A stretch of 64,000 nucleotides of DNA, taken from assembly GCF_030161375.1 (NCBI RefSeq), contig NZ_BSSQ01000011.1:62001-126000 (forward strand), written 5' to 3'. Position 1 is the first letter of the stretch, and each line of letters opens with the position of its first letter. The stretch comes from Paenibacillus glycanilyticus. Lineage in GTDB: Bacteria > Bacillota > Bacilli > Paenibacillales > Paenibacillaceae. Shown here one piece after another: positions 1 to 64,000 of this stretch. The notes under the pieces are model-generated. The model saw only the letters and a list, made by a program, of their open reading frames with translations, made no database searches and was not told the origin of the DNA. The translations under genes were made by a program, and so were the position numbers.

Positions 1-139
1 TTTTTTTCCATTCTCCGGTTATAAGAGCTCCTTCTATGGGGATTTGCATGCGAACGGCCGGGATGGAGTAGAATTTTATACGCGCAAAAAGATGGTTACA
101 GCCAGGTACTAAAGGTTGAATGGTGAGGAGTGACAAGGA

Positions 140-1495
140 ATGTCCATGGATCGGGAAGAAGAGGCGGACTGGATCGCCAAAGACCGCCAATATGTGTGGC
201 ATGCGATGACACCATATAATGAACAGGTTCCTCCGATGGTTGTGACGGAAGGGCAAGGCTCATGGATAACAGACGACAAGGGCAACCGTTATTTGGACGG
301 CATGTCCGGATTATGGTGCGTGAATGTCGGATATGGCCGGGAAGAACTGGCGCAAGCCGCGTATGAGCAGCTCAAAACCTTGTCTTATTATCCGCTTACC
401 CAAAGCCATAAGCCTGCGATCCGTCTTGCCGAGAAGTTAAATGATTGGCTGGAAGACGACTATGTGATCTTCTATTCGAATAGCGGCTCTGATGCGAACG
501 AAGTAGCGTTCAAGATGGCCAGGCAATACCATGAGCAATCCGGTGCTCCAAGCCGGTATAAGTTTATTTCCCGCTATCGGGCCTATCACGGCAACTCCAT
601 GGGTGCACTCGCCGCAACCGGGCAAGCTCAGCGCAAATACATGTACGAACCGCTCGCCGGAGGATTTCTGCATGTCCGGCCGCCAGACAGTTACCGCCGT
701 CCCGAAGGCATGACCGTTCAACAATTTAATTTGCAATGCGCCGAGGCGATCGAAGAGACGATTGTGTGGGAAGGCCAAGAGACCATAGCAGCCGTTATTA
801 TGGAACCTGCCATTACGGGCGGGGGAGTGATCGTGCCCGAGCCGATTTATCTGGAGAAAGTCCGCGACATCTGCACCAAATATGGCGTCCTGCTCATTAT
901 GGATGAGGTGATTTGCGGATTTGGACGTTCGGGTCGGAAGTTTGGCCATCTGAATTACGGGATTAAGCCGGATATCGTAACTCTTGCGAAAGGATTAACG
1001 AGTGGTTATTTGCCTTTATCCGCAACGGCCGTTCGCAAAGATCTCTATGAAGCTTTCAAAGGAAAAGAGATGTATAGCCACTTCCGTCATTTAAATACGT
1101 TTGGGGGTTCACCGGCAGCATGCGCTCTTGCGCTAGCGAATCTTGAGATTTTGGAGCGGGAACAACTTGTTGAGCGGTCGGCTATTCTTGGAGCAAGACT
1201 TCGAGATGAGCTATCCGTATTGCTTGAACATCCGGTTGTTGGGGACATTCGCAGCTTTGGTTTCTTGATGGGGATCGAGCTGGTAGCCGACAAGCAGACG
1301 AAAGAGCCGTATCCGCTGTCTGGCGTCGTCCGCATTATGGGGGCGTGCAAAGCAAGAGGCCTTATAATCGGAAAAAACGGCGATACCGTCGCAGGCTACA
1401 ATAATGTGCTTACGATCAGTCCGCCGTTATCATCTACCGATGAGGATGTTGCGTTTCTAATTCAAACGTTAAAAGAAGTTTTTGCGAATCTATAA
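140..1495 (+). CDS. class III (PLP-dependent) aminotransferase
   Basis: This 451-residue protein is a full-length fold-type I aminotransferase of the class III (omega-amino acid/ornithine) family, cytosolic and PLP-dependent. The PLP-binding segment is seen as DEVICGFGRSG followed by LAKGLTSGY, with the Schiff-base lysine at about K284; an early NSGSDANEVAFK segment fits the phosphate-binding region. The substrate cannot be read from sequence; beta-alanine, GABA or another omega-amine paired with pyruvate are typical in the family. A GGTGAGGAGTGACAAGG stretch precedes the ATG at 140. The gene stands alone, with convergent tRNA genes downstream, so context does not narrow the role. Confidence 0.85.
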   Translation: MSMDREEEADWIAKDRQYVWHAMTPYNEQVPPMVVTEGQGSWITDDKGNRYLDGMSGLWCVNVGYGREELAQAAYEQLKTLSYYPLTQSHKPAIRLAEKLNDWLEDDYVIFYSNSGSDANEVAFKMARQYHEQSGAPSRYKFISRYRAYHGNSMGALAATGQAQRKYMYEPLAGGFLHVRPPDSYRRPEGMTVQQFNLQCAEAIEETIVWEGQETIAAVIMEPAITGGGVIVPEPIYLEKVRDICTKYGVLLIMDEVICGFGRSGRKFGHLNYGIKPDIVTLAKGLTSGYLPLSATAVRKDLYEAFKGKEMYSHFRHLNTFGGSPAACALALANLEILEREQLVERSAILGARLRDELSVLLEHPVVGDIRSFGFLMGIELVADKQTKEPYPLSGVVRIMGACKARGLIIGKNGDTVAGYNNVLTISPPLSSTDEDVAFLIQTLKEVFANL

Positions 1496-1562
1496 ATAAA
1501 TCTATTCATATAAAACAAAAAAAAGCCTGATCATATATCAAGCTTCCTGCGTGTTTACTCTA

Positions 1563-1639
1563 TGGTCGGGACGACACGATTTGAACATGCGACCCCCTGG
1601 TCCCAAACCAGGTGCTCTACCAAGCTGAGCTACGTCCCG
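1563..1639 (-). tRNA. tRNA-Pro (anticodon TGG)
   Basis: Read on the minus strand, a 77-nt cloverleaf opens with acceptor arm CGGGACG pairing with CGTCCCG near the 3' end. The anticodon stem CCTGG/CCAGG encloses a loop with TGG. The T arm carries TTCAAATC, and the 3' CCA is encoded (1563-1565), as in many Firmicute tRNAs. It sits 7 nt downstream of the tRNA-Thr gene and is probably co-transcribed with it. Confidence 0.95.
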
Positions 1640-1646
1640 AAAAAAA

Positions 1647-1722
<76 letters not shown>

Positions 1723-1803
1723 ATATTTCAAATTGTGTCGGGCACAAAATGTATTATGCCATAGCATGTACGGTTTATGCAATCCTTTTTTTATAGAAAA
1801 ATC

Positions 1804-2016
1804 TTAAAGCTTTTTTGCCTTGAAATGCACGACCGCGCTGTACAGCATTTTACCCGTAATGGTGTTGAAAGCGGCATGATGCTGGACTTGATGCACCTGC
1901 AATAAAAGCGCTTTATTATTCTCGATTTGCTGCTCGATCTTGAGCTCCAGCGTGCGGAGATCGCTTGCCTCAAAAAACTCAACCTTGTCTTCAATCAGAT
2001 CCAAACGAAATTCCAT
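1804..2016 (-). CDS. small conserved protein, DUF2536-like
   Basis: A 70-residue protein beginning MEFRLDLIEDKVEFFEA. It looks like the small Bacillales DUF2536 family: an acidic N-terminus, a central helix rich in Glu, Leu and Lys, and a C-terminal part that may form a strand pair (TGKMLYSAVVHFKAKKL). Function is not known. It lies just upstream of the two tRNA genes on the same strand. The ATG at 2016 follows a GGGAGCTAGGGACGC purine-rich stretch. The family name is from memory of its sequence and is less certain than the coding call. Confidence 0.6.
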   Translation of the reverse strand: MEFRLDLIEDKVEFFEASDLRTLELKIEQQIENNKALLLQVHQVQHHAAFNTITGKMLYSAVVHFKAKKL

Positions 2017-2189
2017 GCGTCCCTAGCTCCCGTCTCTCTCATATAGCATCTATTATAACGTCATCCTTCCTTGTTTCAAAGGGGATGAGTCTAAAGTCTG
2101 GATATCGGAATGGGAATGGAGCCAAATTTTGTTTACAAAAAGGTAGATTTATCCTAAACTAGTCTTTGTGTCGAAATTAGTCGTAAATA

Positions 2190-2295
2190 AACTGAAAAAG
2201 GCAAACTTGCTGAAAGGCAAGGACGCAAAGTTATGGGCCTAATGCTCTAAAGAGCGATGGTTGCCAGACCGCCGGACGTAGGACATTGTGCCTTT
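2190..2295 (+). promoter_or_regulatory. c-di-GMP-I (GEMM-I) riboswitch aptamer
   Basis: The conserved GEMM-I core is visible: GGCAAAC at 2200-2206, a P2 hairpin CTTGC...GCAAG capped by a GAAA-type loop, then GGACGCAAAG at 2221-2230, the GGCCTAA segment of P3, and GGTTGCC (2259-2265), the tetraloop-receptor side. Aligning GGCAAAC and GACGCAAAG with the Vibrio Vc2 aptamer places a G at the position equivalent to G20, which favours c-di-GMP over cGAMP. An intrinsic terminator follows at once and the next gene is a chemotaxis receptor, a usual target. The P1 ends are not certain. Confidence 0.88.
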
Positions 2296-2331
2296 AACAA
2301 GCTATCCGCCGTGGATAGCTTGTTCTTTTTT
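2296..2331 (+). terminator. intrinsic terminator, riboswitch expression platform
   Basis: A 12-bp perfect stem (AACAAGCTATCC with GGATAGCTTGTT) around a 5-nt loop is followed by CTTTTTT. It lies between the GEMM-I aptamer and the chemoreceptor start, so it is the likely on/off platform. The AAAGGC at 2197-2202 can pair with GCCTTT at 2290-2295 just before the hairpin, a possible P1 or switching helix. Confidence 0.85.
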
Positions 2332-2355
2332 CAGTGACAGCGAGGAGAGACGAGG

Positions 2356-4134
2356 ATGAAGGATCAAGTTAAAAAAGCATGGCAGTGGGTAATCGCCAGA
2401 AGGAAACTGGTAGAGGGCAGAAGAAAGATAGGCGTCAGGCTTCTAGTGTTAACGAGCATTATCACGTTTTTTAACGTTGTGGCAGGCGTGTTTATTTATT
2501 CGCAAAATCTGTCGGTATCCCATGCGGTCAAGGAATCCAATACGTTAACAAGCGCACAGCGAGAATACGAAGGAATATCGAATACGCTGCTCCAGACCTT
2601 GCTCATGATGATCAATTCCATCGAGAACAATAATGACAGCTCCAAATCGGAGGTTGTGGATCCGAAGGAACGGCTGGTGGACATGCCTGGACAGATTGAG
2701 CATTTGAAGGGGACTTTTGCGGAGCTGGACAAGTTGTTCCCTGCAGATGACGAGCAGCAGACGTATGTGGGACAAGGCAATATTTACGAAATCGCTTATA
2801 ACGATCTGCAGAGCTCGAACGTAACGCAATTCGAGAATGTGACGATAGAGATGAAATCCGCTCTGGTGCTTAGACTCGTCAATATTTACTTGAACGAGCT
2901 CGAATTCGCCAATCAGAATGTGAACTCCCGGATTACCGTCGATGCGGCGTTAACGGACAAACGGCTTTCCGACAGTATTGATGCCGCTAATCTGATTATA
3001 TTAATCAACGTATTGATTCTCGCCGTTATACCATTCCTGTTCACTTTTGGCTTGAGCAGAAGCATTAAATCCGGACTTCAAGGCATCATGGGGCGTATTA
3101 CGGCTTACCAGCATAATGATTTCACTTATAATAAATCGCTTGACCGCAAAGATGAATTTGGCGATATTGACCGCTCCTTGTCGGCGATGGGCGATAATTT
3201 GAAAGGAACCATTAAATCGACGCTTAGCGTTAGCCAGACGGTGCTTCAAATGTCGAATCAGATGGGGGACATGATCAGCCGGAACCGTACAGCATCCGAG
3301 CAAGTTAAGGGTCAGATTGATCTGGGAACATCGGTCCTGCTCTCCCAATACGACGATGCCACGTCGATCTCGGCTGTCACGGAGCAAATCTCGGCCAGCT
3401 CGCAAGAAATTGCGGCGTCGAGCGACTATATCAACAAAGACATGCAGCAGATGAAAGACGATTCGCATACGGGATCGGTTGATATGGAAGGCGTTGTGCA
3501 GATGGTGAACCAGACGGTGGAACAGTTCAATCAAGTAACCGAAGCGTTCAACCGCATAACCGAACGTTACAGCAATGTATCGAAGTTTCTCGAGAGTATC
3601 CAGGATGTGAATACGCAAACGAACCTGTTATCCCTTAACGCATCCATCGAGTCCGCCCGGGCAGGCGAGCATGGCCGCGGCTTTGCTGTGGTAGCCGACG
3701 AGATCCGCAAGCTGTCCGGTCAGACCGACCAAATTTCGAAAAATATTTCGAAAGAAATGCATCTGATCCAAGATGATGTCGCGGCTAGCAGCAAGAGCAT
3801 GGGGGCTTTCGCCGAGGTCATTTTCTCTACGAAACAAGCGTCAATTGCGGCAAGCGACGTGTTCAAAGGACTAGAGACGCAAAGTCATACGTTGTCTGAA
3901 CAGGTCAGCGAAATTTCCACTGCCATTAATGAAATTACATCCGGCATTACGGATATCGTTACCTCGGTCGATAAGCTGTTGCATACCTCAACCGACGTTA
4001 ATGGCAAGATGGAACAGATGGGCCATCTATCCGAAGAGCAGAACCATATTTCGGACAATTTGCAGGAAATGGCCGGCAAGCTCCAGCAATCTTCGTTTGC
4101 CCTCAAGGAACAAGCGGCTATCTTTAAAGTATAA
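2356..4134 (+). CDS. methyl-accepting chemotaxis protein
   Basis: A 592-residue membrane chemoreceptor. Visible parts: a basic N-terminus, TM1 at about 27-48, an extracytoplasmic helical sensor region to about 210, TM2 at about 213-235, a HAMP linker to about 285, and a long cytoplasmic signalling coiled coil. The conserved hairpin tip ([25 protein letters not shown], split here as [11 protein letters not shown] then [14 protein letters not shown]) lies at about 423-447. It would relay stimulus to CheA/CheW. Expression is probably gated by the upstream c-di-GMP riboswitch, linking motility behaviour to second messenger level. The sensed ligand is not evident; the sensor region has no recognisable Cache or PAS motif. 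Confidence 0.9.
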
Positions 4135-4157
4135 TTTCTTTGTTCTAAATAATATCT

Positions 4158-4212
4158 AAGGCTGTTATTCCATGGTGATCTTCAAGGATGACCAAGGAAT
4201 AACAGCCTTTGT
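4158..4212. terminator. bidirectional terminator hairpin
   Basis: A 14-bp inverted repeat AAGGCTGTTATTCC (4158-4171) pairs with GGAATAACAGCCTT (4196-4209). It lies between the plus-strand chemoreceptor and the minus-strand gene ending at 4217, and has T runs on the plus side, so it could end both transcripts. Confidence 0.75.
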
Positions 4213-4216
4213 CTGT

Positions 4217-4741
4217 TTATGGAGTAACTAGGTTGGTTGCATGCTGGAAGCGATGTATGCCGAAATCCGTTAGAGAAGAATTTAAGATGGCGTCTCTAAG
4301 CGGATGCAGATTAGGGGAGAAACGGACCTCTATGCCAAGCTTCATGAGATGGCTTAGAAGATCGGGCAATGGATGAACGTTTATAGGAATCAGCGTTTCA
4401 GTGGAGATATAGTAACCGGCGGATTCGTCAAACCTCTCGAAAGATTCGGTAGGCAGCTCATACCGGTACAATGTTGTATGCTTTATTCTTTCATACCAGC
4501 TAGTCTCTGCCGTAATGACAATGTTAGCATGCGATAAACCAAAAAACTTCTGTTCATCTTCATCGGTTATTCCCGCCGATCTTGTGTACACGATCCGGGG
4601 GCAATCTCTGGGGAAGAAAAACGTGAATTGATGTTCTTCATCGATGGCCCACACGACAGGCGGCATATTTGTCCGGTTCGCCTTCACCCTTGGAACAAAT
4701 CGTTCTATCGAACTTTCCTCGCTAAAATGAAACAATCTCAT
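4217..4741 (-). CDS. conserved hypothetical protein, DUF6886-like
   Basis: A 174-residue soluble protein starting MRLFHFSEESSIERFVPRV. This opening, a phrase of the type 'phone-like FHFSEE...F.PR' followed by VVWAIDEEHQFTFFFPRDCPR, resembles the DUF6886 family of Firmicutes. No catalytic motif can be assigned. The minus-strand start is at 4741, preceded by a GGAGGTTTAAG Shine-Dalgarno. It is a single gene, convergent with the chemoreceptor and divergent from the ABC exporter operon, whose promoter lies in the 176-bp gap. Confidence 0.7.
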   Translation of the reverse strand: MRLFHFSEESSIERFVPRVKANRTNMPPVVWAIDEEHQFTFFFPRDCPRIVYTRSAGITDEDEQKFFGLSHANIVITAETSWYERIKHTTLYRYELPTESFERFDESAGYYISTETLIPINVHPLPDLLSHLMKLGIEVRFSPNLHPLRDAILNSSLTDFGIHRFQHATNLVTP

Positions 4742-4853
4742 CTTAAACCTCCAATCGGCTTCACATACTGTATTCGTGCTTAATTATTCTAGGGCAGCAT
4801 CTCTAGGCGAACAACTATTTTCGTTAATATTTGGTAATTTTCTTGTTGGGGTC

Positions 4854-4882
4854 TTTACATCACTAATGACCTAGTGTACTAT
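4854..4882 (+). promoter_or_regulatory. sigma-A promoter of the ABC/GntR operon
   Basis: TTTACA at 4854-4859 and TACTAT at 4877-4882 are separated by 17 bp, a good vegetative promoter 36 bp before the first gene's ATG at 4918. Confidence 0.7.
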
Positions 4883-4897
4883 TTGACTATAACACTA
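4861..4897 (+). promoter_or_regulatory. candidate GntR (YtrA-type) operator, three half-sites
   Basis: Three copies of one motif overlap the promoter: CACTA (4861-4865), its inverse TAGTG(T) (4872-4877), and ACACTA (4892-4897). TAGTGT/ACACTA form an inverted repeat with a 14-bp gap spanning the -10 box. It resembles the AGTGTA-N13-TACACT operator described for B. subtilis YtrA. The operon encodes a YtrA-type regulator as its third gene, so autoregulation is inferred. Confidence 0.55.
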
Positions 4898-4917
4898 ATA
4901 CAAAAGGGAGAGACGTT

Positions 4918-5865
4918 ATGAAAACGGCAAAAATCTCAAACCCGTCCATTGTGCTTCAGTTGAGCGGATTAACCAAAAAGATTGGCGGCAAAGCGATTGT
5001 AGACGGTTTGTCCTTCGATATTGCAAAAGGCGAGGTTGTTGGCTTGCTTGGACCAAACGGTGCGGGCAAAACAACAACGATGCGGATGATAGTTGGTTTA
5101 ATTGGCATGACGGACGGGGATGTACACATCTGCGGCCAAAGTATCCGCACCAACTTTGAACAGGCCATCCGGCATGTAGGCGGGATTATTGAGAACCCGG
5201 AATTTTATCCTTACATGACAGGTTATGATAATTTGAAGCAATACCAGCGGATGACGGAGGGCGTAACCGATGCGCGAATCGAGGAGGTTACCAAGCTTGT
5301 CGGCATGCAGGATGCCTTGGATAAACGGGTCAAAGCTTATTCGCTTGGCATGCGACAACGTCTCGGAATCGCGCAGGCGCTGCTCCATGAGCCTAAGCTG
5401 CTCATTCTCGATGAACCTACAAACGGACTTGATCCGGCAGGCATTAAGGAAATGCGCGAATATTTGAAGCGGATTGCGGAAGCCGAAGGAATTGCGATTC
5501 TGGTCTCCAGCCATTTGCTCAGCGAGATTGAGCTCATGTGCAGCCGGGTTATCGTTATACAGGAAGGCAAGTATGTAACCGCCCGCTCGCTTGGCGAAAC
5601 GGAATCTCCGAAGCAAAAGATTATTTCGATCTCCCTGCAGGTTGGCGATGCCGCACATGCTCAAGCGGTGATAGAAGGAATGGAAGGGATCGAGGTCGTA
5701 AGCGTTACCGCAAGCCGCATGACGATACAGATTCAGCATGAGAAGATCCCTGGTCTTGTAGCCGGTCTGGCCACGCAAGGCGTTGAGATTTACCGGATTG
5801 AGGAAGTACGCGAAACATTGGAAGACGAGTTTATGAAATTGACTGGAGGGAACCGCATTGCGTAA
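4918..5865 (+). CDS. ABC exporter ATP-binding protein, BcrA-like
   Basis: A 315-residue ABC ATPase. Walker A is GPNGAGKTT, the signature is SLGMRQR, and Walker B is LLILDEPTNGLDPAG, with the switch histidine in SSHLLSEIE. The C-terminal 90 residues form the extra domain common in bacitracin/lantibiotic-type exporters. It heads a five-gene operon and partners the permease that overlaps its 3' end by 8 bp. Role inferred: export of, or resistance to, a membrane-active compound. An AAAGGGAGAGACGTT Shine-Dalgarno precedes the ATG. Confidence 0.88.
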   Translation: MKTAKISNPSIVLQLSGLTKKIGGKAIVDGLSFDIAKGEVVGLLGPNGAGKTTTMRMIVGLIGMTDGDVHICGQSIRTNFEQAIRHVGGIIENPEFYPYMTGYDNLKQYQRMTEGVTDARIEEVTKLVGMQDALDKRVKAYSLGMRQRLGIAQALLHEPKLLILDEPTNGLDPAGIKEMREYLKRIAEAEGIAILVSSHLLSEIELMCSRVIVIQEGKYVTARSLGETESPKQKIISISLQVGDAAHAQAVIEGMEGIEVVSVTASRMTIQIQHEKIPGLVAGLATQGVEIYRIEEVRETLEDEFMKLTGGNRIA

Positions 5866-6616
5866 TTTTTCGGGTTTGTTAGTGAACGAATGGCTGAAGC
5901 TGAGTAAAAAGAAATCGTTTTTCGTCGCGTATGCCATTCTGGTTGTCGTATTCGGGATATTGGCATTTGCATTCTATAAATTATCGCCGGATGGCCTTGA
6001 TTCCACATTGGATTTCGCAACGGGCACAATTATGCTTCAAGCGGCCGGACAGCTTGTGCCGGTACTTGCCGTATTGGCTGCGGCTGGCAGCGTTACGCAG
6101 GAATACCGCTATGGCACAATCAAGTTTTTGCTCATCCGTGCGCAGAGCCGTCATAAAATTCTCGCATCCAAATATATCATCTCGATTGTATATGCGCTTA
6201 GCCTTGTCGTTACGGCGGCCGTGTTAGCCGTTGTTGCCGGTTATATCGTTTACGGCGGCGGTTCCGGTGATTCCACCTGGACGGATTTCTTCAGCAATAT
6301 GGCGAGTCTGGCCGTATATTCCATCGTGTTTGTGACAATGACCTTTATGGTTGGCATTCTGACTAAATCCAATGGCGCGGCAATTGGCATCGGAATCTTC
6401 TCCATGATGATCGGAAGCCTGCTCGTTATGCTGCTCTCCCGTTATTCGATTACGAAATATTTGCTGTTCGCCAATACCGATTTGTCCGTATACCGCAGCG
6501 ACGCCATACCGGTTGAGGGGATGACGTTAGCTTTTTCCATTGTTATACTGCTCGTATATGTAGCGCTGTTCCTATCCGTCAGCTTTGCCGTATTTAAGAA
6601 GCGCGATATCGCGTAA
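5858..6616 (+). CDS. ABC-2 type permease
   Basis: A 252-residue integral membrane protein with about six hydrophobic segments (near 22-42, 58-80, 102-128, 146-170, 175-200, 222-245), typical of the permease of BcrAB/YtrC-type exporters. The start is TTG at 5858, chosen because ACTGGAGGG lies 8 nt upstream; it overlaps the ATPase gene by 8 bp, suggesting translational coupling. The motif QEYRYGTIKFLLIRAQSR in the first cytoplasmic loop is typical of the family. Confidence 0.85.
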   Translation: MRNFSGLLVNEWLKLSKKKSFFVAYAILVVVFGILAFAFYKLSPDGLDSTLDFATGTIMLQAAGQLVPVLAVLAAAGSVTQEYRYGTIKFLLIRAQSRHKILASKYIISIVYALSLVVTAAVLAVVAGYIVYGGGSGDSTWTDFFSNMASLAVYSIVFVTMTFMVGILTKSNGAAIGIGIFSMMIGSLLVMLLSRYSITKYLLFANTDLSVYRSDAIPVEGMTLAFSIVILLVYVALFLSVSFAVFKKRDIA

Positions 6617-6663
6617 GCGGGCGTTTCAGAGGGCCGACGTTAAGGAAAGGAGATAAGGCACCC

Positions 6664-7059
6664 GTGACTATTGTATTTGACAACAATATGCCGATTTATA
6701 TTCAAATTATGAATTACGTGAAAAAGCAGATCATTACCGGTAAATTAAGCCCCGGGGACAAAATCGAATCGGTACGGGATCTTGCCCTTGAACTGCAAAT
6801 TAATCCAAATACGATTCAACGCACGTTTCAGGAGCTGGAGCGGGAAGGCATTGTGGAAACGAGACGAGGACTTGGCCGATTCGTGACAAGTGAGGGGTCG
6901 ACGATTATGCAAATAAAGAAAGAGATGGCGGGCGAGCTGCTTGAACGCTTTGTGCAAGGCATGAAGGAACTCGGGTTCGAGAGGGACGACATCGTAGCTA
7001 TCGTGAAAGATGCCGTTGATGAAGGAAAAGGGAAAAGCCGTAAGGACAGGAGTGAATAA
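6664..7059 (+). CDS. GntR-family regulator, YtrA subfamily
   Basis: A 131-residue regulator: winged helix-turn-helix at about 10-75 (GDKIESVRDLALELQINPNTIQRTFQELE split in the protein as GDKIESVRDLA and INPNTIQRTFQELE) and a short C-terminal helical dimerisation tail, the layout of the YtrA subfamily rather than FadR or HutC types. GTG start at 6664 follows AAGGAAAGGAGATAAGG. It lies between the two ABC pairs of one operon and probably represses the operon promoter through the repeats at 4861-4897. Confidence 0.88.
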   Translation: MTIVFDNNMPIYIQIMNYVKKQIITGKLSPGDKIESVRDLALELQINPNTIQRTFQELEREGIVETRRGLGRFVTSEGSTIMQIKKEMAGELLERFVQGMKELGFERDDIVAIVKDAVDEGKGKSRKDRSE

Positions 7060-7063
7060 AGAC

Positions 7064-7762
7064 GTGGAATCAATCTTGGAGCTATCGGGAGTATCGAAAT
7101 CTTATGGTGCCAAGCGAGCGCTGGACGATGTTTCATTTAGCATTCAGTCAGGTAAAATCATAGGTCTGCTAGGCAGCAACGGCAGCGGCAAAAGCACGCT
7201 GATGAAATTAGCCGCGGGCCTTATGCAGCCATCCTCCGGAAAGCTGCTTGTATGCGGGGAACCAAGCGGACAACGGAGCAAAGCGGTGACTTCCTTTATG
7301 CCGGATAAGCCGCTCACCGAATCCTGGATGCGGGTGAAGGATGCGATCGGATTTTATAAAGATTTTTATGCGGATTTTGATGCGGCGAAAGCCGAAGAGA
7401 TGCTTCAATTTATGAATTTGAAGCCGTTGGATAAGGTTAATACGTTGTCCAAAGGGATGAATGAGCGGCTGCAGCTAACCCTAGCTTTGTGCCGCAACGC
7501 CAAGTTGTATTTGCTGGATGAACCGATTGGCGGCGTAGATCCGGTTGCCCGCGAGAAAATATTGGACGCCATCGTCAAATACTACAACGAGGATAGCTGT
7601 CTTATTGTTTCGACGCATCTGGTGCGGGATATTGAAAGGATTTTTGACGAGGTGCTTTTGATTAAGAACGGGAAACTTGTCCTTCAGGAGGAAGTAGAGA
7701 CGATTCGTTTCTCGCAGGGCAAAAGCGTGGATGAGCTGTTTAAAGAGGTGTTCGCGGAATGA
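7064..7762 (+). CDS. ABC transporter ATP-binding protein (YtrB-like)
   Basis: A 232-residue ATPase with Walker A GSNGSGKST, signature LSKGMNERLQL, Walker B LYLLDEPIGGVD and H-loop STHLV. GTG at 7064 is preferred because AGGAGTGA lies 8 nt upstream and the encoded start (MESILELSGVSKSYG) matches the family; upstream in-frame starts at 7010 and 7052 fall inside the GntR gene. The next gene overlaps by ATGA, so the two should form one exporter. Confidence 0.87.
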   Translation: MESILELSGVSKSYGAKRALDDVSFSIQSGKIIGLLGSNGSGKSTLMKLAAGLMQPSSGKLLVCGEPSGQRSKAVTSFMPDKPLTESWMRVKDAIGFYKDFYADFDAAKAEEMLQFMNLKPLDKVNTLSKGMNERLQLTLALCRNAKLYLLDEPIGGVDPVAREKILDAIVKYYNEDSCLIVSTHLVRDIERIFDEVLLIKNGKLVLQEEVETIRFSQGKSVDELFKEVFAE

Positions 7763-8517
7763 TGAATTTGCTCAAGCTGGTCAAATACGATTGGAAACGG
7801 AATGCGGGTATGCTGCTTGTTCTGGGAACGTTGTTCCTATTGGCTGAAGCGGCTTTAACGGTATACAGCAAAATAAAACATTTGGATATCGAATTTATTT
7901 ACGTCCTTTCCTTTGTTTTTTACGTTGCGGTTACGGTTATGGTGTGCGTAACGACATGCAGAACGTATGAGCGGAATCTCCGTTATTTTAACCGGCGACT
8001 GCTTCCGTTGCCTGCCGTTTATACGATCCTGTCGCCTATGCTTCTGGGCCTAGCCGGTCTTGTGGTTATTGGAGCGGTTGGCGTGCTGCATCTAGTGGCG
8101 ATCGGAATGATGTGGGACAGCGGCATTTTGCGGATATCGGATGTGCTGGCGGACAGAGGTTTTTGGTCGATGCTGGTCGCAAGCACGATGTTTATGATGA
8201 TTATTTTCTTATGCATTACCGTATCCAAGATATTTACCGGCAAAAAGGGAATCTGGATTGGCGTTGCCTTGTTTATGGCTTTGCAGTTTGCGTTTGATTG
8301 GCTGGAAAAACTGTTGTTCCCGGACACGGCGGTTACAACCGATCAATTTTTTGAATCGGTTAACGAACGGATTACTGAAGGTACAGATGCAGTCGTTCAT
8401 GTTCGGTCAACCGTCCCGAATTTTTGGGGACCGCTTGTTTTTGAAATAATCGCAATTTCCGTGCTGGTATACGCCACGGCGTATTTAATCAACCGCAGGC
8501 TTCAAGCAAAAGGATAA
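7759..8517 (+). CDS. ABC transporter membrane subunit
   Basis: A 252-residue protein with about six transmembrane segments (near 15-33, 45-65, 92-115, 135-157, 168-185, 222-243). It begins MMNLLKLVKYDWKRN, like permease subunits of GntR-linked Firmicute ABC systems. It overlaps the ATPase gene by 4 bp (ATGA), so translation is probably coupled. It is the last gene of the operon, followed by a terminator. Confidence 0.8.
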   Translation: MMNLLKLVKYDWKRNAGMLLVLGTLFLLAEAALTVYSKIKHLDIEFIYVLSFVFYVAVTVMVCVTTCRTYERNLRYFNRRLLPLPAVYTILSPMLLGLAGLVVIGAVGVLHLVAIGMMWDSGILRISDVLADRGFWSMLVASTMFMMIIFLCITVSKIFTGKKGIWIGVALFMALQFAFDWLEKLLFPDTAVTTDQFFESVNERITEGTDAVVHVRSTVPNFWGPLVFEIIAISVLVYATAYLINRRLQAKG

Positions 8518-8528
8518 AGGTTTGTAAA

Positions 8529-8571
8529 AAGCTTCTTAAGGCGTTTATCGCCCTTAAGGGGCTCTTTTTTT
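8529..8571 (+). terminator. terminator of the ABC exporter operon
   Basis: An imperfect hairpin, AGCTTCTTAAGGCG with CGCCCTTAAGGGGCT around TTTAT, is followed by CTTTTTTT. Confidence 0.75.
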
Positions 8572-8681
8572 GTCAGAAACTGATGCTTTCGCCCTATTCT
8601 TTCAGTTGACTGTCGCTTGTCGAAAGTGTTTCAATTAGGTTTGGATTGTTTGAACGGATGAAGAGGAAGGAGACAAGCAAC

Positions 8682-9602
8682 TTGAATCACATCATGAAGC
8701 AGTTTATGAAGGCATCGCGGATCCGCGTCCTTCCAGTTATGCTTATTCCCGTTGCTTTAGGAGCGCTTGGCGCTTTTGTATGGGACGGAAACTTTCATTT
8801 CGGGTTGTTCCTGCTTACGTTAGTCGGTTCGGGAGCCGCGCATTTGTTCTCGAATATGATTAATGATTTGTGGGACTACTACAACGGAACGGACGAGGCT
8901 GCCAAACAGGCGGAGGGGGCTATCTCTACGAACTCGGGATACTTGACGAACGGGACATGGAGCATCCGTACCTTTGCGGCGGTAACCTGGTCGTTGTTTG
9001 GCATTGCGGCGTTAAGCGGTATTATCCTGTCCGTCATTAGCGGCTGGCCAGTTATTGTGTTTGGCGGACTTGGCGGACTTATTGCATATTTCTATGTAGC
9101 TCCTCCGATCAGGTTCGGCTACCGGGGGAAAGGCTATAGCGAGGTTGCGATTTTGCTGTCGTTTGGTATTTTGCCCGTTGCCGGCGCTTACTATGTGCAG
9201 TCTTCGGAGCTCGATTATCGGGCTTTGCTGTTATCGTTGCCGATCGGTCTGCTAACGACGCTGATCTTGTTTAACCATCATTTCCTGCACTGGCAGGCGG
9301 ACAAGCAGGCCGGCAAGAAAACGCTTGTTGTTGTATGGGGCGAACAGCGCGCGCTTGTGTTCTCCAGATGGCTGCTCGTTCTCGCTTACGCATCGCTTGT
9401 TATTTGCGTCCTGGCAGGGGCGTTGCCTTGGTACGCGCTGATTGGTCTGTTAACCGTCATTCCGCTGTATGGGGTGTACGGCAAGCTGAAGGAACATAAC
9501 CCTTCGCATGCGTATTTGCCGCTGATGGGCGGTTCGGTGAAAGCAACAAACCGCTGCGGCGTTATTCTTATACTTGCGTTAATTATTCAGGGTCTTGTGT
9601 AA
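8682..9602 (+). CDS. UbiA-family prenyltransferase (MenA-like)
   Basis: A 306-residue polytopic membrane prenyltransferase. The aspartate-rich motif is NMINDLWDYYNGTD near the second membrane segment, and a second acidic site is seen in HHFLHWQADKQAGKKT. About eight hydrophobic segments follow. Such enzymes attach an isoprenoid tail to an aromatic or quinone ring; 1,4-dihydroxy-2-naphthoate (menaquinone synthesis) is a likely acceptor but not proven. TTG at 8682 is chosen because AAGGAG lies 9 nt before it; in-frame starts further upstream (8646, 8658) lack spacing to a ribosome site. Confidence 0.8.
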   Translation: MNHIMKQFMKASRIRVLPVMLIPVALGALGAFVWDGNFHFGLFLLTLVGSGAAHLFSNMINDLWDYYNGTDEAAKQAEGAISTNSGYLTNGTWSIRTFAAVTWSLFGIAALSGIILSVISGWPVIVFGGLGGLIAYFYVAPPIRFGYRGKGYSEVAILLSFGILPVAGAYYVQSSELDYRALLLSLPIGLLTTLILFNHHFLHWQADKQAGKKTLVVVWGEQRALVFSRWLLVLAYASLVICVLAGALPWYALIGLLTVIPLYGVYGKLKEHNPSHAYLPLMGGSVKATNRCGVILILALIIQGLV

Positions 9603-9653
9603 AGGACGGGCCATTCTAATAACTAATAACATGGAAAGCCGAGGGATATGAAC

Positions 9654-10388
9654 ATGAGCAAACAATGGGTTCTTGGAGATTTCGATACCATTCTTGATGA
9701 AGGAAAAGTATGGACGATCGGCGGCTTCCCGTTGCCGGACGGTTCGTTCTGGCAATATCGCGAGCCTGATGCGGTCGTTATCGTACGCAACGGTATTTTG
9801 TACGTCCGCGCACCGCTTAGCCGCAAGCATGACAAGATTCAAATTCTCGATAACGCCAAACATATGTATTATTCGGCCAAGCCGGTTGAAGTACCTGAGA
9901 AAGGCGAGATCAGCTTCGAACTTCAGATCCGCGCCCGTTCGCAAAACACGGCGCCTGGCGACCTGTACGACGGTTATGCTTCGCTGAACCTGCTTGACTT
10001 CACGACGGGCGGCGCGCTTGATTTCTTCGCGGGCAATGACAAATATGCGAGCGTGTATGCCGTTCTGCCATTCCCGGGCGTTCCGGTGCCGGAGTCGGAC
10101 AAGACAAGATATTTCTGCGTATTCAAGGAATCGACGGAATTCCAAGCCCGTGAGTTTAACACGTACAAAATTACGTACAACCGGGATAAAGACGAGATCG
10201 TCTTCTACGTGAACGGTACGGAAGTGCGCCGCGAACACAACGTTCCGGTTAAATTCAACCAATTCACGGTTGCGCTTGGCATTATGACCGAAAAAGATTT
10301 GACGCCGGAAGGCAGCGTATCCGTGCATGGACAGACCGTAATCGGGGAATATTCGCCTATTACGATTTCAGTAACTGAAACGGAATAA
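9654..10388 (+). CDS. beta-rich conserved protein, DUF6081-like
   Basis: A 244-residue soluble protein with no signal peptide. It is rich in strands and aromatic residues and reads like a concanavalin/lectin-type beta sandwich (segments DGYASLNLLDF, NTYKITYNRDKDEIVFYVNG, TVALGIMTE). It recalls the DUF6081 family. No catalytic residues can be assigned. ATG at 9654 is preferred to 9648 because GAGGG at 9641-9645 is then 8 nt away. It is a single gene with its own terminator. Confidence 0.65.
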   Translation: MSKQWVLGDFDTILDEGKVWTIGGFPLPDGSFWQYREPDAVVIVRNGILYVRAPLSRKHDKIQILDNAKHMYYSAKPVEVPEKGEISFELQIRARSQNTAPGDLYDGYASLNLLDFTTGGALDFFAGNDKYASVYAVLPFPGVPVPESDKTRYFCVFKESTEFQAREFNTYKITYNRDKDEIVFYVNGTEVRREHNVPVKFNQFTVALGIMTEKDLTPEGSVSVHGQTVIGEYSPITISVTETE

Positions 10389-10410
10389 GAGTATAGGCAG
10401 ATTTAAGCCA

Positions 10411-10438
10411 AGCCGTTCCCATAGGGAGCGGCTTTTTG
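10411..10438 (+). terminator. intrinsic terminator
   Basis: AGCCGTTCCC and GGGAGCGGCT pair around ATA, followed by TTTTTG. Confidence 0.8.
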
Positions 10439-10526
10439 TTGTGCCAGGAATATGAGGGCCGAGAGAGCGGGCAATCATTAACACTTATATTGAGCGGCTA
10501 TTTAGACATTATAAATGGCGAAGTGC

Positions 10527-10555
10527 TTGACATGGCCTTCGTTATATTGTATTGT
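10527..10555 (+). promoter_or_regulatory. sigma-A promoter of the nitroreductase gene
   Basis: TTGACA (10527-10532), 17 bp, then TATTGT (10550-10555). The spacing and -35 box are consensus; the gene starts 50 bp downstream. Confidence 0.7.
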
Positions 10556-10583
10556 TACTAACATAAATAAAGTTACTTATGTT
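10554..10583 (+). promoter_or_regulatory. candidate operator downstream of the -10 box
   Basis: AACATAA (10560-10566) and TTATGTT (10577-10583) form an inverted repeat with a 10-bp gap; GTTACT occurs twice, 18 bp apart (10554-10559 and 10572-10577). Placed over the transcription start, this fits a repressor site, for example of a MarR/HxlR-type redox regulator of the kind that controls other Firmicute nitroreductases. The regulator is not in the window. Confidence 0.45.
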
Positions 10584-10604
10584 TATCCTAGGAGGCGGAC
10601 AAAA

Positions 10605-11222
10605 ATGTCAAATACTGCTACTACATCTAAAGGCCTGCTCGAGGCCGTAAAAGCAAGACGCACTTATTATGGAATCAGCAAACAATCCACGATTTCCGAC
10701 GAGCAAATTGTTAACTTGGTGCAAGAGGCTGTTAAATATTCTCCTTCGGCTTTCAACTCCCAGAGTGCCCGTGCCGTTGTGTTGCTCGGCGAGAATCACG
10801 ATAAACTGTGGAACATTGTGAAAGAATCGTTGCGCAAGATCGTTCCCGCGGATCAATTCGCTTCCACGGAACAACGGATCGACAGCTTCCAAGCCGGTTA
10901 TGGTTCGGTCTTGTTCTTCGAAGATACGGCCGTGATCGAAGGCCTGCAGAAACAATTCGCAAGTTATGCCGACAACTTCCCGAAATGGTCGCAACAGTCT
11001 TCCGGTATCGCGCAATACGTGGTATGGACGTTGCTGGAGGAACAAGGACTTGGCGCTTCCCTGCAGCATTACAACCCGCTAATTGACGAAGAAGTGAAGC
11101 AAACATGGAACATTCCGGGCAGCTGGCAGCTGATTGCCCAAATGCCGTTTGGCACGCCTACGGCTGAGCCGGGCGACAAGCAATTCCAGCCAATTGACGA
11201 GCGCGTGAAAGTTTTTAAATAA
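10605..11222 (+). CDS. nitroreductase-family oxidoreductase (Frm2/Hbn1-like)
   Basis: A 205-residue flavin-dependent oxidoreductase. The N-terminal segment VKARRTYYGISKQ...SPSAFNSQSARAVVLLG and the shape EQGLGASLQHYNPLIDEEVK fit the FMN-binding nitroreductase fold, specifically the Frm2/Hbn1-like branch that lacks part of the classical helices. It would reduce nitro compounds or quinones with NAD(P)H. ATG at 10605 follows CTAGGAGGCGGAC; an in-frame ATG at 10515 lies upstream of the promoter and is excluded. Confidence 0.88.
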   Translation: MSNTATTSKGLLEAVKARRTYYGISKQSTISDEQIVNLVQEAVKYSPSAFNSQSARAVVLLGENHDKLWNIVKESLRKIVPADQFASTEQRIDSFQAGYGSVLFFEDTAVIEGLQKQFASYADNFPKWSQQSSGIAQYVVWTLLEEQGLGASLQHYNPLIDEEVKQTWNIPGSWQLIAQMPFGTPTAEPGDKQFQPIDERVKVFK

Positions 11223-11233
11223 AGATGAAGCAA

Positions 11234-11265
11234 GCAGCTCCCGACATGTTCGGGGGCTGTTTTTC
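11234..11265 (+). terminator. intrinsic terminator
   Basis: CAGCTCCCGAC and GTTCGGGGGCTG pair around AT, followed by TTTTTC. Confidence 0.8.
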
Positions 11266-11365
11266 TTGGCGCCCCCGGAGGAGTACTAGCCGTTATAATT
11301 AAAAACATGTACAATAAAAACCGATACATCATTTATACCCTTTTTTACTTCGACTGGAGGACCTT

Positions 11366-12061
11366 ATGAGTATCGATTCGCGTACGCTTTCGCGGCTGCT
11401 TCAGATGCAGCTTTCACCAACCCTGGATTTTCAATCAACGGCTAATCCGCTTGACATGAACAGCGGTGACGGCAATACCTCCTTATTTGATGTTTTGCTG
11501 TCCCAATATATGAACGGCGATCTTTCGGGAATGGAGAGCATGGAGCAATCCGTACTTGCTTCTGATTCGCTAGCCAAGTTGTCCAGCTTGCCCAACTTGT
11601 ATAGCTCTGCGCTAAGCAGCACGGGTGCCGAAGCGACCGGTATCAGCTCTAGCACGCCGACCGGCTACGATGACCTTATTGCGAGCGCCGCCGCCAAGTA
11701 TGGCATTGATCCGGAACTGATCAGAGGGGTGATCCGAACGGAGTCTGGATTCAACTCGGATGCCGTATCCTCCGTGGGAGCGAAAGGACTTATGCAGCTT
11801 ATGGACGCTACAGCGCGAAGTCTTGGCGTATCGGATTCTTTGGATCCCCAGCAAAATATTGAAGGCGGATCGAAATATTTATCCTACCTGCTTGGCAAGT
11901 ACAGCGGCAACGAACAAGTGGCGCTTGCTGCTTATAATGCGGGACCTGGACGGATTGACCGGCTAGGCATTTCAACGGACAGTCAGCTGCAGGCCAACCT
12001 GGACAAGCTGCCGATAGAGACACAGCGCTACATAGGCAAGGTACTGGAAGCCCGTTATTAG
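11366..12061 (+). CDS. lytic transglycosylase (SLT domain)
   Basis: A 231-residue protein. The first ~105 residues are a Ser/Thr/Leu-rich low-complexity segment; the C-terminal ~120 are a Slt70-type domain with the catalytic glutamate at about E126 in RTESGF, then GAKGLMQLM and AYNAGPGRID. It would cleave glycan strands of peptidoglycan to 1,6-anhydro products. No clear signal peptide is seen, as in several Bacillales homologues of the YjbJ type, so the route out of the cell is not evident. GACTGGAGGACCTT precedes the ATG. Confidence 0.9.
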   Translation: MSIDSRTLSRLLQMQLSPTLDFQSTANPLDMNSGDGNTSLFDVLLSQYMNGDLSGMESMEQSVLASDSLAKLSSLPNLYSSALSSTGAEATGISSSTPTGYDDLIASAAAKYGIDPELIRGVIRTESGFNSDAVSSVGAKGLMQLMDATARSLGVSDSLDPQQNIEGGSKYLSYLLGKYSGNEQVALAAYNAGPGRIDRLGISTDSQLQANLDKLPIETQRYIGKVLEARY

Positions 12062-12069
12062 TCAAACCT

Positions 12070-12126
12070 ACCTCTAAACGCGGTCGCTCGTCTTCGAACG
12101 ACCTCGATAGAGGTTTTATTCTTTTT
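12070..12126 (+). terminator. long terminator hairpin
   Basis: Two stacked stems, ACCTCTA/TAGAGGT outside and GGTCG(c)TCG/CGA(a)CGACC inside, are followed by a T-rich tract TTTATTCTTTTTT. It separates the transglycosylase gene from the cysteine desulfurase gene. Confidence 0.75.
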
Positions 12127-12148
12127 TACGGAAAGGTGTCACCACACT

Positions 12149-13303
12149 ATGCTTTATTTCGATCATTGCGCATCAACCCCGCCGTATGATGAAGTTGTGG
12201 ACACATTGGCGCAGGTCATGAAGATCCATTATGCCAATCCGTCCTCTATTCATCGCGCGGGAGCCGAAGCCGACAAATTGATAACCCGTTCCCGCGCTTT
12301 GCTTGGGGAGCAATTCGGCGTGAAACCCGAGGAATGGCTATTCACTTCTGGCGGAACAGAGAGCAATAATCTCGCGGTTAAAGGGGCGGCTAGGCAATTC
12401 CGCAGCAGAGGCAATCATCTGATAACGACTCAAATCGAGCACGCTTCGGTCAATGACGCTTTCCGGCAGTTGGAGCTGGAAGGTTTCCAAGTAACTTATT
12501 TACCGGTAAGCTCGACGGGGCACGTTGATCCGGAACAGCTTCGGGCCGCGATCACGGACGATACGATATTGGTCAGTATCATGCATGTGAACAACGAAGT
12601 TGGCTCGATTCAGCCGATTGACAAGATAGGCAAGCTGCTGGAAGCTTATCCGAGAGTTCTGTTCCATGTCGATGCCGTGCAAAGCATCGGCAAGCTTCCG
12701 GTTAAGATCAAGGAGTGGGGGATTGACCTGCTTAGCGGTTCGGCCCATAAACTGCGCGGACCTAAAGGAATCGGCTATTTGTACGTTCGGGAATCCTTGC
12801 AGCTTCAACCGCTTCTGTCCGGAGGCTCGCAAGAGCGGGGGCTGCGGGCAGGCACGCAAAACGTGCCGGGTATCGTAGCCTCCGCGAAAGCCCTTCGGAT
12901 GAGTATACAAGCCGAAGAGCAGAACAGAGAGCGTTTGTATGCTCTTCGAGGCCGTCTTATCGAGCAAGCGGAACAGATTCCCGAGCTTAAGTTGAACGGG
13001 AGCCATGATCAAGCGGTAATGGCGCCGCATATTGTGCATTTTTCGTATGCCGCCATGAAACCGGAAGTAATCGTCCACATGCTTGAGGAGCTTGGCGCAA
13101 TTGTATCGACCAAGTCGGCATGCTCCTCAAAGGACAACAAACCTAGCCGCGTGCTGCTAGCTATGGGGGCGAACAGGGAACATGCAGCCGGAGGAATCCG
13201 GATCAGTTTTGGAGACGAACATACGGAGCAGGATATAGACAAGCTTGCTGTCATGCTGGGTGAGGCAGTTGCCAAGCTGAAGCCGCTTGAAAGGAGCAAA
13301 TAG
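12149..13303 (+). CDS. nifZ: cysteine desulfurase, NifZ-type partner of ThiI
   Basis: A 384-residue PLP enzyme of the IscS/NifS class V family. The PLP lysine is in SGSAHKLRG (about K201) and the persulfide cysteine in KSACSS (about C325). It takes sulfur from cysteine and passes it on as an enzyme persulfide. The next gene is thiI, 4 bp away, and that ThiI lacks a rhodanese domain; in B. subtilis the same pairing (NifZ-ThiI) supplies sulfur directly for 4-thiouridine. The symbol rests on this context. Confidence 0.88.
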   Translation: MLYFDHCASTPPYDEVVDTLAQVMKIHYANPSSIHRAGAEADKLITRSRALLGEQFGVKPEEWLFTSGGTESNNLAVKGAARQFRSRGNHLITTQIEHASVNDAFRQLELEGFQVTYLPVSSTGHVDPEQLRAAITDDTILVSIMHVNNEVGSIQPIDKIGKLLEAYPRVLFHVDAVQSIGKLPVKIKEWGIDLLSGSAHKLRGPKGIGYLYVRESLQLQPLLSGGSQERGLRAGTQNVPGIVASAKALRMSIQAEEQNRERLYALRGRLIEQAEQIPELKLNGSHDQAVMAPHIVHFSYAAMKPEVIVHMLEELGAIVSTKSACSSKDNKPSRVLLAMGANREHAAGGIRISFGDEHTEQDIDKLAVMLGEAVAKLKPLERSK

Positions 13304-13307
13304 CAAC

Positions 13308-14528
13308 GTGATTTATGATAAAGTGATTGTCCGCTATGGCGAACTCGTCATGAAAGGACGCAACCGCAACCAATTCGAGAAACGAATGTTGCAGCAGACT
13401 AAGCTAGCTTTGCGGGGGTTTGAGTCATTAACCTATGCCAAATCTTTCGGGAGGCTTACGATCAGCTTAAACGGAGCACCGTTTGAGGCGATTAGCGAAC
13501 GATTGAAAGATGTATTTGGCATCGTGTCGTTCAGCCCTGTCATTCTGGTGGACAATGAGCTGGAGAAAATTCAAGCCGCGGCTCTTCAATTGATGAACGG
13601 CCTTGAACAGACCCCGGCAACATTCAAAGTAAGCGCCAAACGGGCATGGAAGCCATTTGTTCATTCTTCGCAAGAAATGAATCATCTGGTTGGTTCGCAT
13701 GTGCTTCGGGCATTCGCCGATTTGAAAGTGGATGTGCGGAAGCCGGAAGTGGAACTGCGCGTCGACACTTACGAAGAAGGCACCTTTGTTTATAATAAGG
13801 TTATTGCGGGCGCCGGAGGGTTCCCGTTTGGTTCAAACGGCAAAGCCATGCTTCTATTGTCCGGGGGTATTGACAGCCCTGTAGCCGGTTGGATGGCGAT
13901 GCGCAAAGGCCTTAAGCTCGAAGCCGTCCATTTCCATAGCTATCCGTTCACAAGCGATAAAGCGAAAGAAAAGGTCATCGACCTGGCAAGAAGGCTTTCT
14001 TATTACGCCGGTGCGCCTCTGAAGCTTCATCTCGTGCCTTTTACGGAAATCCAGACAAGGCTCGTGCAAGCTAGGCAAGATAGCTTGATGATTACAATGA
14101 TGCGCCGCGCGATGCTTCGGATTACGGAGCAGCTGGCTGAGCGGAATGAGGCGGGCGGAATCGTAACGGGCGAAAGTCTCGGCCAGGTAGCGAGCCAAAC
14201 CTTATCCAGCATGAACGTCATCGGAAGGGCGACCGTGCTGCCTCTTCTGAAGCCGCTGCTGATGATGGACAAGCAGGAGATCATTAACGAAGCCGTAAAG
14301 ATCGGCACGTTTGAAACTTCGATCTTGCCTTATGAGGACTGCTGCACGTTGTTCCTGCCGAAATCGCCAAGCACAAACCCGAACCTGAACGTCGTGGAAC
14401 GCGCGGAGAAAAATATTCCGGAACTGGAACAAATGCTGTTAACAGCAGTAGAAGGCACTGAAGTGCTGGAGCTGACGCCGGAAGCGCAGGCATCGGCGGA
14501 AAAGGCCGGAGAAGACGAATGGTTCTAA
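13308..14528 (+). CDS. thiI: tRNA 4-thiouridine synthetase ThiI
   Basis: A 406-residue ATP-dependent tRNA sulfurtransferase acting at U8. Order: N-terminal ferredoxin-like region, THUMP domain (about 60-165), then a PP-loop AANH ATPase domain with SGGIDSP at about 185-191. The C-terminal rhodanese domain of the E. coli enzyme is absent, normal for Firmicutes, which rely on NifZ. GTG at 13308 gives the family start MIYDKVIVRYGE and lies 12 nt after AAAGGAG; TTG at 13287 inside the previous gene is less likely. Confidence 0.93.
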   Translation: MIYDKVIVRYGELVMKGRNRNQFEKRMLQQTKLALRGFESLTYAKSFGRLTISLNGAPFEAISERLKDVFGIVSFSPVILVDNELEKIQAAALQLMNGLEQTPATFKVSAKRAWKPFVHSSQEMNHLVGSHVLRAFADLKVDVRKPEVELRVDTYEEGTFVYNKVIAGAGGFPFGSNGKAMLLLSGGIDSPVAGWMAMRKGLKLEAVHFHSYPFTSDKAKEKVIDLARRLSYYAGAPLKLHLVPFTEIQTRLVQARQDSLMITMMRRAMLRITEQLAERNEAGGIVTGESLGQVASQTLSSMNVIGRATVLPLLKPLLMMDKQEIINEAVKIGTFETSILPYEDCCTLFLPKSPSTNPNLNVVERAEKNIPELEQMLLTAVEGTEVLELTPEAQASAEKAGEDEWF

Positions 14529-14530
14529 TA

Positions 14531-14571
14531 AAAAAAGCAGGGAATCCTTAAAGGGATTCGCTGCTTTTTTC
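14531..14571. terminator. bidirectional terminator between thiI and terC
   Basis: AAAAAAGCAG(g)GAATCC pairs with GGATTC(g)CTGCTTTTTT. A on one flank and T on the other let it act in both directions. The last codons and stop of the minus-strand TerC gene (ending 14548) lie inside the hairpin. Confidence 0.8.
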
Positions 14572-15246
14572 TTGTACGGCTTGTTTAGTGCGGGTATTGG
14601 TAAATAATCCAAGAGCGATAACGAGAACGATAATAACGGCAAGGAACGACCAATAGATAGCGGGATTATCCTTGAAGAAATCTTCGAACGCCTTTTCATG
14701 AGTGATCATCTTGGCAGCTGTATAAGCAAGGACGCCGGAACCGATATACACGATCCAAGTAAATTTGTTGATGAGTTTAATGAACAGGGTTGAGCCCCAG
14801 ACGATCACCGGAACACTGATCAGAAGTCCTAGAATAACGAGCAGCGTGTTGCCGTGCGAAGCGCCGGCTACAGCGATTACGTTATCAATTCCCATCGCGG
14901 CATCCGCGATAATAATCGTTTGAACCGATTGCCAAAGGGTGTTGCCGGCTTTAATATTGTGGCTATCCTCTTGCTGGACGAGCAGCTTATAGGCGATCCA
15001 CAAGAGTAGGATGCCGCCGGCGAGGTGAAGCCAAGGCAAATCGAGCAGTTGAACGACGACAACAGTGGCAATGATCCGAATCCCGATCGCGCCGGCCGTA
15101 CCCCAAAGTACTGCCTTTTTCTGCTGATGCTGCGGCAAATTGCGAGCGGCCATACCTATGACAATGGCGTTATCACCTGCCAAGATGAGATCAATGAATA
15201 CAATGTTAAGCAATGCCAGCCAAAATTCTACCGTAAAAAAATCCAT
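14548..15246 (-). CDS. TerC-family integral membrane protein
   Basis: A 232-residue membrane protein with about seven hydrophobic segments. The family signatures LAGDNAIVIGMAARNLP and DAAMGIDNVIAVAGA carry the membrane-embedded acidic residues linked to metal ion handling. TerC proteins of Bacillus (YceF, YkoY, MeeF/MeeY) export Mn2+ and metallate secreted enzymes; that role is inferred here. Start at 15246 (MDFFTVEFW) is chosen for the GGAAGG upstream; the 17-residue extension from 15297 is not membrane-like. It is divergent from a second TerC gene. Confidence 0.87.
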   Translation of the reverse strand: MDFFTVEFWLALLNIVFIDLILAGDNAIVIGMAARNLPQHQQKKAVLWGTAGAIGIRIIATVVVVQLLDLPWLHLAGGILLLWIAYKLLVQQEDSHNIKAGNTLWQSVQTIIIADAAMGIDNVIAVAGASHGNTLLVILGLLISVPVIVWGSTLFIKLINKFTWIVYIGSGVLAYTAAKMITHEKAFEDFFKDNPAIYWSFLAVIIVLVIALGLFTNTRTKQAVQEKSSESL

Positions 15247-15401
15247 AATTTTATGACCTTCCCTTCCTACAATACCTGCTTGGTCCAAATCCTTCATTAA
15301 CTACGCAGGAAGGACAGGAATGGATTCATTTTTTTTTAGGACATCCTCTCATATTACTTGTCCTCTTTACATACAGCTTGTATAGAGGGGGCGAACGTAC
15401 A

Positions 15402-16067
15402 GTGGATAGCGTGCTAATTTTTCTTCAAATTGTCCTAATTAACCTATTATTAAGCGGCGATAATGCCGTCGTCATTGCGATGGCAAGTCAGCAGCTTCCG
15501 GTCAAGGAACGCAAACGGGCCGTTTGGTGGGGCGCTCTTGCCGCTGTTGGATTACGGTGCCTGCTTACGCTGGCTGCCATCTCGCTGCTCCAGATTCCCT
15601 ATTTGCAGGCTGTTGGTTCGCTGTTGTTGTTGTACATTGCGGCCAAGCTGCTAGCGGATGCCGGACAAGAAGGCGAAGGCGGGCTGCATATGCCAAGCAG
15701 AAAATCGAAATCTTTGGCCCAAGCCATCCGGACGATCGTGGCCGCCGATTTTATTATGAGCTTGGACAATGTGCTGGCGATCGCTGCCGTGGCTGATGGC
15801 GACACCGTGCTTATATTGCTGGGGATTGCGCTTAGCATACCGATGATCATTTGGGGAAGCCAGGTGCTTGGCACGCTGCTGCAAAAATTTCCTCCGCTTG
15901 TATATATCGGTGCCGGTTTGCTGGGTTACGCGGCAGGCGGCATGCTTGTGCACGATCCGGGAATGGACGCCTTATTATTCAACGGTTCCAGGACAGCCGC
16001 GGAGGCAATCCCGCTTTTATGCGTACCGTTTGTGGTGATAATTGGTTTATTGAAGCGGAAAACTTAA
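15402..16067 (+). CDS. TerC-family integral membrane protein, second copy
   Basis: A 221-residue paralogue of the divergent neighbour, with LSGDNAVVIAMASQQLP and DFIMSLDNVLAIAAV in the same places and about seven membrane segments. GTG at 15402 (VDSVLIFLQIVLIN) follows AGAGGGGGC; the 8-residue extension from 15378 contains that site. Mn2+ efflux or metallation of exported proteins is inferred. Sequence difference from the neighbour is large, so the pair is old rather than a recent duplication. Confidence 0.87.
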   Translation: MDSVLIFLQIVLINLLLSGDNAVVIAMASQQLPVKERKRAVWWGALAAVGLRCLLTLAAISLLQIPYLQAVGSLLLLYIAAKLLADAGQEGEGGLHMPSRKSKSLAQAIRTIVAADFIMSLDNVLAIAAVADGDTVLILLGIALSIPMIIWGSQVLGTLLQKFPPLVYIGAGLLGYAAGGMLVHDPGMDALLFNGSRTAAEAIPLLCVPFVVIIGLLKRKT

Positions 16068-16092
16068 ATCATTTTTGCCAGCCGTTCACAGG

Positions 16093-16119
16093 CCGTTCAC
16101 AGGTGAACGGTATTTTTTT
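16093..16119 (+). terminator. intrinsic terminator with duplicated left arm
   Basis: CCGTTCA and TGAACGG pair around CAGG, then TATTTTTTT. The left arm GCCGTTCACAG is present twice in tandem (16081-16102), so two alternative stems are possible. Confidence 0.7.
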
Positions 16120-16235
16120 GCAATGTTCCTTCTGTTCCCGCTGGTATTTTCATCGCAGTTCCATTAAACTATGATAGATAAAAACTGGCGTCGTACGTCT
16201 GTAAGGGGTAGACGTTGTAAGGAGCGGAAGCGCAA

Positions 16236-16721
16236 ATGCCAAATAACAAATATTCCGCTGGAATTATTGTATTGCTAGCTGGGGTCGTTATTTTACTGGG
16301 CAAACTTGGTGTATTCAGCTTTTTGGGGGCAATATTCTGGCCAATGCTCGTCCTCATTCCGGGAATTTTGCTGCATGTCTTTTATTTCGGCAGGCTTCTT
16401 CCCGCGGTAGTGCTTGTTCCTGGTGGAATACTAACCGTGTCTGCACTGCTGTTTATCGTTTGTAACATCTTTGGATGGGATGCACTGAAATATTTGTGGC
16501 CGCTGTTCCTGCTCGGCGCTGCTGTCGGTCTTTACGAATATTATTTGTTCGGCTCGTCCCGCCCGCGTTTTGCGCTTACGGCAGCTATGGCACTTGCTGT
16601 AGCATCGGCTGTATTCTTGCTGCTCGTCCTGTTATGGAGCTGGGGGATTTATATTGTAGCGCTCGTGCTCATGGTTGCCGGAGGTTGGATGGTAATCACG
16701 AACCGGTCGCGCCGCTGGTAA
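16236..16721 (+). CDS. LiaI/LiaF-like membrane protein
   Basis: A 161-residue, almost wholly hydrophobic protein with about five or six membrane segments (near 8-28, 30-48, 52-75, 82-100, 108-125, 130-155). The opening GIIVLLAGVVILLGKLGVF and the FWPMLVLIPG phrase match the N-terminal membrane domain of LiaF and DUF5668 proteins. It lacks the soluble C-terminal domain of LiaF. Function is unknown; relatives act in cell envelope stress. TAAGGAGCGGAAGCGCAA precedes the ATG. Confidence 0.7.
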   Translation: MPNNKYSAGIIVLLAGVVILLGKLGVFSFLGAIFWPMLVLIPGILLHVFYFGRLLPAVVLVPGGILTVSALLFIVCNIFGWDALKYLWPLFLLGAAVGLYEYYLFGSSRPRFALTAAMALAVASAVFLLLVLLWSWGIYIVALVLMVAGGWMVITNRSRRW

Positions 16722-16776
16722 TGGCTGTAAGAGAAAAAAGTAAGTAAATTAGAGAAAATGGAGTGGATTATTAGTT

Positions 16777-18615
16777 ATGCAAGCAAGAGAAAACATCCGC
16801 AATATCGCGATTATCGCCCACGTTGACCACGGTAAAACAACTTTGGTTGATAAGCTGTTGCAGCAATCAGGCACATTTAGAGAACATGAAGCTGTTCAAG
16901 AGCGGGCGATGGATTCCAACGACCTGGAACGCGAACGCGGTATTACGATCCTGGCGAAAAATACGGCAATCACGTACAAAGACTACCTTATTAATATCGT
17001 AGATACGCCAGGACACGCCGACTTTGGCGGCGAAGTGGAACGGATCATGAAGATGGTTGACGGCGTATTGCTCGTTGTTGACGCATTTGAAGGCTGCATG
17101 CCGCAAACGAAATTCGTATTGCGCAAAGCACTCGAGAGCAACCTTACGCCAATTGTTGTCGTCAATAAAATTGACCGTCCGAATGCCCGCCCTACAGAAG
17201 TTATTGATGAAGTGCTTGACCTGTTCATCGAGCTTGGCGCTAACGATGACCAGCTGGAATTCCCGGTTGTTTATGCTTCCGCTCTGATGGGTACTTCAAG
17301 CCTAGACGCCGAGAAACAAGACGATAACATGCAAGCTTTGTATGAAACGATTGTAAGCCACATCCCTTATCCAACTGAGACAGTTGACGAGCCGCTTCAA
17401 TATCTCGTAACTTTGCTCGATTACAACGAATACCTGGGACGTATCGCCGTTGGCCGCGTTAACCGCGGTATTGTTCGCCAAGGCCAATCCGTTGCGGTTA
17501 TTAACCGTGAAGGTGCGGTTAAGCAGGCTCGTATCGAGAAGCTATTTGGCTTCCAAGGTCTGAAGCGCATTGAGATTGAAGAAGCAGGCGCTGGCGACAT
17601 CGTTGCAATTGCGGGTATTAAAGACATTAATATCGGTGAGACCATCGCTGATCCTTCGCAACCGGAAGCTTTGCCGGTTCTGAAGATCGACGAGCCTACG
17701 CTTCAAATGACTTTCTTGGTCAACAACTCGCCATTCGCAGGCCGTGAAGGCAAATGGGTTACATCCCGCAAGCTTCGCGAGCGCCTCTTCAAGGAGCTTG
17801 AGACGGACGTTGCGCTTCGCGTTGAAGAAACGGAAAGCCCTGACGCCTTTATCGTATCCGGACGCGGTGAGCTTCACCTTGGCATCCTGATCGAGAATAT
17901 GCGCCGCGAAGGATTTGAGCTTCAGGTGTCTAAACCGGAAGTTATCATTAAGGAAGTAGACGGCGCGAAATCCGAGCCGTACGAGCGCCTCCTCATTGAC
18001 GTTCCGGAAGACAGCATGGGCGCTGTTATGGAGAGCCTTGGAACTCGTAAAGCCGAGATGGTTAACATGATCAACAACGGCAATGGTCAAGTTCGCTTGG
18101 AATTCATCATTCCTGCACGCGGATTGATCGGTTACCGTACTTCGTTCCTGACTCTGACGCGCGGCTACGGCATTATGAACCATGCCTTCGACAGCTATGG
18201 TCCACTTGCCGCTGGCGTTGGCGGACGTCACCAAGGCGTGCTTGTATCGAGCGAGACAGGTACATCGACCTTCTACGGCATGCTGGGCGTAGAAGACCGC
18301 GGTATTCAATTCGTTGAGCCGGGCACTGAAATTTACGAAGGTATGATCGTAGGCGAGCACACGCGCGATAACGACATCATCGTTAACATCTGTAAAGAGA
18401 AAGCACTGACTAACGTGCGTTCCGCAGGCAAAGATGATACCGTTAAGCTGAAAACGCCTCGTCTGTTCTCTCTGGAGCAAGCGCTCGAATATTTGAATGA
18501 TGACGAGTATTGCGAAATTACTCCGAAGTCGATTCGTCTGCGCAAGAAGATCTTGAACAAGAGCGAGCGCGAGCGTGCGGAGAAACACCGCAAGATGGCA
18601 CAAGCTAACGCATAA
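16777..18615 (+). CDS. typA: translational GTPase TypA/BipA
   Basis: A 612-residue ribosome-associated GTPase of normal length. G1 is AHVDHGKTT (14-22), G3 DTPGHADF, G4 NKIDRP. Domains II, III, V and the TypA-specific C-terminal domain follow. It assists ribosome assembly and growth under stress or cold. In B. subtilis this is ylaG, followed by ylaH as here. Codon use is strongly biased to the abundant set, as expected for a well-expressed gene. Confidence 0.96.
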
Positions 18616-18644
18616 TCACCAGGCAGGCACAAGGGGGTCACGGC

Positions 18645-18959
18645 ATGCAGCAATGGTTGAGCGACCATCACGCCGTTTCGTATTTGCTTATTCTTGGATT
18701 TACGGTTTATATCTTCAACAAAGTGTTCCGGGCAAACAATCAGAAGCTTCCGATTCTGAAAGAAGTGCTTGTCTACATTCTGATGGCCATCGGCTCGTTC
18801 GTGCTGATGGTCCTTCAGGTCGACAAGCTTCCAATTGTTCAATGTATGGGAATTGCCGTGCTGATGATGCTTATGCTTCGCGGCCGGCAGCTTTATGACA
18901 AATGGAAGAGTAACCGGGCCGGCAGCGGCGCCGTAAAGGAAGCTGATTCAGGCAAATGA
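18645..18959 (+). CDS. ylaH: YlaH-like membrane protein
   Basis: A 104-residue protein with a membrane segment near 12-27 and a hydrophobic pair near 42-60 and 66-82, followed by a basic and Ser/Gly-rich tail. The position directly after typA and the sequence LPILKEVLVYILMAIGSF match the Bacillus YlaH family. Its function is not known. AAGGGGGTCACGGC precedes the ATG; the next gene overlaps by 4 bp. Confidence 0.8.
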   Translation: MQQWLSDHHAVSYLLILGFTVYIFNKVFRANNQKLPILKEVLVYILMAIGSFVLMVLQVDKLPIVQCMGIAVLMMLMLRGRQLYDKWKSNRAGSGAVKEADSGK

Positions 18960-19228
18960 CGTTTGATGATGCCTTGTTCAACTGGCTGCAGATTCATATC
19001 GTAGCCGAAGACCGGCCGGATGATCGGGCAGCGCTGGATACTCGTGACTTTTTCGCGCAAATTTTGTCGGAAGATCACGGAGTTGCCAGTCTGCATATTT
19101 CGGCGACGGATGCGACGATGGTTCATGTCAAATATGAACGCAACGGACGTTCGAAGCTGCAAATGTATCCGCGGGAAGCTGCAGAGCAGCTTCTCGTTGA
19201 TATCAGATCCAATCCGAAATACAACTGA
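18956..19228 (+). CDS. small conserved hypothetical protein
   Basis: A 90-residue soluble, acidic protein starting MTFDDALFNWLQIHIVAEDRPDD. It overlaps ylaH by ATGA and is followed 18 bp later by the LCP gene, so it is probably translated from the typA-ylaH message. A mixed alpha/beta pattern can be guessed (helix 4-16, helix 26-38, strands ASLHISA and MVHVKYER, helix near 72-83). I do not recognise the family. It holds the slot of B. subtilis ylaI by order only; it lacks the cysteines of a zinc-ribbon protein. Confidence 0.75.
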   Translation: MTFDDALFNWLQIHIVAEDRPDDRAALDTRDFFAQILSEDHGVASLHISATDATMVHVKYERNGRSKLQMYPREAAEQLLVDIRSNPKYN

Positions 19229-19246
19229 CATGAAGGTGATGATCTT

Positions 19247-20296
19247 ATGACGCAAGGCTCTGCCGCGCTGCCGCCACGAGGGGGGAACGCCAAAGCCGCT
19301 CCAAGATCGCCTAAGCCACCGAAGAAAAGACGCGTATGGTTGAGAGTGGTTTTACTGCTATTATCTGCTGTTATTTTAATAATCGTGGCCTATTTCGGAT
19401 ATTTGGCTTTTAAGGCGAATGATGCTCTTCAAAAAAGCAGTACAGTATCGAATAGCGATGTAAAGATTCCAGTTACGGAATCCGTCAAAAAGAAACCTGT
19501 CGGCATGGTATTGCTTGGTCTTGATACGAGGGCTAAGGGCGGCGGTATGAATACCGACGTTATGATGGTTGCCGTATTTAACCCTAATACGAAAAAAGCG
19601 ACGGTTGTTTCGATTCCGCGCGACTCTTTGCTGCAGCTTGAAGGTTACGGCGAACGGAAAGCGAACGCCAACTATGCCACGTTCTTCAGCCAAGCCCGTT
19701 CGGATAAAGGAATGGACAAAGAAGCGGCCGAGGAAGATGCAAAACGTGCGATCCGAGACATGTTAGGCAAATTTTTTGGCGTGGATCTGAAATACACGGC
19801 GGTTGTTAACTTCAAGGGCTTCGAGGATGTCATTGATGCGCTTGGCGGCATTGAAGTAAACGTGGATATGGACATGAAATACGTGGACACCGCCGATGGT
19901 ACAAATATCGACCTGAAGAAAGGTCTCCAGAAGCTTAACGGTGACAAGGCATTGGATTTTGTCCGTTACCGTAAGTCCAACGACGGCCGCAATATGTCCA
20001 GCGATTTCGACCGCAACAAACGCGAGAGCGAAGTTGTGGCCAAGATCGTTGACAAGATGAAATCGCTCAGCGGGATTGCCAAGATGGGCGAGGTTATCGA
20101 TGCGGTAGGCGACAATATGGAGATCGACATGCCGCCGAAGGAAATTCAGAACCTGATGAAGACTTACTTCGGCATCAGCAGCGCGGATGTGCAATTCATT
20201 CCGCTCGAAGGAATTTGGAAAAGTCCTTACGTCTATTTGGATGAGGCCAAGCTTGATGAAGCCCGTGCAGCTTTGCAGGCGAAAATGGCTGAATAA
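19247..20296 (+). CDS. LytR-CpsA-Psr (LCP) family glycopolymer transferase
   Basis: A 349-residue protein: short basic Pro-rich cytoplasmic tail, one membrane anchor at about 29-52, then an extracellular LCP domain. Family marks are VLLGLDTRAKGGGMNTDVMMV, SIPRDSLLQ, and FVRYRKSNDGRNMSSDFDRNKRE (given in pieces), which hold the arginine and aspartate residues that bind the lipid pyrophosphate. It would transfer wall teichoic acid or another glycopolymer from undecaprenyl phosphate to peptidoglycan. GAAGGTGATGATCTT precedes the ATG. Confidence 0.92.
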   Translation: MTQGSAALPPRGGNAKAAPRSPKPPKKRRVWLRVVLLLLSAVILIIVAYFGYLAFKANDALQKSSTVSNSDVKIPVTESVKKKPVGMVLLGLDTRAKGGGMNTDVMMVAVFNPNTKKATVVSIPRDSLLQLEGYGERKANANYATFFSQARSDKGMDKEAAEEDAKRAIRDMLGKFFGVDLKYTAVVNFKGFEDVIDALGGIEVNVDMDMKYVDTADGTNIDLKKGLQKLNGDKALDFVRYRKSNDGRNMSSDFDRNKRESEVVAKIVDKMKSLSGIAKMGEVIDAVGDNMEIDMPPKEIQNLMKTYFGISSADVQFIPLEGIWKSPYVYLDEAKLDEARAALQAKMAE

Positions 20297-20550
20297 CCAT
20301 AGACTACGGATTCTTTTACAGCTATAATAGGTGTACGGATATGAACCCTTGGAAGAGGAGGTCATGCGGATGCCCAAAGCCGTAACCGCTAATTGCATAC
20401 TAATAAGAATAAGCGGTGAAGAGCGCTTGAGAAGAACATTCTTGGGCCTAGCGGCGGATGACTGCATCTGTGTGCCGATCTTTGCATGTATCCGGATTGA
20501 ATTGAATACAATGTTGACAGGCTTGTCCCAAAGGACGAACTGTCATAAGG

Positions 20551-20590
20551 AAAGCCTAGTGAGCCAGTCACTAGGCTTTTTGTGTCTTTT
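20551..20590. terminator. bidirectional terminator
   Basis: A 12-bp perfect stem AAAGCCTAGTGA/TCACTAGGCTTT with a 5-nt loop and a following T run. It lies between the plus-strand LCP region and the minus-strand lipoprotein gene. Confidence 0.85.
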
Positions 20591-20605
20591 GCCGCGGTAT
20601 ACAAG

Positions 20606-21148
20606 CTAATGAAGTTTGTGTAAATCGTTGGCGCGTTGTTGAATCTCGGGATCTTGAGGCATAACCTCTCGAGGTACCTGCGGTACGATTCGGCCGATAA
20701 TATCGGCCATCTCCTCAGCAAAACCGCTAAGCGGTTTGCCGCGGCGGATGTCTGCTCCGATTTCGTTCAGCCGCTGTGATAAATCCATATCGGCTGTTAC
20801 GATAGCATCAATACCGTAGGGATCTTTATGAAACGCTTCAGCAACGGAATATTTGATTGTGCCAACTCTGGAGCGATCAAGCTTGCTGTCGACGTTGATG
20901 CCTACGACAGCGGTGTTGCCGAATACGACACAGTGCGCATTCGTAACTCCTTTGATGCCCATGGCTAACTGTTCCAGATGCTTAGCGACCTGCTCAGGAT
21001 TCGTAATTTCTTTTTTCTGAGGACTTGTCTGCTGTGCGCGAACAGTGCCATTATTTTGAGGAGAGGGTGATGTTTCGTTACGTGCGACGGTGGCGCAGCC
21101 TGCCGTAATTGCCGCAATAGCGATCGCCGCAATAAGTTTATGGTACAT
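20606..21148 (-). CDS. ylaJ: YhcN/YlaJ-family sporulation lipoprotein
   Basis: A 180-residue lipoprotein. The signal peptide ends in the lipobox ITAGC at about residues 14-18, then a low-complexity linker and the YhcN/YlaJ domain (VAKHLEQLAMGIKGVTNAHCVV, given in part, and TAVVGINVDS). Relatives sit in the forespore inner membrane and affect germination. Start at 21148 (MYHKLIAAIAI) follows AGAGGTGG; the 11-residue extension from 21181 is not part of the signal peptide. In B. subtilis ylaJ also adjoins ylaK. Confidence 0.88.
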   Translation of the reverse strand: MYHKLIAAIAIAAITAGCATVARNETSPSPQNNGTVRAQQTSPQKKEITNPEQVAKHLEQLAMGIKGVTNAHCVVFGNTAVVGINVDSKLDRSRVGTIKYSVAEAFHKDPYGIDAIVTADMDLSQRLNEIGADIRRGKPLSGFAEEMADIIGRIVPQVPREVMPQDPEIQQRANDLHKLH

Positions 21149-21264
21149 GATGGTTCCACCTCTTTTTGTCTTGTTGCACATCGTCTATTCAGCTTTAGTG
21201 TACCCGTAGCCAAGTATGGCTATGTATGCCTATCTATTGAATGACCGACGCCGGGAGGGTTCTC

Positions 21265-22596
21265 ATGAGAAAAATATTCGTGCTCGACACTAATGTGCTG
21301 CTTCATGATCCGCAATCGCTCTTTGCCTTCGAGGATAACGAAGTCATCATTCCCGCGGTGGTGTTGGAAGAAATCGACTCCAAGAAGAGGTTGGCAGACG
21401 AACTAGGGCGCAATGCGCGTACAATTTCCCGGTTGCTCGACGGTATGCGGGTGGATGGGCATTTACACGAGGGCATCATGCTTCCTAATGGCGGACTGTT
21501 AAAGGTGGAGCTCAATCATAGGAGTTTCATGCGCGTGCAGGAGATGTTTGGCGAGATGACCAATGACAACCGGATCCTCGCTGTTGCGCTCAACTATCAC
21601 TTGGAACAGCTGGACAAGGAAGAGACCAGCACGGTTGTACTCGTGAGTAAAGACGTGCTCGTCCGGATTAAAGCGGATGTGCTCGGTCTCAAAGCCCAGG
21701 ATTATTTATCTGACCAAACGGTGTCTACGACGGATTTCTATGCCGGCCAAGTAACCGTCTTTGTTCACCCGTCTGTCATCGATGAATTTTATTCGTACCG
21801 CTTCCTGCCGGTCAAAAGCCTTCAGGGAGTAGCGAGGCTCAAGCCTAATGAATTTGTTATATTGCGAGATGAGATGGGGACCTCCAAATCCGCATTGCTT
21901 AAAGTCAGCCAGGATGGCGCTCGCCTAGAACCGTTGTTCCTCAGCAATGATCCGATTTGGGGCATAACCGCCCGGAACGCCCAGCAGCGAATGGCACTCG
22001 AGCTGCTGCTTAACGATGAAATCCCGCTCGTCACGCTTACCGGCAAAGCAGGTACGGGCAAGACGCTGCTAGCGCTTGCCGCAGGCCTGTTGAAGGTTGA
22101 AGATGAGCATAAATACAAAAAATTGTTGATCGCCCGTCCGGTCGTGCCGATGGGCAAGGATATCGGTTACCTGCCGGGCGAGAAGGAAGAGAAGCTGCGG
22201 CCTTGGATGCAGCCGATCTACGATAACCTTGAATATTTATTCGATACGAAAAAATCGGGCGATATTGATAAAATTTTGATGGGACTGGGCAGTATCCAGG
22301 TCGAAGCGCTTACGTACATTCGCGGGCGTTCGATTCCGGGACAGTTCATCATTATAGACGAAGCCCAGAATTTAACGAAGCATGAGGTGAAGACGATTGT
22401 CTCCAGGGTCGGAGAGGGCAGCAAAATCATCCTAATGGGCGATCCGGAGCAAATCGACCATCCTTATCTCGACGCCGTGAGCAACGGTCTCACGCATATC
22501 GTAGAGCATTTCAAAAGCGAAGGCATTAGCGGCCACATTACTCTTGAAAAAGGCGAGCGTTCCAAGCTCGCTCAGCTCGCGGCAGATTTGCTCTAG
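21265..22596 (+). CDS. ylaK: PhoH-family ATPase with N-terminal PIN domain (YlaK)
   Basis: A 443-residue PIN-PhoH fusion. The PIN ribonuclease-type domain covers about 1-150, with DTNVLLHDP and later acidic residues; the PhoH ATPase has Walker A TGKAGTGKT (about 259-267) and Walker B FIIIDEAQN. The architecture suggests an ATP-driven RNA helicase/nuclease, known for mycobacterial PhoH2. Start at 21265 (MRKIFVLDTN) follows GGGAGGG; the upstream ATG at 21241 lacks a site. Order ylaJ-ylaK is conserved, though here they diverge. Confidence 0.92.
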   Translation: MRKIFVLDTNVLLHDPQSLFAFEDNEVIIPAVVLEEIDSKKRLADELGRNARTISRLLDGMRVDGHLHEGIMLPNGGLLKVELNHRSFMRVQEMFGEMTNDNRILAVALNYHLEQLDKEETSTVVLVSKDVLVRIKADVLGLKAQDYLSDQTVSTTDFYAGQVTVFVHPSVIDEFYSYRFLPVKSLQGVARLKPNEFVILRDEMGTSKSALLKVSQDGARLEPLFLSNDPIWGITARNAQQRMALELLLNDEIPLVTLTGKAGTGKTLLALAAGLLKVEDEHKYKKLLIARPVVPMGKDIGYLPGEKEEKLRPWMQPIYDNLEYLFDTKKSGDIDKILMGLGSIQVEALTYIRGRSIPGQFIIIDEAQNLTKHEVKTIVSRVGEGSKIILMGDPEQIDHPYLDAVSNGLTHIVEHFKSEGISGHITLEKGERSKLAQLAADLL

Positions 22597-22608
22597 GTTT
22601 TACAAGGT

Positions 22609-22641
22609 AGCGGTGCGGGGAAATCCCAGCACCGCTTTTTT
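22609..22641 (+). terminator. intrinsic terminator of ylaK
   Basis: AGCGGTGC(g)GG and CC(a)GCACCGCT pair around a short A-rich loop, followed by TTTTTT. Confidence 0.8.
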
Positions 22642-22665
22642 ACGGTCAAAAAGGCAGAGGTTAAT

Positions 22666-22816
22666 GGCAAACGGAGTAATTCTAATGTTTCTGGAGAAGT
22701 GTAACGTTCGCTTTTGCTCGCGGATTCCTTTCATCGCAGATGATAGGAATCCGCGAGCAATGGCGATCGGAAGAACATTAGAATTCGGAGTTTGCCCAAT
22801 TAACCTAATTGGGCAG
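22666..22816. repeat. nested palindromic element plus small hairpin
   Basis: Three pairs of arms are nested about one centre: GGCAAAC (22666-22672) with GTTTGCC (22790-22796); AATTCTAATGTT (22678-22689) with AACATTAGAATT (22774-22785); and the 15-bp TGCTCGCGGATTCCT (22715-22729) with its complement at 22745-22759. A second hairpin, TGCCCAATTA/TAATTGGGCA, adjoins at 22794-22816. No ORF or U-tract explains it. It fills most of the 330-bp gap between ylaK and the next gene. Confidence 0.75.
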
Positions 22817-22839
22817 GGGGGAGCAAAGTCCTAGTTTGT

Positions 22840-22869
22840 TTGGACAACTCTACGTTTTATTGCTATGAT
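22840..22869 (+). promoter_or_regulatory. probable sigma-A promoter
   Basis: TTGGAC (22840-22845), 18 bp, then TATGAT (22864-22869), 58 bp before the solute-binding protein start. Confidence 0.5.
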
Positions 22870-22926
22870 AGGTTTTAATAGACTAGAATACCGGGGGCTA
22901 AAGTTACATCGGAAAGGAAGAAGTGT

Positions 22927-24201
22927 GTGGCTACAAGGAGATATGTCATGATCCTTGCGGGAGCTGTACTGTTGTCCGTTATTTTGTTTGTTCCGAATCT
23001 GGACTCCCCAAAACCTGCGGCTACCGGCAATAACTCTAATGATGCAAATGCTGGACCCGTGTCTGACGAGGGAAATGATGAGCCTATGGAATCCATAGTT
23101 GTAACCGTTTCCATGCCTGCTGAGCAATTTGCGTATTTGGAAGAGGCAAATGAACGATTCAAAGCTAAATCTCCGAATATGCAAGTGGAACTTTCGAATA
23201 TCGAATCCAGTGAAGAAGCCTACTCGGCATGGAAGCAAGATCTTATGCTCGGATCTTCCTCTGATATTATGCTCATGGACAGCGGCTGGGTAAGGGAGTT
23301 TGCCGTGATGGGTTTGCTTGAGCCTGTCGATAGCGTCAACACGGCTAATACCTTTTCCGATCAACCGGCTAAACTTCTTGCTCCACTGAAGTGGAACAGC
23401 TATCTATGGGGCATTCCTTATGACGCGGATCCAACGATTATGGTCTGGAATAAGGCTTTATTGACTGAACAGAGTAGGAACGAACCGCCTAAGGATTGGA
23501 CGGGCTTTATGGAATTAGCCAATCAACTAACGGCTTCCGGATCGAAATCTCTGCTTTATTTGCCTGGTGATTTCAGCGAGACGGCTGCTTGGCTGGATGG
23601 TTGGAGCCTCGAAGATAAACGCGGTGCCGGGTACTTATTATTAAACGATGAATCGGCAAACCGTCTGGAAGAGACAGCTTCCTTAACAATCCCGTCTACC
23701 GTTTTGAACAAACGTTTGCTCGGGACGGAGATGGAGAATCAGCGATTGCTTGTTTCGGTCATTCCATGGTCGGACTATAAAGAGCTCTCGGGAACAGAGC
23801 AGGACAAGCTGCTGATCGATAAATCCAAGCTGCGGAATTTGTGGCTGGGGAGCCGGAGTTTTGTTGTCGCGGCCAATTCGGAGAAAGCAGAAGCTGCTTT
23901 CAGCTGGATTAAGGAAATGACGACCGTTACCGAACAAGGAAATGTCTACGAACGATTTGGCAAGCTGCCGGCCAAAAACTCTTTATACGAAATAAGCGGA
24001 TATTCGGGCACGATCGCCCAATATCCGCCTTCATGGTTGCTGCCTGTGCTTAATGACGAGCCAGTGAGCGAACCGCCGGCTCCCGACTGGCATAAAGAGT
24101 GGAACCGCTGGCAAGCTTTATGGAAGCTGTACGTGAGCGGCGCCGTGGACATCACTTCTTTTATTGATTCCGTTACAGCTTCATCTTCAGATAAACAATA
24201 A
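22927..24201 (+). CDS. extracellular solute-binding protein, family 1-like
   Basis: A 424-residue exported protein with an N-terminal hydrophobic signal or anchor (about 6-22) but no lipobox cysteine, a Gly/Asn/Asp linker, then a type II periplasmic-binding fold: ITVTVSMPAEQF-like opening, SSDIMLMDSGWVREFAVMG, WGIPYDADPTIMVWNK. Members bind sugars for ABC import, but no permease or ATPase gene is near. GTG at 22927 is preferred because it keeps two arginines ahead of the hydrophobic stretch; ATG at 22948 also has AAGGAG upstream. Its last 29 bp overlap the convergent gene. Confidence 0.8.
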   Translation: MATRRYVMILAGAVLLSVILFVPNLDSPKPAATGNNSNDANAGPVSDEGNDEPMESIVVTVSMPAEQFAYLEEANERFKAKSPNMQVELSNIESSEEAYSAWKQDLMLGSSSDIMLMDSGWVREFAVMGLLEPVDSVNTANTFSDQPAKLLAPLKWNSYLWGIPYDADPTIMVWNKALLTEQSRNEPPKDWTGFMELANQLTASGSKSLLYLPGDFSETAAWLDGWSLEDKRGAGYLLLNDESANRLEETASLTIPSTVLNKRLLGTEMENQRLLVSVIPWSDYKELSGTEQDKLLIDKSKLRNLWLGSRSFVVAANSEKAEAAFSWIKEMTTVTEQGNVYERFGKLPAKNSLYEISGYSGTIAQYPPSWLLPVLNDEPVSEPPAPDWHKEWNRWQALWKLYVSGAVDITSFIDSVTASSSDKQ

Positions 24202-25273
24202 GTTCATTGTTCTTCACTTCAACCGATTTGGCTTGTATGAAGGATATAATGTCGCCAGGGTAGAAGCCAAGATCAAATTTCTCTTCTAATGTTTTCCTTG
24301 TTGTATCCGGGAGAGCAAATCCATTAAACAACAGCTCGTCGACATGGAAGACGATGCCGTTCTTTGGCGTCTCTTCCACGGTGTAGTGGCCGCCTACCGC
24401 AATCTCCATGTTGTCATGGTTGCCGGAGGCGGTTATTTTGCCATCCTCAAACGAGAAGGCGAAGTCTTTAAACCGTTCATCCTGTTCCCGAAGGAAATCG
24501 TTCAGCACATCGGCGGGAATATGAATCGTATAATTGAATCCGTTAATATCGAGATATTGCTTATGATTCTCGAGCCAACTCGGCAGCTTGTTCATCGCTT
24601 TGGATAAGGCGTCGAAATAACTCTCGACTTCCGCTAGGCCGGCTGTTTCCCAATAATGCGTCAACTCCTGCATCATAAGGCGAAGGCGGTCGGCATCGGA
24701 ACGTCCGGCAAGATCTCCGTCTATCTGCTTCTCCAGAGCAGCTACGCGGCTACGCTGCGTCTGAAGCTTGTTTTCGATCTCTTCGAGCTCTGTTTTTCTA
24801 GTGCCCAGCTTTGTGTATTCTTCCTTCAAGCTTGTATATTCCTTCGTATAGGAATCAAGCGTATTCCGGTCCTGTTTGAAAATCAGATCGACATAATCGA
24901 GCATTGCAAACAGTTCATGCAAGGAATCGAAGGAAAGGAGGGCGCGCAGCAATACTTCTCGCTCACCCATATAATAAGCGCGTAGCACCTTGCCGGCGTC
25001 TTCGCGTTTTTGCTTGATTTCCTGCTCTCGCTCCGCAATCCGTTTGTCGGTATCCGACATATCCTCCGTAACCTTTTGTTTCTCCGCCTGTATACGTGTT
25101 ATTTCCTTATCAATCTCCACAATAGACAAGCTTTTCTCCAGAATCTGATTAGCCTGCTCGTCCTCCGTCAACTGAGGCTCGGCCATAACGGGAAGCTTGC
25201 AAAGAGCAAGCATCAGAACGACCAGAAGGATAAAAAGCCATCTGCCTCGAACATAAATCGGATGGAATGCCAC
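24173..25273 (-). CDS. exported coiled-coil protein, CwlO/PcsB N-terminal-like
   Basis: A 366-residue secreted protein: signal peptide to about 31 (LPVMAEP), a long coiled coil (about 35-190) with the Gly-Glu-Arg turn VLRAYYMGEREVLLRALLS typical of the N-terminal regulatory domain of CwlO/PcsB-like hydrolases, then a C-terminal ~170-residue part with a two-strand repeat look but no NlpC/P60 or peptidase motif. It may regulate wall hydrolysis rather than cut. GTG at 25273 follows GAGGAGGCGGCTG. It is convergent with, and overlaps by 29 bp, the solute-binding protein gene. Confidence 0.8.
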   Translation of the reverse strand: MAFHPIYVRGRWLFILLVVLMLALCKLPVMAEPQLTEDEQANQILEKSLSIVEIDKEITRIQAEKQKVTEDMSDTDKRIAEREQEIKQKREDAGKVLRAYYMGEREVLLRALLSFDSLHELFAMLDYVDLIFKQDRNTLDSYTKEYTSLKEEYTKLGTRKTELEEIENKLQTQRSRVAALEKQIDGDLAGRSDADRLRLMMQELTHYWETAGLAEVESYFDALSKAMNKLPSWLENHKQYLDINGFNYTIHIPADVLNDFLREQDERFKDFAFSFEDGKITASGNHDNMEIAVGGHYTVEETPKNGIVFHVDELLFNGFALPDTTRKTLEEKFDLGFYPGDIISFIQAKSVEVKNNELIVYLKMKL

Positions 25274-25374
25274 CAGCCGCCTCCTCTCTCACATGCTCGC
25301 GTTGCTAGGCCTGTACAGCAATCATTCTATGCGACAGTTCCATTTATTATATCTTATCGGCGGGAGATGAACAG

Positions 25375-26538
25375 GTGAAAATAGGCAAATTACCGTTAAT
25401 GAACCGTATATCGGAGCAGATAGCCGTTATGCCCGCAGTCGGATGGCTGCCGGGAGATACCGGTGTACAGGAACATTTCCGTTGCATGACTTTTAAGCAA
25501 TATATGAACTTTTGCTTGTATGACAACCAGCATGGTTATTACCGGTCTGGTTCGGTTCGCGTGGGGAAGCAGGGCGATTTCTATACAAGCTCTGCCGTTG
25601 GATCGGTGCTGGCCCATTGCTTATCGAACGTATTGCGCAGCTATGCGAATGACGTTGCGCAAGGGAGTATAAGGCTGATGGAATGGGGAGCGGGGACGGG
25701 GCGGTTGTCCAAGCAAATCCAAGACAGCTGGAAAATCCATTTGAACCGTTCCCCCGGCTATAAATGTCTACCGGTACTTGTTGATGATCATCCCGGCCAT
25801 CTGGAGGAAGCAAAACGTTCGTTTTCCGCCGATGATCCAACCTGTAAGCCGTTATTTCTTGCTTCGGAAGAGGCGATGCACAAGAAGGAGTTGTGGCAGG
25901 GAACGCCTACGGTCGTGCTGGCTAACGAGCTGCTAGACGCATTTCCCGTGCATCGGGTTACAGTCTGGACAGGAAGGCTTGTTGAGCTTGGCGTAGCGGG
26001 TAATGCGGAGGAAGGCTTCTATGAGGTATATATGCCGATCTCAGATGAACGGATTCCGTTGTCGCTGCAAAGGGATGGCATTACATTGGTTGAAGGACAA
26101 AGGACAGAGGTTAATTTGGAAGCGGAGCAATGGCTCGGCAGGCTTGGCGAGATTATGGCATCCGGACGCGTCCTTATCATTGATTACGGACATGAGGCGA
26201 AGGAATATACCGCAGAACACCGGATGAATGGCACGCTGCTTTGCTATTCGGAGCATCGGGCATCCGATACGCCCTACATCAGGATCGGGGAGCAGGATAT
26301 AACCGCTCACGTGCCTTTCACATCGCTCAAGCATGCTGCGGAAGTATCCGGGTGGCGGATAACCTATTACGATACCCAGAAGCAGTTTCTAATGGATTAT
26401 GGAGCGTTTGAATTGCTGCAGAACCATGGAGAGACCGACCCGTTCGGAGAAAAGGCGCGAATAAACCGCGCGGTTCGCCAGCTGTTGTTAAGCGATGGCA
26501 TGAGCGAGGCGTTTAAGGTTCTTATTTTGGATAAATGA
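25375..26538 (+). CDS. class I SAM-dependent methyltransferase, MidA/NDUFAF7-like
   Basis: A 387-residue protein of the COG1565 family. An N-terminal FKQYMNFCLYDNQHGYY segment and GDFYTSSAVGSVLAHCL are family marks; the SAM-binding glycine motif is MEWGAGTGRLSKQI, followed by VVLANELLDAFPVHRV. The mitochondrial relative dimethylates an arginine in a complex I subunit; the bacterial substrate is unknown. GTG at 25375 follows GGGAGATGAACAG. The start is divergent from the coiled-coil gene, with about 100 bp between. Confidence 0.85.
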   Translation: MKIGKLPLMNRISEQIAVMPAVGWLPGDTGVQEHFRCMTFKQYMNFCLYDNQHGYYRSGSVRVGKQGDFYTSSAVGSVLAHCLSNVLRSYANDVAQGSIRLMEWGAGTGRLSKQIQDSWKIHLNRSPGYKCLPVLVDDHPGHLEEAKRSFSADDPTCKPLFLASEEAMHKKELWQGTPTVVLANELLDAFPVHRVTVWTGRLVELGVAGNAEEGFYEVYMPISDERIPLSLQRDGITLVEGQRTEVNLEAEQWLGRLGEIMASGRVLIIDYGHEAKEYTAEHRMNGTLLCYSEHRASDTPYIRIGEQDITAHVPFTSLKHAAEVSGWRITYYDTQKQFLMDYGAFELLQNHGETDPFGEKARINRAVRQLLLSDGMSEAFKVLILDK

Positions 26539-26546
26539 AGGATATA

Positions 26547-26585
26547 AAAAAGGTGCGGCTCCTTGTGGGAGCTGCACCTTTTTGC
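26547..26585. terminator. bidirectional terminator
   Basis: AAAAAGGTGC(g)GCTCC pairs with GGAGC(t)GCACCTTTTT. It lies between the methyltransferase gene and the convergent DUF2626 gene. Confidence 0.85.
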
Positions 26586-26599
26586 CGTTCGCGAACATT

Positions 26600-26836
26600 T
26601 TAGAAGGGATTGCCCATTTTGAATACGGTCCAGTAAGTGAAACCTGCGAACGAAATAACCATATATCCCCAGAACATGAGTATGTAGGTTCGTTCGCTAA
26701 ATTTCAGATAACCAAGGAAAACGAAAGCGATCGCTTGCGCAAAAAACAGCAGTGCGAATTCAGTCATGTGACCTGCGAAGGCCATCAAGCCGATCACAAG
26801 CGTCCAAAAACCGAGTACCCGATACATGCGTGCCAT
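26600..26836 (-). CDS. small membrane protein, DUF2626
   Basis: A 78-residue protein with about three close-packed hydrophobic segments (7-24, 27-43, 50-70) starting MARMYRVLGFWTLVIGLMAF. This matches the DUF2626 family (B. subtilis YqgY-like). Function is unknown. A strong promoter lies upstream on the minus strand and GGGGGGATGGTTTC precedes the ATG. Confidence 0.8.
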   Translation of the reverse strand: MARMYRVLGFWTLVIGLMAFAGHMTEFALLFFAQAIAFVFLGYLKFSERTYILMFWGYMVISFAGFTYWTVFKMGNPF

Positions 26837-26878
26837 GAAACCATCCCCCCTTCGCTCTGACCCGAATTTCTATTGTAC

Positions 26879-26907
26879 ATTATAACGGTTGAATTTGGCA
26901 GTGTAAA
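26879..26907 (-). promoter_or_regulatory. sigma-A promoter for the DUF2626 gene
   Basis: On the minus strand TTTACA (26902-26907), a 17-bp spacer and a consensus TATAAT (26879-26884). Confidence 0.75.
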
Positions 26908-26990
26908 CAAGCAAGTACGAACAAAATCAACTATTTTGTGTAAATTGAAAGCGTTATGACTTCAGTTTGCACGTTAATCCAATGAATTAT

Positions 26991-27020
26991 GTATGAGCTA
27001 TTTGAAATTTGGTTATACAA
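26991..27020 (+). promoter_or_regulatory. candidate forespore (sigma-F/sigma-G) promoter of rsfA
   Basis: GTATG (26991-26995), 15 bp, then GGTTATACAA (27011-27020). This fits the sigma-F form GYATA-N15-GGNNANANTW with few mismatches, and B. subtilis rsfA is known to be forespore-expressed. Confidence 0.5.
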
Positions 27021-27102
27021 TTTAGTATCCAATAGATTCTATGAACTCTACCAAGGGCATAGAGATAAAGTAAGCGCCTTTACGTAAGGAGGTTTTGGTC
27101 GC

Positions 27103-27753
27103 ATGACAGCAGTCAGACAAGATGCGTGGAGTCCGGACGATGATCTTATTCTCGCCGAAGTTACTCTACGCCATATTCGCGAAGGTAGTACCCAGCTTGC
27201 GGCATTCGAAGAGGTAGGGGAACGTATAGGACGTACTTCTGCGGCTTGTGGATTCCGTTGGAACAGCTGTGTCCGCAAACGTTATGAAGAAGCGATTCAA
27301 ATTGCCAAGCAGCAGCGCCAGAAACGGAATTATTTGAAAAAACAGGCGATTGTCGCTACCCCTCATGTCTCTTCTATTGCCGTTTATGAGACGGAAGAAA
27401 GAGCATTTAGTGCCAATGCGGTATCGACGGAAGATGCTTTGTCCGTTGATTCCATTATTCGTTTTCTTAGACAATTCAAGACCACTTATCAGGACGTAAG
27501 CCGTCAAATCAAGTCTTTCGAGAAAGAACTGCGGGATAAAGAAGACGAGATTGAACGTTTGCGCGAAGAGAATGAGAGATTGTCTAAAGAAGTAAATAAT
27601 GTTCAAACCGATTATCGCGCAGTCAATGACGATTATAAGACATTGATTCAAATTATGGACCGGGCACGCCGACTGGCGGTGTTGACGCATGAAGAGGAAG
27701 CAAAGCCTCGGTTTAAAATGGATGCGAACGGAAATTTGGAACGAATTGAATAG
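27103..27753 (+). CDS. rsfA: RsfA-family prespore regulator
   Basis: A 216-residue protein. The N-terminal ~65 residues form a Myb/SANT-like DNA-binding domain with the family phrase RQDAWSPDDDLILAE and RTSAACGFRWNS; the C-terminal part is a leucine-rich coiled coil (about 118-175). RsfA fine-tunes sigma-F-dependent transcription in the forespore of B. subtilis. TAAGGAGGTTTTGGTCGC precedes the ATG. It is monocistronic with a terminator. Confidence 0.9.
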   Translation: MTAVRQDAWSPDDDLILAEVTLRHIREGSTQLAAFEEVGERIGRTSAACGFRWNSCVRKRYEEAIQIAKQQRQKRNYLKKQAIVATPHVSSIAVYETEERAFSANAVSTEDALSVDSIIRFLRQFKTTYQDVSRQIKSFEKELRDKEDEIERLREENERLSKEVNNVQTDYRAVNDDYKTLIQIMDRARRLAVLTHEEEAKPRFKMDANGNLERIE

Positions 27754-27759
27754 GTGAGC

Positions 27760-27795
27760 ACCCCGCCGGGCAAGAATGGCGGGGTTTCGCTTTTT
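27760..27795 (+). terminator. intrinsic terminator of rsfA
   Basis: ACCCCGCC-type arm CACCCCGCC pairs with GGCGGGGT around a 10-nt loop, followed by TTCGCTTTTT. Confidence 0.75.
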
Positions 27796-27947
27796 ATGCG
27801 AATATACAAGTATGCTATATATACGAGCATACTTTTTTTGTGCCCAGCGCTAATTGGGCTTATGCTATCGAAGCTTTCGAAGTATGAATCATCACAATGA
27901 CCTCTATAAGGACATAATGGTGATCATTCATTTCAGGAGGAATTAAT

Positions 27948-28895
27948 TTGAATAACTTGAAGATCCATATAGTTGGAGGAGGAGCGATTGGTCTCCTTCA
28001 CGCCGCCCGTCTTGCCTTGTCGGGTACTGATGTGACCGTTTGGACGAGAACAGGCGAGCAGGCCGAACGGCTGCGGAAGGAAGGCATCAGGCTGGTGACG
28101 CTGGAGGGCGAAGAGCGCGACGTCCAGGTGCAAAGCCAGAGCATAGATAGCCTGCAAGGACAAGATGTTGTCGGCTCTTCATCGGCATGGGTTATTCTTA
28201 CAGTAAAACAAAGCCATATTCATGATGGGCTGCTCCAACGGCTGAAAGGATCTTTAATCCAGAAAAATACAGCGGTTTTATGCCTTCAGAACGGCATTGG
28301 GCATATGGACAAGATGGAGGGATATTTTCCTGACATTCCTTTGTATACAGGCGTAACCTCCGTTGGAGCGAGACGGCTTGATCCGCGCAGCGTCCGGCAT
28401 ACCGGCGACGGTCCCCTATGGTTTGGTCCGCATCGGGCGGACAAAAGAAGCGAAAATCTCCAAAATTTGTTGCTCAATATACTGAAATCGGCAGGATTCC
28501 GCGCGGGTTTGTCGAATGAGATGAGGGACCGAATTTACCAAAAGCTGCTTGTTAATGCGGTTATTAATCCGCTTACAGCTATTTTTGATACGACAAACGG
28601 GGAGCTTCCGAAACATCCGTCCAGATTGAAGCTAATGCGGTCGTTATACGAAGAATCGTTTGCGGTATTGTCGGCAGACGGGATGACGCTGGAGGAAGAC
28701 GGCTGGAGGCTTGTCTTGCAGGTGTGCGAAGCTACGGCAGCCAATGTATCTTCCATGCTCAGCGATGTAAGGGCAGGGCGCAAGACCGAAATTGACTGGA
28801 TCAACGGCGGCTTGTCCGAACTTGCGAGACGCCTGGGATTGCCTTCTCCGTTGAATGATGCCGCTGTGGCATTCGTGAAGCAAATCCATTCATAA
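27948..28895 (+). CDS. 2-dehydropantoate 2-reductase family protein
   Basis: A 315-residue NADPH-dependent reductase of the ketopantoate reductase fold. The dinucleotide-binding motif is VGGGAIGLLHAARL at about 6-19; the C-terminal helical domain contains the lysine-asparagine pair in YQKLLVNAVINPLTA. It would reduce 2-dehydropantoate to pantoate for coenzyme A, though several paralogues of this fold act on other 2-oxoacids. TTG at 27948 follows CAGGAGGAATTAA. The next gene is 22 bp downstream. Confidence 0.85.
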   Translation: MNNLKIHIVGGGAIGLLHAARLALSGTDVTVWTRTGEQAERLRKEGIRLVTLEGEERDVQVQSQSIDSLQGQDVVGSSSAWVILTVKQSHIHDGLLQRLKGSLIQKNTAVLCLQNGIGHMDKMEGYFPDIPLYTGVTSVGARRLDPRSVRHTGDGPLWFGPHRADKRSENLQNLLLNILKSAGFRAGLSNEMRDRIYQKLLVNAVINPLTAIFDTTNGELPKHPSRLKLMRSLYEESFAVLSADGMTLEEDGWRLVLQVCEATAANVSSMLSDVRAGRKTEIDWINGGLSELARRLGLPSPLNDAAVAFVKQIHS

Positions 28896-28917
28896 CATGA
28901 GGAAAGGTGCGGATGAC

Positions 28918-29313
28918 ATGGGCTTTTTATGGGACAGCATTAAATACGTCTACGCCTATTTGGCCGTTATACCTGTCATTCCGTTTTTTCTTGTTTATTT
29001 CGGATATGGCATGTTCTCAGACGATAGAAAAAAAGCGTTTCAACTGGCCATGGACGTTACAACGCTGCTCTTGATCGGATGCGTGGCCGTCTTATTCGAT
29101 TCCATATTCAATAGCTCGTTTGGATTGTTTGCCATTATTCTTTTTATGCTGCTTGGCGGAGGCCTGCTTGGCAACATGCAGTTCCGCAAACGCGGCAACG
29201 TCAATATGAAAAGAGTGTTCCGCGCCGTATGGCGGCTTGGTTTTTTTACAATGAGCATGGCCTATCTGCTTCTTATGTTTATCGCGATCGGTCAACAAAT
29301 TTTTTCCGCATAA
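28918..29313 (+). CDS. DUF3397 family membrane protein
   Basis: A 131-residue protein with four membrane segments (about 10-31, 42-62, 66-82, 105-127). The pattern and position between panE-like and bshC genes fit DUF3397. Function unknown. ATG at 28918 is chosen because AGGAAAGGTG lies about 9 nt upstream; the ATG at 28897 would precede that site. Confidence 0.75.
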   Translation: MGFLWDSIKYVYAYLAVIPVIPFFLVYFGYGMFSDDRKKAFQLAMDVTTLLLIGCVAVLFDSIFNSSFGLFAIILFMLLGGGLLGNMQFRKRGNVNMKRVFRAVWRLGFFTMSMAYLLLMFIAIGQQIFSA

Positions 29314-29325
29314 TTTCAATTGAAG

Positions 29326-29354
29326 CCCGCAACTTAAAAGTTGCGGGTCTTTTT
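29326..29354 (+). terminator. intrinsic terminator
   Basis: CCCGCAACTT pairs with AAGTTGCGGG around AA, followed by TCTTTTTG. Confidence 0.85.
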
Positions 29355-29455
29355 GTTTTGACGCGCGGCTTATCCTTTGTGTACAATCAAAGTGTTGCAT
29401 GAATGATTACAGTTATTCAAAATATAAGATTGATTTAGGAGGAACTGGTTGCGCT

Positions 29456-31093
29456 ATGAATACGGAACGTTATGACTTGCCAAGCGCCCAGCCTTTAACA
29501 GAGGCGTATATACATCGTACGGACGCAAATATGGATTCGCTTTACGGCTATTTCGCCGGACGGGAGCAGGATTGGGCAACCCGCTTGCAGCGTCTTGAGG
29601 AGCTAGCTGGCACACGCGCAAACGCGGCCGAAGTGGCTGATGTGCTGCGTCAATATAACAGCCCGTATACGACGCCGGAGGTAGATGCGTCTATACGTGC
29701 GATTGCGGAAGGGGCTCCGGTCATTATTGGCGGGCAGCAAGCCGGATTATGGTCAGGAGCGCTGCTGGTCATACATAAAGCAGTCTCCATCGTGAGCGGC
29801 GCCAAATGGGCTTCCGAGAAGCTTGGCCGCAAGGTAGTCCCAGTCTTTTGGATTGCGGGCGAGGATCATGATTGGGATGAAGCCAATCATACCTTTGTGC
29901 TCAATGCGGAGCAGGAACTTCGCAAGCTGATCTTGCAGCGTCCCGAAGGTCCAAGAACGTCGGTCAGCCGGACGGCGGTAGACGGAGAAAGCTGGAACAA
30001 GCTGCTTGAAGAACTGGAACAAACGCTTCCTCATTCTGATTTCAAGCCAGCACTGTTGGAACAGCTGAAGCAAATCGCTGAACAATCCCGGTCTTTATCG
30101 GATATGTTCGCCGGTATTCTCGCCTTTTTGTTCGGCAAGGAAGGACTTGTGCTGCTTGACGCGGACGATCCGAAGCTGCGCAGAGTGGAAGCTCCGATGT
30201 TCCGCCAGCTGATTGAGCGCAATGATGAGCTTGAAGAGGCTTATCTGGCGGCTGCCGGCAAAGTGAAATCATGCGGTTACCAGCTGCAGGCGGACGTTGT
30301 TGAAGGCAGTGCGAATCTGTTTGTGTTTAATCAGGCCAATGGCCACGAGAGAACGCTGCTTCATAAACGCGACGGACAGTTCCAGGACCGCAAAGGGACG
30401 TCGTTCTGGTCCAAGGAGCAGCTGCTTAAGCTGGCGGAAGAGAACCCTTCGCAGCTTAGCAATAACGTACTTACCAGACCGATTATGCAAGATTATCTGT
30501 TCCCTGTTCTTGGAACGGTACTTGGTCCTGGCGAAATTGCTTATTGGGCTTTAACCGGGGATGCCTTCCGCAAGCTAGGTATGGAAATGCCGATTATTGT
30601 GCCGCGGATGTCCTTTACCTTGGTCGAAGGAACGATTGCGAAGCATATGATGAAATATGAGCTTTCTTTCGAGGATGTGGCCAAACGCTTTGAAGCCCGC
30701 AAACAGCAGTGGCTGTCGGAGCAGGACCAGCTGTCCATCGAAGAACGGTTCCATGATGTGAAGCAGACGTTTATTACGATGTATGGGCCGCTGCTTGAAC
30801 TAGCAGGTTCGATTCAACCGGGACTTCTGAAGCTCGGCGAGACAAACCGCCAGAAGATCGTTGAGCAGATCGAATACTTGGAAGCGAAGACGAAGGATGC
30901 TTTCAACAAGCAATACGATGCGTCCATCCGCCAGCTTGACCGCATTGCGCTGTCGTTATGGCCTAACGGCAAACCGCAGGAGAGAGTCATCAATATGGCG
31001 GGGTATATGAACCGCTACGGATCGGTTTGGCTGGAGAAACTTCTTGAGCTTCCGTTCAGTCCGGTCGGCGGACATCAGCTAGTCTACTTGTAA
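29456..31093 (+). CDS. bshC: bacillithiol biosynthesis cysteine-adding enzyme BshC
   Basis: A 545-residue enzyme that adds cysteine to glucosaminyl-malate, the last step of bacillithiol synthesis. Family marks: VIIGGQQAGLWSGALLVIHK, VPVFWIAGEDHDWDEANH and FPVLGTVLGPGEIAYWA, of the nucleotidyltransferase-like Rossmann core, plus a C-terminal coiled-coil region (about 430-515). ATG at 29456 follows TTTAGGAGGAACTG with a somewhat long 13-nt spacer; the ATG at 29399 has no site. In B. subtilis bshC (yllA) also lies just before mraZ's neighbourhood. Confidence 0.93.
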   Translation: MNTERYDLPSAQPLTEAYIHRTDANMDSLYGYFAGREQDWATRLQRLEELAGTRANAAEVADVLRQYNSPYTTPEVDASIRAIAEGAPVIIGGQQAGLWSGALLVIHKAVSIVSGAKWASEKLGRKVVPVFWIAGEDHDWDEANHTFVLNAEQELRKLILQRPEGPRTSVSRTAVDGESWNKLLEELEQTLPHSDFKPALLEQLKQIAEQSRSLSDMFAGILAFLFGKEGLVLLDADDPKLRRVEAPMFRQLIERNDELEEAYLAAAGKVKSCGYQLQADVVEGSANLFVFNQANGHERTLLHKRDGQFQDRKGTSFWSKEQLLKLAEENPSQLSNNVLTRPIMQDYLFPVLGTVLGPGEIAYWALTGDAFRKLGMEMPIIVPRMSFTLVEGTIAKHMMKYELSFEDVAKRFEARKQQWLSEQDQLSIEERFHDVKQTFITMYGPLLELAGSIQPGLLKLGETNRQKIVEQIEYLEAKTKDAFNKQYDASIRQLDRIALSLWPNGKPQERVINMAGYMNRYGSVWLEKLLELPFSPVGGHQLVYL

Positions 31094-31151
31094 TAAATCG
31101 CTAAATAGAAGGAAATCGTGGAAAGATATTTGTAGGAGGCTATTATAAGGC

Positions 31152-32414
31152 ATGAGTACAGTTGGAAAAAGCATTATTCGCGATATCGCCCTTGCACCGG
31201 AAGGGCATTTGAAGATCGACTGGGCAAGCGCGCATATGCCGGTATTAAACCGGATTCGCGACCAATTCGAGAAGGAACTCCCTTTTAAAGGGCTGAAAGT
31301 GACGATCTCGCTTCATCTTGAGGCGAAAACCGCTTATTTGGCAAAGGTCGTTCAAGCGGGCGGCGCGGACGTAACGATCACGGGAAGCAATCCGTTGTCG
31401 ACGCAAGACGATATTTGCGCTGCGCTGGTGGAAGACGGCATTACGGTATTTGCCAAATACAATCCGGATCCGAAGGAATACAAAGAGCTGCTGATCAAAT
31501 CGCTTGAAACGAAGCCTGATCTGATCATTGATGACGGCGGCGATCTCGTTACCATTTTGCATACGGAACGTCCGGACCTGCGCGAGAATTTGCGCGGAGG
31601 CGCTGAAGAAACAACGACGGGCATTATCCGTCTCAAAGCAATGGAGAAGGAAAGCACGCTCAGCTTCCCGATGGTTGCGGTGAATGACGCGTACTGCAAA
31701 TATTTGTTCGATAACCGCTATGGTACGGGTCAATCCGTATTTGACGGCATTAACCGTACGACCAACCTTGTGGTAGCGGGCAAAACGGTTGTAGTTGTTG
31801 GTTACGGCTGGTGCGGCAAAGGCGTTGCGATGCGCGCGAAGGGCCTTGGCGCAAATGTTGTCGTGACCGAAGTAGACGCAATCAAAGCGGTTGAAGCTTA
31901 CATGGACGGCTTTACGGTGCTGCCGATGGCAGAAGCGGCTAAAGTCGGCGAATTGTTCATTACGGTTACGGGCAACAAAGATTGCATTCGCGCCGAGCAT
32001 TACGAAGTGATGAAGAACGGTGCCATTCTAACGAATGCCGGCCACTTTGACGTGGAGTTCAACAAGCCGGAGCTTGCGGCGATGTCGACCGACATCCGTA
32101 CCGTTCGCCGCAACATTGAAGAATACAAGCTGAAGGACGGCCGCAGCATTTATGTGCTTGCGGAAGGACGTCTCGTCAACTTGGCGGCAGGCGACGGGCA
32201 TCCGGCAGAAATTATGGATACGACGTTTGCTCTTCAAGCGCTTGGACTTAAATACGTAAACGAAGAGTACGCGAATATCGGCCAAAAAGTCGTTAACGTT
32301 CCTTACGAGCTGGATGAGCAGGTAGCGCGCTTTAAGTTGGACTCGCTGAACATCAGCATTGATAAGCTGACGCCTGAACAAGTCGCTTATCTCGACAGCT
32401 GGAAGGAAGACTAA
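31152..32414 (+). CDS. ahcY: adenosylhomocysteinase
   Basis: A 420-residue NAD-dependent S-adenosylhomocysteine hydrolase; it splits SAH to adenosine and homocysteine, recycling the product of SAM-dependent methylation. The NAD fold is VVVVGYGWCGKGVAMRAKG at about 217-235; TNAGHFDVEF and the C-terminal GDGHPAEIMDTTFALQA are conserved. The length fits the shorter archaeal/Firmicute-type enzyme without the insertion seen in many proteobacteria. Many Bacillus use the Pfs/LuxS route instead, so this is an informative presence. TAGGAGGCTATTATAAGGC precedes the ATG. Confidence 0.95.
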   Translation: MSTVGKSIIRDIALAPEGHLKIDWASAHMPVLNRIRDQFEKELPFKGLKVTISLHLEAKTAYLAKVVQAGGADVTITGSNPLSTQDDICAALVEDGITVFAKYNPDPKEYKELLIKSLETKPDLIIDDGGDLVTILHTERPDLRENLRGGAEETTTGIIRLKAMEKESTLSFPMVAVNDAYCKYLFDNRYGTGQSVFDGINRTTNLVVAGKTVVVVGYGWCGKGVAMRAKGLGANVVVTEVDAIKAVEAYMDGFTVLPMAEAAKVGELFITVTGNKDCIRAEHYEVMKNGAILTNAGHFDVEFNKPELAAMSTDIRTVRRNIEEYKLKDGRSIYVLAEGRLVNLAAGDGHPAEIMDTTFALQALGLKYVNEEYANIGQKVVNVPYELDEQVARFKLDSLNISIDKLTPEQVAYLDSWKED

Positions 32415-32440
32415 AACCTAGTTTTTAATAGTTGACCCGC

Positions 32441-32471
32441 AGAACGTGCCTATTGGCGCGTTCTTTTTTTT
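32441..32471 (+). terminator. intrinsic terminator of ahcY
   Basis: AGAACGTGC pairs with GCGCGTTCT (one G-U or mismatch) around CTATTGG, followed by TTTTTTTT. Confidence 0.75.
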
Positions 32472-32523
32472 ACCCGGTCATGGGACTTGCGGCAACCGTC
32501 GTACAATGATACAAGAAGGACGT

Positions 32524-32548
32524 TTACGAAGTAATAATGGCTTCGTAA
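32524..32548 (+). promoter_or_regulatory. inverted repeat before rocD
   Basis: TTACGAAG (32524-32531) and CTTCGTAA (32541-32548) form a perfect 8-bp inverted repeat with a 9-bp gap, 26 bp before the rocD ATG and followed by TTCTTCTTTT. It may be a repressor operator or an attenuating hairpin. No sigma-54 type -24/-12 box was found here. Confidence 0.4.
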
Positions 32549-32573
32549 TTCTTCTTTTCGGGAGGGATGCATA

Positions 32574-33767
32574 ATGAAAAGCTCCGTTGACACGATACGG
32601 CTTATGGATCGTTTCGGTGCGCGCAACTACAGTCCGCTTCCTGTTGTCATCACACGCGCGGAAGGCGTGTGGGTGGAGGACCCGGAAGGCCGCAAGTACA
32701 TGGATATGCTTAGCGCCTATTCCGCGCTTAATCATGGCCACCGGCACCCCGCAATCATACGTGCGCTCAAGGAGCAGGCGGATAAGGTGGCGTTGACATC
32801 CAGAGCCTTCCACAGCGAGCAGCTTGGGCAATTATCCAGGAAACTCGCGGAATTTACGGGCAAGTCCAAAATATTGGCGATGAATACAGGGGCCGAGGCG
32901 GTAGAAACCGCGTTGAAGGCAGCTCGGCGCTGGGCTTATCGGATAAAGGGCGTACCTTCCGGTCAAGCCGAAATTATCGTGTGCGAAGGTAATTTCCACG
33001 GACGTACCATTACAATCACTTCTTTTTCCTCGGAAGCGCAATACCGCGCGGGTTTTGGCCCATTCACGCCGGGCTTCAAGATCATTCCTTACGGCGATGC
33101 CGAAGCGCTTGCGAATGCGATCACGCCAAATACGGCAGCGTTTCTGGTGGAGCCGGTTCAAGGAGAAGCAGGCGTTATTGCACCTCCTGACGGATTTTTG
33201 AAGCAGGCTTTCGAGTTGTGCAGGCAGCATAACGTATTGTTTATGGCCGATGAGATTCAAACCGGGTTTGGTCGGACGGGTAAACGTTTCGCTTGTGATT
33301 GGGAAGACGTTACGCCGGATGTTTATATTTTGGGCAAGGCGCTTGGCGGAGGGGTGCTTCCGATCTCGGCCGTGGCAGCCGGGGATGATGTGCTTGGTTT
33401 GTTTGAACCTGGTTCGCATGGTTCGACGTTTGGCGGCAATCCGCTTGCATCGGCGGTTGCATTAGCAGCGTTAAAGGTCATGGAGGATGAAAAGCTGGCT
33501 GAGCGGTCGGAACAGCTTGGCCGCTATTTCAAGCAAAATCTAGAGGCGATCAGCCATGAAGATATCGTTGAAATAAGAGGGAAAGGGTTATTCATAGGCA
33601 TGCAGCTTTCCGTGCAAGCCCGTGCCTATTGCGAGGCTTTGTTTCAGATTGGGCTGCTGTGCAAAGAGACGCATGAGACCGCGATTCGTTTTGCCCCGCC
33701 ATTAATTATAACGAAGGAGGAGCTCGACTGGGCGCTGGAGCGGATTAAGGAAGTGTTTCAAGTATGA
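32574..33767 (+). CDS. rocD: ornithine aminotransferase
   Basis: A 397-residue class III PLP enzyme. It moves the delta-amino group of ornithine to 2-oxoglutarate, giving glutamate semialdehyde. Motifs: [42 protein letters not shown] and the Schiff-base lysine K255 in LGKALGGGV. An arginase gene overlaps its stop by ATGA, so arginine is degraded through ornithine by one operon. GGGAGGGATGCATA precedes the ATG. Confidence 0.93.
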
Positions 33768-34666
33768 CGAGGAAGCCGCGAATTTCGTTGATATCCGCGC
33801 CGTTTGGACTTGGGGCCGGAAGAGCGGGAAGCGAGCAGGCCCCGGACTATTTAATCCAGCTGGGACTGACCAGTCGGTTGCTTCAGCTTGGCTGCAACAT
33901 TGACGAGATGAGGAAATTGGATCGTTCAGGTATGGCCGCTCCTTCTATTCAAGTGCCCATGAACCATGCCGTAGAAGTATTAAAGATGGGGGTGGCGCTG
34001 GCAGAAGCGGTGGAGACGGCCGTGACGGCCGGCCGGTTCCCGTTTGTGCTTGGCGGCGACCATAGTCTGGCGATGGGAACGCTAGCCGGGTTGACGGCGC
34101 GGCATCGCAAGCTAGGCGTTATTTGGATCGACGCGCATGCCGATATGAACACGGAGTCTACCAGCCCTTCCGGCAACATGCACGGTATTCCGCTAGCCGT
34201 TGCCTTAGGAAGGGCACAATTGTCTTTGTCGCATTTATTGCCGGGAGCGGGTACGGTCGCGCCCGGCAATATTGTCCTTATCGGAGCCCGCGATCTGGAT
34301 CCTCCGGAGGAGGCGCTGATTTGGGCGGAGGGGATTACTTGCTATGGCGTGGCAGATATAAGGCGCCAAGGTATGGCTTCCATAGTGGCTCAAGCATTGA
34401 ATCAGGCTGGCTTAGGTATGGACGGTATCCATCTTAGCTTTGATATCGACAGCATAGATCCATCCGAGGCTCCAGGGACAGGTACGCCCGTACAGCGGGG
34501 GTTAACGGCAGATGAAGCCAGAGAGGCCCTTCGACTACTCGCATCGTCTGCGGCACTATGCTCTGCCGAGTTTGTGGAAGTGAATCCGCTGCTTGACCGG
34601 AATGATCAGACTTCTAAGCTTGCCATAGAGCTTATTGCTTTATTTTTAAGCAATCTTGCCATTTAA
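33764..34666 (+). CDS. rocF: arginase
   Basis: A 300-residue ureohydrolase that hydrolyses arginine to ornithine and urea. The dinuclear Mn site residues are visible in GGDHS (97-101), DAHAD (123-127) and [18 protein letters not shown]. It shares ATGA with rocD, so the products are coupled. The permease gene rocE of the B. subtilis rocDEF operon is absent here. Confidence 0.93.
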
Positions 34667-34738
34667 CAGGTTTTCTCTCCCTTGTGCAACCTTTCCAATT
34701 TTTATTCGTCTAGAGCGATATAAAAAGGGGGAGTATGG

Positions 34739-35788
34739 ATGCGGAATAAAACAAAATGGTATACGTTCTTACTCATGATCATGGCTCTAGCGTTAATTCT
34801 TGGCGGTTGTTCGGAAGCAAGCAGCAACATGGACTCCAAAGGAAACGGCGGCACGAATTCAGCTACAACCGGAGCAACCGAACAGATGTCCGTCAGCGAA
34901 AATAAGGCAGTAACCGCAACGGAAGGCGCGGCAGCAAGCTCCGCCGAAGCGCCTTCTGCGGTAGGAGGAAGCGCGGACGGAGGGTCGGTTGGCGAGATTG
35001 CCGCGGAAGGCACCGGTACGGGACTTAATCAGAAGCTGATCTACAAAGCGAATTTGACGATTGAAGCCGTTGATTATGACAAGGCGGCAACGGCGCTCCG
35101 TAACGCGATCCACCAAGCTAGCGGCTATATTTTGCAATTTCAGGATGGACAATATAACGGAGAGAAAAGTTCCACCTATACCATTAAAGTGCCTGCTGCC
35201 GGTTTTATGGATTTTATCGACCGTCTGGACGGCATTGAACATAAAAAGTTCGAACGGCAAATAAGCGGAACGGACGTTACGGAAGAATACGTTGACCTCC
35301 AATCGAGGCTGAAGGCGCAGCAAGTGGTGGAACAAAGGCTTCTCGCCTTTATGGACAAAGCGACTAAAGCGGATGATCTGGTGAAATTCTCGGAGCAGCT
35401 GGCGACGGTTCAGGAAAACATCGAGCGGTTGAAAGGCCGAATCCGCTACCTTGATAACAACGTATCCTATTCGACAATCGAGCTGAGGCTCTACCAGCCC
35501 GAAGCGGGGGCCGATACGAAATCAGTTGAAGATGGTCTTGGCGGTAAAATGTCACAAGCTTTGAATGACAGCGTAGACGCTATGGTCACCGTCCTGCAAG
35601 GCTTGCTCATCTTCGTGGCGGGCGCGCTGCCAATCCTGCTGCTGGTTGCAATTATCGGTCTGCCAATCTATTGGCTTCGCGGAAGACACCGTTCCAAACA
35701 AAGCTTCAGAGCTCACGTTAAACCTCCAATTGCCCCAACGGCCAAGGAGGATGGCCAAGAAGAAGATCCGGATCAGCCAAAAGGTTAA
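34739..35788 (+). CDS. DUF4349 lipoprotein
   Basis: A 349-residue lipoprotein with lipobox ILGGC at about 20-24, a long Ser/Ala/Glu-rich linker (25-90), the DUF4349 domain (about 95-260: LIYKANLTIEAVDYDKA, GYILQFQDGQYN, FERQISGTDVTEEYVDL, coiled coil RLKAQQVVEQRL) and a C-terminal membrane segment at about 285-312 with a basic cytoplasmic tail. The domain is common in Firmicutes but its role is unknown. AAAGGGGGAGTATGG precedes the ATG. It lies just upstream of the mra cluster. Confidence 0.85.
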   Translation: MRNKTKWYTFLLMIMALALILGGCSEASSNMDSKGNGGTNSATTGATEQMSVSENKAVTATEGAAASSAEAPSAVGGSADGGSVGEIAAEGTGTGLNQKLIYKANLTIEAVDYDKAATALRNAIHQASGYILQFQDGQYNGEKSSTYTIKVPAAGFMDFIDRLDGIEHKKFERQISGTDVTEEYVDLQSRLKAQQVVEQRLLAFMDKATKADDLVKFSEQLATVQENIERLKGRIRYLDNNVSYSTIELRLYQPEAGADTKSVEDGLGGKMSQALNDSVDAMVTVLQGLLIFVAGALPILLLVAIIGLPIYWLRGRHRSKQSFRAHVKPPIAPTAKEDGQEEDPDQPKG

Positions 35789-35809
35789 TCATATGAAATA
35801 ATTTTCAAA

Positions 35810-35840
35810 AATCCTGCTCACTCGAGCAGGATTTTTATTT
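35810..35840 (+). terminator. intrinsic terminator
   Basis: AATCCTGCTC pairs with GAGCAGGATT around ACTC, followed by TTTATTTT. It isolates the division cluster from upstream transcription. Confidence 0.85.
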
Positions 35841-35863
35841 TAGGTGGCGAACTAGTCTATCTT

Positions 35864-35911
35864 AGTGGGGAAAAGTGGTGCCAAGTGGAGGATATGGGGG
35901 AAGGGGTGGGG
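35864..35911 (+). promoter_or_regulatory. MraZ-binding direct repeats
   Basis: AGTGGGGAAA (35864), AGTGGTGCCA (35874) and AGTGGAGGAT (35884) repeat with an exact 10-bp period, followed by ATGGGGGAAG (35894) and a looser GGGGTGGGGC (35904). MraZ is known to bind TGGGN direct repeats with 10-bp spacing in front of its own gene, so these are very likely autoregulatory boxes. They also exclude the longer reading of mraZ that starts within them. Confidence 0.75.
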
Positions 35912-35919
35912 CGCATCTC

Positions 35920-36357
35920 ATGTTTATGGGTGAATATCAACATACCATTGATGAGAAGGGCCGCATTATTATTCCTTCGAAGTTCCGAGATTCGCTAGGC
36001 ATAAGCTTTATCGCTACCCGCGGTTTGGACAACTGTTTGTTCGTTTACCCTATGAATGAGTGGAGCGTGCTGGAGCAGAAGCTCAAGTCGCTGCCGCTAA
36101 TGAAGTCGGATGCCCGTGCGTTTACCCGGTTTTTCTTTTCCGGCGCAACGGAATGCGAGCTGGACAAACAGGGAAGGGTAAACATACCAGCCCACCTTCG
36201 CGATTATGCAAAGTTGGACAAGGATTGCATGGTGCTTGGCGTATCTAGCCGCGTTGAGATTTGGAGCAAATCAACATGGGAAGGCTACTATGAGCAATCC
36301 GAACAGGCGTTTAATGAAATCGCGGAGAAATTGGTTGATTTTGACTTTAACTTCTAG
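35920..36357 (+). CDS. mraZ: division/cell wall cluster regulator MraZ
   Basis: A 145-residue protein with two AbrB-like (SpoVT-type) repeats: [20 protein letters not shown] and [19 protein letters not shown] (each 19-20 residues). It forms a ring and represses the mra operon through upstream direct repeats. ATG at 35920 gives the family start MFMGEYQHT; the GTG at 35875 falls inside the binding boxes. It is followed by rsmH as in most bacteria. Confidence 0.95.
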
Positions 36358-36387
36358 AGTAAACAACAGGAATGGGAGGATGTTAGC

Positions 36388-37338
36388 GTGTTTCAGCATG
36401 TTACAGTGCTATTGGAAGAGGCGGTAGACGGACTGGCGATTAAGCCAGACGGCATATACGTCGACTGTACGCTTGGCGGCGCAGGCCATAGTGAGAGAAT
36501 TGTGTCCCAGCTAAGCGGTGGAGGGCGTTTAATCGCATTTGACCAGGATGATGCTGCGCTGGAGAACGCACGCGTAAGGCTTGCTCCCTATATGGATAGA
36601 GTAACGCTAGTCAAAAGCAATTTTCGTTATTTGGAAGAAATGCTTCTCACGTGTGATGTTCCAATGGTCGATGGTATCCCGCAGGTCGACGGTATTTTGT
36701 TTGATCTAGGCGTCTCCAGTCCGCAACTTGATGAAGCGGAGCGCGGCTTCAGCTACAACCATGACGCGCCGCTTGATATGAGGATGGATCAGGGCGGGGC
36801 TTTAACCGCTTATGATATCGTCAATAGCTGGGAGGAGCGGGAAATTTCTCGCATTTTGCATGTGTACGGGGAAGAGAAATTTGCAAGACAGATCGCGCGC
36901 AAAATTGTGCAGGCTCGCACGAACGCGCCCGTAGAAACAACCGGTGAGCTTGCCGAATTAATCAAATCCGGCATTCCGGCTGCAGCAAGACGGACTGGCG
37001 GCCATCCGGCCAAACGTTCGTTCCAAGCCCTTCGGATCGCTGTTAACGATGAGCTTGGCGCTGAGGAGGATGCGCTTGAACAGGCAGTCAAATGCGTTCG
37101 TTCAGGCGGCCGAGTATCGGTTATTACGTTCCATTCCTTGGAAGATCGCATCTGCAAGCATTTATTTGCGAGTTATGTTGAAAAATGCACTTGTCCGCCG
37201 GATTTCCCGAAATGTGTATGCGGCGGCACAGGAAAGCTTCGGTTAGTGAACCGCAAGCCGATTGTTCCGACAGAGCATGAGCTTGAAGTCAATCCCCGCT
37301 CTCGTTCGGCCAAGCTGCGTGTCGCAGAAAAATTGTAG
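36388..37338 (+). CDS. rsmH: 16S rRNA m4C1402 methyltransferase RsmH
   Basis: A 316-residue SAM-dependent enzyme that methylates N4 of C1402 in 16S rRNA. Motifs: [12 protein letters not shown] (SAM site), [29 protein letters not shown] (in part) and [11 protein letters not shown] start at 36388 follows GGGAGGATGTTAGC. Usual second gene of the mra operon (formerly mraW). Confidence 0.95.
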
Positions 37339-37361
37339 GTTCTTTTAAGGGGGTACTTATA

Positions 37362-37748
37362 TTGGCTTATATTAACGGCAATTTGGCCATGCAGCCAAAG
37401 CGCAAGCCCGATCAGAAGACGGTCATCCGCGAGACGAAACGAGTTGTAGTAAAGCGCAAGTCGATTCCGATTCAAGAGAAGCTGCTGTACATGTTTACAG
37501 TTGTGCTTTGCGTAATCGTGCTTGGCGTCATTGTGAACCAATATGCGAAAAACTATGATATGCGAGTTCAAATCAAACAGATGAATAATCAATCTGCGGC
37601 TTTGAACATTGACATGAAAGAGTTGCAAAAGCAAGTCGAAATGCTGAGCGATCCTGAGAGGATCCGCAAGATGGCCGAGACGCAAGGCATGGCAAGCACG
37701 GAACAGCCTGACATCATGGTAAATACACAGTCCGCTAAGTCGGAATAG
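37362..37748 (+). CDS. ftsL: cell division protein FtsL
   Basis: A 128-residue bitopic protein: basic cytoplasmic tail (1-42), one membrane segment (about 45-66), and a periplasmic-side heptad coiled coil (about 70-115). It joins DivIB/FtsQ and DivIC in the divisome. TTG at 37362 follows AAGGGGGTACTTATA. Assignment relies on position between rsmH and pbpB and on topology, since FtsL diverges quickly. Confidence 0.85.
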   Translation: MAYINGNLAMQPKRKPDQKTVIRETKRVVVKRKSIPIQEKLLYMFTVVLCVIVLGVIVNQYAKNYDMRVQIKQMNNQSAALNIDMKELQKQVEMLSDPERIRKMAETQGMASTEQPDIMVNTQSAKSE

Positions 37749-37757
37749 GTGACGCAT

Positions 37758-39959
37758 ATGGTGAAACGAATTAAACTTCGTACGTTGTTGTTTGGAGGGA
37801 TAATTACCCTCCTTTTTGTTGTTCTAATCGGCAGAATCTATTGGGTGCAAGTCGTTAAGGGAGACTTCTGGTATGATAAAGCAAAGTCAAGATGGGCGGC
37901 AGAAGAGAAGCTGGTAGCGAAGAGGGGGTCAATTACGGACAGAGACGGCAACATGCTCGCGATGGACTCTATCGCTTACGATGTTACGGTCAACCCTTTT
38001 ATGATTAACAAGCTGAATATCGCCGACGAAGTAGCGGAAGGATTAAGCAAGCTTCTCGGCAAGCCCAAAGCCGATTTGCTTGATATTGTGACCAAGCAAA
38101 AGGCTGACGGCGAATTCTATCAGCAGCGCGAGATTCACGAGGAAGGCTGGAAGATCGATAAAGAGCTTGCGGACAAAGTCGTGGCTTTTCGGAAGGAGCT
38201 GTACGATAAATACAAAACGAAGGACGTTGGTATTTATCTCTTTGAAGACCAGAAGCGTTATTACCCTCGTAATTCGATGGCCTCGCAATTGCTTGGCTAT
38301 GTAACGAAAGAGGGGCAAGCCGCTACAGGCATTGAGGCTTATTTCAACGATAAGCTGCAAGGCGTCGACGGCGAGCTCAAATACGAGAAGGACGGCAAAC
38401 GGGTACAGCTTGCGCAAGGCGAAGTGGAATACAAGCCGGCCAAGGACGGTCAGGATATTGCGCTCACCATTGATATGGATATCCAGCATTACGTGGAAGA
38501 AGCGCTCGTGGGCATTAACGAGAAATACAAGCCTAAGAGCATTACCGCCATTGCGGCTGATCCAAATACGATGGAAATTTTGGCGATGGCCAATTATCCG
38601 ACTTTTAACCCAAATACCTATTGGGACAGTAATTACGAGAATGCGTATAACCATGCGATCAAGTCTTTATATGAACCCGGTTCAACGTTTAAGATCGTGA
38701 CGCTGGCGGCAGCGGTGCAAGAAGGGATTTTTAATCCGAATGCCACTTATCATTCCGGTTCGATTGCGGTACCTGGCGCGCCGGTAAAAGATATTAACAA
38801 AGTAGGCTGGGGAACGATTTCTTATTTGGAAGGCCTTAAACGTTCCAGTAACGTGGCCTTTGTAAAGCTGGGCTGGGAACAGCTCGGCGGAGAGAAACTA
38901 CTGGATTATATTAACCGGTTTGGCTTTGGCCAGAAGACGGGGATCTTGCTCGGCGGCGAAGCGGCAGGCGGCATCAATGTCAACTTGTCTATTCCTTCCG
39001 ATATAGCGCGCGCATCGTTTGGTCAAGGCAAGGTACAAGTAACGGCCCTTCAGCAGGTTGCGGCGGTTGCGGCGGTTGCGAACGGCGGCAATCTGATGGA
39101 GCCTCATATCGTTAAGCAAATCTATGATCCAAATACGCAAACAACGGTGAAAACCGAGCCTAAGGTTGTGCGCCAGGTTATTTCCAAGGACACCTCCAAG
39201 AAGGTGGGCGAATATTTGGAGCAAGTCGTTTCGGACCAAGAGATTGGCACGGGACGCAATGCCTATATCGAAGGTTATCGGGTAGCAGGCAAAACGGGCA
39301 CGGCGCAAAAGGTTATCAACGGCAAATATTCTTCGGACAAGTTTGTGGTATCATTTATCGGTTATGCTCCCGTAGAGAATCCGAAGATTGTTTTGTACAT
39401 CGTTGTTGACGAGCCGAATGATCCGCTTGCCGGCGGTGGTGCCGTTGCGGCTCCGGCCTTCAAGGACATTGTGTACAAGAGCCTGAAACATATGGGTGTT
39501 GCGCCAACGATTAAAGGCACCGAGAACGAGAAGAAAGAAGTGACCGTTACCGTGCCGAAGCTGTCGAGCATGACCGTGTCGCAGGCGAAAGCCCAACTGA
39601 AATCCCGCAGCTTGAACGTGGAGGTCGTTGGCGGCGGAACAAAGGTTGTGCAGCAAGTGCCCGCATCAGGCGCGTCAGTTCATCCGGCTCAAAAAGTGTA
39701 TTTGATCACGGAGCAGCGGGACAAGCTCAAAATTCCGGATATGACGGGCATCTCCTTGCGGGATGCGCTTGAGATAGCTTCCGTCTTGGATATTCGGGTT
39801 ACGGCCAAAGGCGAAGGGTATGTCGCAAGCCAGAAGCAAGTGACTCAAAACGGCGAACGTCTGCTTGAGCTTACGCTTGCTCCGCAAACGGATCTTGCGG
39901 CCGGCACGAGCGGGCAGACCGAAGACGCCGCTGCTGGCAACAAGGAATCCAAGCAATAA
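37758..39959 (+). CDS. pbpB: penicillin-binding protein 2B (PbpB/FtsI), two PASTA domains
   Basis: A 733-residue class B PBP, the septal transpeptidase. N-terminal anchor at about 8-30, dimerisation domain, then transpeptidase with S309-T-F-K312, SSN in LKRSSNVAF and KTG in AGKTGTAQ. Two PASTA domains follow (about 595-715) and an Ala/Gly/Glu tail. ATG at 37758 is spaced correctly from AGGTGA; GTG at 37749 overlaps that site. It is followed by spoVD, so the vegetative and sporulation septal/cortex transpeptidases are tandem as in Bacillus. Confidence 0.93.
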   Translation: MVKRIKLRTLLFGGIITLLFVVLIGRIYWVQVVKGDFWYDKAKSRWAAEEKLVAKRGSITDRDGNMLAMDSIAYDVTVNPFMINKLNIADEVAEGLSKLLGKPKADLLDIVTKQKADGEFYQQREIHEEGWKIDKELADKVVAFRKELYDKYKTKDVGIYLFEDQKRYYPRNSMASQLLGYVTKEGQAATGIEAYFNDKLQGVDGELKYEKDGKRVQLAQGEVEYKPAKDGQDIALTIDMDIQHYVEEALVGINEKYKPKSITAIAADPNTMEILAMANYPTFNPNTYWDSNYENAYNHAIKSLYEPGSTFKIVTLAAAVQEGIFNPNATYHSGSIAVPGAPVKDINKVGWGTISYLEGLKRSSNVAFVKLGWEQLGGEKLLDYINRFGFGQKTGILLGGEAAGGINVNLSIPSDIARASFGQGKVQVTALQQVAAVAAVANGGNLMEPHIVKQIYDPNTQTTVKTEPKVVRQVISKDTSKKVGEYLEQVVSDQEIGTGRNAYIEGYRVAGKTGTAQKVINGKYSSDKFVVSFIGYAPVENPKIVLYIVVDEPNDPLAGGGAVAAPAFKDIVYKSLKHMGVAPTIKGTENEKKEVTVTVPKLSSMTVSQAKAQLKSRSLNVEVVGGGTKVVQQVPASGASVHPAQKVYLITEQRDKLKIPDMTGISLRDALEIASVLDIRVTAKGEGYVASQKQVTQNGERLLELTLAPQTDLAAGTSGQTEDAAAGNKESKQ

Positions 39960-40059
39960 TTCGTCCATAGCTTGTTCTATCCCCCACTTGTCCATCATAG
40001 GTTGGGAATGAGCGTCAGCGTATGCTCATCCTGAGGGTGAGGCGTGAGGGGGAACAAGG

Positions 40060-41997
40060 ATGAAAGTATCAAATGTAACGTTGCGTCGCCGGTTGTTTAT
40101 CGTGCTGCTGATTACCGTGGCGGCTTTCGCCGGTTTGGTCTTCCGGCTTGCTTACGTGCAGTTGTGGCAAGGGGAGAAACTTTCTGCGAAAGCAGAGGAT
40201 TCCTGGCGGCGTGAAATTCCTTACAAGGCGAAGCGCGGAGAGATCTGGGACCGAAACGGAGTAAAGCTAGCGTATGATGTAAGTACGCCGTCCGTTCTGG
40301 CTATTCCCGTTCAAATTCCGGACAAACAGGCAACTGCGGCCAAGCTTGCGCCTTATTTGGACATGACGGAGGAAGCTCTCGTTAAGCTAATGTCCAAAAA
40401 GGAAATGATTGTGCAGTTAAAGCCGGGCGGCCGGAAAATGTCTCTCGACAAAGCCGAACAAGTCAGAGGCCTGCGACTGCCGGGCATCGTTGTTGCGGAG
40501 GACAATAACCGTTATTATCCTTATGGAAGCTTAGCGGCGCATTTGCTTGGGTTTACCGGGGTCGATAAAGGACTTACCGGGGTTGAAGCCAAATACAATG
40601 ATCAACTCACGGGAATTGACGGCAATGTTTCTTTCTTGTCGGACGCATCGGGCAAGATCATGCCGAACTCATCGGATACTTATAAGGCGCCGCAACAAGG
40701 CTTAACGATGGAACTTACCATTGACCAGCAAATTCAATCGGTCATGGAGCGGGAACTGGATCAAGCGATGACAGCCCTTCAGCCTGACGATATTATCGCG
40801 ATTGCGATGAATCCAAATACGGGCGAAATATTAGGCATGGCAAGCCGGCCTACTTATGAACCGGCTAACTTTAGGGAGTACCCAAGCGAAGTTTATAACC
40901 GAAATCTACCGATCTGGATGACTTACGAGCCAGGTTCGACATTTAAGATTATTACGCTCGCAGCGGCTATTGAAGAGAAGAAGGTTGATCTAAAGAACGA
41001 AACCTTCTTTGATCCCGGCGCCGTCGAGATCGGCGGAGCAAGGCTGCGCTGTTGGAAAAAAGGCGGTCATGGCAGCCAAACGTTCCTTGAAGTTGTGCAA
41101 AACTCCTGTAATCCGGGATTTGTAAACCTTGGCAATCGGCTTGGCAAAGAGAAGCTTTTCGATTATATTAAAAACTTCGGATTTGGTTCAAAAACAGGCA
41201 TTGATATTCCTGGCGAAGCGAATGGTATTTTGTTCAAGCTGGATAAGGTTGGTCCTGTAGAGCTTGCGACTACCGCGTTCGGTCAAGGCGTATCGGTAAC
41301 GCCAATCCAGCAGATTGCCGCCGTTTCGGCAGCGGTTAATGGCGGAACCTTGTATAAGCCGTTTGTTACTAAAGCTTGGATTAATCCGCAGATCGGAGAA
41401 ACCGTGAAGCAGAATGAACCGGAAGCGGTCCGCAAGGTCATTTCCGAGGACACGTCGAAGCAGGTGCGAGAAGCGCTCGAAAGCGTCGTTGCCCTTGGAA
41501 CAGGCGGCAATGCGTTTATTGACGGCTATAGAGTAGGCGGGAAAACGGGTACGGCGCAAAAAGTTATTAACGGACGTTATTCTCCCAACGAGCATATCGT
41601 ATCCTTCGTTGGTTTTGCTCCGGCAGACAAACCGGAGATCGTCGTATACGTTGCGGTAGATAATCCGCAAGGCATTCAGTTCGGTGGCGTCGTAGCGGCT
41701 CCAATCGTACGCAACATTATGGAAGACGCCTTAACAATTTTGCAGGTGCCGCCACGCGACAAACAAATTGACAAGAAGCTGAAGCTCGGCGAGAACCCGA
41801 TTGTGACGGTGCCTAACTTGGTTGGTCAATCGGTGTCCGATATTTACGAGGATATGAATATGAACTTCAACCTGTCGGCGGCCGGTTCGGGCAAGGTTGT
41901 CATCCGTCAGGCTCCGGCAGTAGGAGCAAGGGTGGAGAAAGGATCTACGATCCGTATTTATTTGGGTGATGAGGATGATCTAACAGATTCCCATTAA
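40060..41997 (+). CDS. spoVD: sporulation cortex transpeptidase SpoVD
   Basis: A 645-residue class B PBP, exactly the length of B. subtilis SpoVD. Membrane anchor at about 8-30; active site S293-T-F-K296 in EPGSTFK; a SCN-type second motif in QNSCNPGFVN; KTG in GGKTGTAQK; one PASTA domain at the C-terminus (about 580-640). It makes spore cortex peptidoglycan with SpoVE, which is downstream in the same cluster. A small inverted repeat ATGAGC/GCTCAT lies in the 100-bp gap before it. Confidence 0.92.
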   Translation: MKVSNVTLRRRLFIVLLITVAAFAGLVFRLAYVQLWQGEKLSAKAEDSWRREIPYKAKRGEIWDRNGVKLAYDVSTPSVLAIPVQIPDKQATAAKLAPYLDMTEEALVKLMSKKEMIVQLKPGGRKMSLDKAEQVRGLRLPGIVVAEDNNRYYPYGSLAAHLLGFTGVDKGLTGVEAKYNDQLTGIDGNVSFLSDASGKIMPNSSDTYKAPQQGLTMELTIDQQIQSVMERELDQAMTALQPDDIIAIAMNPNTGEILGMASRPTYEPANFREYPSEVYNRNLPIWMTYEPGSTFKIITLAAAIEEKKVDLKNETFFDPGAVEIGGARLRCWKKGGHGSQTFLEVVQNSCNPGFVNLGNRLGKEKLFDYIKNFGFGSKTGIDIPGEANGILFKLDKVGPVELATTAFGQGVSVTPIQQIAAVSAAVNGGTLYKPFVTKAWINPQIGETVKQNEPEAVRKVISEDTSKQVREALESVVALGTGGNAFIDGYRVGGKTGTAQKVINGRYSPNEHIVSFVGFAPADKPEIVVYVAVDNPQGIQFGGVVAAPIVRNIMEDALTILQVPPRDKQIDKKLKLGENPIVTVPNLVGQSVSDIYEDMNMNFNLSAAGSGKVVIRQAPAVGARVEKGSTIRIYLGDEDDLTDSH

Positions 41998-42006
41998 CTT
42001 ACGATG

Positions 42007-42081
42007 GTCAAGGAAGATGATAGATGCATCCTTCTTGACTTACTGTAGTCAAGGATGATGATATAAACCATCCTCCTTGAC
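42007..42081 (+). repeat. tandem near-identical hairpins between spoVD and murE
   Basis: GTCAAGGAAGATG (42007-42019) pairs with CATCCTTCTTGAC (42027-42039), and 41 bp on GTCAAGGATGATG (42048-42060) pairs with CATCCTCCTTGAC (42069-42081). The two hairpins can also pair crosswise. There is no U-tract. TATAAT follows directly at 42082-42087, 36 bp before murE, so a promoter element may lie here too. Confidence 0.7.
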
Positions 42082-42122
42082 TATAATGAGAGATAAAGAC
42101 CTACATATGGGAGGAATACAAC

Positions 42123-43610
42123 ATGCGATTAAGCGAATTGGCAGAACTGCTGATTACGGCGAAGCTGAGCGGATCGGGCGATATGGAGATAACCGGTATC
42201 GAGACCGATTCCCGCAAGGTGGAGCCTGGACAATTATTCATCTGCCTGCCTGGACATACGGTTGACGGCCACGCGTTTGCGCCGCAGGCGGCAGCCAAAG
42301 GCGCAGTCGCATTCGTCGTTGAACATGAGCTCGCGCTGGATGCGCCTCAGCTAGTCGTTAAGGACAGCCGCCTCGCTATGGCGGTATTGGCTGACCGGTT
42401 CTACGGGCATCCCAGCAGGGCATTGAATCTGATTGGCGTAACAGGGACGAACGGCAAGACAACAACGACTTACTTGATTGAACAGATCCTGAATGATCAT
42501 GGGAAAAATTCAGGAGTAATCGGGACGGTAGAGATGCGTTATGCGGGCAAATCCTTCCCGATGTCCGGCACGACGCCGGAGGCGCTTCAGTTGCAGCGAT
42601 ATTTGGCCGATATGCGCAAGGAAGGCACGGCGTATTGCGCGATGGAGGTTTCTTCGCATGCCTTGGAACAAGGACGCGTGAAGGGCTGCCGATTCCGCAC
42701 CGCCATATTTACGAACCTGACGCAAGATCATCTGGATTACCACGGTACGATGGATAAATACGCCGATGCGAAGGGGCTGTTCTTCTCCCGATTGGGCAAT
42801 ATTTACGCGGCAGACGAGCAAGACCGTTCCTATGCGGTACTGAATGCGGATGATGAGGTATCCAAGAAGTACGCCAAGCTGACTTCGGCGGAAGTGATTA
42901 CGTACGGGATTGATCAGGAAGCGGATGTTTCTGCATCCAATATCCGCATTTCGCCGCAAGGCACAACCTTCCGGGTTAAGACATTCCGCGGAGAAGCGGA
43001 TATCGCGCTCCAGATGGTCGGCAAGTTTAACGTATATAATGCGCTTGCCGCCATTTCGGCTGCGCTGATCGAAGGTCTTACGGTGGAACAGATCAAAGCT
43101 AGTCTGGAAGCCCTCCCTGGCGTGCCGGGCCGCGTTGAATCGGTTCAGGCGGGTCAGGAATTTGCCGTCGTTGTGGATTACGCCCATACGCCAGACGGTC
43201 TTGAGAACGTGCTGCGCGCCGTGAAGGAACTCGCTCCGCCTCGCTTGATATGCGTATTTGGCTGCGGCGGAGACCGCGACCGGACGAAACGCCCGATCAT
43301 GGGCTCGATAGCAGCCCGCTATGCGGATTATGTGCTTGTCACCTCGGATAATCCGAGAACGGAAGAACCGGATCTTATTCTGAAGGATATTGAAGCTGGT
43401 CTTCTGGAAGACGGCGTATCCTCCGATCGGTATGAGCTGATGGTAGACCGCCGCGCCGCGATTGAAAAAGCGGTTGAAATGGCAAGCCCGGGCGATGTAG
43501 TATTGATTGCGGGGAAAGGCCATGAAACGTATCAAATTATAGGAAGCGTTACGCATCCTTTTGACGACCGTTTGGTGGCAAAAGAAGCGATAAGGGGATT
43601 ATTACATTGA
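42123..43610 (+). CDS. murE: UDP-MurNAc-tripeptide synthetase, meso-DAP type
   Basis: A 495-residue Mur ligase. It adds the third stem amino acid to UDP-MurNAc-L-Ala-D-Glu. The ATP loop is TGTNGKTTTTY; the substrate-defining motif is DNPR at about 409-412, which marks meso-diaminopimelate rather than lysine. The wall is thus predicted A1gamma type. ATG follows GGGAGGAATACAAC. Its stop overlaps the start of murF. Confidence 0.95.
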   Translation: MRLSELAELLITAKLSGSGDMEITGIETDSRKVEPGQLFICLPGHTVDGHAFAPQAAAKGAVAFVVEHELALDAPQLVVKDSRLAMAVLADRFYGHPSRALNLIGVTGTNGKTTTTYLIEQILNDHGKNSGVIGTVEMRYAGKSFPMSGTTPEALQLQRYLADMRKEGTAYCAMEVSSHALEQGRVKGCRFRTAIFTNLTQDHLDYHGTMDKYADAKGLFFSRLGNIYAADEQDRSYAVLNADDEVSKKYAKLTSAEVITYGIDQEADVSASNIRISPQGTTFRVKTFRGEADIALQMVGKFNVYNALAAISAALIEGLTVEQIKASLEALPGVPGRVESVQAGQEFAVVVDYAHTPDGLENVLRAVKELAPPRLICVFGCGGDRDRTKRPIMGSIAARYADYVLVTSDNPRTEEPDLILKDIEAGLLEDGVSSDRYELMVDRRAAIEKAVEMASPGDVVLIAGKGHETYQIIGSVTHPFDDRLVAKEAIRGLLH

Positions 43611-45019
43611 TCAATCGTACATTGGAACAAGTAGCCGACATGTGCGGCGCTAGGGCCTATAAAGGCGAATCGATCCGAATTGCCGGAGTCAGCACGGATA
43701 CGCGCAGCATCCAGACGGGGCAGCTGTTCGTTCCGCTCGTTGGCGATAACTTTGACGGCCATAACTACGTAGCGCAGGCGCTTCAACAGGGAGCGGCAGC
43801 TGCACTGTGGGAGACGAAGCGCGAAGTTCCGCAAGAGCTGGCGGATGCGCCGCTGCTTTTTGTCAGAGATACGCTGAAGGCGCTGCAGCTTCTGGCTACC
43901 TCCTACCGGGAGGAACTGTATGTCCGTGTCATCGGCATTACGGGCAGCAACGGCAAAACAACAACGAAGGATATGGTTGCCGCCGTGCTGGGCACTTCTT
44001 ACAAAGTTCATAAGACGGCCGGCAATTTGAATAATCATATTGGACTGCCGTTAACCGTTCTGCAATTGGATGAAGAGACGGATGCGGCTGTTCTGGAGAT
44101 GGGCATGAGCGGCTTTGGCGAGATTGAGCTGCTAACGAATATTGCCCGTCCTGATGTTGCGGTCATTACGAATATCGGAGATGCGCATCTGCTTCAGTTA
44201 GGCTCGCGCGAAGGCATCGCGAAGGCGAAGCTGGAAATCGCGCAAGGCTTGCATTCAGGCGGCGTTCTGCTGTATAACGGCGATGAGCCGCTGCTTGAAG
44301 CGGAATTGAAAGTAACGGCCCTGCCGGAAGGCATTCAGTTACAAACCTTTGGACTAGGCGAGTCAAATGAGTGGTCGGCTGCCGATATTGAGGTTGGCGC
44401 GGTTTCTTCGGCCTTTGCGGTTAAGCGCAAGGGACAGGAAGCAGTCTCTGCCCTTTATGCCATTCCCGTGCCCGGCCAACATAATGTGAGCAACGCGCTT
44501 GCCGCGATTGCGATTGGCCGCCGGTTTGGCATTTCGGAAGAGAAGATTCGCGAAGGACTTGTTAGCCTTGAATTAACGGGGATGAGAATTCAGCCGGTTA
44601 AAGCGCACAACGGGGCTATGATTCTAAACGATGCGTATAATGCCAATCCAACGGCCGTACGTGCCGCAATTGATTTGGTCGGGCAGCTGAGCGGCTTCCG
44701 GCGCAAATGGATCGTGCTAGGCGATATGCTAGAGCTTGGCCCGGAAGAAGAATCCCTTCATTATGATACCGGGGCTTATATTACGCCGGACAAGGCTGAT
44801 GCCGTGGTCACTTGCGGACCATTGTCGCAGCACACGTCGGCAGGTGCATTATCTCGATTCCCGGCTGAAGCGAAGGATTATGACATTGTACATTTTGATG
44901 ATAAAGGGAAGCTTGGAGAATGGTTGAAACAACAAGTGGAGCCTGGCGATTTGGTGCTTGTCAAAGGCTCGCGCGGCATGCGCATGGAACAGATTGTCCA
45001 AACTTTGGAAGCGAGGTGA
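43607..45019 (+). CDS. murF: UDP-MurNAc-tripeptide:D-Ala-D-Ala ligase
   Basis: A 470-residue Mur ligase that adds D-Ala-D-Ala. ATP loop GSNGKTTTKDM; NAAAA-type central motif seen as HKTAGNLNNHIGLP; ILNDAYNANP near the C-terminal domain. TTG at 43607 overlaps the murE stop (TTGA) and follows AAGGGG, so translation is probably coupled. Confidence 0.95.
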   Translation: MINRTLEQVADMCGARAYKGESIRIAGVSTDTRSIQTGQLFVPLVGDNFDGHNYVAQALQQGAAAALWETKREVPQELADAPLLFVRDTLKALQLLATSYREELYVRVIGITGSNGKTTTKDMVAAVLGTSYKVHKTAGNLNNHIGLPLTVLQLDEETDAAVLEMGMSGFGEIELLTNIARPDVAVITNIGDAHLLQLGSREGIAKAKLEIAQGLHSGGVLLYNGDEPLLEAELKVTALPEGIQLQTFGLGESNEWSAADIEVGAVSSAFAVKRKGQEAVSALYAIPVPGQHNVSNALAAIAIGRRFGISEEKIREGLVSLELTGMRIQPVKAHNGAMILNDAYNANPTAVRAAIDLVGQLSGFRRKWIVLGDMLELGPEEESLHYDTGAYITPDKADAVVTCGPLSQHTSAGALSRFPAEAKDYDIVHFDDKGKLGEWLKQQVEPGDLVLVKGSRGMRMEQIVQTLEAR

Positions 45020-45027
45020 GCTAAATA

Positions 45028-45984
45028 ATGGACACGATGGTCATCTTATTCTCATTAGGTGCATCATTTTTAATAGCGGTTCTGCTTGGACCATTGTTCA
45101 TTCCGCTTCTCCGGCGCATGAAGTTTGGACAGCAAATCCGTACGGACGGTCCGCAAAGCCATTTGAAGAAAAGCGGCACGCCAACGATGGGCGGCATCAT
45201 TATTATGCTGGCCCTCCTGATTTCCTTCTTGAAATTTTCCGACAAAACGCCGGATTTCTGGGTGCTGTTCACAGCCTCGCTCGGCTTTGGTCTTGTCGGG
45301 TTCTTGGATGATTATATTAAAATTGTCTTCAAACGTTCGCTTGGTTTGACGGCGCGCCAAAAGCTGTTCGGACAGTTATTGTTCTCCATTATCGTATGTG
45401 CCGAGCTGTACAATATGAATCACAGCACGATGATCACGGTTCCGGGCACGTCATGGGGCTTTGATCTTGGATGGTTCTATTATCCGTTTGTGGTTATCAT
45501 CCTGTTCGGATCCAGTAACGCGGTTAACTTTACGGATGGTCTGGACGGACTTTTGTCCGGTACAAGCGCAATTGCATTTGGTGCATTTACGATTATCGCG
45601 CTTCAATTGTCCGAACATGAATCGGCTATTTTCTCCGCTGCGATGGTAGGCGCGGTATTAGGTTTCCTAATCTTCAATGCCCATCCTGCCAAAGTGTTCA
45701 TGGGAGACACCGGTTCGCTTGGGATAGGCGGAGGTATTGCGGCAGTTGCGATTCTGACCAAGACGGAGCTGTTGCTCGTTATTGTTGGCGGCGTGTTTGT
45801 TCTGGAAATGCTGTCGGTTATCCTGCAGGTGGGATCGTTTAAACTCCGCGGCAAACGGATTTTCAAGATGAGTCCGATTCACCATCACTTCGAGTTAATT
45901 GGTTGGTCGGAGTGGCGCGTTGTTACAACGTTCTGGTCGGTTGGTTTAATCCTTGCCGTGGTTGGACTTTTTCTTGCTCTATAA
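45028..45984 (+). CDS. mraY: phospho-MurNAc-pentapeptide transferase
   Basis: A 318-residue polytopic enzyme (about ten membrane segments) that makes lipid I from UDP-MurNAc-pentapeptide and undecaprenyl phosphate. Conserved acidic residues are in FLDDYIKI and [10 protein letters not shown], and the histidine motif is [23 protein letters not shown] precedes the ATG. Confidence 0.96.
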
Positions 45985-46003
45985 GCAATAATGGCTTGGT
46001 GCG

Positions 46004-46041
46004 TCTCCCGCCTGCTGCCTAATTGGCAGACTGGCGGGAGA
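46004..46041 (+). other. strong hairpin between mraY and murD
   Basis: TCTCCCGCC (46004-46012) pairs with GGCGGGAGA (46033-46041), and inside it CTGCC (46015-46019) pairs with GGCAG (46025-46029). No U-tract follows, so it is more likely an mRNA processing or stability element than a terminator. Confidence 0.6.
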
Positions 46042-46109
46042 GGGCAAGCTGAACATAACATAGACTACTAAGCGGCTTTCGCCGTTTCTTATACGAAGGA
46101 GTTGTACAC

Positions 46110-47531
46110 ATGAACCATCCGGCGACTTATCGGGATCGCCGCGTCGTTGTATTAGGTCTAGCCAGAAGCGGCGTGAGCGTAGCGAAAGTATTTCATGCTC
46201 TTGGAGCGGAAGTCATTGTTAACGATAAAAAAGAACGTGAACTATGCCCCGAAGCGGATGAATTAACTGCTTTGGGCATTTCTGTGCTATGCGGGTATCA
46301 CCCGGATGACCTGGTTACCGGCGATACGGCGCTTTTGGTGAAAAACCCGGGCATTCCTTACACGGCTAGTCCCGTTCAGCAGGCCGAAACGCATGGCGTT
46401 GAGATTGTTACGGAAGTGGAAGTCGCTTATTGGTTGTCGGCGGCACCTATTATCGGAATAACGGGCTCTAACGGGAAAACAACAACGACCACCTGGATCG
46501 GCAAGCTGCTTGATGAAGCGGGCTTTAATCCTATCGTTGCCGGCAATATCGGCACGCCGCTATGCGAAGCGGCAGCCGAGGCGACGGAAGACAATTGGAT
46601 CGTTGCCGAGCTCAGCAGCTTTCAGCTGAAGGGAACGTCCTCGTTCCGTCCGCGGGTAGCCATGCTGCTTAATATCGTTGAGACGCATTTGGACTACCAT
46701 GGCGGCATGGAAGATTACGTCGTATCCAAGACGAAGCTGTTCGCCAACCAGACGGCAGATGATATAGCCGTTCTGAACTGGGATGATGCAACTTGCCGGG
46801 CTATTGCAGACACGGTTCAAGCTAAAGTTCTCCCGTTCTCGCTTTATGTGCGTTTGGACAAAGGGGTTTGCGTTGAACCGCCGTTTGAGAGAGGCAAAGA
46901 ATCCGATGCTGCCCATATGATCGTATGGCGCAAGGAAGACGGAACGGAAGAGACGATTCTGCCCGTATCCGAGCTTGGTATTCCGGGCCGCCATAATGCG
47001 GCGAACGCGCTAGCGGCTATCGCTGGCTGCCTTGCGGCAGGGGTTGCTCCGCAAGCCATGGTGCCGGCTTTGAAGGGATTCAGAGGGGTCGAACACCGGC
47101 TTGAATATGCGGGTGAAATAAACGGCGTTCATTATTATAACGATTCCAAAGCAACGAATCCGACGGCAACAACGATGTCTGTTGGTTCGATGAGCGCCCC
47201 GATCATTCTGATTGCGGGCGGACTTGACCGCGGCTCTGATTATATGGAGCTGCTTCCGGTATTCCGCGACCGTCTGAAAGGACTCGTGGCGCTTGGCGAA
47301 ACGAGAAGCAAGCTGGCGAAGGTAGCGGAACTTGCAGGTTTAACGAATGTACGATTGGTCGAACCTGAGGAGGACGCCGAATCTACCTTGCGGAAGGCGG
47401 TGCAAGAGGCAGCAGGACTTGCTGAGTCCGGAGATGCCGTATTGCTGTCGCCAGCCTGCGCAAGTTGGGATATGTTCAAATCCTTTGAGGACAGAGGACG
47501 CATTTTTAAAGAATCGGCGCATACCTTGTAA
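46110..47531 (+). CDS. murD: UDP-MurNAc-L-Ala:D-Glu ligase
   Basis: A 473-residue Mur ligase that adds D-glutamate to UDP-MurNAc-L-Ala. N-terminal Rossmann-like domain (VVVLGLARSGVSVAK), ATP loop GSNGKTTTTTW, central HLDYHGGMEDY, and LSPACASWDMF near the end. GAAGGAGTTGTACAC precedes the ATG. It lies 125 bp after mraY, the gap holding a hairpin. Confidence 0.95.
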   Translation: MNHPATYRDRRVVVLGLARSGVSVAKVFHALGAEVIVNDKKERELCPEADELTALGISVLCGYHPDDLVTGDTALLVKNPGIPYTASPVQQAETHGVEIVTEVEVAYWLSAAPIIGITGSNGKTTTTTWIGKLLDEAGFNPIVAGNIGTPLCEAAAEATEDNWIVAELSSFQLKGTSSFRPRVAMLLNIVETHLDYHGGMEDYVVSKTKLFANQTADDIAVLNWDDATCRAIADTVQAKVLPFSLYVRLDKGVCVEPPFERGKESDAAHMIVWRKEDGTEETILPVSELGIPGRHNAANALAAIAGCLAAGVAPQAMVPALKGFRGVEHRLEYAGEINGVHYYNDSKATNPTATTMSVGSMSAPIILIAGGLDRGSDYMELLPVFRDRLKGLVALGETRSKLAKVAELAGLTNVRLVEPEEDAESTLRKAVQEAAGLAESGDAVLLSPACASWDMFKSFEDRGRIFKESAHTL

Positions 47532-47577
47532 GTAGGGGGCTTGTCCCTACTTACGCTAAACAAGAGGTGTGTTTGCT

Positions 47578-48675
47578 ATGGCCAAAGCCAGGTCCGCCCC
47601 GGACGTTTGGATGATCGTCTCTATCGCGCTTATCCTGACGATTGGATTAATAATGGTATATAGCGCGAGCGCTGTGCTTGCTTTCCATGATCACGGCGAT
47701 AAATTCTATTTCGTGAAGCGTCAGCTTATATTTGCCGTATTAGGCGTGTTTGCGTTAACATTTACGATGAACATGAATTATCTGGTGTGGAAAAAATGGG
47801 CGAAGCTTGCGCTTATCATCTGCTTCGTTCTGCTTATTATCGTACTTATACCGGGGATCGGGGTTGTGCGAGGCGGTGCCCGCAGTTGGCTGGGGATCAG
47901 TTCGTTTGGCATACAGCCGTCTGAATTTATGAAGCTGGCGATGATTTTGTTTCTCGCCAAATGGCTGTCGGAGAAACAGCAGACCATTACTTTGTTTACT
48001 AAAGGGCTGCTTCCTCCTCTTGGCCTCGTTGGACTAGCTTTCGGCTTGATCATGTTGCAGCCTGACTTAGGGTCTGGCGCGGTGATGGTTGGAGCATCGC
48101 TAATCCTTATATTTGCGGCAGGTGCCAGGATCAGCCATTTGGCACTTCTTGGATCCAGCGGACTACTGGGACTAATAGGGCTAGTTATTGCCGAACCGTA
48201 TAGGATGAAGAGGATTACGGGCTTTCTGGATCCTTGGGCGGATCCGCTTGGTACAGGCTATCAGATTATACAATCGCTGTACGCGATAGGGCCGGGCGGG
48301 TTAGTAGGGCTTGGGCTTGGCATGAGCCGCCAGAAATTCAGCTATTTGCCGGAGCCGCAGACCGATTTTATTTTCTCCATTATATCCGAAGAGTTGGGCT
48401 TTATTGGAGGCGCGGCGCTTATCCTGTTATTTATGATATTGGTCTGGAGAGGGATCCGGACGGCTATATCGGCTCCCGACACGTTTGGCAGCTTGCTGGC
48501 GGTAGGGATTACCGGGATTGTGGGCGTTCAGGTGCTCATTAACATTGGTGTCGTAATCGGCGCGATGCCGGTTACCGGGATCACGCTGCCGCTGATCAGC
48601 TACGGCGGATCATCATTGACGTTATTGCTTACCGCTCTTGGCATTTTGCTCAATATATCCCGTTATTCAAGATAA
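47578..48675 (+). CDS. spoVE: SEDS glycosyltransferase SpoVE/FtsW
   Basis: A 365-residue polytopic (about ten membrane segments) SEDS protein. Conserved: GGARSWLGISSFGIQPSE, LQPDLGSG, and near the end GMPVTGITLPLISYGGSS-like GAMPVTGITLPLISYGGSS. These proteins polymerise glycan with a cognate class B PBP; the length and position after murD match B. subtilis SpoVE, the SpoVD partner, though a role in division (FtsW) cannot be excluded. ATG at 47578 follows AAGAGGTG. Confidence 0.9.
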   Translation: MAKARSAPDVWMIVSIALILTIGLIMVYSASAVLAFHDHGDKFYFVKRQLIFAVLGVFALTFTMNMNYLVWKKWAKLALIICFVLLIIVLIPGIGVVRGGARSWLGISSFGIQPSEFMKLAMILFLAKWLSEKQQTITLFTKGLLPPLGLVGLAFGLIMLQPDLGSGAVMVGASLILIFAAGARISHLALLGSSGLLGLIGLVIAEPYRMKRITGFLDPWADPLGTGYQIIQSLYAIGPGGLVGLGLGMSRQKFSYLPEPQTDFIFSIISEELGFIGGAALILLFMILVWRGIRTAISAPDTFGSLLAVGITGIVGVQVLINIGVVIGAMPVTGITLPLISYGGSSLTLLLTALGILLNISRYSR

Positions 48676-48683
48676 TCGAGGGA

Positions 48684-48803
48684 TTGCATATTGGCGTAAA
48701 TGGCCGGCATGGCGCCGCCTTTCGAGGCGGCTTCCTGACGTCCATTTTTGTGTTTGCGCAGGTTGCCTGGGCGATTGTCACATTCAGTATGGAGAGGGCA
48801 TAA
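48684..48803 (+). CDS. possible 39-residue membrane peptide
   Basis: A short frame just after spoVE reads MHIGVNGRHGAAFRGG then a hydrophobic segment (FLTSIFVFAQVAWAIVTF) and SMERA before TAA. It has one credible membrane span with positive charge on the N-terminal side. Against it: the TTG start abuts the only purine run (GAGGGA) with poor spacing, and the GGCGCCGCC/GGCGGC region can form a hairpin. In B. subtilis the slot after spoVE is murG. I do not recognise the peptide. Confidence 0.25.
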   Translation: MHIGVNGRHGAAFRGGFLTSIFVFAQVAWAIVTFSMERA

Positions 48804-48936
48804 GATACTCTATAAATCGTGACCGTCGCCCTGCTCGGGGCATTAGTCACTAACGCTATGGCAGACAGCAGCAGTGCTTAAGCCTACAGCGGAATCCGCA
48901 CTCTCTCAACAAGAAGCTAAAAGGAGGTTCGACAAC

Positions 48937-49842
48937 ATGGAAAACTATATAACGGAATTGGAACAAGCAGGTCTCGGCCAACTCTTGTACAATGAGCCGC
49001 TTGCAAAACATACGACTTGGAAAATCGGCGGACCCGCTGATGTTCTGTTTATCCCACACGGCAAAGATCAGCTCGTGTCGGCCATCCGCCTGCTTCATAA
49101 GCATGGCGTACCGTGGACGAATCTGGGACGCGGCTCCAATATGCTGGTGAGCGACAAAGGTATTCGCGGCGTAGTGATCAAAACGAAAGACGGGTTAGAT
49201 TACGTGCGTTTTGAAGGAACGCTCGCGCATGCGGGTGCAGCTTATTCGTTCATTAAGCTATCGGTCATGTCGGGCAAGGAAGGTCTATCTGGCTTGGAGT
49301 TCGCGGGGGGAATTCCGGGTTCGGTAGGCGGAGCTGTCTATATGAACGCAGGCGCGCATGGATCGGATGTGTCACGTATTTTTAGATCAGCTGAGATTGT
49401 GCTGGAGACAGGTGAATTGGTTCGATTCGATCGGGAGGCGATGCAATTCTCATATCGCCACTCTATCCTTCACGAGGTGAAAGGCGTCGTTCTAGAAGCT
49501 ACGTTCGAGCTTGCAGAAGGAGACCGCAATGAGATAGCGGCAGTACTCGCGACTAACAAGGAACGGCGGTTACGCACGCAGCCGCTGCAGCTTGCATGCG
49601 CAGGCAGCGTGTTCCGTAACCCGACGGGTGATTTTGCTGCTAGATTGATTCAAGAGGCGGGTTTAAAGGGTGTTCGTTTCGGGGGAGCGGTAGTTTCGGA
49701 GCTTCATGCCAACTTCATAGTAAACACAGGGCAAGCGACAGCTGAAGACGTTCTCACCCTCATGTCGCACATTCAAGGTACGATAGCGGACCGCTACGGC
49801 GTTCAACTGGTGCCGGAAGTATTGGTGGTGGGTGAGCGGTAA
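48937..49842 (+). CDS. murB: UDP-N-acetylenolpyruvoylglucosamine reductase
   Basis: A 301-residue FAD enzyme that reduces UDP-GlcNAc-enolpyruvate to UDP-MurNAc. FAD-binding segments NLGRGSNMLVSD and GLEFAGGIPGSVGGAVYMNAGA; the active-site serine lies in CAGSVFRNP, and the C-terminal glutamate region is present. Length fits the type II enzyme. ATG at 48937 follows AAAAGGAGGTTCGACAAC; the open frame from 48874 has no site. Confidence 0.95.
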   Translation: MENYITELEQAGLGQLLYNEPLAKHTTWKIGGPADVLFIPHGKDQLVSAIRLLHKHGVPWTNLGRGSNMLVSDKGIRGVVIKTKDGLDYVRFEGTLAHAGAAYSFIKLSVMSGKEGLSGLEFAGGIPGSVGGAVYMNAGAHGSDVSRIFRSAEIVLETGELVRFDREAMQFSYRHSILHEVKGVVLEATFELAEGDRNEIAAVLATNKERRLRTQPLQLACAGSVFRNPTGDFAARLIQEAGLKGVRFGGAVVSELHANFIVNTGQATAEDVLTLMSHIQGTIADRYGVQLVPEVLVVGER

Positions 49843-49857
49843 TTCGGAGGTGATACA

Positions 49858-51126
49858 TTGGACAAATTGGTGATTGAAGGCGGGAAACCACTCTCAGGAT
49901 CCATTGTTATCCAAGGAGCGAAAAATGCCGCTTTGCCGATATTGGCAGCCTGTATGCTTGCAGAAGGCACGTTAACCATTGAACATGTGCCAAGGCTGCG
50001 CGATATCGAAGTAATGCTTAACATTTTGCGCGAATTAGGATGCCGCGCTGAGCATGTGGGAGATACAGTTATTCTGAATACGGAAACTGCACATACCTCC
50101 CATGTTCCGGAATCGTTAATGGGGCAGATGCGCTCGTCGATCTTTTTGATGGGTCCGTTATTAGCTAGATTTGGAGAGACGCAGGTGTATCAGCCTGGCG
50201 GCTGTGCAATCGGTGAGAGAAAAATCGATCTTCACTTGGAAGGACTTAAAGCTCTCGGCGCAGAAATTGAGGAGATCGGCAACCGGATTATTTGCAGAGC
50301 GGATCAATTGCAAGGTGCTGATATTCATCTGGCCTTCCCAAGCGTTGGAGCAACGGAAAACATTATGATGGCAGCCGTGCTTGCCGAAGGACGCACTACG
50401 ATTAGTAATGCGGCCCGCGAGCCGGAAATTCAAGATTTGCAAAAGTTTCTGAACGCGATGGGCGCAAAAATCATGGGTGCCGGAACGGATACCATTACGA
50501 TCGAAGGGGTACAGTCGCTAACACCTTGTACGTATCAGGTAATACCGGACCGAATCGTCGCCGGCACAATTATGGTAGCAGCTGCCGCAACACGCGGTCA
50601 GGTGACTCTTTTAAATACAAACCCAGCGCATTTATCTTCCCTCATTCATGTACTCCGCCGGGCTGGTGTTCAAATCGCAGTTGACGGTGATATAATCAAA
50701 GTGGGCTGCCCCGGGCGGCCAAGAGCAGTAGAAAGAGTCGTAACGGCTCCGTACCCTGCCTTCCCGACCGATCTTCAGTCGCAGGTGATGGTGCTTCTTG
50801 CGCTGGCGGACGGTGTGAGCATTTTGAAGGAAACGATCTTTGAAGGGCGTCTGAAGCATGTGGATGAATTGACCCGCATGGGTGCCGATATCCGGGTGGA
50901 TATGAATGCGGCCTTTATCCGCGGCGTACCGCGTCTGTACGGTGCAACCGTAGAAGCAACGGATCTCAGAGCAGGAGCGGCATTGGTCATTGCCGGATTG
51001 GCTGCGCAAGGCAAAACAATCGTTGAGCAAATCCATCATATTGACCGTGGCTATGATTGCATAGAGACCATGCTTGGCAGACTCGGCGCGCGCATTTCAA
51101 GGTATTCTCCTGTACCGAAGAGTTAA
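49858..51126 (+). CDS. murA: UDP-N-acetylglucosamine 1-carboxyvinyltransferase
   Basis: A 422-residue enzyme that transfers enolpyruvate from PEP to UDP-GlcNAc, the committed step of peptidoglycan synthesis and the target of fosfomycin. The reactive cysteine is C116 in PGGCAIGER, so it should be sensitive to the drug. TTG at 49858 follows CGGAGGTGATACA. MurA next to MurB here differs from B. subtilis, where murAA is elsewhere. Confidence 0.95.
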   Translation: MDKLVIEGGKPLSGSIVIQGAKNAALPILAACMLAEGTLTIEHVPRLRDIEVMLNILRELGCRAEHVGDTVILNTETAHTSHVPESLMGQMRSSIFLMGPLLARFGETQVYQPGGCAIGERKIDLHLEGLKALGAEIEEIGNRIICRADQLQGADIHLAFPSVGATENIMMAAVLAEGRTTISNAAREPEIQDLQKFLNAMGAKIMGAGTDTITIEGVQSLTPCTYQVIPDRIVAGTIMVAAAATRGQVTLLNTNPAHLSSLIHVLRRAGVQIAVDGDIIKVGCPGRPRAVERVVTAPYPAFPTDLQSQVMVLLALADGVSILKETIFEGRLKHVDELTRMGADIRVDMNAAFIRGVPRLYGATVEATDLRAGAALVIAGLAAQGKTIVEQIHHIDRGYDCIETMLGRLGARISRYSPVPKS

Positions 51127-51156
51127 ACGGTAATAATCGCAGCTGGATAGAAACGA

Positions 51157-51192
51157 CCGGCCCTGCCAATAAGGAGGTCCGGATGTTTTTTT
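51157..51192 (+). terminator. terminator or attenuator between murA and divIB
   Basis: CCGG(c)CCT(g)CC pairs with GG AGG(t)CCGG around AATAA, then ATG and seven T. The right arm also contains AGGAGGT followed by ATG-TTT-TTT-TAG, a ribosome site with a three-codon minigene, so translation and hairpin formation compete. Confidence 0.6.
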
Positions 51193-51210
51193 AGAAGGAA
51201 GGGACAAGTT

Positions 51211-51984
51211 ATGAGCGAGCTAGTGCCTGTATTGAAAGAACCGGAGCAGCGAAAAAGAAAAGGAAGCCGCAAACTGCTTGCCGTTCTTTTTTTATTGTTT
51301 GTTATTCTCTTATCTGTATTATTTTTCAACTCATCGATTAGCAAGATTACGACGATAACAATAGAAGGCGCGCAATATACGTCCAAAAGCGATATTCAGG
51401 CAGCCACGGGCATTACCGCAGGAGACGCCTATTTCGGTGTGTCGGGGAGCGCAGTTGAAAGACGCCTCACCAAAGCTTTGAAGCCGATTCAAGAAGCAAG
51501 CGTAGTCAAGTCCTTCCCTGGCAATGTCAAAATTACGGTCAAAGAATTTCCCGTTGTTGCGTTTGAATTGTCCGCTAGCGGCGAAATGGCCGCTATTCTG
51601 TCGAACGGCACGAACGTTTCGGCATTAAGCGACGAATTTCTTATGGACAAGCCCGTGCTCTCCGGCTGGAAGCCGGACGACCCGAACCGTGCCGAGCTGA
51701 CCAAGCAGCTGGGGCAAATCTCGGAAAAGCAACTATCGGACCTTTCAGAGATTATTCCGTTCCCTTCGAAGGCATATCCGGACCGGATCAAGATCTATAC
51801 GCGAACCAAATTCGAGGTCATTACGGCTGTGTCCCTGCTCGCGGAGAAGATCGAAGCGCTCAACGCGGTAATCGAGACGCAGGAGCCTGGCAAAATAACG
51901 ATGCTTCTCGCGGACACTTATGTTCCTTTTAATAGTAATGCTTCAGAAAATATGGAATCTGACCAAAAAGAGACTACTCAATAG
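51211..51984 (+). CDS. divIB: cell division protein DivIB/FtsQ
   Basis: A 257-residue bitopic protein: basic cytoplasmic tail, membrane segment (about 24-43), extracellular POTRA domain starting ITTITIEGAQYTSKSDIQ (about 45-115), then the FtsQ beta domain to about 235. It bridges FtsL-DivIC to the divisome. GAAGGAAGGGACAAGTT precedes the ATG. It is the last gene before the ftsAZ gap. Confidence 0.9.
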   Translation: MSELVPVLKEPEQRKRKGSRKLLAVLFLLFVILLSVLFFNSSISKITTITIEGAQYTSKSDIQAATGITAGDAYFGVSGSAVERRLTKALKPIQEASVVKSFPGNVKITVKEFPVVAFELSASGEMAAILSNGTNVSALSDEFLMDKPVLSGWKPDDPNRAELTKQLGQISEKQLSDLSEIIPFPSKAYPDRIKIYTRTKFEVITAVSLLAEKIEALNAVIETQEPGKITMLLADTYVPFNSNASENMESDQKETTQ

Positions 51985-52112
51985 GTTGAAAGAATGGTAG
52001 AATTTTATTCACAGATTTATGTATTTTCATAAGATGGTCAAGCATTCACTCACACACATAACAAGGGCATAAAAGGCCGCCACATTAGGGAAATGAAAAT
52101 TTTGTAGAAAAA

Positions 52113-52141
52113 AGAGGGAATATATCAAAGGCGTTGAATAT
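52113..52141 (+). promoter_or_regulatory. candidate sigma-H promoter of ftsAZ
   Basis: AGAGGGAAT (52113-52121), 11 bp, then GTTGAATAT (52133-52141). Against the consensus RNAGGAWWW-N11-RNNGAATWW only one base differs. B. subtilis ftsAZ also has a sigma-H promoter used at sporulation onset. It lies in the 226-bp gap between divIB and ftsA. Confidence 0.6.
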
Positions 52142-52210
52142 GTACAAGGACGAATGTTTAAACCCTATTCTTGTGTTTATTTTATTAGTTGAAACGGGAG
52201 GTGCCGCGGG

Positions 52211-53458
52211 TTGAGCAGTAACGACATCATCGTCAGTTTGGACATCGGTACATCCAAAGTTCGTGCTATTATTGGTGAAGTGAACAACGGATCCATTAAT
52301 ATTATTGGAGTTGGATCTGCCGACTCGGAGGGTATTCGCAAGGGAGCTATTGTAGATATTGACCAGACCGTGCAGTCGATTCGCAGCGCGATTGAGCATG
52401 CGGAAAGAATGGTTGGCATTCAAATATCAGACGTCTATGTTGGGATTCAAGGGAATCACATTGCACTTCAGACGAATCGTGGCGTTGTTGCAGTATCCAA
52501 TGAGGATCGTGAAATAGGCGAGGAAGATATCGAACGTGTTATTCAAGCGGCCAAGGTTGTCGCGCTTCCTCCTGAGAGAGAAATTATTAATTTGGTACCG
52601 AAGCAATTTTTGGTTGACGGCTTGGAAGGCATCTCGGATCCTCGCGGAATGATCGGCGTAAGGCTTGAGGTTGAAGCGACCATTGTAACAGGTGCAAAGA
52701 CGGCTATACATAACTTAATGCGCTGCGTAGAGAAGGCCGGACTGCAGATTTCGGGCGTGATCCTTATGTCACTTGCTTCTGGCGTCATGTCGCTTACGAA
52801 AGACGAGAAAACAATGGGAACCGTACTTACGGATATCGGTGCGGGTTCTACAACGATTACGATTTATGAGCAAGGCAGCCTTGCCGCGATATCGACATTG
52901 CCGATCGGCGGTGAATATGTCACCAATGATATCGCTTATGGACTGCGCACACAGTCGGAACAAGCGGAGAAGATCAAGCTGAAATACGGCTGCGCGTTTG
53001 TTGCCGATGCTGCTGAAGACGTGAAATTCAAAGTAACTCGCATGGGAAGCAATGTAGAGAAAGAGTTTTCCCAGGTGGATTTGGCTAGCATTATCGAGCC
53101 GCGCATGCAAGAGATTTTCCATCTTGTCCGTCAGGAAGTGCGCAATCTTGGTTACGGAGACAAAGTGAACGGATACGTACTCACTGGAGGTTCTGTGACG
53201 ATGCCGGGTACGCTGGCGCTTGCGCAAGCGGAGCTGGAGTCATCCGTTCGCATCGCGTCGCCGGATTATATCGGTGTGCGCGACCCTGCGTATAGCAGCG
53301 GGGTAGGAATGATCCAATACGTGTCGAAATATATGGGAGTACGAGGAGCAGCAACAAGTACAGGGAAGAAAACGGCAAGCCGCAAGTCGGGTACCACCGC
53401 TTCATCCAAACCCGGTATGTTCGAACGGTTGAAAAATATGTTTAGCGAATTTATTTGA
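52211..53458 (+). CDS. ftsA: cell division protein FtsA
   Basis: A 415-residue actin-like protein that anchors FtsZ to the membrane. N-terminal phosphate 1 motif [17 protein letters not shown], later [14 protein letters not shown] and VLTGGS; a Ser/Thr/Lys linker and the C-terminal amphipathic helix [15 protein letters not shown] at 52211 follows GGGAGGTGCCGCGGG. Coupled with ftsZ 17 bp downstream. Confidence 0.95.
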
Positions 53459-53475
53459 TCGGGGGAAAATGGAAG

Positions 53476-54606
53476 ATGTTGGAGTTCGATTTGGATCTAG
53501 AGCAACTCGCTCAAATAAAAGTCATTGGTGTTGGCGGCGGCGGTAGCAACGCGGTTAATCGAATGATCGAAAACGGCGTTAAAGGCGTCGATTTTATAAC
53601 GGTAAATACGGATGCGCAAGCTTTGCATCTGGCAAAGTCCGAGCATAAGCTGCAAATCGGCGATAAGCTGACTCGTGGTCTTGGCGCGGGTGCTAATCCA
53701 GAGGTAGGCAAAAAGGCGGCTGAAGAGTCGAGAGAATTGGTTGTTCAGCAATTGAAAGGTTCGGACATGGTATTCGTGACGGCCGGCATGGGCGGCGGTA
53801 CGGGTACTGGCGCAGCTCCGGTTATCGCCGAGATTGCGCGCGAATGCGGTGCTCTTACGGTTGGCGTAGTTACTCGTCCGTTCACGTTCGAAGGCCGTAA
53901 ACGTTCCGCGCAAGCGGAGCTGGGTATCGAAGCGTTGAAGGAAAAGGTAGATACGCTGATCGTAATCCCTAACGACCGTTTGCTTGAGATTGTAGACAAG
54001 AAGACTCCGATGCTCGAAGCATTCCGCGAAGCGGACAACGTGCTTCGTCAAGCGGTACAAGGTATCTCCGACTTGATCGCGGTACCTGGTCTGATCAACC
54101 TTGACTTCGCGGACGTGAAGACGATCATGACGGAGCGCGGTTCGGCGCTGATGGGTATCGGTATCGCCACAGGCGAGAACCGTGCAGCAGAAGCGGCTAA
54201 GAAAGCCATCATGAGCCCGTTGCTCGAGACGTCCATTGACGGCGCTCGCGGCGTAATCATGAACATTACGGGCGGCAGCAACCTGTCCCTGTATGAGGTC
54301 AATGAAGCAGCCGAGATCGTTATCTCCGCTTCCGATCCGGAAGTAAATATGATCTTTGGTGCAATTATTGACGAAGATCTGAAAGATGAAATCAAGGTTA
54401 CGGTTATTGCAACAGGTTTCGAGAGCAAGCCAACCGCTGCAACTCGCCGTGCGCCTCAGCCGCAAGCTGAGCCGGAAGCACGCCCGACACCGACGCCTGC
54501 GTCGGCTTCGCAGCAAGCTGCCCCGGTTAAGCCGTTTGGCGCATCGACTTCGAGCGACCAGCTCGAAATCCCCGCGTTCCTGCGCAACCGTCGCAACGAC
54601 CGTTAA
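53476..54606 (+). CDS. ftsZ: cell division GTPase FtsZ
   Basis: A 376-residue tubulin homologue forming the Z-ring. GTP motifs: [24 protein letters not shown] (106-115), and NVDFADV-type [14 protein letters not shown] Pro/Ala/Gln-rich linker precedes the C-terminal peptide [11 protein letters not shown] that binds FtsA and SepF. ATG at 53476 ([10 protein letters not shown]) matches the family; the TTG at 53455 overlapping ftsA does not. Confidence 0.97.
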
Positions 54607-54611
54607 TCTTA

Positions 54612-54651
54612 TAACGCCTGACCGGTACTCCGGTCAGGCGTTATTTTTTTT
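54612..54651 (+). terminator. intrinsic terminator of ftsZ
   Basis: A 14-bp stem TAACGCCTGACCGG/CCGGTCAGGCGTTA around TACT, followed by TTTTTTTT. Confidence 0.9.
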
Positions 54652-54687
54652 GTAGATCAAGCTAACCAACCAAACGTGCAAACGTGG

Positions 54688-55191
54688 CACCGTAAGCTCC
54701 AAAGGCAGCTAACAGGGTGGAAAAGTAACTAATGCTGCTGCTGTAAGCTTCAAAAGAAGCTTACACAGGTCGACCAGGCTTGCGTTACATGCAACTGCCG
54801 CACCGTAAGCTCCAAAGGCGGCTAACAGGGTGGAAAAGTAACCAATGCTGCTACTGTAAGCTCCAAAGGCGGCTAACAGCGTGGAAGAGTAACCAATGTT
54901 GCTGCTGTAAGCATCAAAAGAAGCTAACACAGGTCGACCAGGCTTACGTTACATGCAACTGCCGCACCGAAAGCTCCAAAGGCGGCTAGCAGGGTGGAGA
55001 AGTAACCAATGTTGCTGCTGTAAGCTTCAAAGGAAGCTAACACAAGTCAACCAACCCTACCATAAATGCAAACGTGGCACCGTAAGCTCCAAAGGCGGCT
55101 AACAGGGTGGAAAAGTAACCAATGCAGCTGCTGTAAGCTTCAAAGGAAGCTAACACAGGACAACCAACCCTACTATAAATGCAACTGCCTC
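54688..55191. repeat. composite tandem repeat, 113-bp unit
   Basis: Units begin with CACC(G)TAAGCTCC at 54688, 54801, 54965 and 55078. Spacings are 113, 164 and 113 bp; the 164 is 113 plus an extra 51-bp half-unit. Each unit holds half A (GTAAGCTCCAAAGGCGGCTA, then ACAGGGTGGAAAAGTAACCA) and half B (GTAAGCTTCAAAAGAAGC with a GTCGACCAGGCTTGCGTTAC-type tail). Half B has the inverted repeat GTAAGCTTC/GAAGCTTAC; half A has a weaker one, AGC.CC/GG.GGCT. A 113-bp period is not a multiple of three, so it is not a coding repeat. Confidence 0.88.
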
Positions 55192-55206
55192 ACGTAAGCA
55201 GAACCG

Positions 55207-55872
55207 TTACTTAAGTTTGTCATTATTAACAATGTAACAACGGACACGTTTCTCTCCGGAACCATGCTTAAGTAGTTTGTTATTTGCTAACATACTATGT
55301 AATAGGGTTCTAGTTCGCTTTTCCCCGATTTGTAGGTGCGCTCGAACATCAATCGGTCTCAAGGGCCTGCCAAGCCGCATGGCATACTTCAGAATCTCAG
55401 CCTCCAGTATCTCGTCCGCACTCACTTCATCTGTCCTGGGACGCCCCAAGCGCGAGCCGAAATACTGTTGCAGCGTTTGGATGCAGATCCGCGGCTTGTC
55501 CTTCACATCATCGTAAGAGAAACGCAGGACATCCCAGCCGTCGATCACCAGATGATTTTGCCTTGCTAAATTGTCCGAGAACTGCCAACGGCTAACGCCT
55601 GCGGCATGCGTGTTGTAGCCGTCTACTTCAATAGCAAGCCTCAAGACATCATCAACATAGGCAAAATCAAGATACCGCCTTCCCTCACGGAAATCGATTA
55701 GCTCAAACTCCGGATAAAGATGGTCAAATTGCAAGAATGCAGGCCACCACACTTTATCAAGAAACAGCTTGCCCTCATGGCTCACTCCTTCAGCCAATCT
55801 TCTTTTATTCTCACCGTTCCGTCTCTTAAGATGATCTTCGTACCAACTATTAAAAACTTCCTCATACGACAA
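55207..55872 (-). CDS. DUF559-like PD-(D/E)XK nuclease with C-terminal helical domain
   Basis: A 221-residue protein. The middle fits a Vsr/DUF559-type nuclease: D69 in RRYLDFAYV, E82-V-D84 in AIEVDG, then a D100...R104-Q run and GWDVLRFSYDDV. Residues about 150-221 look like a winged-helix part (DEILEAEILKYAMRLGRPL, TRTLLHSMLANNKLLKH). The substrate is unknown; relatives nick or cut DNA, some in repair, some linked to mobile elements. TTG at 55872 follows GGCGAGGAGCGTGACC. It lies opposite in strand to all flanking division and sporulation genes and directly beside the tandem repeats. Confidence 0.75.
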   Translation of the reverse strand: MSYEEVFNSWYEDHLKRRNGENKRRLAEGVSHEGKLFLDKVWWPAFLQFDHLYPEFELIDFREGRRYLDFAYVDDVLRLAIEVDGYNTHAAGVSRWQFSDNLARQNHLVIDGWDVLRFSYDDVKDKPRICIQTLQQYFGSRLGRPRTDEVSADEILEAEILKYAMRLGRPLRPIDVRAHLQIGEKRTRTLLHSMLANNKLLKHGSGEKRVRCYIVNNDKLK

Positions 55873-55904
55873 ATCCGGTCACGCTCCTCGCCAAATGGGA
55901 ATAA

Positions 55905-55955
55905 AAAAAGCCACGTCACAGGAAAGAATTCATCCTGAAGACGCGGCGTGTGCTT
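55905..55955 (-). terminator. terminator-like hairpin in the leader of the nuclease gene
   Basis: On the minus strand GCCGCGTC(tt)CAGGA pairs with TCCTG(tg)ACGTGGC around TGAATTCTT, followed by TTTTTTT. It sits upstream of the nuclease start, so it is either an attenuator for that gene or the end of another minus-strand transcript. Confidence 0.55.
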
Positions 55956-56040
55956 CACTGCCATAGGGATAATATGGATAAAGATTACCATAATCCAGAC
56001 TATGCAACAACCCTATAGCCCTATAAACTCGCATTTTACC

Positions 56041-56107
56041 CTCGACAAAAAAAGCTATGTCATACCGTCATGTTTAGACAGACTTTGAAATAGGATTTTT
56101 ATATACT
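56041..56107 (+). promoter_or_regulatory. candidate Spo0A-dependent spoIIG promoter
   Basis: The -10 box is TATACT (56102-56107). TAGACA (56075-56080) lies 21 bp before it, the unusual long spacing known for B. subtilis spoIIG. Two Spo0A-box-like sites are seen on the reverse orientation: CTCGACAAA (56041-56049; consensus TTCGACAAA) and TTAGACA (56074-56080; consensus TTCGACA), the latter overlapping the -35. Confidence 0.55.
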
Positions 56108-56175
56108 AGGGTCAATCGTTCTCTCTGGAAGGGAGGGCAACAGGTTGTCGTTCCAACCCGCTGGAAGGTGATGCT

Positions 56176-57099
56176 GTGGCTGTTTATGTCGATGTCATGT
56201 TTATGCGGGAGTTGCTTGTTGATGGCAGCATACTGCTGACTACCGCTTGGGTACGTCACATCCGGGCACGTCCTTGGCGGGTGTTGACGGCATCCAGCAT
56301 TGGTGCTTGTTACGTTGTTCTCATGCTTTATCCGCCGTTATCTATCTTATTTACATTGGCTGTAAAAATACTGATTTCGCTTCTTATGTTATGGGTTGCG
56401 TTTGGTTTCTCGTCAATCCAGAACTTATTCAGAAATATCGCCGCTTTCTACACCATTAATTTTGTTGCAGCGGGGGCGATAATCGGTATTCATTACTTGT
56501 TGATGCAAGGCTCAGGCGAAGTATGGCGTACGATCACCTTTATAAATGGCGGTATGCAGGTCGAGCTGAAGATGGGATTTATTTATCTTGTCGCGGCCTT
56601 TAGTATCGGCATTTACATATACCGCTCGGTTTATGTTCAGCGGCGTGAGAGGGAGCTGGTAAAAACCCATTTGGCCGAGGTGAAAATTCAAATCGGCGAC
56701 CGGGAGCATACATGCACCGGACTAATTGACACAGGGAACCAGCTGTACGATCCGTTAACGCGGACGCCAGTTATGGTTGTTGAAGCAAACTTGTGGCAAG
56801 ATGATCTGCCGGAATCCTGGATGAAGAGCATCCGGGAATCTCAAGTGGATCGGCTGGTTGCAGGACTTGGAGAAGAATCGTTTGCCTGGCAGGATCGACT
56901 GCGACTGGTACCCTACAGAGGAATCAATCGAGGATCGCAATTTATGCTGGCATTAAAACCGGATTATGTACAAATTGAGCGGGAAGGTCAAGTGTTCGTT
57001 ACACGGAAGGTGCTGGTCGGCATCGATGGCGGTAAACTTTCATCGGACAGCGCTTACCAAGCGATTATCCACCCGTCACTCGTTCAAAACAGCCAATGA
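56176..57099 (+). CDS. spoIIGA: sigma-E processing aspartic protease SpoIIGA
   Basis: A 307-residue protein with five N-terminal membrane segments (to about 150) and a C-terminal aspartic protease domain. The catalytic aspartate is about D185 in GLIDTGNQLYDPL. It cleaves pro-sigma-E in the mother-cell side of the sporulation septum after a SpoIIR signal. GTG at 56176 follows GGAAGGTGATGCT. sigE follows 51 bp downstream. Confidence 0.95.
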   Translation: MAVYVDVMFMRELLVDGSILLTTAWVRHIRARPWRVLTASSIGACYVVLMLYPPLSILFTLAVKILISLLMLWVAFGFSSIQNLFRNIAAFYTINFVAAGAIIGIHYLLMQGSGEVWRTITFINGGMQVELKMGFIYLVAAFSIGIYIYRSVYVQRRERELVKTHLAEVKIQIGDREHTCTGLIDTGNQLYDPLTRTPVMVVEANLWQDDLPESWMKSIRESQVDRLVAGLGEESFAWQDRLRLVPYRGINRGSQFMLALKPDYVQIEREGQVFVTRKVLVGIDGGKLSSDSAYQAIIHPSLVQNSQ

Positions 57100-57150
57100 T
57101 CGGATGAAGAAGAATGAACGCTAACATCAATTTGGGGAGGGATGGGCCGG

Positions 57151-57876
57151 ATGATGCTCGTCAAGTGGAAATTAGTCCTGCAGTTATATTATTATCGTGT
57201 TTTGTTTTTATTCGGATTAAAAAGCGAAGAAATCTATTATATCGGCGGCAGCGAGGCGCTTCCTCCGCCCCTCACCCGTGAAGAAGAGGAATATTTGCTC
57301 GATAAGCTGCCATCCGGCGATACCGCCATCCGTGCGATGCTCATTGAACGGAACTTGCGACTTGTCGTATACATTGCGCGTAAGTTCGAGAACACCGGCA
57401 TCCATATTGAAGATTTGGTATCGATCGGAGCTATCGGCCTCATCAAAGCGGTAAACACGTTTGATCCGGAGAAAAAAATCAAGCTGGCCACTTACGCTTC
57501 CCGTTGTATTGAAAATGAAATTTTGATGTACCTGCGCCGCAACAGCAAGACGCGCACAGAGGTATCTTTTGACGAGCCGCTTAACATTGATTGGGATGGC
57601 AACGAACTGCTCTTGTCGGATGTGCTTGGTACGGAGAATGATACGATCTACCGGAATATCGAGGAGCAGGTTGACCGTAAGTTGCTTCATAAAGCGTTAG
57701 ATAAGTTATCCGAACGGGAACGCATTATTATGGAACTACGCTTCGGACTTGCGGACGGCGAGGAAAAAACACAGAAGGATGTAGCCGATTTATTGGGCAT
57801 TTCCCAGTCCTATATCTCCCGTCTTGAGAAGCGGATTATCAAGCGGCTGCGTAAAGAATTCAACAAAATGGTGTAA
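57151..57876 (+). CDS. sigE: sporulation sigma factor SigE
   Basis: A 241-residue pro-sigma factor. The first ~30 residues are the hydrophobic/basic pro-sequence; the processing region [20 protein letters not shown] is closely conserved with Bacillus. Regions 2 ([35 protein letters not shown]) and 4 ([19 protein letters not shown]) follow. It directs early mother-cell transcription. ATG at 57151 is 9 nt after GGGGAGG; ATG at 57142 is too close to it. Confidence 0.95.
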
Positions 57877-57981
57877 TGGTATACCCATTTTCGGGGCAAC
57901 AGATACCCCTGATTCGGAAGAATAAAATAGGGGTCCAGGGAGATAATGTACATTAATGTTTCTCCTTGGGAGGTAATCACG

Positions 57982-58764
57982 TTGACCCGAAATAAAGTCG
58001 AGATCTGTGGAGTGGATACCGCGAAACTGCCTGTCCTGACCAATGCCGAAATGCGGGAGTTGTTTACCGCACTACAAACCCAGAATGAATGGGCAGCAAG
58101 AGAGAAATTAGTTAACGGCAATTTAAGGCTGGTTCTAAGTGTCATTCAGCGGTTTAACAATAGGGGAGAGTTTGTGGACGACTTATTCCAAGTCGGCTGC
58201 ATCGGACTTATGAAGGCAATCGATAACTTCGATCTTAGCCAGAACGTCAAATTTTCCACCTACGCTGTACCGATGATTATCGGAGAAATTCGCCGTTACT
58301 TGCGTGACAATAATCCTATCCGCGTATCGCGGAGTCTTAGGGATATTGCCTATAAAGCGCTGCAGGTTCGTGACAGCCTGACGAATCAGAATTCGCGTGA
58401 ACCAACGATCTTTGAAATTTCCGAAGCCTTAAACGTACCAAAAGAAGATGTCGTATTTGCACTAGACGCGATTCAAGATCCGGTCTCGCTCTTTGAACCG
58501 ATCTATCATGACGGTGGAGATCCCATCTATGTGATGGACCAGATCAGCGATGACAAGAATAAAGATGTTTCTTGGATTGAAGAAATTGCCCTTCGCGAGG
58601 CGATGCACAAGCTGAACGACCGCGAGAAAATGATTTTATCCATGCGCTTCTTTGAAGGCAAGACGCAGATGGAAGTAGCCGACGAAATCGGTATTTCGCA
58701 AGCTCAGGTATCCAGGCTGGAGAAGTCCGCGATCCAACAAATGCAAAAGCATGTCAAAACATGA
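57982..58764 (+). CDS. sigG: forespore sigma factor SigG
   Basis: A 260-residue sigma factor, the length of the B. subtilis protein, with the shared start TRNKVEICGVDTAKLPVL. Regions 2 (QVGCIGLMKAIDNFDLSQ), 3 and 4 (VADEIGISQAQVSRLEKSA) are intact. It drives late forespore genes. TTG at 57982 follows TTGGGAGGTAATCACG; the ATG at 57946 would put that site inside the coding region. The 105-bp gap from sigE may hold its own forespore promoter, which I could not fix. Confidence 0.95.
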   Translation: MTRNKVEICGVDTAKLPVLTNAEMRELFTALQTQNEWAAREKLVNGNLRLVLSVIQRFNNRGEFVDDLFQVGCIGLMKAIDNFDLSQNVKFSTYAVPMIIGEIRRYLRDNNPIRVSRSLRDIAYKALQVRDSLTNQNSREPTIFEISEALNVPKEDVVFALDAIQDPVSLFEPIYHDGGDPIYVMDQISDDKNKDVSWIEEIALREAMHKLNDREKMILSMRFFEGKTQMEVADEIGISQAQVSRLEKSAIQQMQKHVKT

Positions 58765-58790
58765 ACGGTGCCGTCTGGCACCGTTTTTTT
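58764..58790 (+). terminator. intrinsic terminator of sigG
   Basis: AACGGTGCC pairs with GGCACCGTT around GTCT, followed by TTTTT. Confidence 0.88.
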
Positions 58791-58913
58791 GTTGTTCATG
58801 GCTGGAAATAAGGACAAGTCCGAATTGTTTTTTTTCGGGAACAGGACATTTTGGGCGTTTTGTACATATAGATTAGTGAGGGTGTTTATCCCGTGAAGAG
58901 GGGTGAAGCGCAA

Positions 58914-59192
58914 ATGAAAATATCCGATTTTCAAACAAAGGATGTTATTAATATTGTGGACGGCAAAAAGCTGGGGCAGATCAGCGATCTTGAACTGGAC
59001 CTTCGCCAAGGCCGCATTGATGCTATTGTTATTCCGCAATTTACAAGATTTCTTGGGATGTTCGGCAACGGCGGAACCGAGGTTGTCATCCCGTGGCGCA
59101 ATATTGTGAAGATCGGGGCGGACGTGGTACTCGTACGATTGGATGAAGGAAGCAAGAAACTGGAAGAAGAAGATTTGCACGCGCGCACATAA
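58914..59192 (+). CDS. ylmC: YlmC/YmxH-family sporulation protein (PRC-barrel)
   Basis: A 92-residue PRC-barrel-like protein, MKISDFQTKDVINIVDGKKLG then a DLELD strand. It is the first gene of the ylm run. YlmC/YmxH proteins are spore-former specific but of unknown function. ATG at 58914 follows AGAGGGGTGAAGC. Confidence 0.85.
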   Translation: MKISDFQTKDVINIVDGKKLGQISDLELDLRQGRIDAIVIPQFTRFLGMFGNGGTEVVIPWRNIVKIGADVVLVRLDEGSKKLEEEDLHART

Positions 59193-59225
59193 CAGGTTAA
59201 ACTGCTTACAGAGGTGAGTGCCCGT

Positions 59226-60080
59226 ATGGAATCGTTTAAATCTGTACCAACGGCGAAGGGACCTTCGCTTTTTTTATTGCCATCCTGGATGGATCGCAAT
59301 AACCGGCTGACCGCCGGATTTACCGGCCGGGGCGGCGGAGTCAGCGAAGATGCGTGGGCATCGTTAAATGTAGGTCTTCACGTAGGAGATGCGGATGAAG
59401 ACGTTGTTCGCAATCGTCGGCTTATAACGGAAGCGATCGGTTGGCCGTTCGAGGCTTGGACTTGCGGTGAACAGGTGCATGGCTGCGAAGTATTTCAGGT
59501 AACGGAAAGCGAGCGTGGAATGGGTAGAGAGTCCCGCGCTTCCGCGATTGCGGATACTGACGGTCTGATGACGAATATACCCGGGGTGCTGCTGGCATCC
59601 TTTTACGCGGATTGCGTTCCGCTTTATTTCTATGATCCGGAGAATCAAGCGGTAGCCTTGGCGCACGCGGGTTGGAAAGGAACCGTACAGCAAATTGCGA
59701 CACGGACGATCGAAGCGATGCAGGAACAGTACGGAACGAAACCCGAGGAACTTCTTTGCGCCATCGGTCCGTCGATTAGCGATTGCTGTTATGAAGTAGA
59801 CGGTTTTGTGATTGATAAGCTTCAACCATTGGTAGAGGAACTTGCGCGAGAGCTGACGGTTGACCCTGAACTTATGATGACATTGGTGGAAAACGGTAAA
59901 GCTATGGTAAACTTAAAACAAATTAACCGACACATTATGCTGAAAGCAGGAATTTTGCCGATTCATATCGAATTATCCCAGTGGTGCACGGGATGCAGTA
60001 CGGATCAATTTTTCTCCCACCGGAAAGAGGGCGGCAAAACAGGCCGAATGGCCAGCTGGATCGGTATCCGGGAAAGGTGA
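59226..60080 (+). CDS. pgeF: peptidoglycan editing factor PgeF (YlmD, DUF152)
   Basis: A 284-residue protein of the multicopper-like DUF152 family. Conserved metal-site region: FYADCVPLYF and AHAGWKGTVQQI; SQWCTGCSTDQFFSHRKEG near the end. The E. coli homologue removes misplaced amino acids from muropeptide precursors; purine nucleosidase-like activity has been shown for relatives. ATG at 59226 follows AGAGGTGAGTGCCCGT. Part of the ylmC-divIVA run. Confidence 0.9.
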   Translation: MESFKSVPTAKGPSLFLLPSWMDRNNRLTAGFTGRGGGVSEDAWASLNVGLHVGDADEDVVRNRRLITEAIGWPFEAWTCGEQVHGCEVFQVTESERGMGRESRASAIADTDGLMTNIPGVLLASFYADCVPLYFYDPENQAVALAHAGWKGTVQQIATRTIEAMQEQYGTKPEELLCAIGPSISDCCYEVDGFVIDKLQPLVEELARELTVDPELMMTLVENGKAMVNLKQINRHIMLKAGILPIHIELSQWCTGCSTDQFFSHRKEGGKTGRMASWIGIRER

Positions 60081-60084
60081 ACGA

Positions 60085-60813
60085 ATGACAAACGCGATTA
60101 AAGAAGCATTGCAAGTCAGAATCGAAGAAGTGGAGCGCCGAATTTCTGCCGCCTGTGAGAAAAGCGGCCGCAGCCGTGATGAAGTGAACATTATTGCGGT
60201 TACGAAATATGTGGCCTTGGCGACAGCGGAGGCGGCATATGAACTTGGACTCCAGCATCTTGGCGAGAACCGCTGGCAGGATGCAAAGGAAAAATGGGAA
60301 GCCATAAGCGGCAGCGAAACGGATGAGTACGGCGGACAAGCCGTCTGGCATTTCATCGGATCCCTGCAGACAAACAAGGTAAAAGACGTCATCGGTAAAT
60401 TTACATACATACATTCGCTTGATCGTCTGTCGTTAGCGGAGGCGATCGACAAACGGGCTTCCCAGCTTGGTCTTACCGTTCCTTGCTTTATCCAGGTTAA
60501 CGTATCAGGGGAACAGTCGAAGCACGGTCTTGAGCCTGAAGAGCTTCCGGCATTTCTAACTAAGGTTAAGGAATTATCATCGCTGCGCATAATCGGTTTA
60601 ATGACGATGGCGCCTTATGAGACGGAAGCAGAAGAGACGAGGCCGGTGTTTCGCGCGTTGCGCGATCTGAAGAACGAGATGAATGAGCGCTCGATCCTCC
60701 CGGAGCCAATGACGGAACTATCCATGGGTATGTCAGGAGATTTCGAAGTGGCGATTGAGGAAGGCGCAACCTGGATTCGATTAGGAACGATACTCGTTGG
60801 AAAAGAGGGGTAG
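60085..60813 (+). CDS. ylmE: YggS-family PLP homeostasis protein (YlmE)
   Basis: A 242-residue alanine-racemase-fold PLP-binding protein without known catalysis. The PLP lysine is K41 in AVTKYV; also HFIGSLQTNKVKD, GLMTMAPYE and LSMGMSGDFEVAIEEGATWIRLG (in part). It maintains pyridoxal phosphate balance. Starts 4 bp after pgeF, with AGGTGAACG upstream. Confidence 0.93.
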   Translation: MTNAIKEALQVRIEEVERRISAACEKSGRSRDEVNIIAVTKYVALATAEAAYELGLQHLGENRWQDAKEKWEAISGSETDEYGGQAVWHFIGSLQTNKVKDVIGKFTYIHSLDRLSLAEAIDKRASQLGLTVPCFIQVNVSGEQSKHGLEPEELPAFLTKVKELSSLRIIGLMTMAPYETEAEETRPVFRALRDLKNEMNERSILPEPMTELSMGMSGDFEVAIEEGATWIRLGTILVGKEG

Positions 60814-60816
60814 AGC

Positions 60817-61281
60817 ATGAGTGTAATGAACCGATTTATGAACTTTCTTGGTCTTCAGGAGGAAGAAGAGGTTGTAGAACGCGAAAGAGTTGTACAGCAG
60901 CAACCGGAAGAACCGGAAGTTGAAACTTCTCCGTTCGAAGCACGTAGAAACTCCAAAGGCGGCAATAACAACAATATTGTAAGCATTCATTCGCAGAAGA
61001 GCGTACGCGTCGTGCTAAGCGAACCTCGCTCTTACGATGAAGCGCAAGATATTGCCGACCATCTGCGTTCGCGCCGGGCGGTTATCGTGAATTTACAGCG
61101 TGTACGCACGGATTTGGCTGTACGGATTGTTGATTTCTTAAGCGGAACGGTTTACGCGCTTAACGGCCACATTTCGAAGCTTGGGCCAAACATCTTCCTG
61201 TGCACACCGGATTCTGTAGAAATTCAAGGCGCCATTACCGAAATGCTGGCAGAGGATATTGATTACAATAAGATGAGGTGA
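60817..61281 (+). CDS. sepF: cell division protein SepF
   Basis: A 154-residue protein: N-terminal amphipathic helix ([13 protein letters not shown]) for membrane binding, acidic Gln/Glu-rich linker, and the C-terminal SepF domain ([37 protein letters not shown]). It is an FtsZ membrane anchor and organises septum shape. Overlapping spacing to ylmE (4 bp) and ylmG (6 bp) indicates an operon. Confidence 0.95.
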
Positions 61282-61287
61282 CCTTGA

Positions 61288-61560
61288 TTGACTGTTTCTT
61301 CGTTAATTATGAATCTACAGAGCATTTACAGCTTTATGATTATTGGCTACGTATTATTGTCCTGGTTGCCAAATGCACGTGAGAGTTTTATTGGGGTATG
61401 GCTTGGCAAATTGGTAGAACCGTATCTCGGCATTTTCCGCAGATTCATTCCACCGATTGGCGGCATGCTTGATCTTTCCCCAATCATTGCGATTTTTGCA
61501 TTGCGCTTTATTGCGTTTGGCGTTATCGCGGTTCTTGAGTTCATTTTGAACATGTTCTAA
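61288..61560 (+). CDS. ylmG: YggT-family membrane protein (YlmG)
   Basis: A 90-residue protein with two membrane segments (about 8-28 and 62-84) and the family phrase YVLLSWLPNARES. YlmG/YggT proteins are linked to division and, in chloroplasts, nucleoid placement. TTG at 61288 follows AGGTGACCTTGA. Confidence 0.88.
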   Translation: MTVSSLIMNLQSIYSFMIIGYVLLSWLPNARESFIGVWLGKLVEPYLGIFRRFIPPIGGMLDLSPIIAIFALRFIAFGVIAVLEFILNMF

Positions 61561-61573
61561 GGAAGGACAGCTT

Positions 61574-62347
61574 ATGAATAAAGCAGTATATGAACATTTC
61601 CATCCGGATGAGAAACCATTTGTCGACCGGGCAATGGAGTGGGTAGAACGGTCCGCGCAGCTTCATGAGCTGAAGCGGACCGATTTTTTAGATCCGAGAC
61701 AATCGCAGATCTTGCAAATGCTTGCGAACCGGGATCCGGACGTGAAGCTGCGGCTCGACGGCGGTTATCCGGAGGCAGAACGCTGCAGAGCAATCATCGG
61801 GCCGGAGTATCGTTATTTAGAGGATGAACCGGCTGGTTTATCTGTGCTTGCCGTAACAGGCGGCGGCAGTGAGCTTGATCACGGAGATTATCTAGGCGCG
61901 TTGCTTGGTCTCGGCGTCAAACGTGATCGAATTGGAGATATTCATGTTCATGAGGACTACGCGCATATAATGGTTTTAGACGAAATTGCCGATTACTTAA
62001 ATGTACACTTAAGACAAGTGCATCGTGCGAGCGTACTTACGGAAATCATTCCCATCTCAGAGCTGAAGCCCGTTGTACCTGACCTTCAAGAAATGTCCTT
62101 CACCGTCGCATCTATGCGGCTTGATGGAATCGCCAGCGACGTTTACCGGATTAGCAGGACCAAGATCGTAGATCCGATCCGCGCGGGTAGATGCAGAGTG
62201 AATTGGAAGACAGTCGAGAATCCGTCCGAGCCACTAAAAATGGGAGACGTAATCTCCTTCAAAGGTCTTGGTCGATTCAAAGTACTGGAAGTGGATGGCA
62301 TGACAAAAAAGGGAAGAATTCGTGTTAGGGTTGGTAAATTTATTTAA
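61574..62347 (+). CDS. ylmH: S4-domain RNA-binding protein YlmH
   Basis: A 257-residue protein with an N-terminal YlmH domain (DPRQSQILQML, SELDHGDYLGALLGLG, DKIGDIHVHED-type KRDRIGDIHVHED) and C-terminal S4 domain (about 180-250: VSRTKIVDPIRAGRCRVNW-like). YlmH is involved in ribosome rescue on peptidyl-tRNA 50S complexes in B. subtilis. ATG at 61574 follows AAGGACAGCTT. Confidence 0.92.
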   Translation: MNKAVYEHFHPDEKPFVDRAMEWVERSAQLHELKRTDFLDPRQSQILQMLANRDPDVKLRLDGGYPEAERCRAIIGPEYRYLEDEPAGLSVLAVTGGGSELDHGDYLGALLGLGVKRDRIGDIHVHEDYAHIMVLDEIADYLNVHLRQVHRASVLTEIIPISELKPVVPDLQEMSFTVASMRLDGIASDVYRISRTKIVDPIRAGRCRVNWKTVENPSEPLKMGDVISFKGLGRFKVLEVDGMTKKGRIRVRVGKFI

Positions 62348-62447
62348 TTCGTTGCAGGATTTTGGAAACAACTGTCGAATCCATCTTCACAACGAATATT
62401 TCCGAGTACATCCGCGATTGCGGCAAATACGTTGAGGAGGTGCGCCA

Positions 62448-63005
62448 ATGCCTTTAACGCCATTGGACATACATAACAAGGAATTTGGACGAAGATTACG
62501 CGGGTACGACGAAGATGAGGTTAACGAATTTCTTGATCAGGTGATCAAGGATTATGAATCGATTATTCGCGAGAACAAGGAGCTTCAGAATCAGATTCTG
62601 GGCTTGCAGGAGAGATTGAACCATTTTTCCAATATCGAAGAGACGCTTAGCAAAACAATCATCGTTGCGCAGGAAGCTGCGGATGAAGTGAGAAACAACG
62701 CGAAGAAAGAAGCTCAACTCATTATTAAAGAGTCGGAGAAAAATGCCGACCGGATTATTAACGAGTCGCTCTCGAAGTCGCGCAAAGTATCGCTGGAAGT
62801 GGAAGAGCTTAAGAAGCAGGCTTCCATCTACCGTGCACGTTTCCGTACGCTAGTTGAAGCGCAGCTTGAGCTGCTTGGTCAAGAGGGCTGGGATTCGCTT
62901 GATCCGGGTACGCAGCAACTATCCCATTCATCGCATAACTCCCATTCTTCGCATGTCACGTCTTCCGTAACTCATCTGTCCGCGGAACATTTGCAGCGAG
63001 GTTAG
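62448..63005 (+). CDS. divIVA: cell pole/septum protein DivIVA
   Basis: A 185-residue coiled-coil protein. The N-terminal membrane-binding domain has [30 protein letters not shown] (read in two pieces); two coiled-coil blocks follow (about 28-60, 75-140), then a Ser/His-rich tail ([11 protein letters not shown]) not seen in B. subtilis. It marks negatively curved membrane and recruits MinJ/MinCD, RacA or SpoIIE. TTGAGGAGGTGCGCCA precedes the ATG. Confidence 0.93.
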
Positions 63006-63016
63006 GCATTTGTCAT

Positions 63017-63045
63017 TTGACAACCGCTCGTCGATGAGCTATAAA
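63017..63045 (+). promoter_or_regulatory. sigma-A promoter of the ileS T-box leader
   Basis: TTGACA (63017-63022), 17 bp, TATAAA (63040-63045): a near-consensus promoter ahead of the T-box. Confidence 0.8.
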
Positions 63046-63079
63046 TAGAATTAATTGCATGATAGTTGATTCAAACTTC

Positions 63080-63373
63080 ATTGACGAGAACGAGTACGAT
63101 TCCAAGTTCGTCCACCAGAGAGCCGTCGATTGCTGAGAGGCGGCGTTCGAACCGATTCGGAAAATCATCTCCGAGAAGCAGCACTGAACCTGCGATATGT
63201 AGAATTCGCATTATTAAGGGCTGACGGCTTGTCCCCCGTTACAGGGACCGCGAATTTACGCAATTCGCGCCAAGGTGTCGTATACGGTTGCTTTAATCAG
63301 CAATTGGCATGCGGAACAAGGGTGGTAACGCGAGCTGAGCCTCGTCCCTTTTTACAGGGACGGGGCTTTTTTG
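63080..63373 (+). promoter_or_regulatory. T-box riboswitch (isoleucine) with terminator
   Basis: The 407-bp gap between divIVA and ileS is a T-box leader. The T-box sequence AAGGGTGGTAACGCGAG is at 63318-63334; its TGGT bulge pairs with the ACCA end of uncharged tRNA-Ile. Stem I has a likely specifier ATC at 63164-63166, followed by A, isoleucine. The terminator is GCCTCGTCCC/GGGACGGGGC then TTTTTT (63339-63373); its left arm overlaps the antiterminator. Uncharged tRNA-Ile should stop termination. Confidence 0.93.
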
Positions 63374-63412
63374 TTTTTCAGCAAATACTAAAGTTTTCAG
63401 GAGGTATATCAA

Positions 63413-64000
63413 ATGCAACGTGTAGACGTCAAAGAAAAAGCAAGAGCCCGCGATTTGCGCATTCTGAAGCAATGGTCGGAGAACGATACGTTTAAGAAAT
63501 CCATTGAGAACCGTACAGGCAAACCAAACTATGTATTTTATGAAGGTCCTCCGACCGCAAACGGTGCGCCGCATATCGGCCACGTACTGGGCCGCGTAAT
63601 CAAGGACTTCATTGGCCGCTATAAAACGATGCAAGGCTACCGCGTTGTCCGCAAAGCGGGCTGGGATACGCATGGTCTGCCGGTAGAGCTTGGCGTTGAG
63701 AAGCAGCTTGGCATCTCCGGCAAGCAAGAGATTGAGAAATACGGCGTTGAAGCATTTATCAAGAAGTGTAAGGATAGCGTGTTCGTGTATGAGAAGCAAT
63801 GGCGTGAGCTCACTGAAGCAATCGCTTATTGGACGGATCTCGACAATCCGTATATCACGCTGAAGAACGAGTACATCGAAAGCGTATGGCATATCCTTTC
63901 GACGATCCACGGCAAAGGTTTGTTGTACCGCGGACATCGCGTAAGCCCGTATTGCCCATGCTGCCAAACGACGCTCAGCTCGCATGAAGTAGCTCAAGGT
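63413..64000 (+). CDS. ileS: isoleucyl-tRNA synthetase, IleRS2-type, partial at window end
   Basis: The first 196 codons of ileS, open to the end of the window. A class I synthetase: HIGH is at 54-57 in [11 protein letters not shown], after [44 protein letters not shown] and the cysteine pair [15 protein letters not shown] match the eukaryote-like IleRS2 branch rather than the usual bacterial form (which has DGPPYANG and [11 protein letters not shown]). IleRS2 enzymes tend to resist mupirocin. CAGGAGGTATATCAA precedes the ATG. Confidence 0.92.

Follow-up and report, generated by a model that had tools for sequence, protein, structure and literature searches.

Between ftsZ and spoIIGA of Paenibacillus glycanilyticus, a nuclease gene lies against an array of short palindromes, and this arrangement, found in the 64,000-nucleotide stretch of DNA analysed here (the window), raises the question of whether the two are neighbours by accident or parts of one system. 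An earlier note on this DNA had proposed that the nuclease acts on the repeats or spreads with them. The left neighbour, ftsZ (53476..54606, forward strand), is convergent with the nuclease gene and was identified from its place and sequence, as the note had named it (its start was taken at the ATG at 53476, the listed ORF beginning at 53455). It is followed by an intrinsic terminator (54611..54644, forward strand) with a 15-bp perfect stem and a T run, separate from the palindromes. The right neighbour, spoIIGA (56176..57099, forward strand, start at about 56176), has a homologue in 51 of 51 genus genomes, and the position of nuclease and array between these two genes was rightly described. 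The array (54692..55155, forward strand) consists of nine palindromes of about 24 bp with spacings of 51, 62, 51, 51, 62, 51, 62 and 51 bp, which lie, without strand, at 54692..54714, 54743..54765 (perfect 10-bp arms), 54805..54827, 54856..54878, 54907..54929, 54969..54991 (two mismatches to the pattern), 55020..55042, 55082..55104 and 55133..55155. The pattern GTAAGCTYCAAARGMRGCTAACA was found at these nine places with zero to two mismatches and was absent from 100 shuffles. The last row reported by TRF ends at 55193, 13 bases before the last base pair of the nuclease gene (55207), which corrects the 16 bp given previously. Elsewhere in the window, a two-copy 41-bp tandem repeat lies at 41997-42082.

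The nuclease gene (55207..55872, reverse strand) is an intact ORF that starts with TTG and codes for 221 amino acids, and an AlphaFold model (49 input sequences, mean pLDDT 91.4, pTM 0.66) gives it a predicted PD-(D/E)XK or EDxHD-like fold followed by a winged helix. Pfam matches are MTES_1575 (E 4.6e-5, 23.9 bits against a curated cut-off of 38.2) and DUF559 (E 1.6e-3, 18.7 against 20.6 bits); both are under the curated cut-offs, so that a relationship to these families is likely while formal membership is not reached. We take the DUF559 and MTES_1575 nucleases to be Vsr-like. The catalytic domain (residues 31-143, 55444..55782, reverse strand) is supported by conserved residues and by structural matches, and contains D69 (55666-55668), E82 (55627-55629), D84 (55621-55623) and H89 (55606-55608), all on the reverse strand. 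D69, E82, H89 and R104 never vary among the 62 aligned homologues or in the 49-sequence alignment; D84 is present in 56 of 62 homologues and in at least 90% of the 49 sequences; the D69 and ExD84 residues that the earlier note had picked out are therefore present, as D69 and E82-x-D84. The modelled core fold, together with the conserved D, E-x-D and H, places the protein among PD-(D/E)XK/EDxHD nucleases. Among the solved structures listed, the top match of the catalytic part is I-Bth0305I (3r3p, Z 10.3, rmsd 2.6, 97 residues aligned), and ngo0050 (3hrl, Z 10.1) is also among the highest. The added C-terminal domain noticed previously is modelled as a winged-helix, putatively DNA-binding, domain (residues 150-217, starting at about 150 by the model, 55222..55425, reverse strand; helices 152-167, 173-180 and 184-196, strands 200-203 and 212-215), and this part of the model matches many winged-helix chains with Z 9-10.5. 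Foldseek of the model against the PDB gave no match at E 0.001 or better and the NCBIfam search of the protein gave none, while a PDB sequence search up to E 5 returned just two matches (E 0.55 and 0.56), which were set aside as both are annotated as cyclic-nucleotide-binding proteins.

The ftsZ-spoIIGA interval was compared in the 48 genus genomes in which it was parsed (G003 and G067 were unparsed and G065 was left out). It holds an intact nuclease in 13 of them, nuclease remnants in seven, and neither nuclease nor array in the other 28; empty sites, which the earlier note had proposed looking for in relatives, thus exist. Its term "inserted" has to be corrected, however, as the nuclease is common to many relatives (13 of 48 intact) and, as seven sets of remnants indicate, has been lost repeatedly; at this site, it is not a recent insertion in the window's genome. 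Later gains by transfer may also have occurred, since the tree, with at least five changes of nuclease state on well-supported branches and nine on the best tree, cannot tell gain from loss. TRF detected an array here in 10 of the 13 intact cases; among the seven genomes with remnants it found one (a small array in G064, whose nuclease copy is oppositely oriented), and among the 28 nuclease-free genomes none. In the other three intact genomes there are two exact units (G001) or three and four imperfect ones (G025 and G070, respectively, in which up to 3 of the 12 outer positions deviate). The copy at this site in G001 is 73% identical to the window nuclease, the same match being found in P. 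glycanilyticus MERTA38. In all 10 intact intervals that hold any exact palindrome of the window type, these lie on the 3' side of the nuclease alone.

The linkage extends to the wider family. Matches to the nuclease are present in at least 51 of 60 related genomes and at least 12 of 17 genera, and the window's genome itself has four copies, one of them with a frame break. The loci compared (up to 20 kb each) were 60 of the best matches to the window protein plus the three paralogues from its own genome and the window, G008:C80, G008:C64 and G025:C8 (contig ends) and G054:C77 having been left out of the top matches. A tandem array (period of at least 30, score of at least 150, unfiltered for coding repeats) lies within 500 bp of the nuclease in 33 of the 63 loci other than the window, which are best matches rather than a random sample, whereas 5000 random placements in the same regions, away from the nuclease, averaged 2.1 and never exceeded 7. 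Homologues beside repeats, which the earlier note had wanted checked and whose complete lack it would have counted against its idea, are therefore frequent. These array-adjoining nucleases are found in 21 of 34 genomes, six of which belong to other families of the same order. With a stricter definition (at least two perfect 7-bp hairpins) 19 of 64 loci, window included, have an array against 3.0 expected. For the remaining 30 of the 63 loci TRF gave no array within 500 bp, and of five broken or truncated nuclease genes just one has an array at that distance. Counting all loci, 28 arrays are on the 3' side and seven on the 5' side, and arrays on both sides were found only at L129 and at the broken G064 copy. 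The longest array, of 36 copies of 51 bp, lies about 0.2 kb from the nuclease of Cohnella mopanensis (L074), which is the only one of five named loci with a TRF array within 1 kb.

Consensus palindromes were obtained from 20 loci (for example CTGTAAGCAC..GTGCTTACAG, TTAAGGTCCCTNAGGGACCTTAA, AATAACGCT..AGCGTTATT and TAGATCTA..TAGATCTA); they are dyad-symmetric, of about 21-26 bp, with loops of 0-10 nt. Across 19 loci, the more alike the nucleases are, the more alike their palindromes: the Mantel rho is 0.50 with the catalytic part, a value that none of 2000 permutations reached, and 0.33 with the winged helix, reached by 1 of 2000, so the idea that the winged helix alone sets specificity is unsupported, the catalytic half being the better correlated. 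In 17 arrays from 16 loci, 79 of the 82 spacings under 90 bp are 40, 50-53, 58-62 or 72-73 bp, although spacings inside one array are not independent and all ten at 40 bp come from a single array. Spacings near 40, 51, 61 and 72 bp are steps of about one helical turn (4, 5, 6 and 7 turns), and a protein bound to neighbouring palindromes would therefore lie on one face of the DNA.

The spacers behave differently from the palindromes that they separate. In the window's genome, the arrays at C6:174k and C6:207k share the window palindrome (79-88% identity) and the 51/62 rule, while spacers among the three arrays are 26-44% identical (random, 35%). Spacers are near-identical inside one array and close to random between loci (0.44 for the window type, called A hereafter, and 0.39 for a second type, B, against 0.38 for random). 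They cannot be regarded as wholly unrelated local DNA, a view that is partly right given this near-random identity, yet misses weak shared motifs: the motif in the spacers of 51-bp A arrays (A51) reaches 7.4 bits against a shuffled mean of 3.1 and maximum of 3.4, and those of A61, B52 and B73 reach 10.5, 10.7 and 21.2 bits against 7.6, 6.0 and 9.6 in shuffled sequence. In the 27-bp spacers of the 51-bp A arrays this is a weak off-centre motif, approximately GTTACTC, seen in the window (54692-55155), L080, L264, L266 and L270, and the B73 spacers also have a shared motif. Such motifs could represent a cleavage site or deep homology. Comparison of orthologous sites by eye and by flank alignment revealed no clean target-site duplication or insertion boundary.

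Palindromes of type A are dispersed through the genomes that carry the intact gene. Forward-strand copies of TGTAAG-N12-CTWACA number 31, 17, 62, 32, 5, 63, 29, 12, 97, 123, 6, 9 and 1 in the 13 intact genomes (range 1-123, median 29). The seven genomes with a degraded gene have 0-26, and those without nuclease (28) have 0-2 apiece, the control with a reversed pattern giving 0-5. The outcome that the earlier note had named as contrary to its idea, repeats widespread without the nuclease, is thus not what is seen. At least five copies are present in 12 of 13 intact genomes against two of the 37 others, which include G003 and G067, G065 being outside the tree (Fisher 9e-9; this threshold, as well as that of 10 used for B, was set after the counts were seen), and copy number taken without any threshold also separates intact from other genomes (Mann-Whitney 5e-8). 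The exceptions are G070, which has an intact nuclease and one exact copy, G064, with a broken nuclease and 26 copies, and G026, with a remnant and eight. G021 is probably a coincidence in this comparison because the array at its ftsZ locus has another palindrome, of the TAAGGTAC type, and the 62 TGTAAG copies of this genome are probably partnered with another of its nucleases, that at L081; leaving G021 out makes the count 11 of 12. In 12 of the 13 intact genomes the ftsZ interval contains fewer than half of the A copies (16 of 123 in G069 and 7 of 97 in G071), the exception being G011, with 22 of 32 inside. Five phylogenetically independent pairs are available for A, with 3.7 in the same direction, 0.0 in the opposite direction and 1.3 without difference on average (p 0.125).

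At the sites orthologous to two solitary A arrays, relatives with a broken nuclease A have mostly degenerate palindromes or short gaps, single exact copies being left in G036 and G008 at one of them; G066 has arrays at both sites, and in G001 one site keeps three units, the other just one near-match. In 14 regions retrieved from G064 and 6 from G030, most palindrome sites hold two or three units or a short array, with spacings of 51/60-62 and 52/71-75 bp, and most are intergenic, falling inside an ORF, as called by a crude method, in L260, L261 and L271. One solitary A array (C6:174k) is bordered by a helix-turn-helix gene (L037:7681-8661, reverse strand) that by eye resembles MerR/RacA. At the other (L038:~6170, C6:~207.2k), the first palindrome lies about 30 bp past the upstream stop codon in the window's genome, and in the orthologues of G001 and G066 it overlaps that codon by eye, as TGTAAG contains TAA.

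A second pair was found with nuclease B (L096), whose palindrome is TTAAGRYCCYNNNRGGRYCTTAA. The seven genomes assigned nuclease B (59-100% identity) have 17-61 copies, two relatives without it (G000 and G063) have 5 and 8, and the other 42 of 51 have none, the control being zero everywhere. At least 10 copies are therefore found in 7 of 7 genomes with nuclease B and in 0 of 43 others; the boundary of nuclease B was drawn between G006 (59%) and G021 (58%) with knowledge of the palindrome in the L107 array. G021 has this 58% identical gene, with an adjoining array (L107) of another palindrome and no B palindromes, and if counted as B it changes the result to 7 of 8 against 0 of 42. In G030, nuclease B is truncated to residues 6-159, yet 45 B copies remain, suggesting that the decay of these palindromes would not be immediate. 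Four genomes with a broken nuclease A (G036, G072, G030 and G008) have 0-1 A against 17-61 B palindromes; these A-less, B-bearing genomes (B being truncated in G030) constitute a double dissociation of the two pairs. Both phylogenetically independent pairs available for B go in the same direction (p 0.5), and the pairs for A and B agree in direction and are too few for significance.

Other repeats were met on the way. In the window's genome, a third palindrome type (GCAGCAGGC-TTTTT-GCCTGCTGC, 62-bp spacing) lies beside the frame-broken paralogue (L040:6110-6515, C8:~170.1k) and a second array with a nearly identical palindrome lies at C6:~188.5k (in L242), possibly representing a third nuclease-palindrome pair in this genome. 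Repeat units of 57-70 bp with AAAGAATTnnAACCTAA or its complement and hairpin potential (L077:1977-2176, L109:1961-2098 and L039:6698-6808) form a family present in several genomes, away from this nuclease. Repeats of 38-40 bp built on CTTACGAAG(T/C)AGGTTTTGC or GCAAACCTA (L078:2689-2809 and 14974-15065; L080:13967-14091) have no nuclease near. In another family of the order, the nuclease has large 52-bp arrays at a distance of 6-7 kb (L102:15928-17340 and L108:2482-2936), and that of L102 may be a further pair acting at a distance, because GTGGAGTTTCTCCAC resembles the palindrome beside nuclease L131 of the same genome (G042). Finally, one intergenic site holds an array of one family in G036 (joined stretch, 18377-19211) and of another in the window's genome (C6:~188.5k), which suggests intergenic hot spots.

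The closest parallel is the REP/RAYT partnership. To our knowledge, RAYTs are the one enzyme class known as a partner of dispersed bacterial palindromes, and some palindrome families have none. According to PMC2817692 and PMC8049555, in that partnership the enzyme gene lies beside its own palindromes, the two co-vary, and palindrome number follows the enzyme gene. The short extragenic palindromes described here, many per genome and in doublets and regularly spaced mosaics, resemble REP, BIME and REPIN elements as presented there, and the lines of evidence for pairing are those used in PMC2817692: here too, palindrome number follows the partner gene (A, 12 of 13 against 2 of 37; B, 7 of 7 against 0 of 43, or 7 of 8). 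The enzyme, however, is a predicted winged-helix nuclease of the PD-(D/E)XK/EDxHD-like type and not a Y1 tyrosine (HUH) transposase. The GTAG tag, whose role in REP systems is treated in PMC8266576, was absent by eye from the 20 consensus 27-mers (TGTAAG..CTTACA, TTAAGG..CCTTAA, TAGATCTA and others). Unlike REPs, these palindromes have loops of 0-10 nt, spacings quantised by helical turns and arrays of up to 36 copies (L074), and the partner gene has its array on one side (28 3' against seven 5') rather than being flanked on both. The system thus seems to work like REP/RAYT without belonging to it, as enzyme, tag, layout and phasing all differ. Palindromic repeats without associated transposase genes have been reported as CGTC-tagged REPs (PMC3733652), which have another tag and other hosts.

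As to the enzyme, its predicted catalytic fold is like that of I-Bth0305I, which, according to PMC3943268, dimerises on a target of nearly 60 bp, a length close to that of a palindrome pair spaced by 51-62 bp. In contrast to EDxHD homing endonucleases, the gene is free-standing and lies beside, not inside, its presumed multicopy target, and it has a predicted winged helix where the phage EDxHD enzymes have NUMOD-type regions (same source). A homing gene copies itself into alleles without it, at the site that its enzyme cuts, and empty alleles do exist between ftsZ and spoIIGA. The nuclease shares its catalytic sequence family, under the cut-offs, with the DUF559/MTES_1575 nucleases, from which the winged helix and the cognate palindromes would mark it off as a group. 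The arrays are not CRISPR-Cas, since the spacers inside an array are near-identical rather than unique. No known anti-phage defence system was recognised, PADLOC giving zero families, which speaks of absence from its library.

The pairing of each nuclease with its own palindrome is strongly supported, by cis linkage, by the tracking of relatedness, by co-occurrence for two pairs, by the phasing, by the conserved residues and by the finding of no Y1 transposase, all of which are observed; binding, cutting, copying and any host benefit are inferred. The suggestion of a repeat-associated nuclease made in the earlier note has thus gained support from linkage and co-occurrence, and the nuclease may cut or copy the repeats. 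The explanation we favour, and regard as probable, is a two-part REP-like system in which each DUF559/EDxHD-like winged-helix nuclease is paired with its own palindrome, which spreads by cutting and repair. Palindromes stand in pairs or in tandem series, next to their nuclease gene and elsewhere, for the most part between genes; nuclease dimers would bind them, pair two that are in phase and cut at or between them; the break would be repaired from another copy, by which arrays would be homogenised and lengthened and new ones seeded; and once the nuclease gene dies the arrays would decay. What speaks for this proposal is that the palindromes are phased, that the units of an array are homogenised, that the system depends on an intact gene, and that the predicted fold matches I-Bth0305I.

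The main rival of this cutting-and-repair reading is a pure binding-site role. The palindromes would then be tight-binding operators whose task is to titrate the nuclease or to fix its position, as with a latent defence or repair enzyme kept on the chromosome, and it would be selection for binding, not spread through cutting, that maintains them. Dyad symmetry without a fixed loop, helical phasing and the winged helix all suit the binding of duplex DNA, and the decay of arrays after nuclease loss would also fit. We nevertheless consider it rather unlikely, as three features point to active amplification: the length of some arrays (up to 36 copies), whose local spacers are near-identical, the many dispersed loci and the differing array lengths at orthologous sites. 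PADLOC gave no match, and the window copy has its place among housekeeping genes.

Less probable still is that the palindromes owe their spread to another enzyme, the nuclease gene riding as a passenger in intergenic hot spots that both occupy. Other array types do occur at the same intergenic site in relatives, and some arrays are far from any nuclease match, but a passenger would explain neither the double dissociation of the A and B pairs nor the Mantel correlation. The obvious candidate for such an enzyme, a Y1 transposase or RAYT (Y1_Tnp, PF01797), has zero matches in every one of the 13 intact-A genomes; eight of 51 genomes do have one, each with 0-1 A palindromes, so RAYT was rejected as the partner.

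We give very little credence to a role of the palindromes as RNA (terminators or hairpin RNAs, the nuclease having an RNA function). The overlap of the first palindrome with the upstream stop codon at one site in G001 and G066 would agree with it, and the window array folds as a single strand slightly better than its shuffles (z -2.2). Rfam, however, gave no match at threshold, and hence no known RNA family, its one sub-threshold match (E 0.15) being at the ftsZ terminator; this terminator and a weak 6-bp stem beyond the last palindrome (55185-55201, reverse strand) are the only terminator-like sites found, and the predicted catalytic fold resembles that of DNA nucleases. That the two are chance neighbours, the array being an ordinary intergenic tandem repeat born of slippage, is barely credible even though tandem repeats also occur elsewhere in these genomes: the distance controls rule it out (33 of 63 against 2.1), the counts refuting it unless the choice of best matches as loci biased them, and it would leave aside the genome-wide co-occurrence and the palindrome and spacing rule shared by arrays with unrelated spacers.

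Returning to the cutting-and-repair reading, the partnership looks like a previously undescribed kind of repeat-spreading system, and a literature search, the scope of which excluded most subscription journals and all preprints, returned nothing linking this nuclease family to palindromic repeats. A more specific version, which we put forward tentatively and hold to be possible, is a new class of repeat spreading in which a homing-like dimer bridges palindromes separated by an integral number of turns and cuts between them, so that units of five, six or seven turns are added and local DNA is captured as the spacer. If true, arrays would "grow by the turn" and seed new sites, several independent nuclease-palindrome specificities would coexist in one genome, and the system would be the PD-(D/E)XK counterpart of REP/RAYT. 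The partnership predicts that the nuclease needs two palindromes in helical phase, and the approximately twenty palindromes lying beside their nucleases are natural enzyme-site pairs for the study of nucleases specific for long sites. An unrelated nuclease family tied to its own palindromes suggests convergent evolution of partnerships between repeats and enzymes, and this one may explain many of the tandem intergenic repeats in Paenibacillales.
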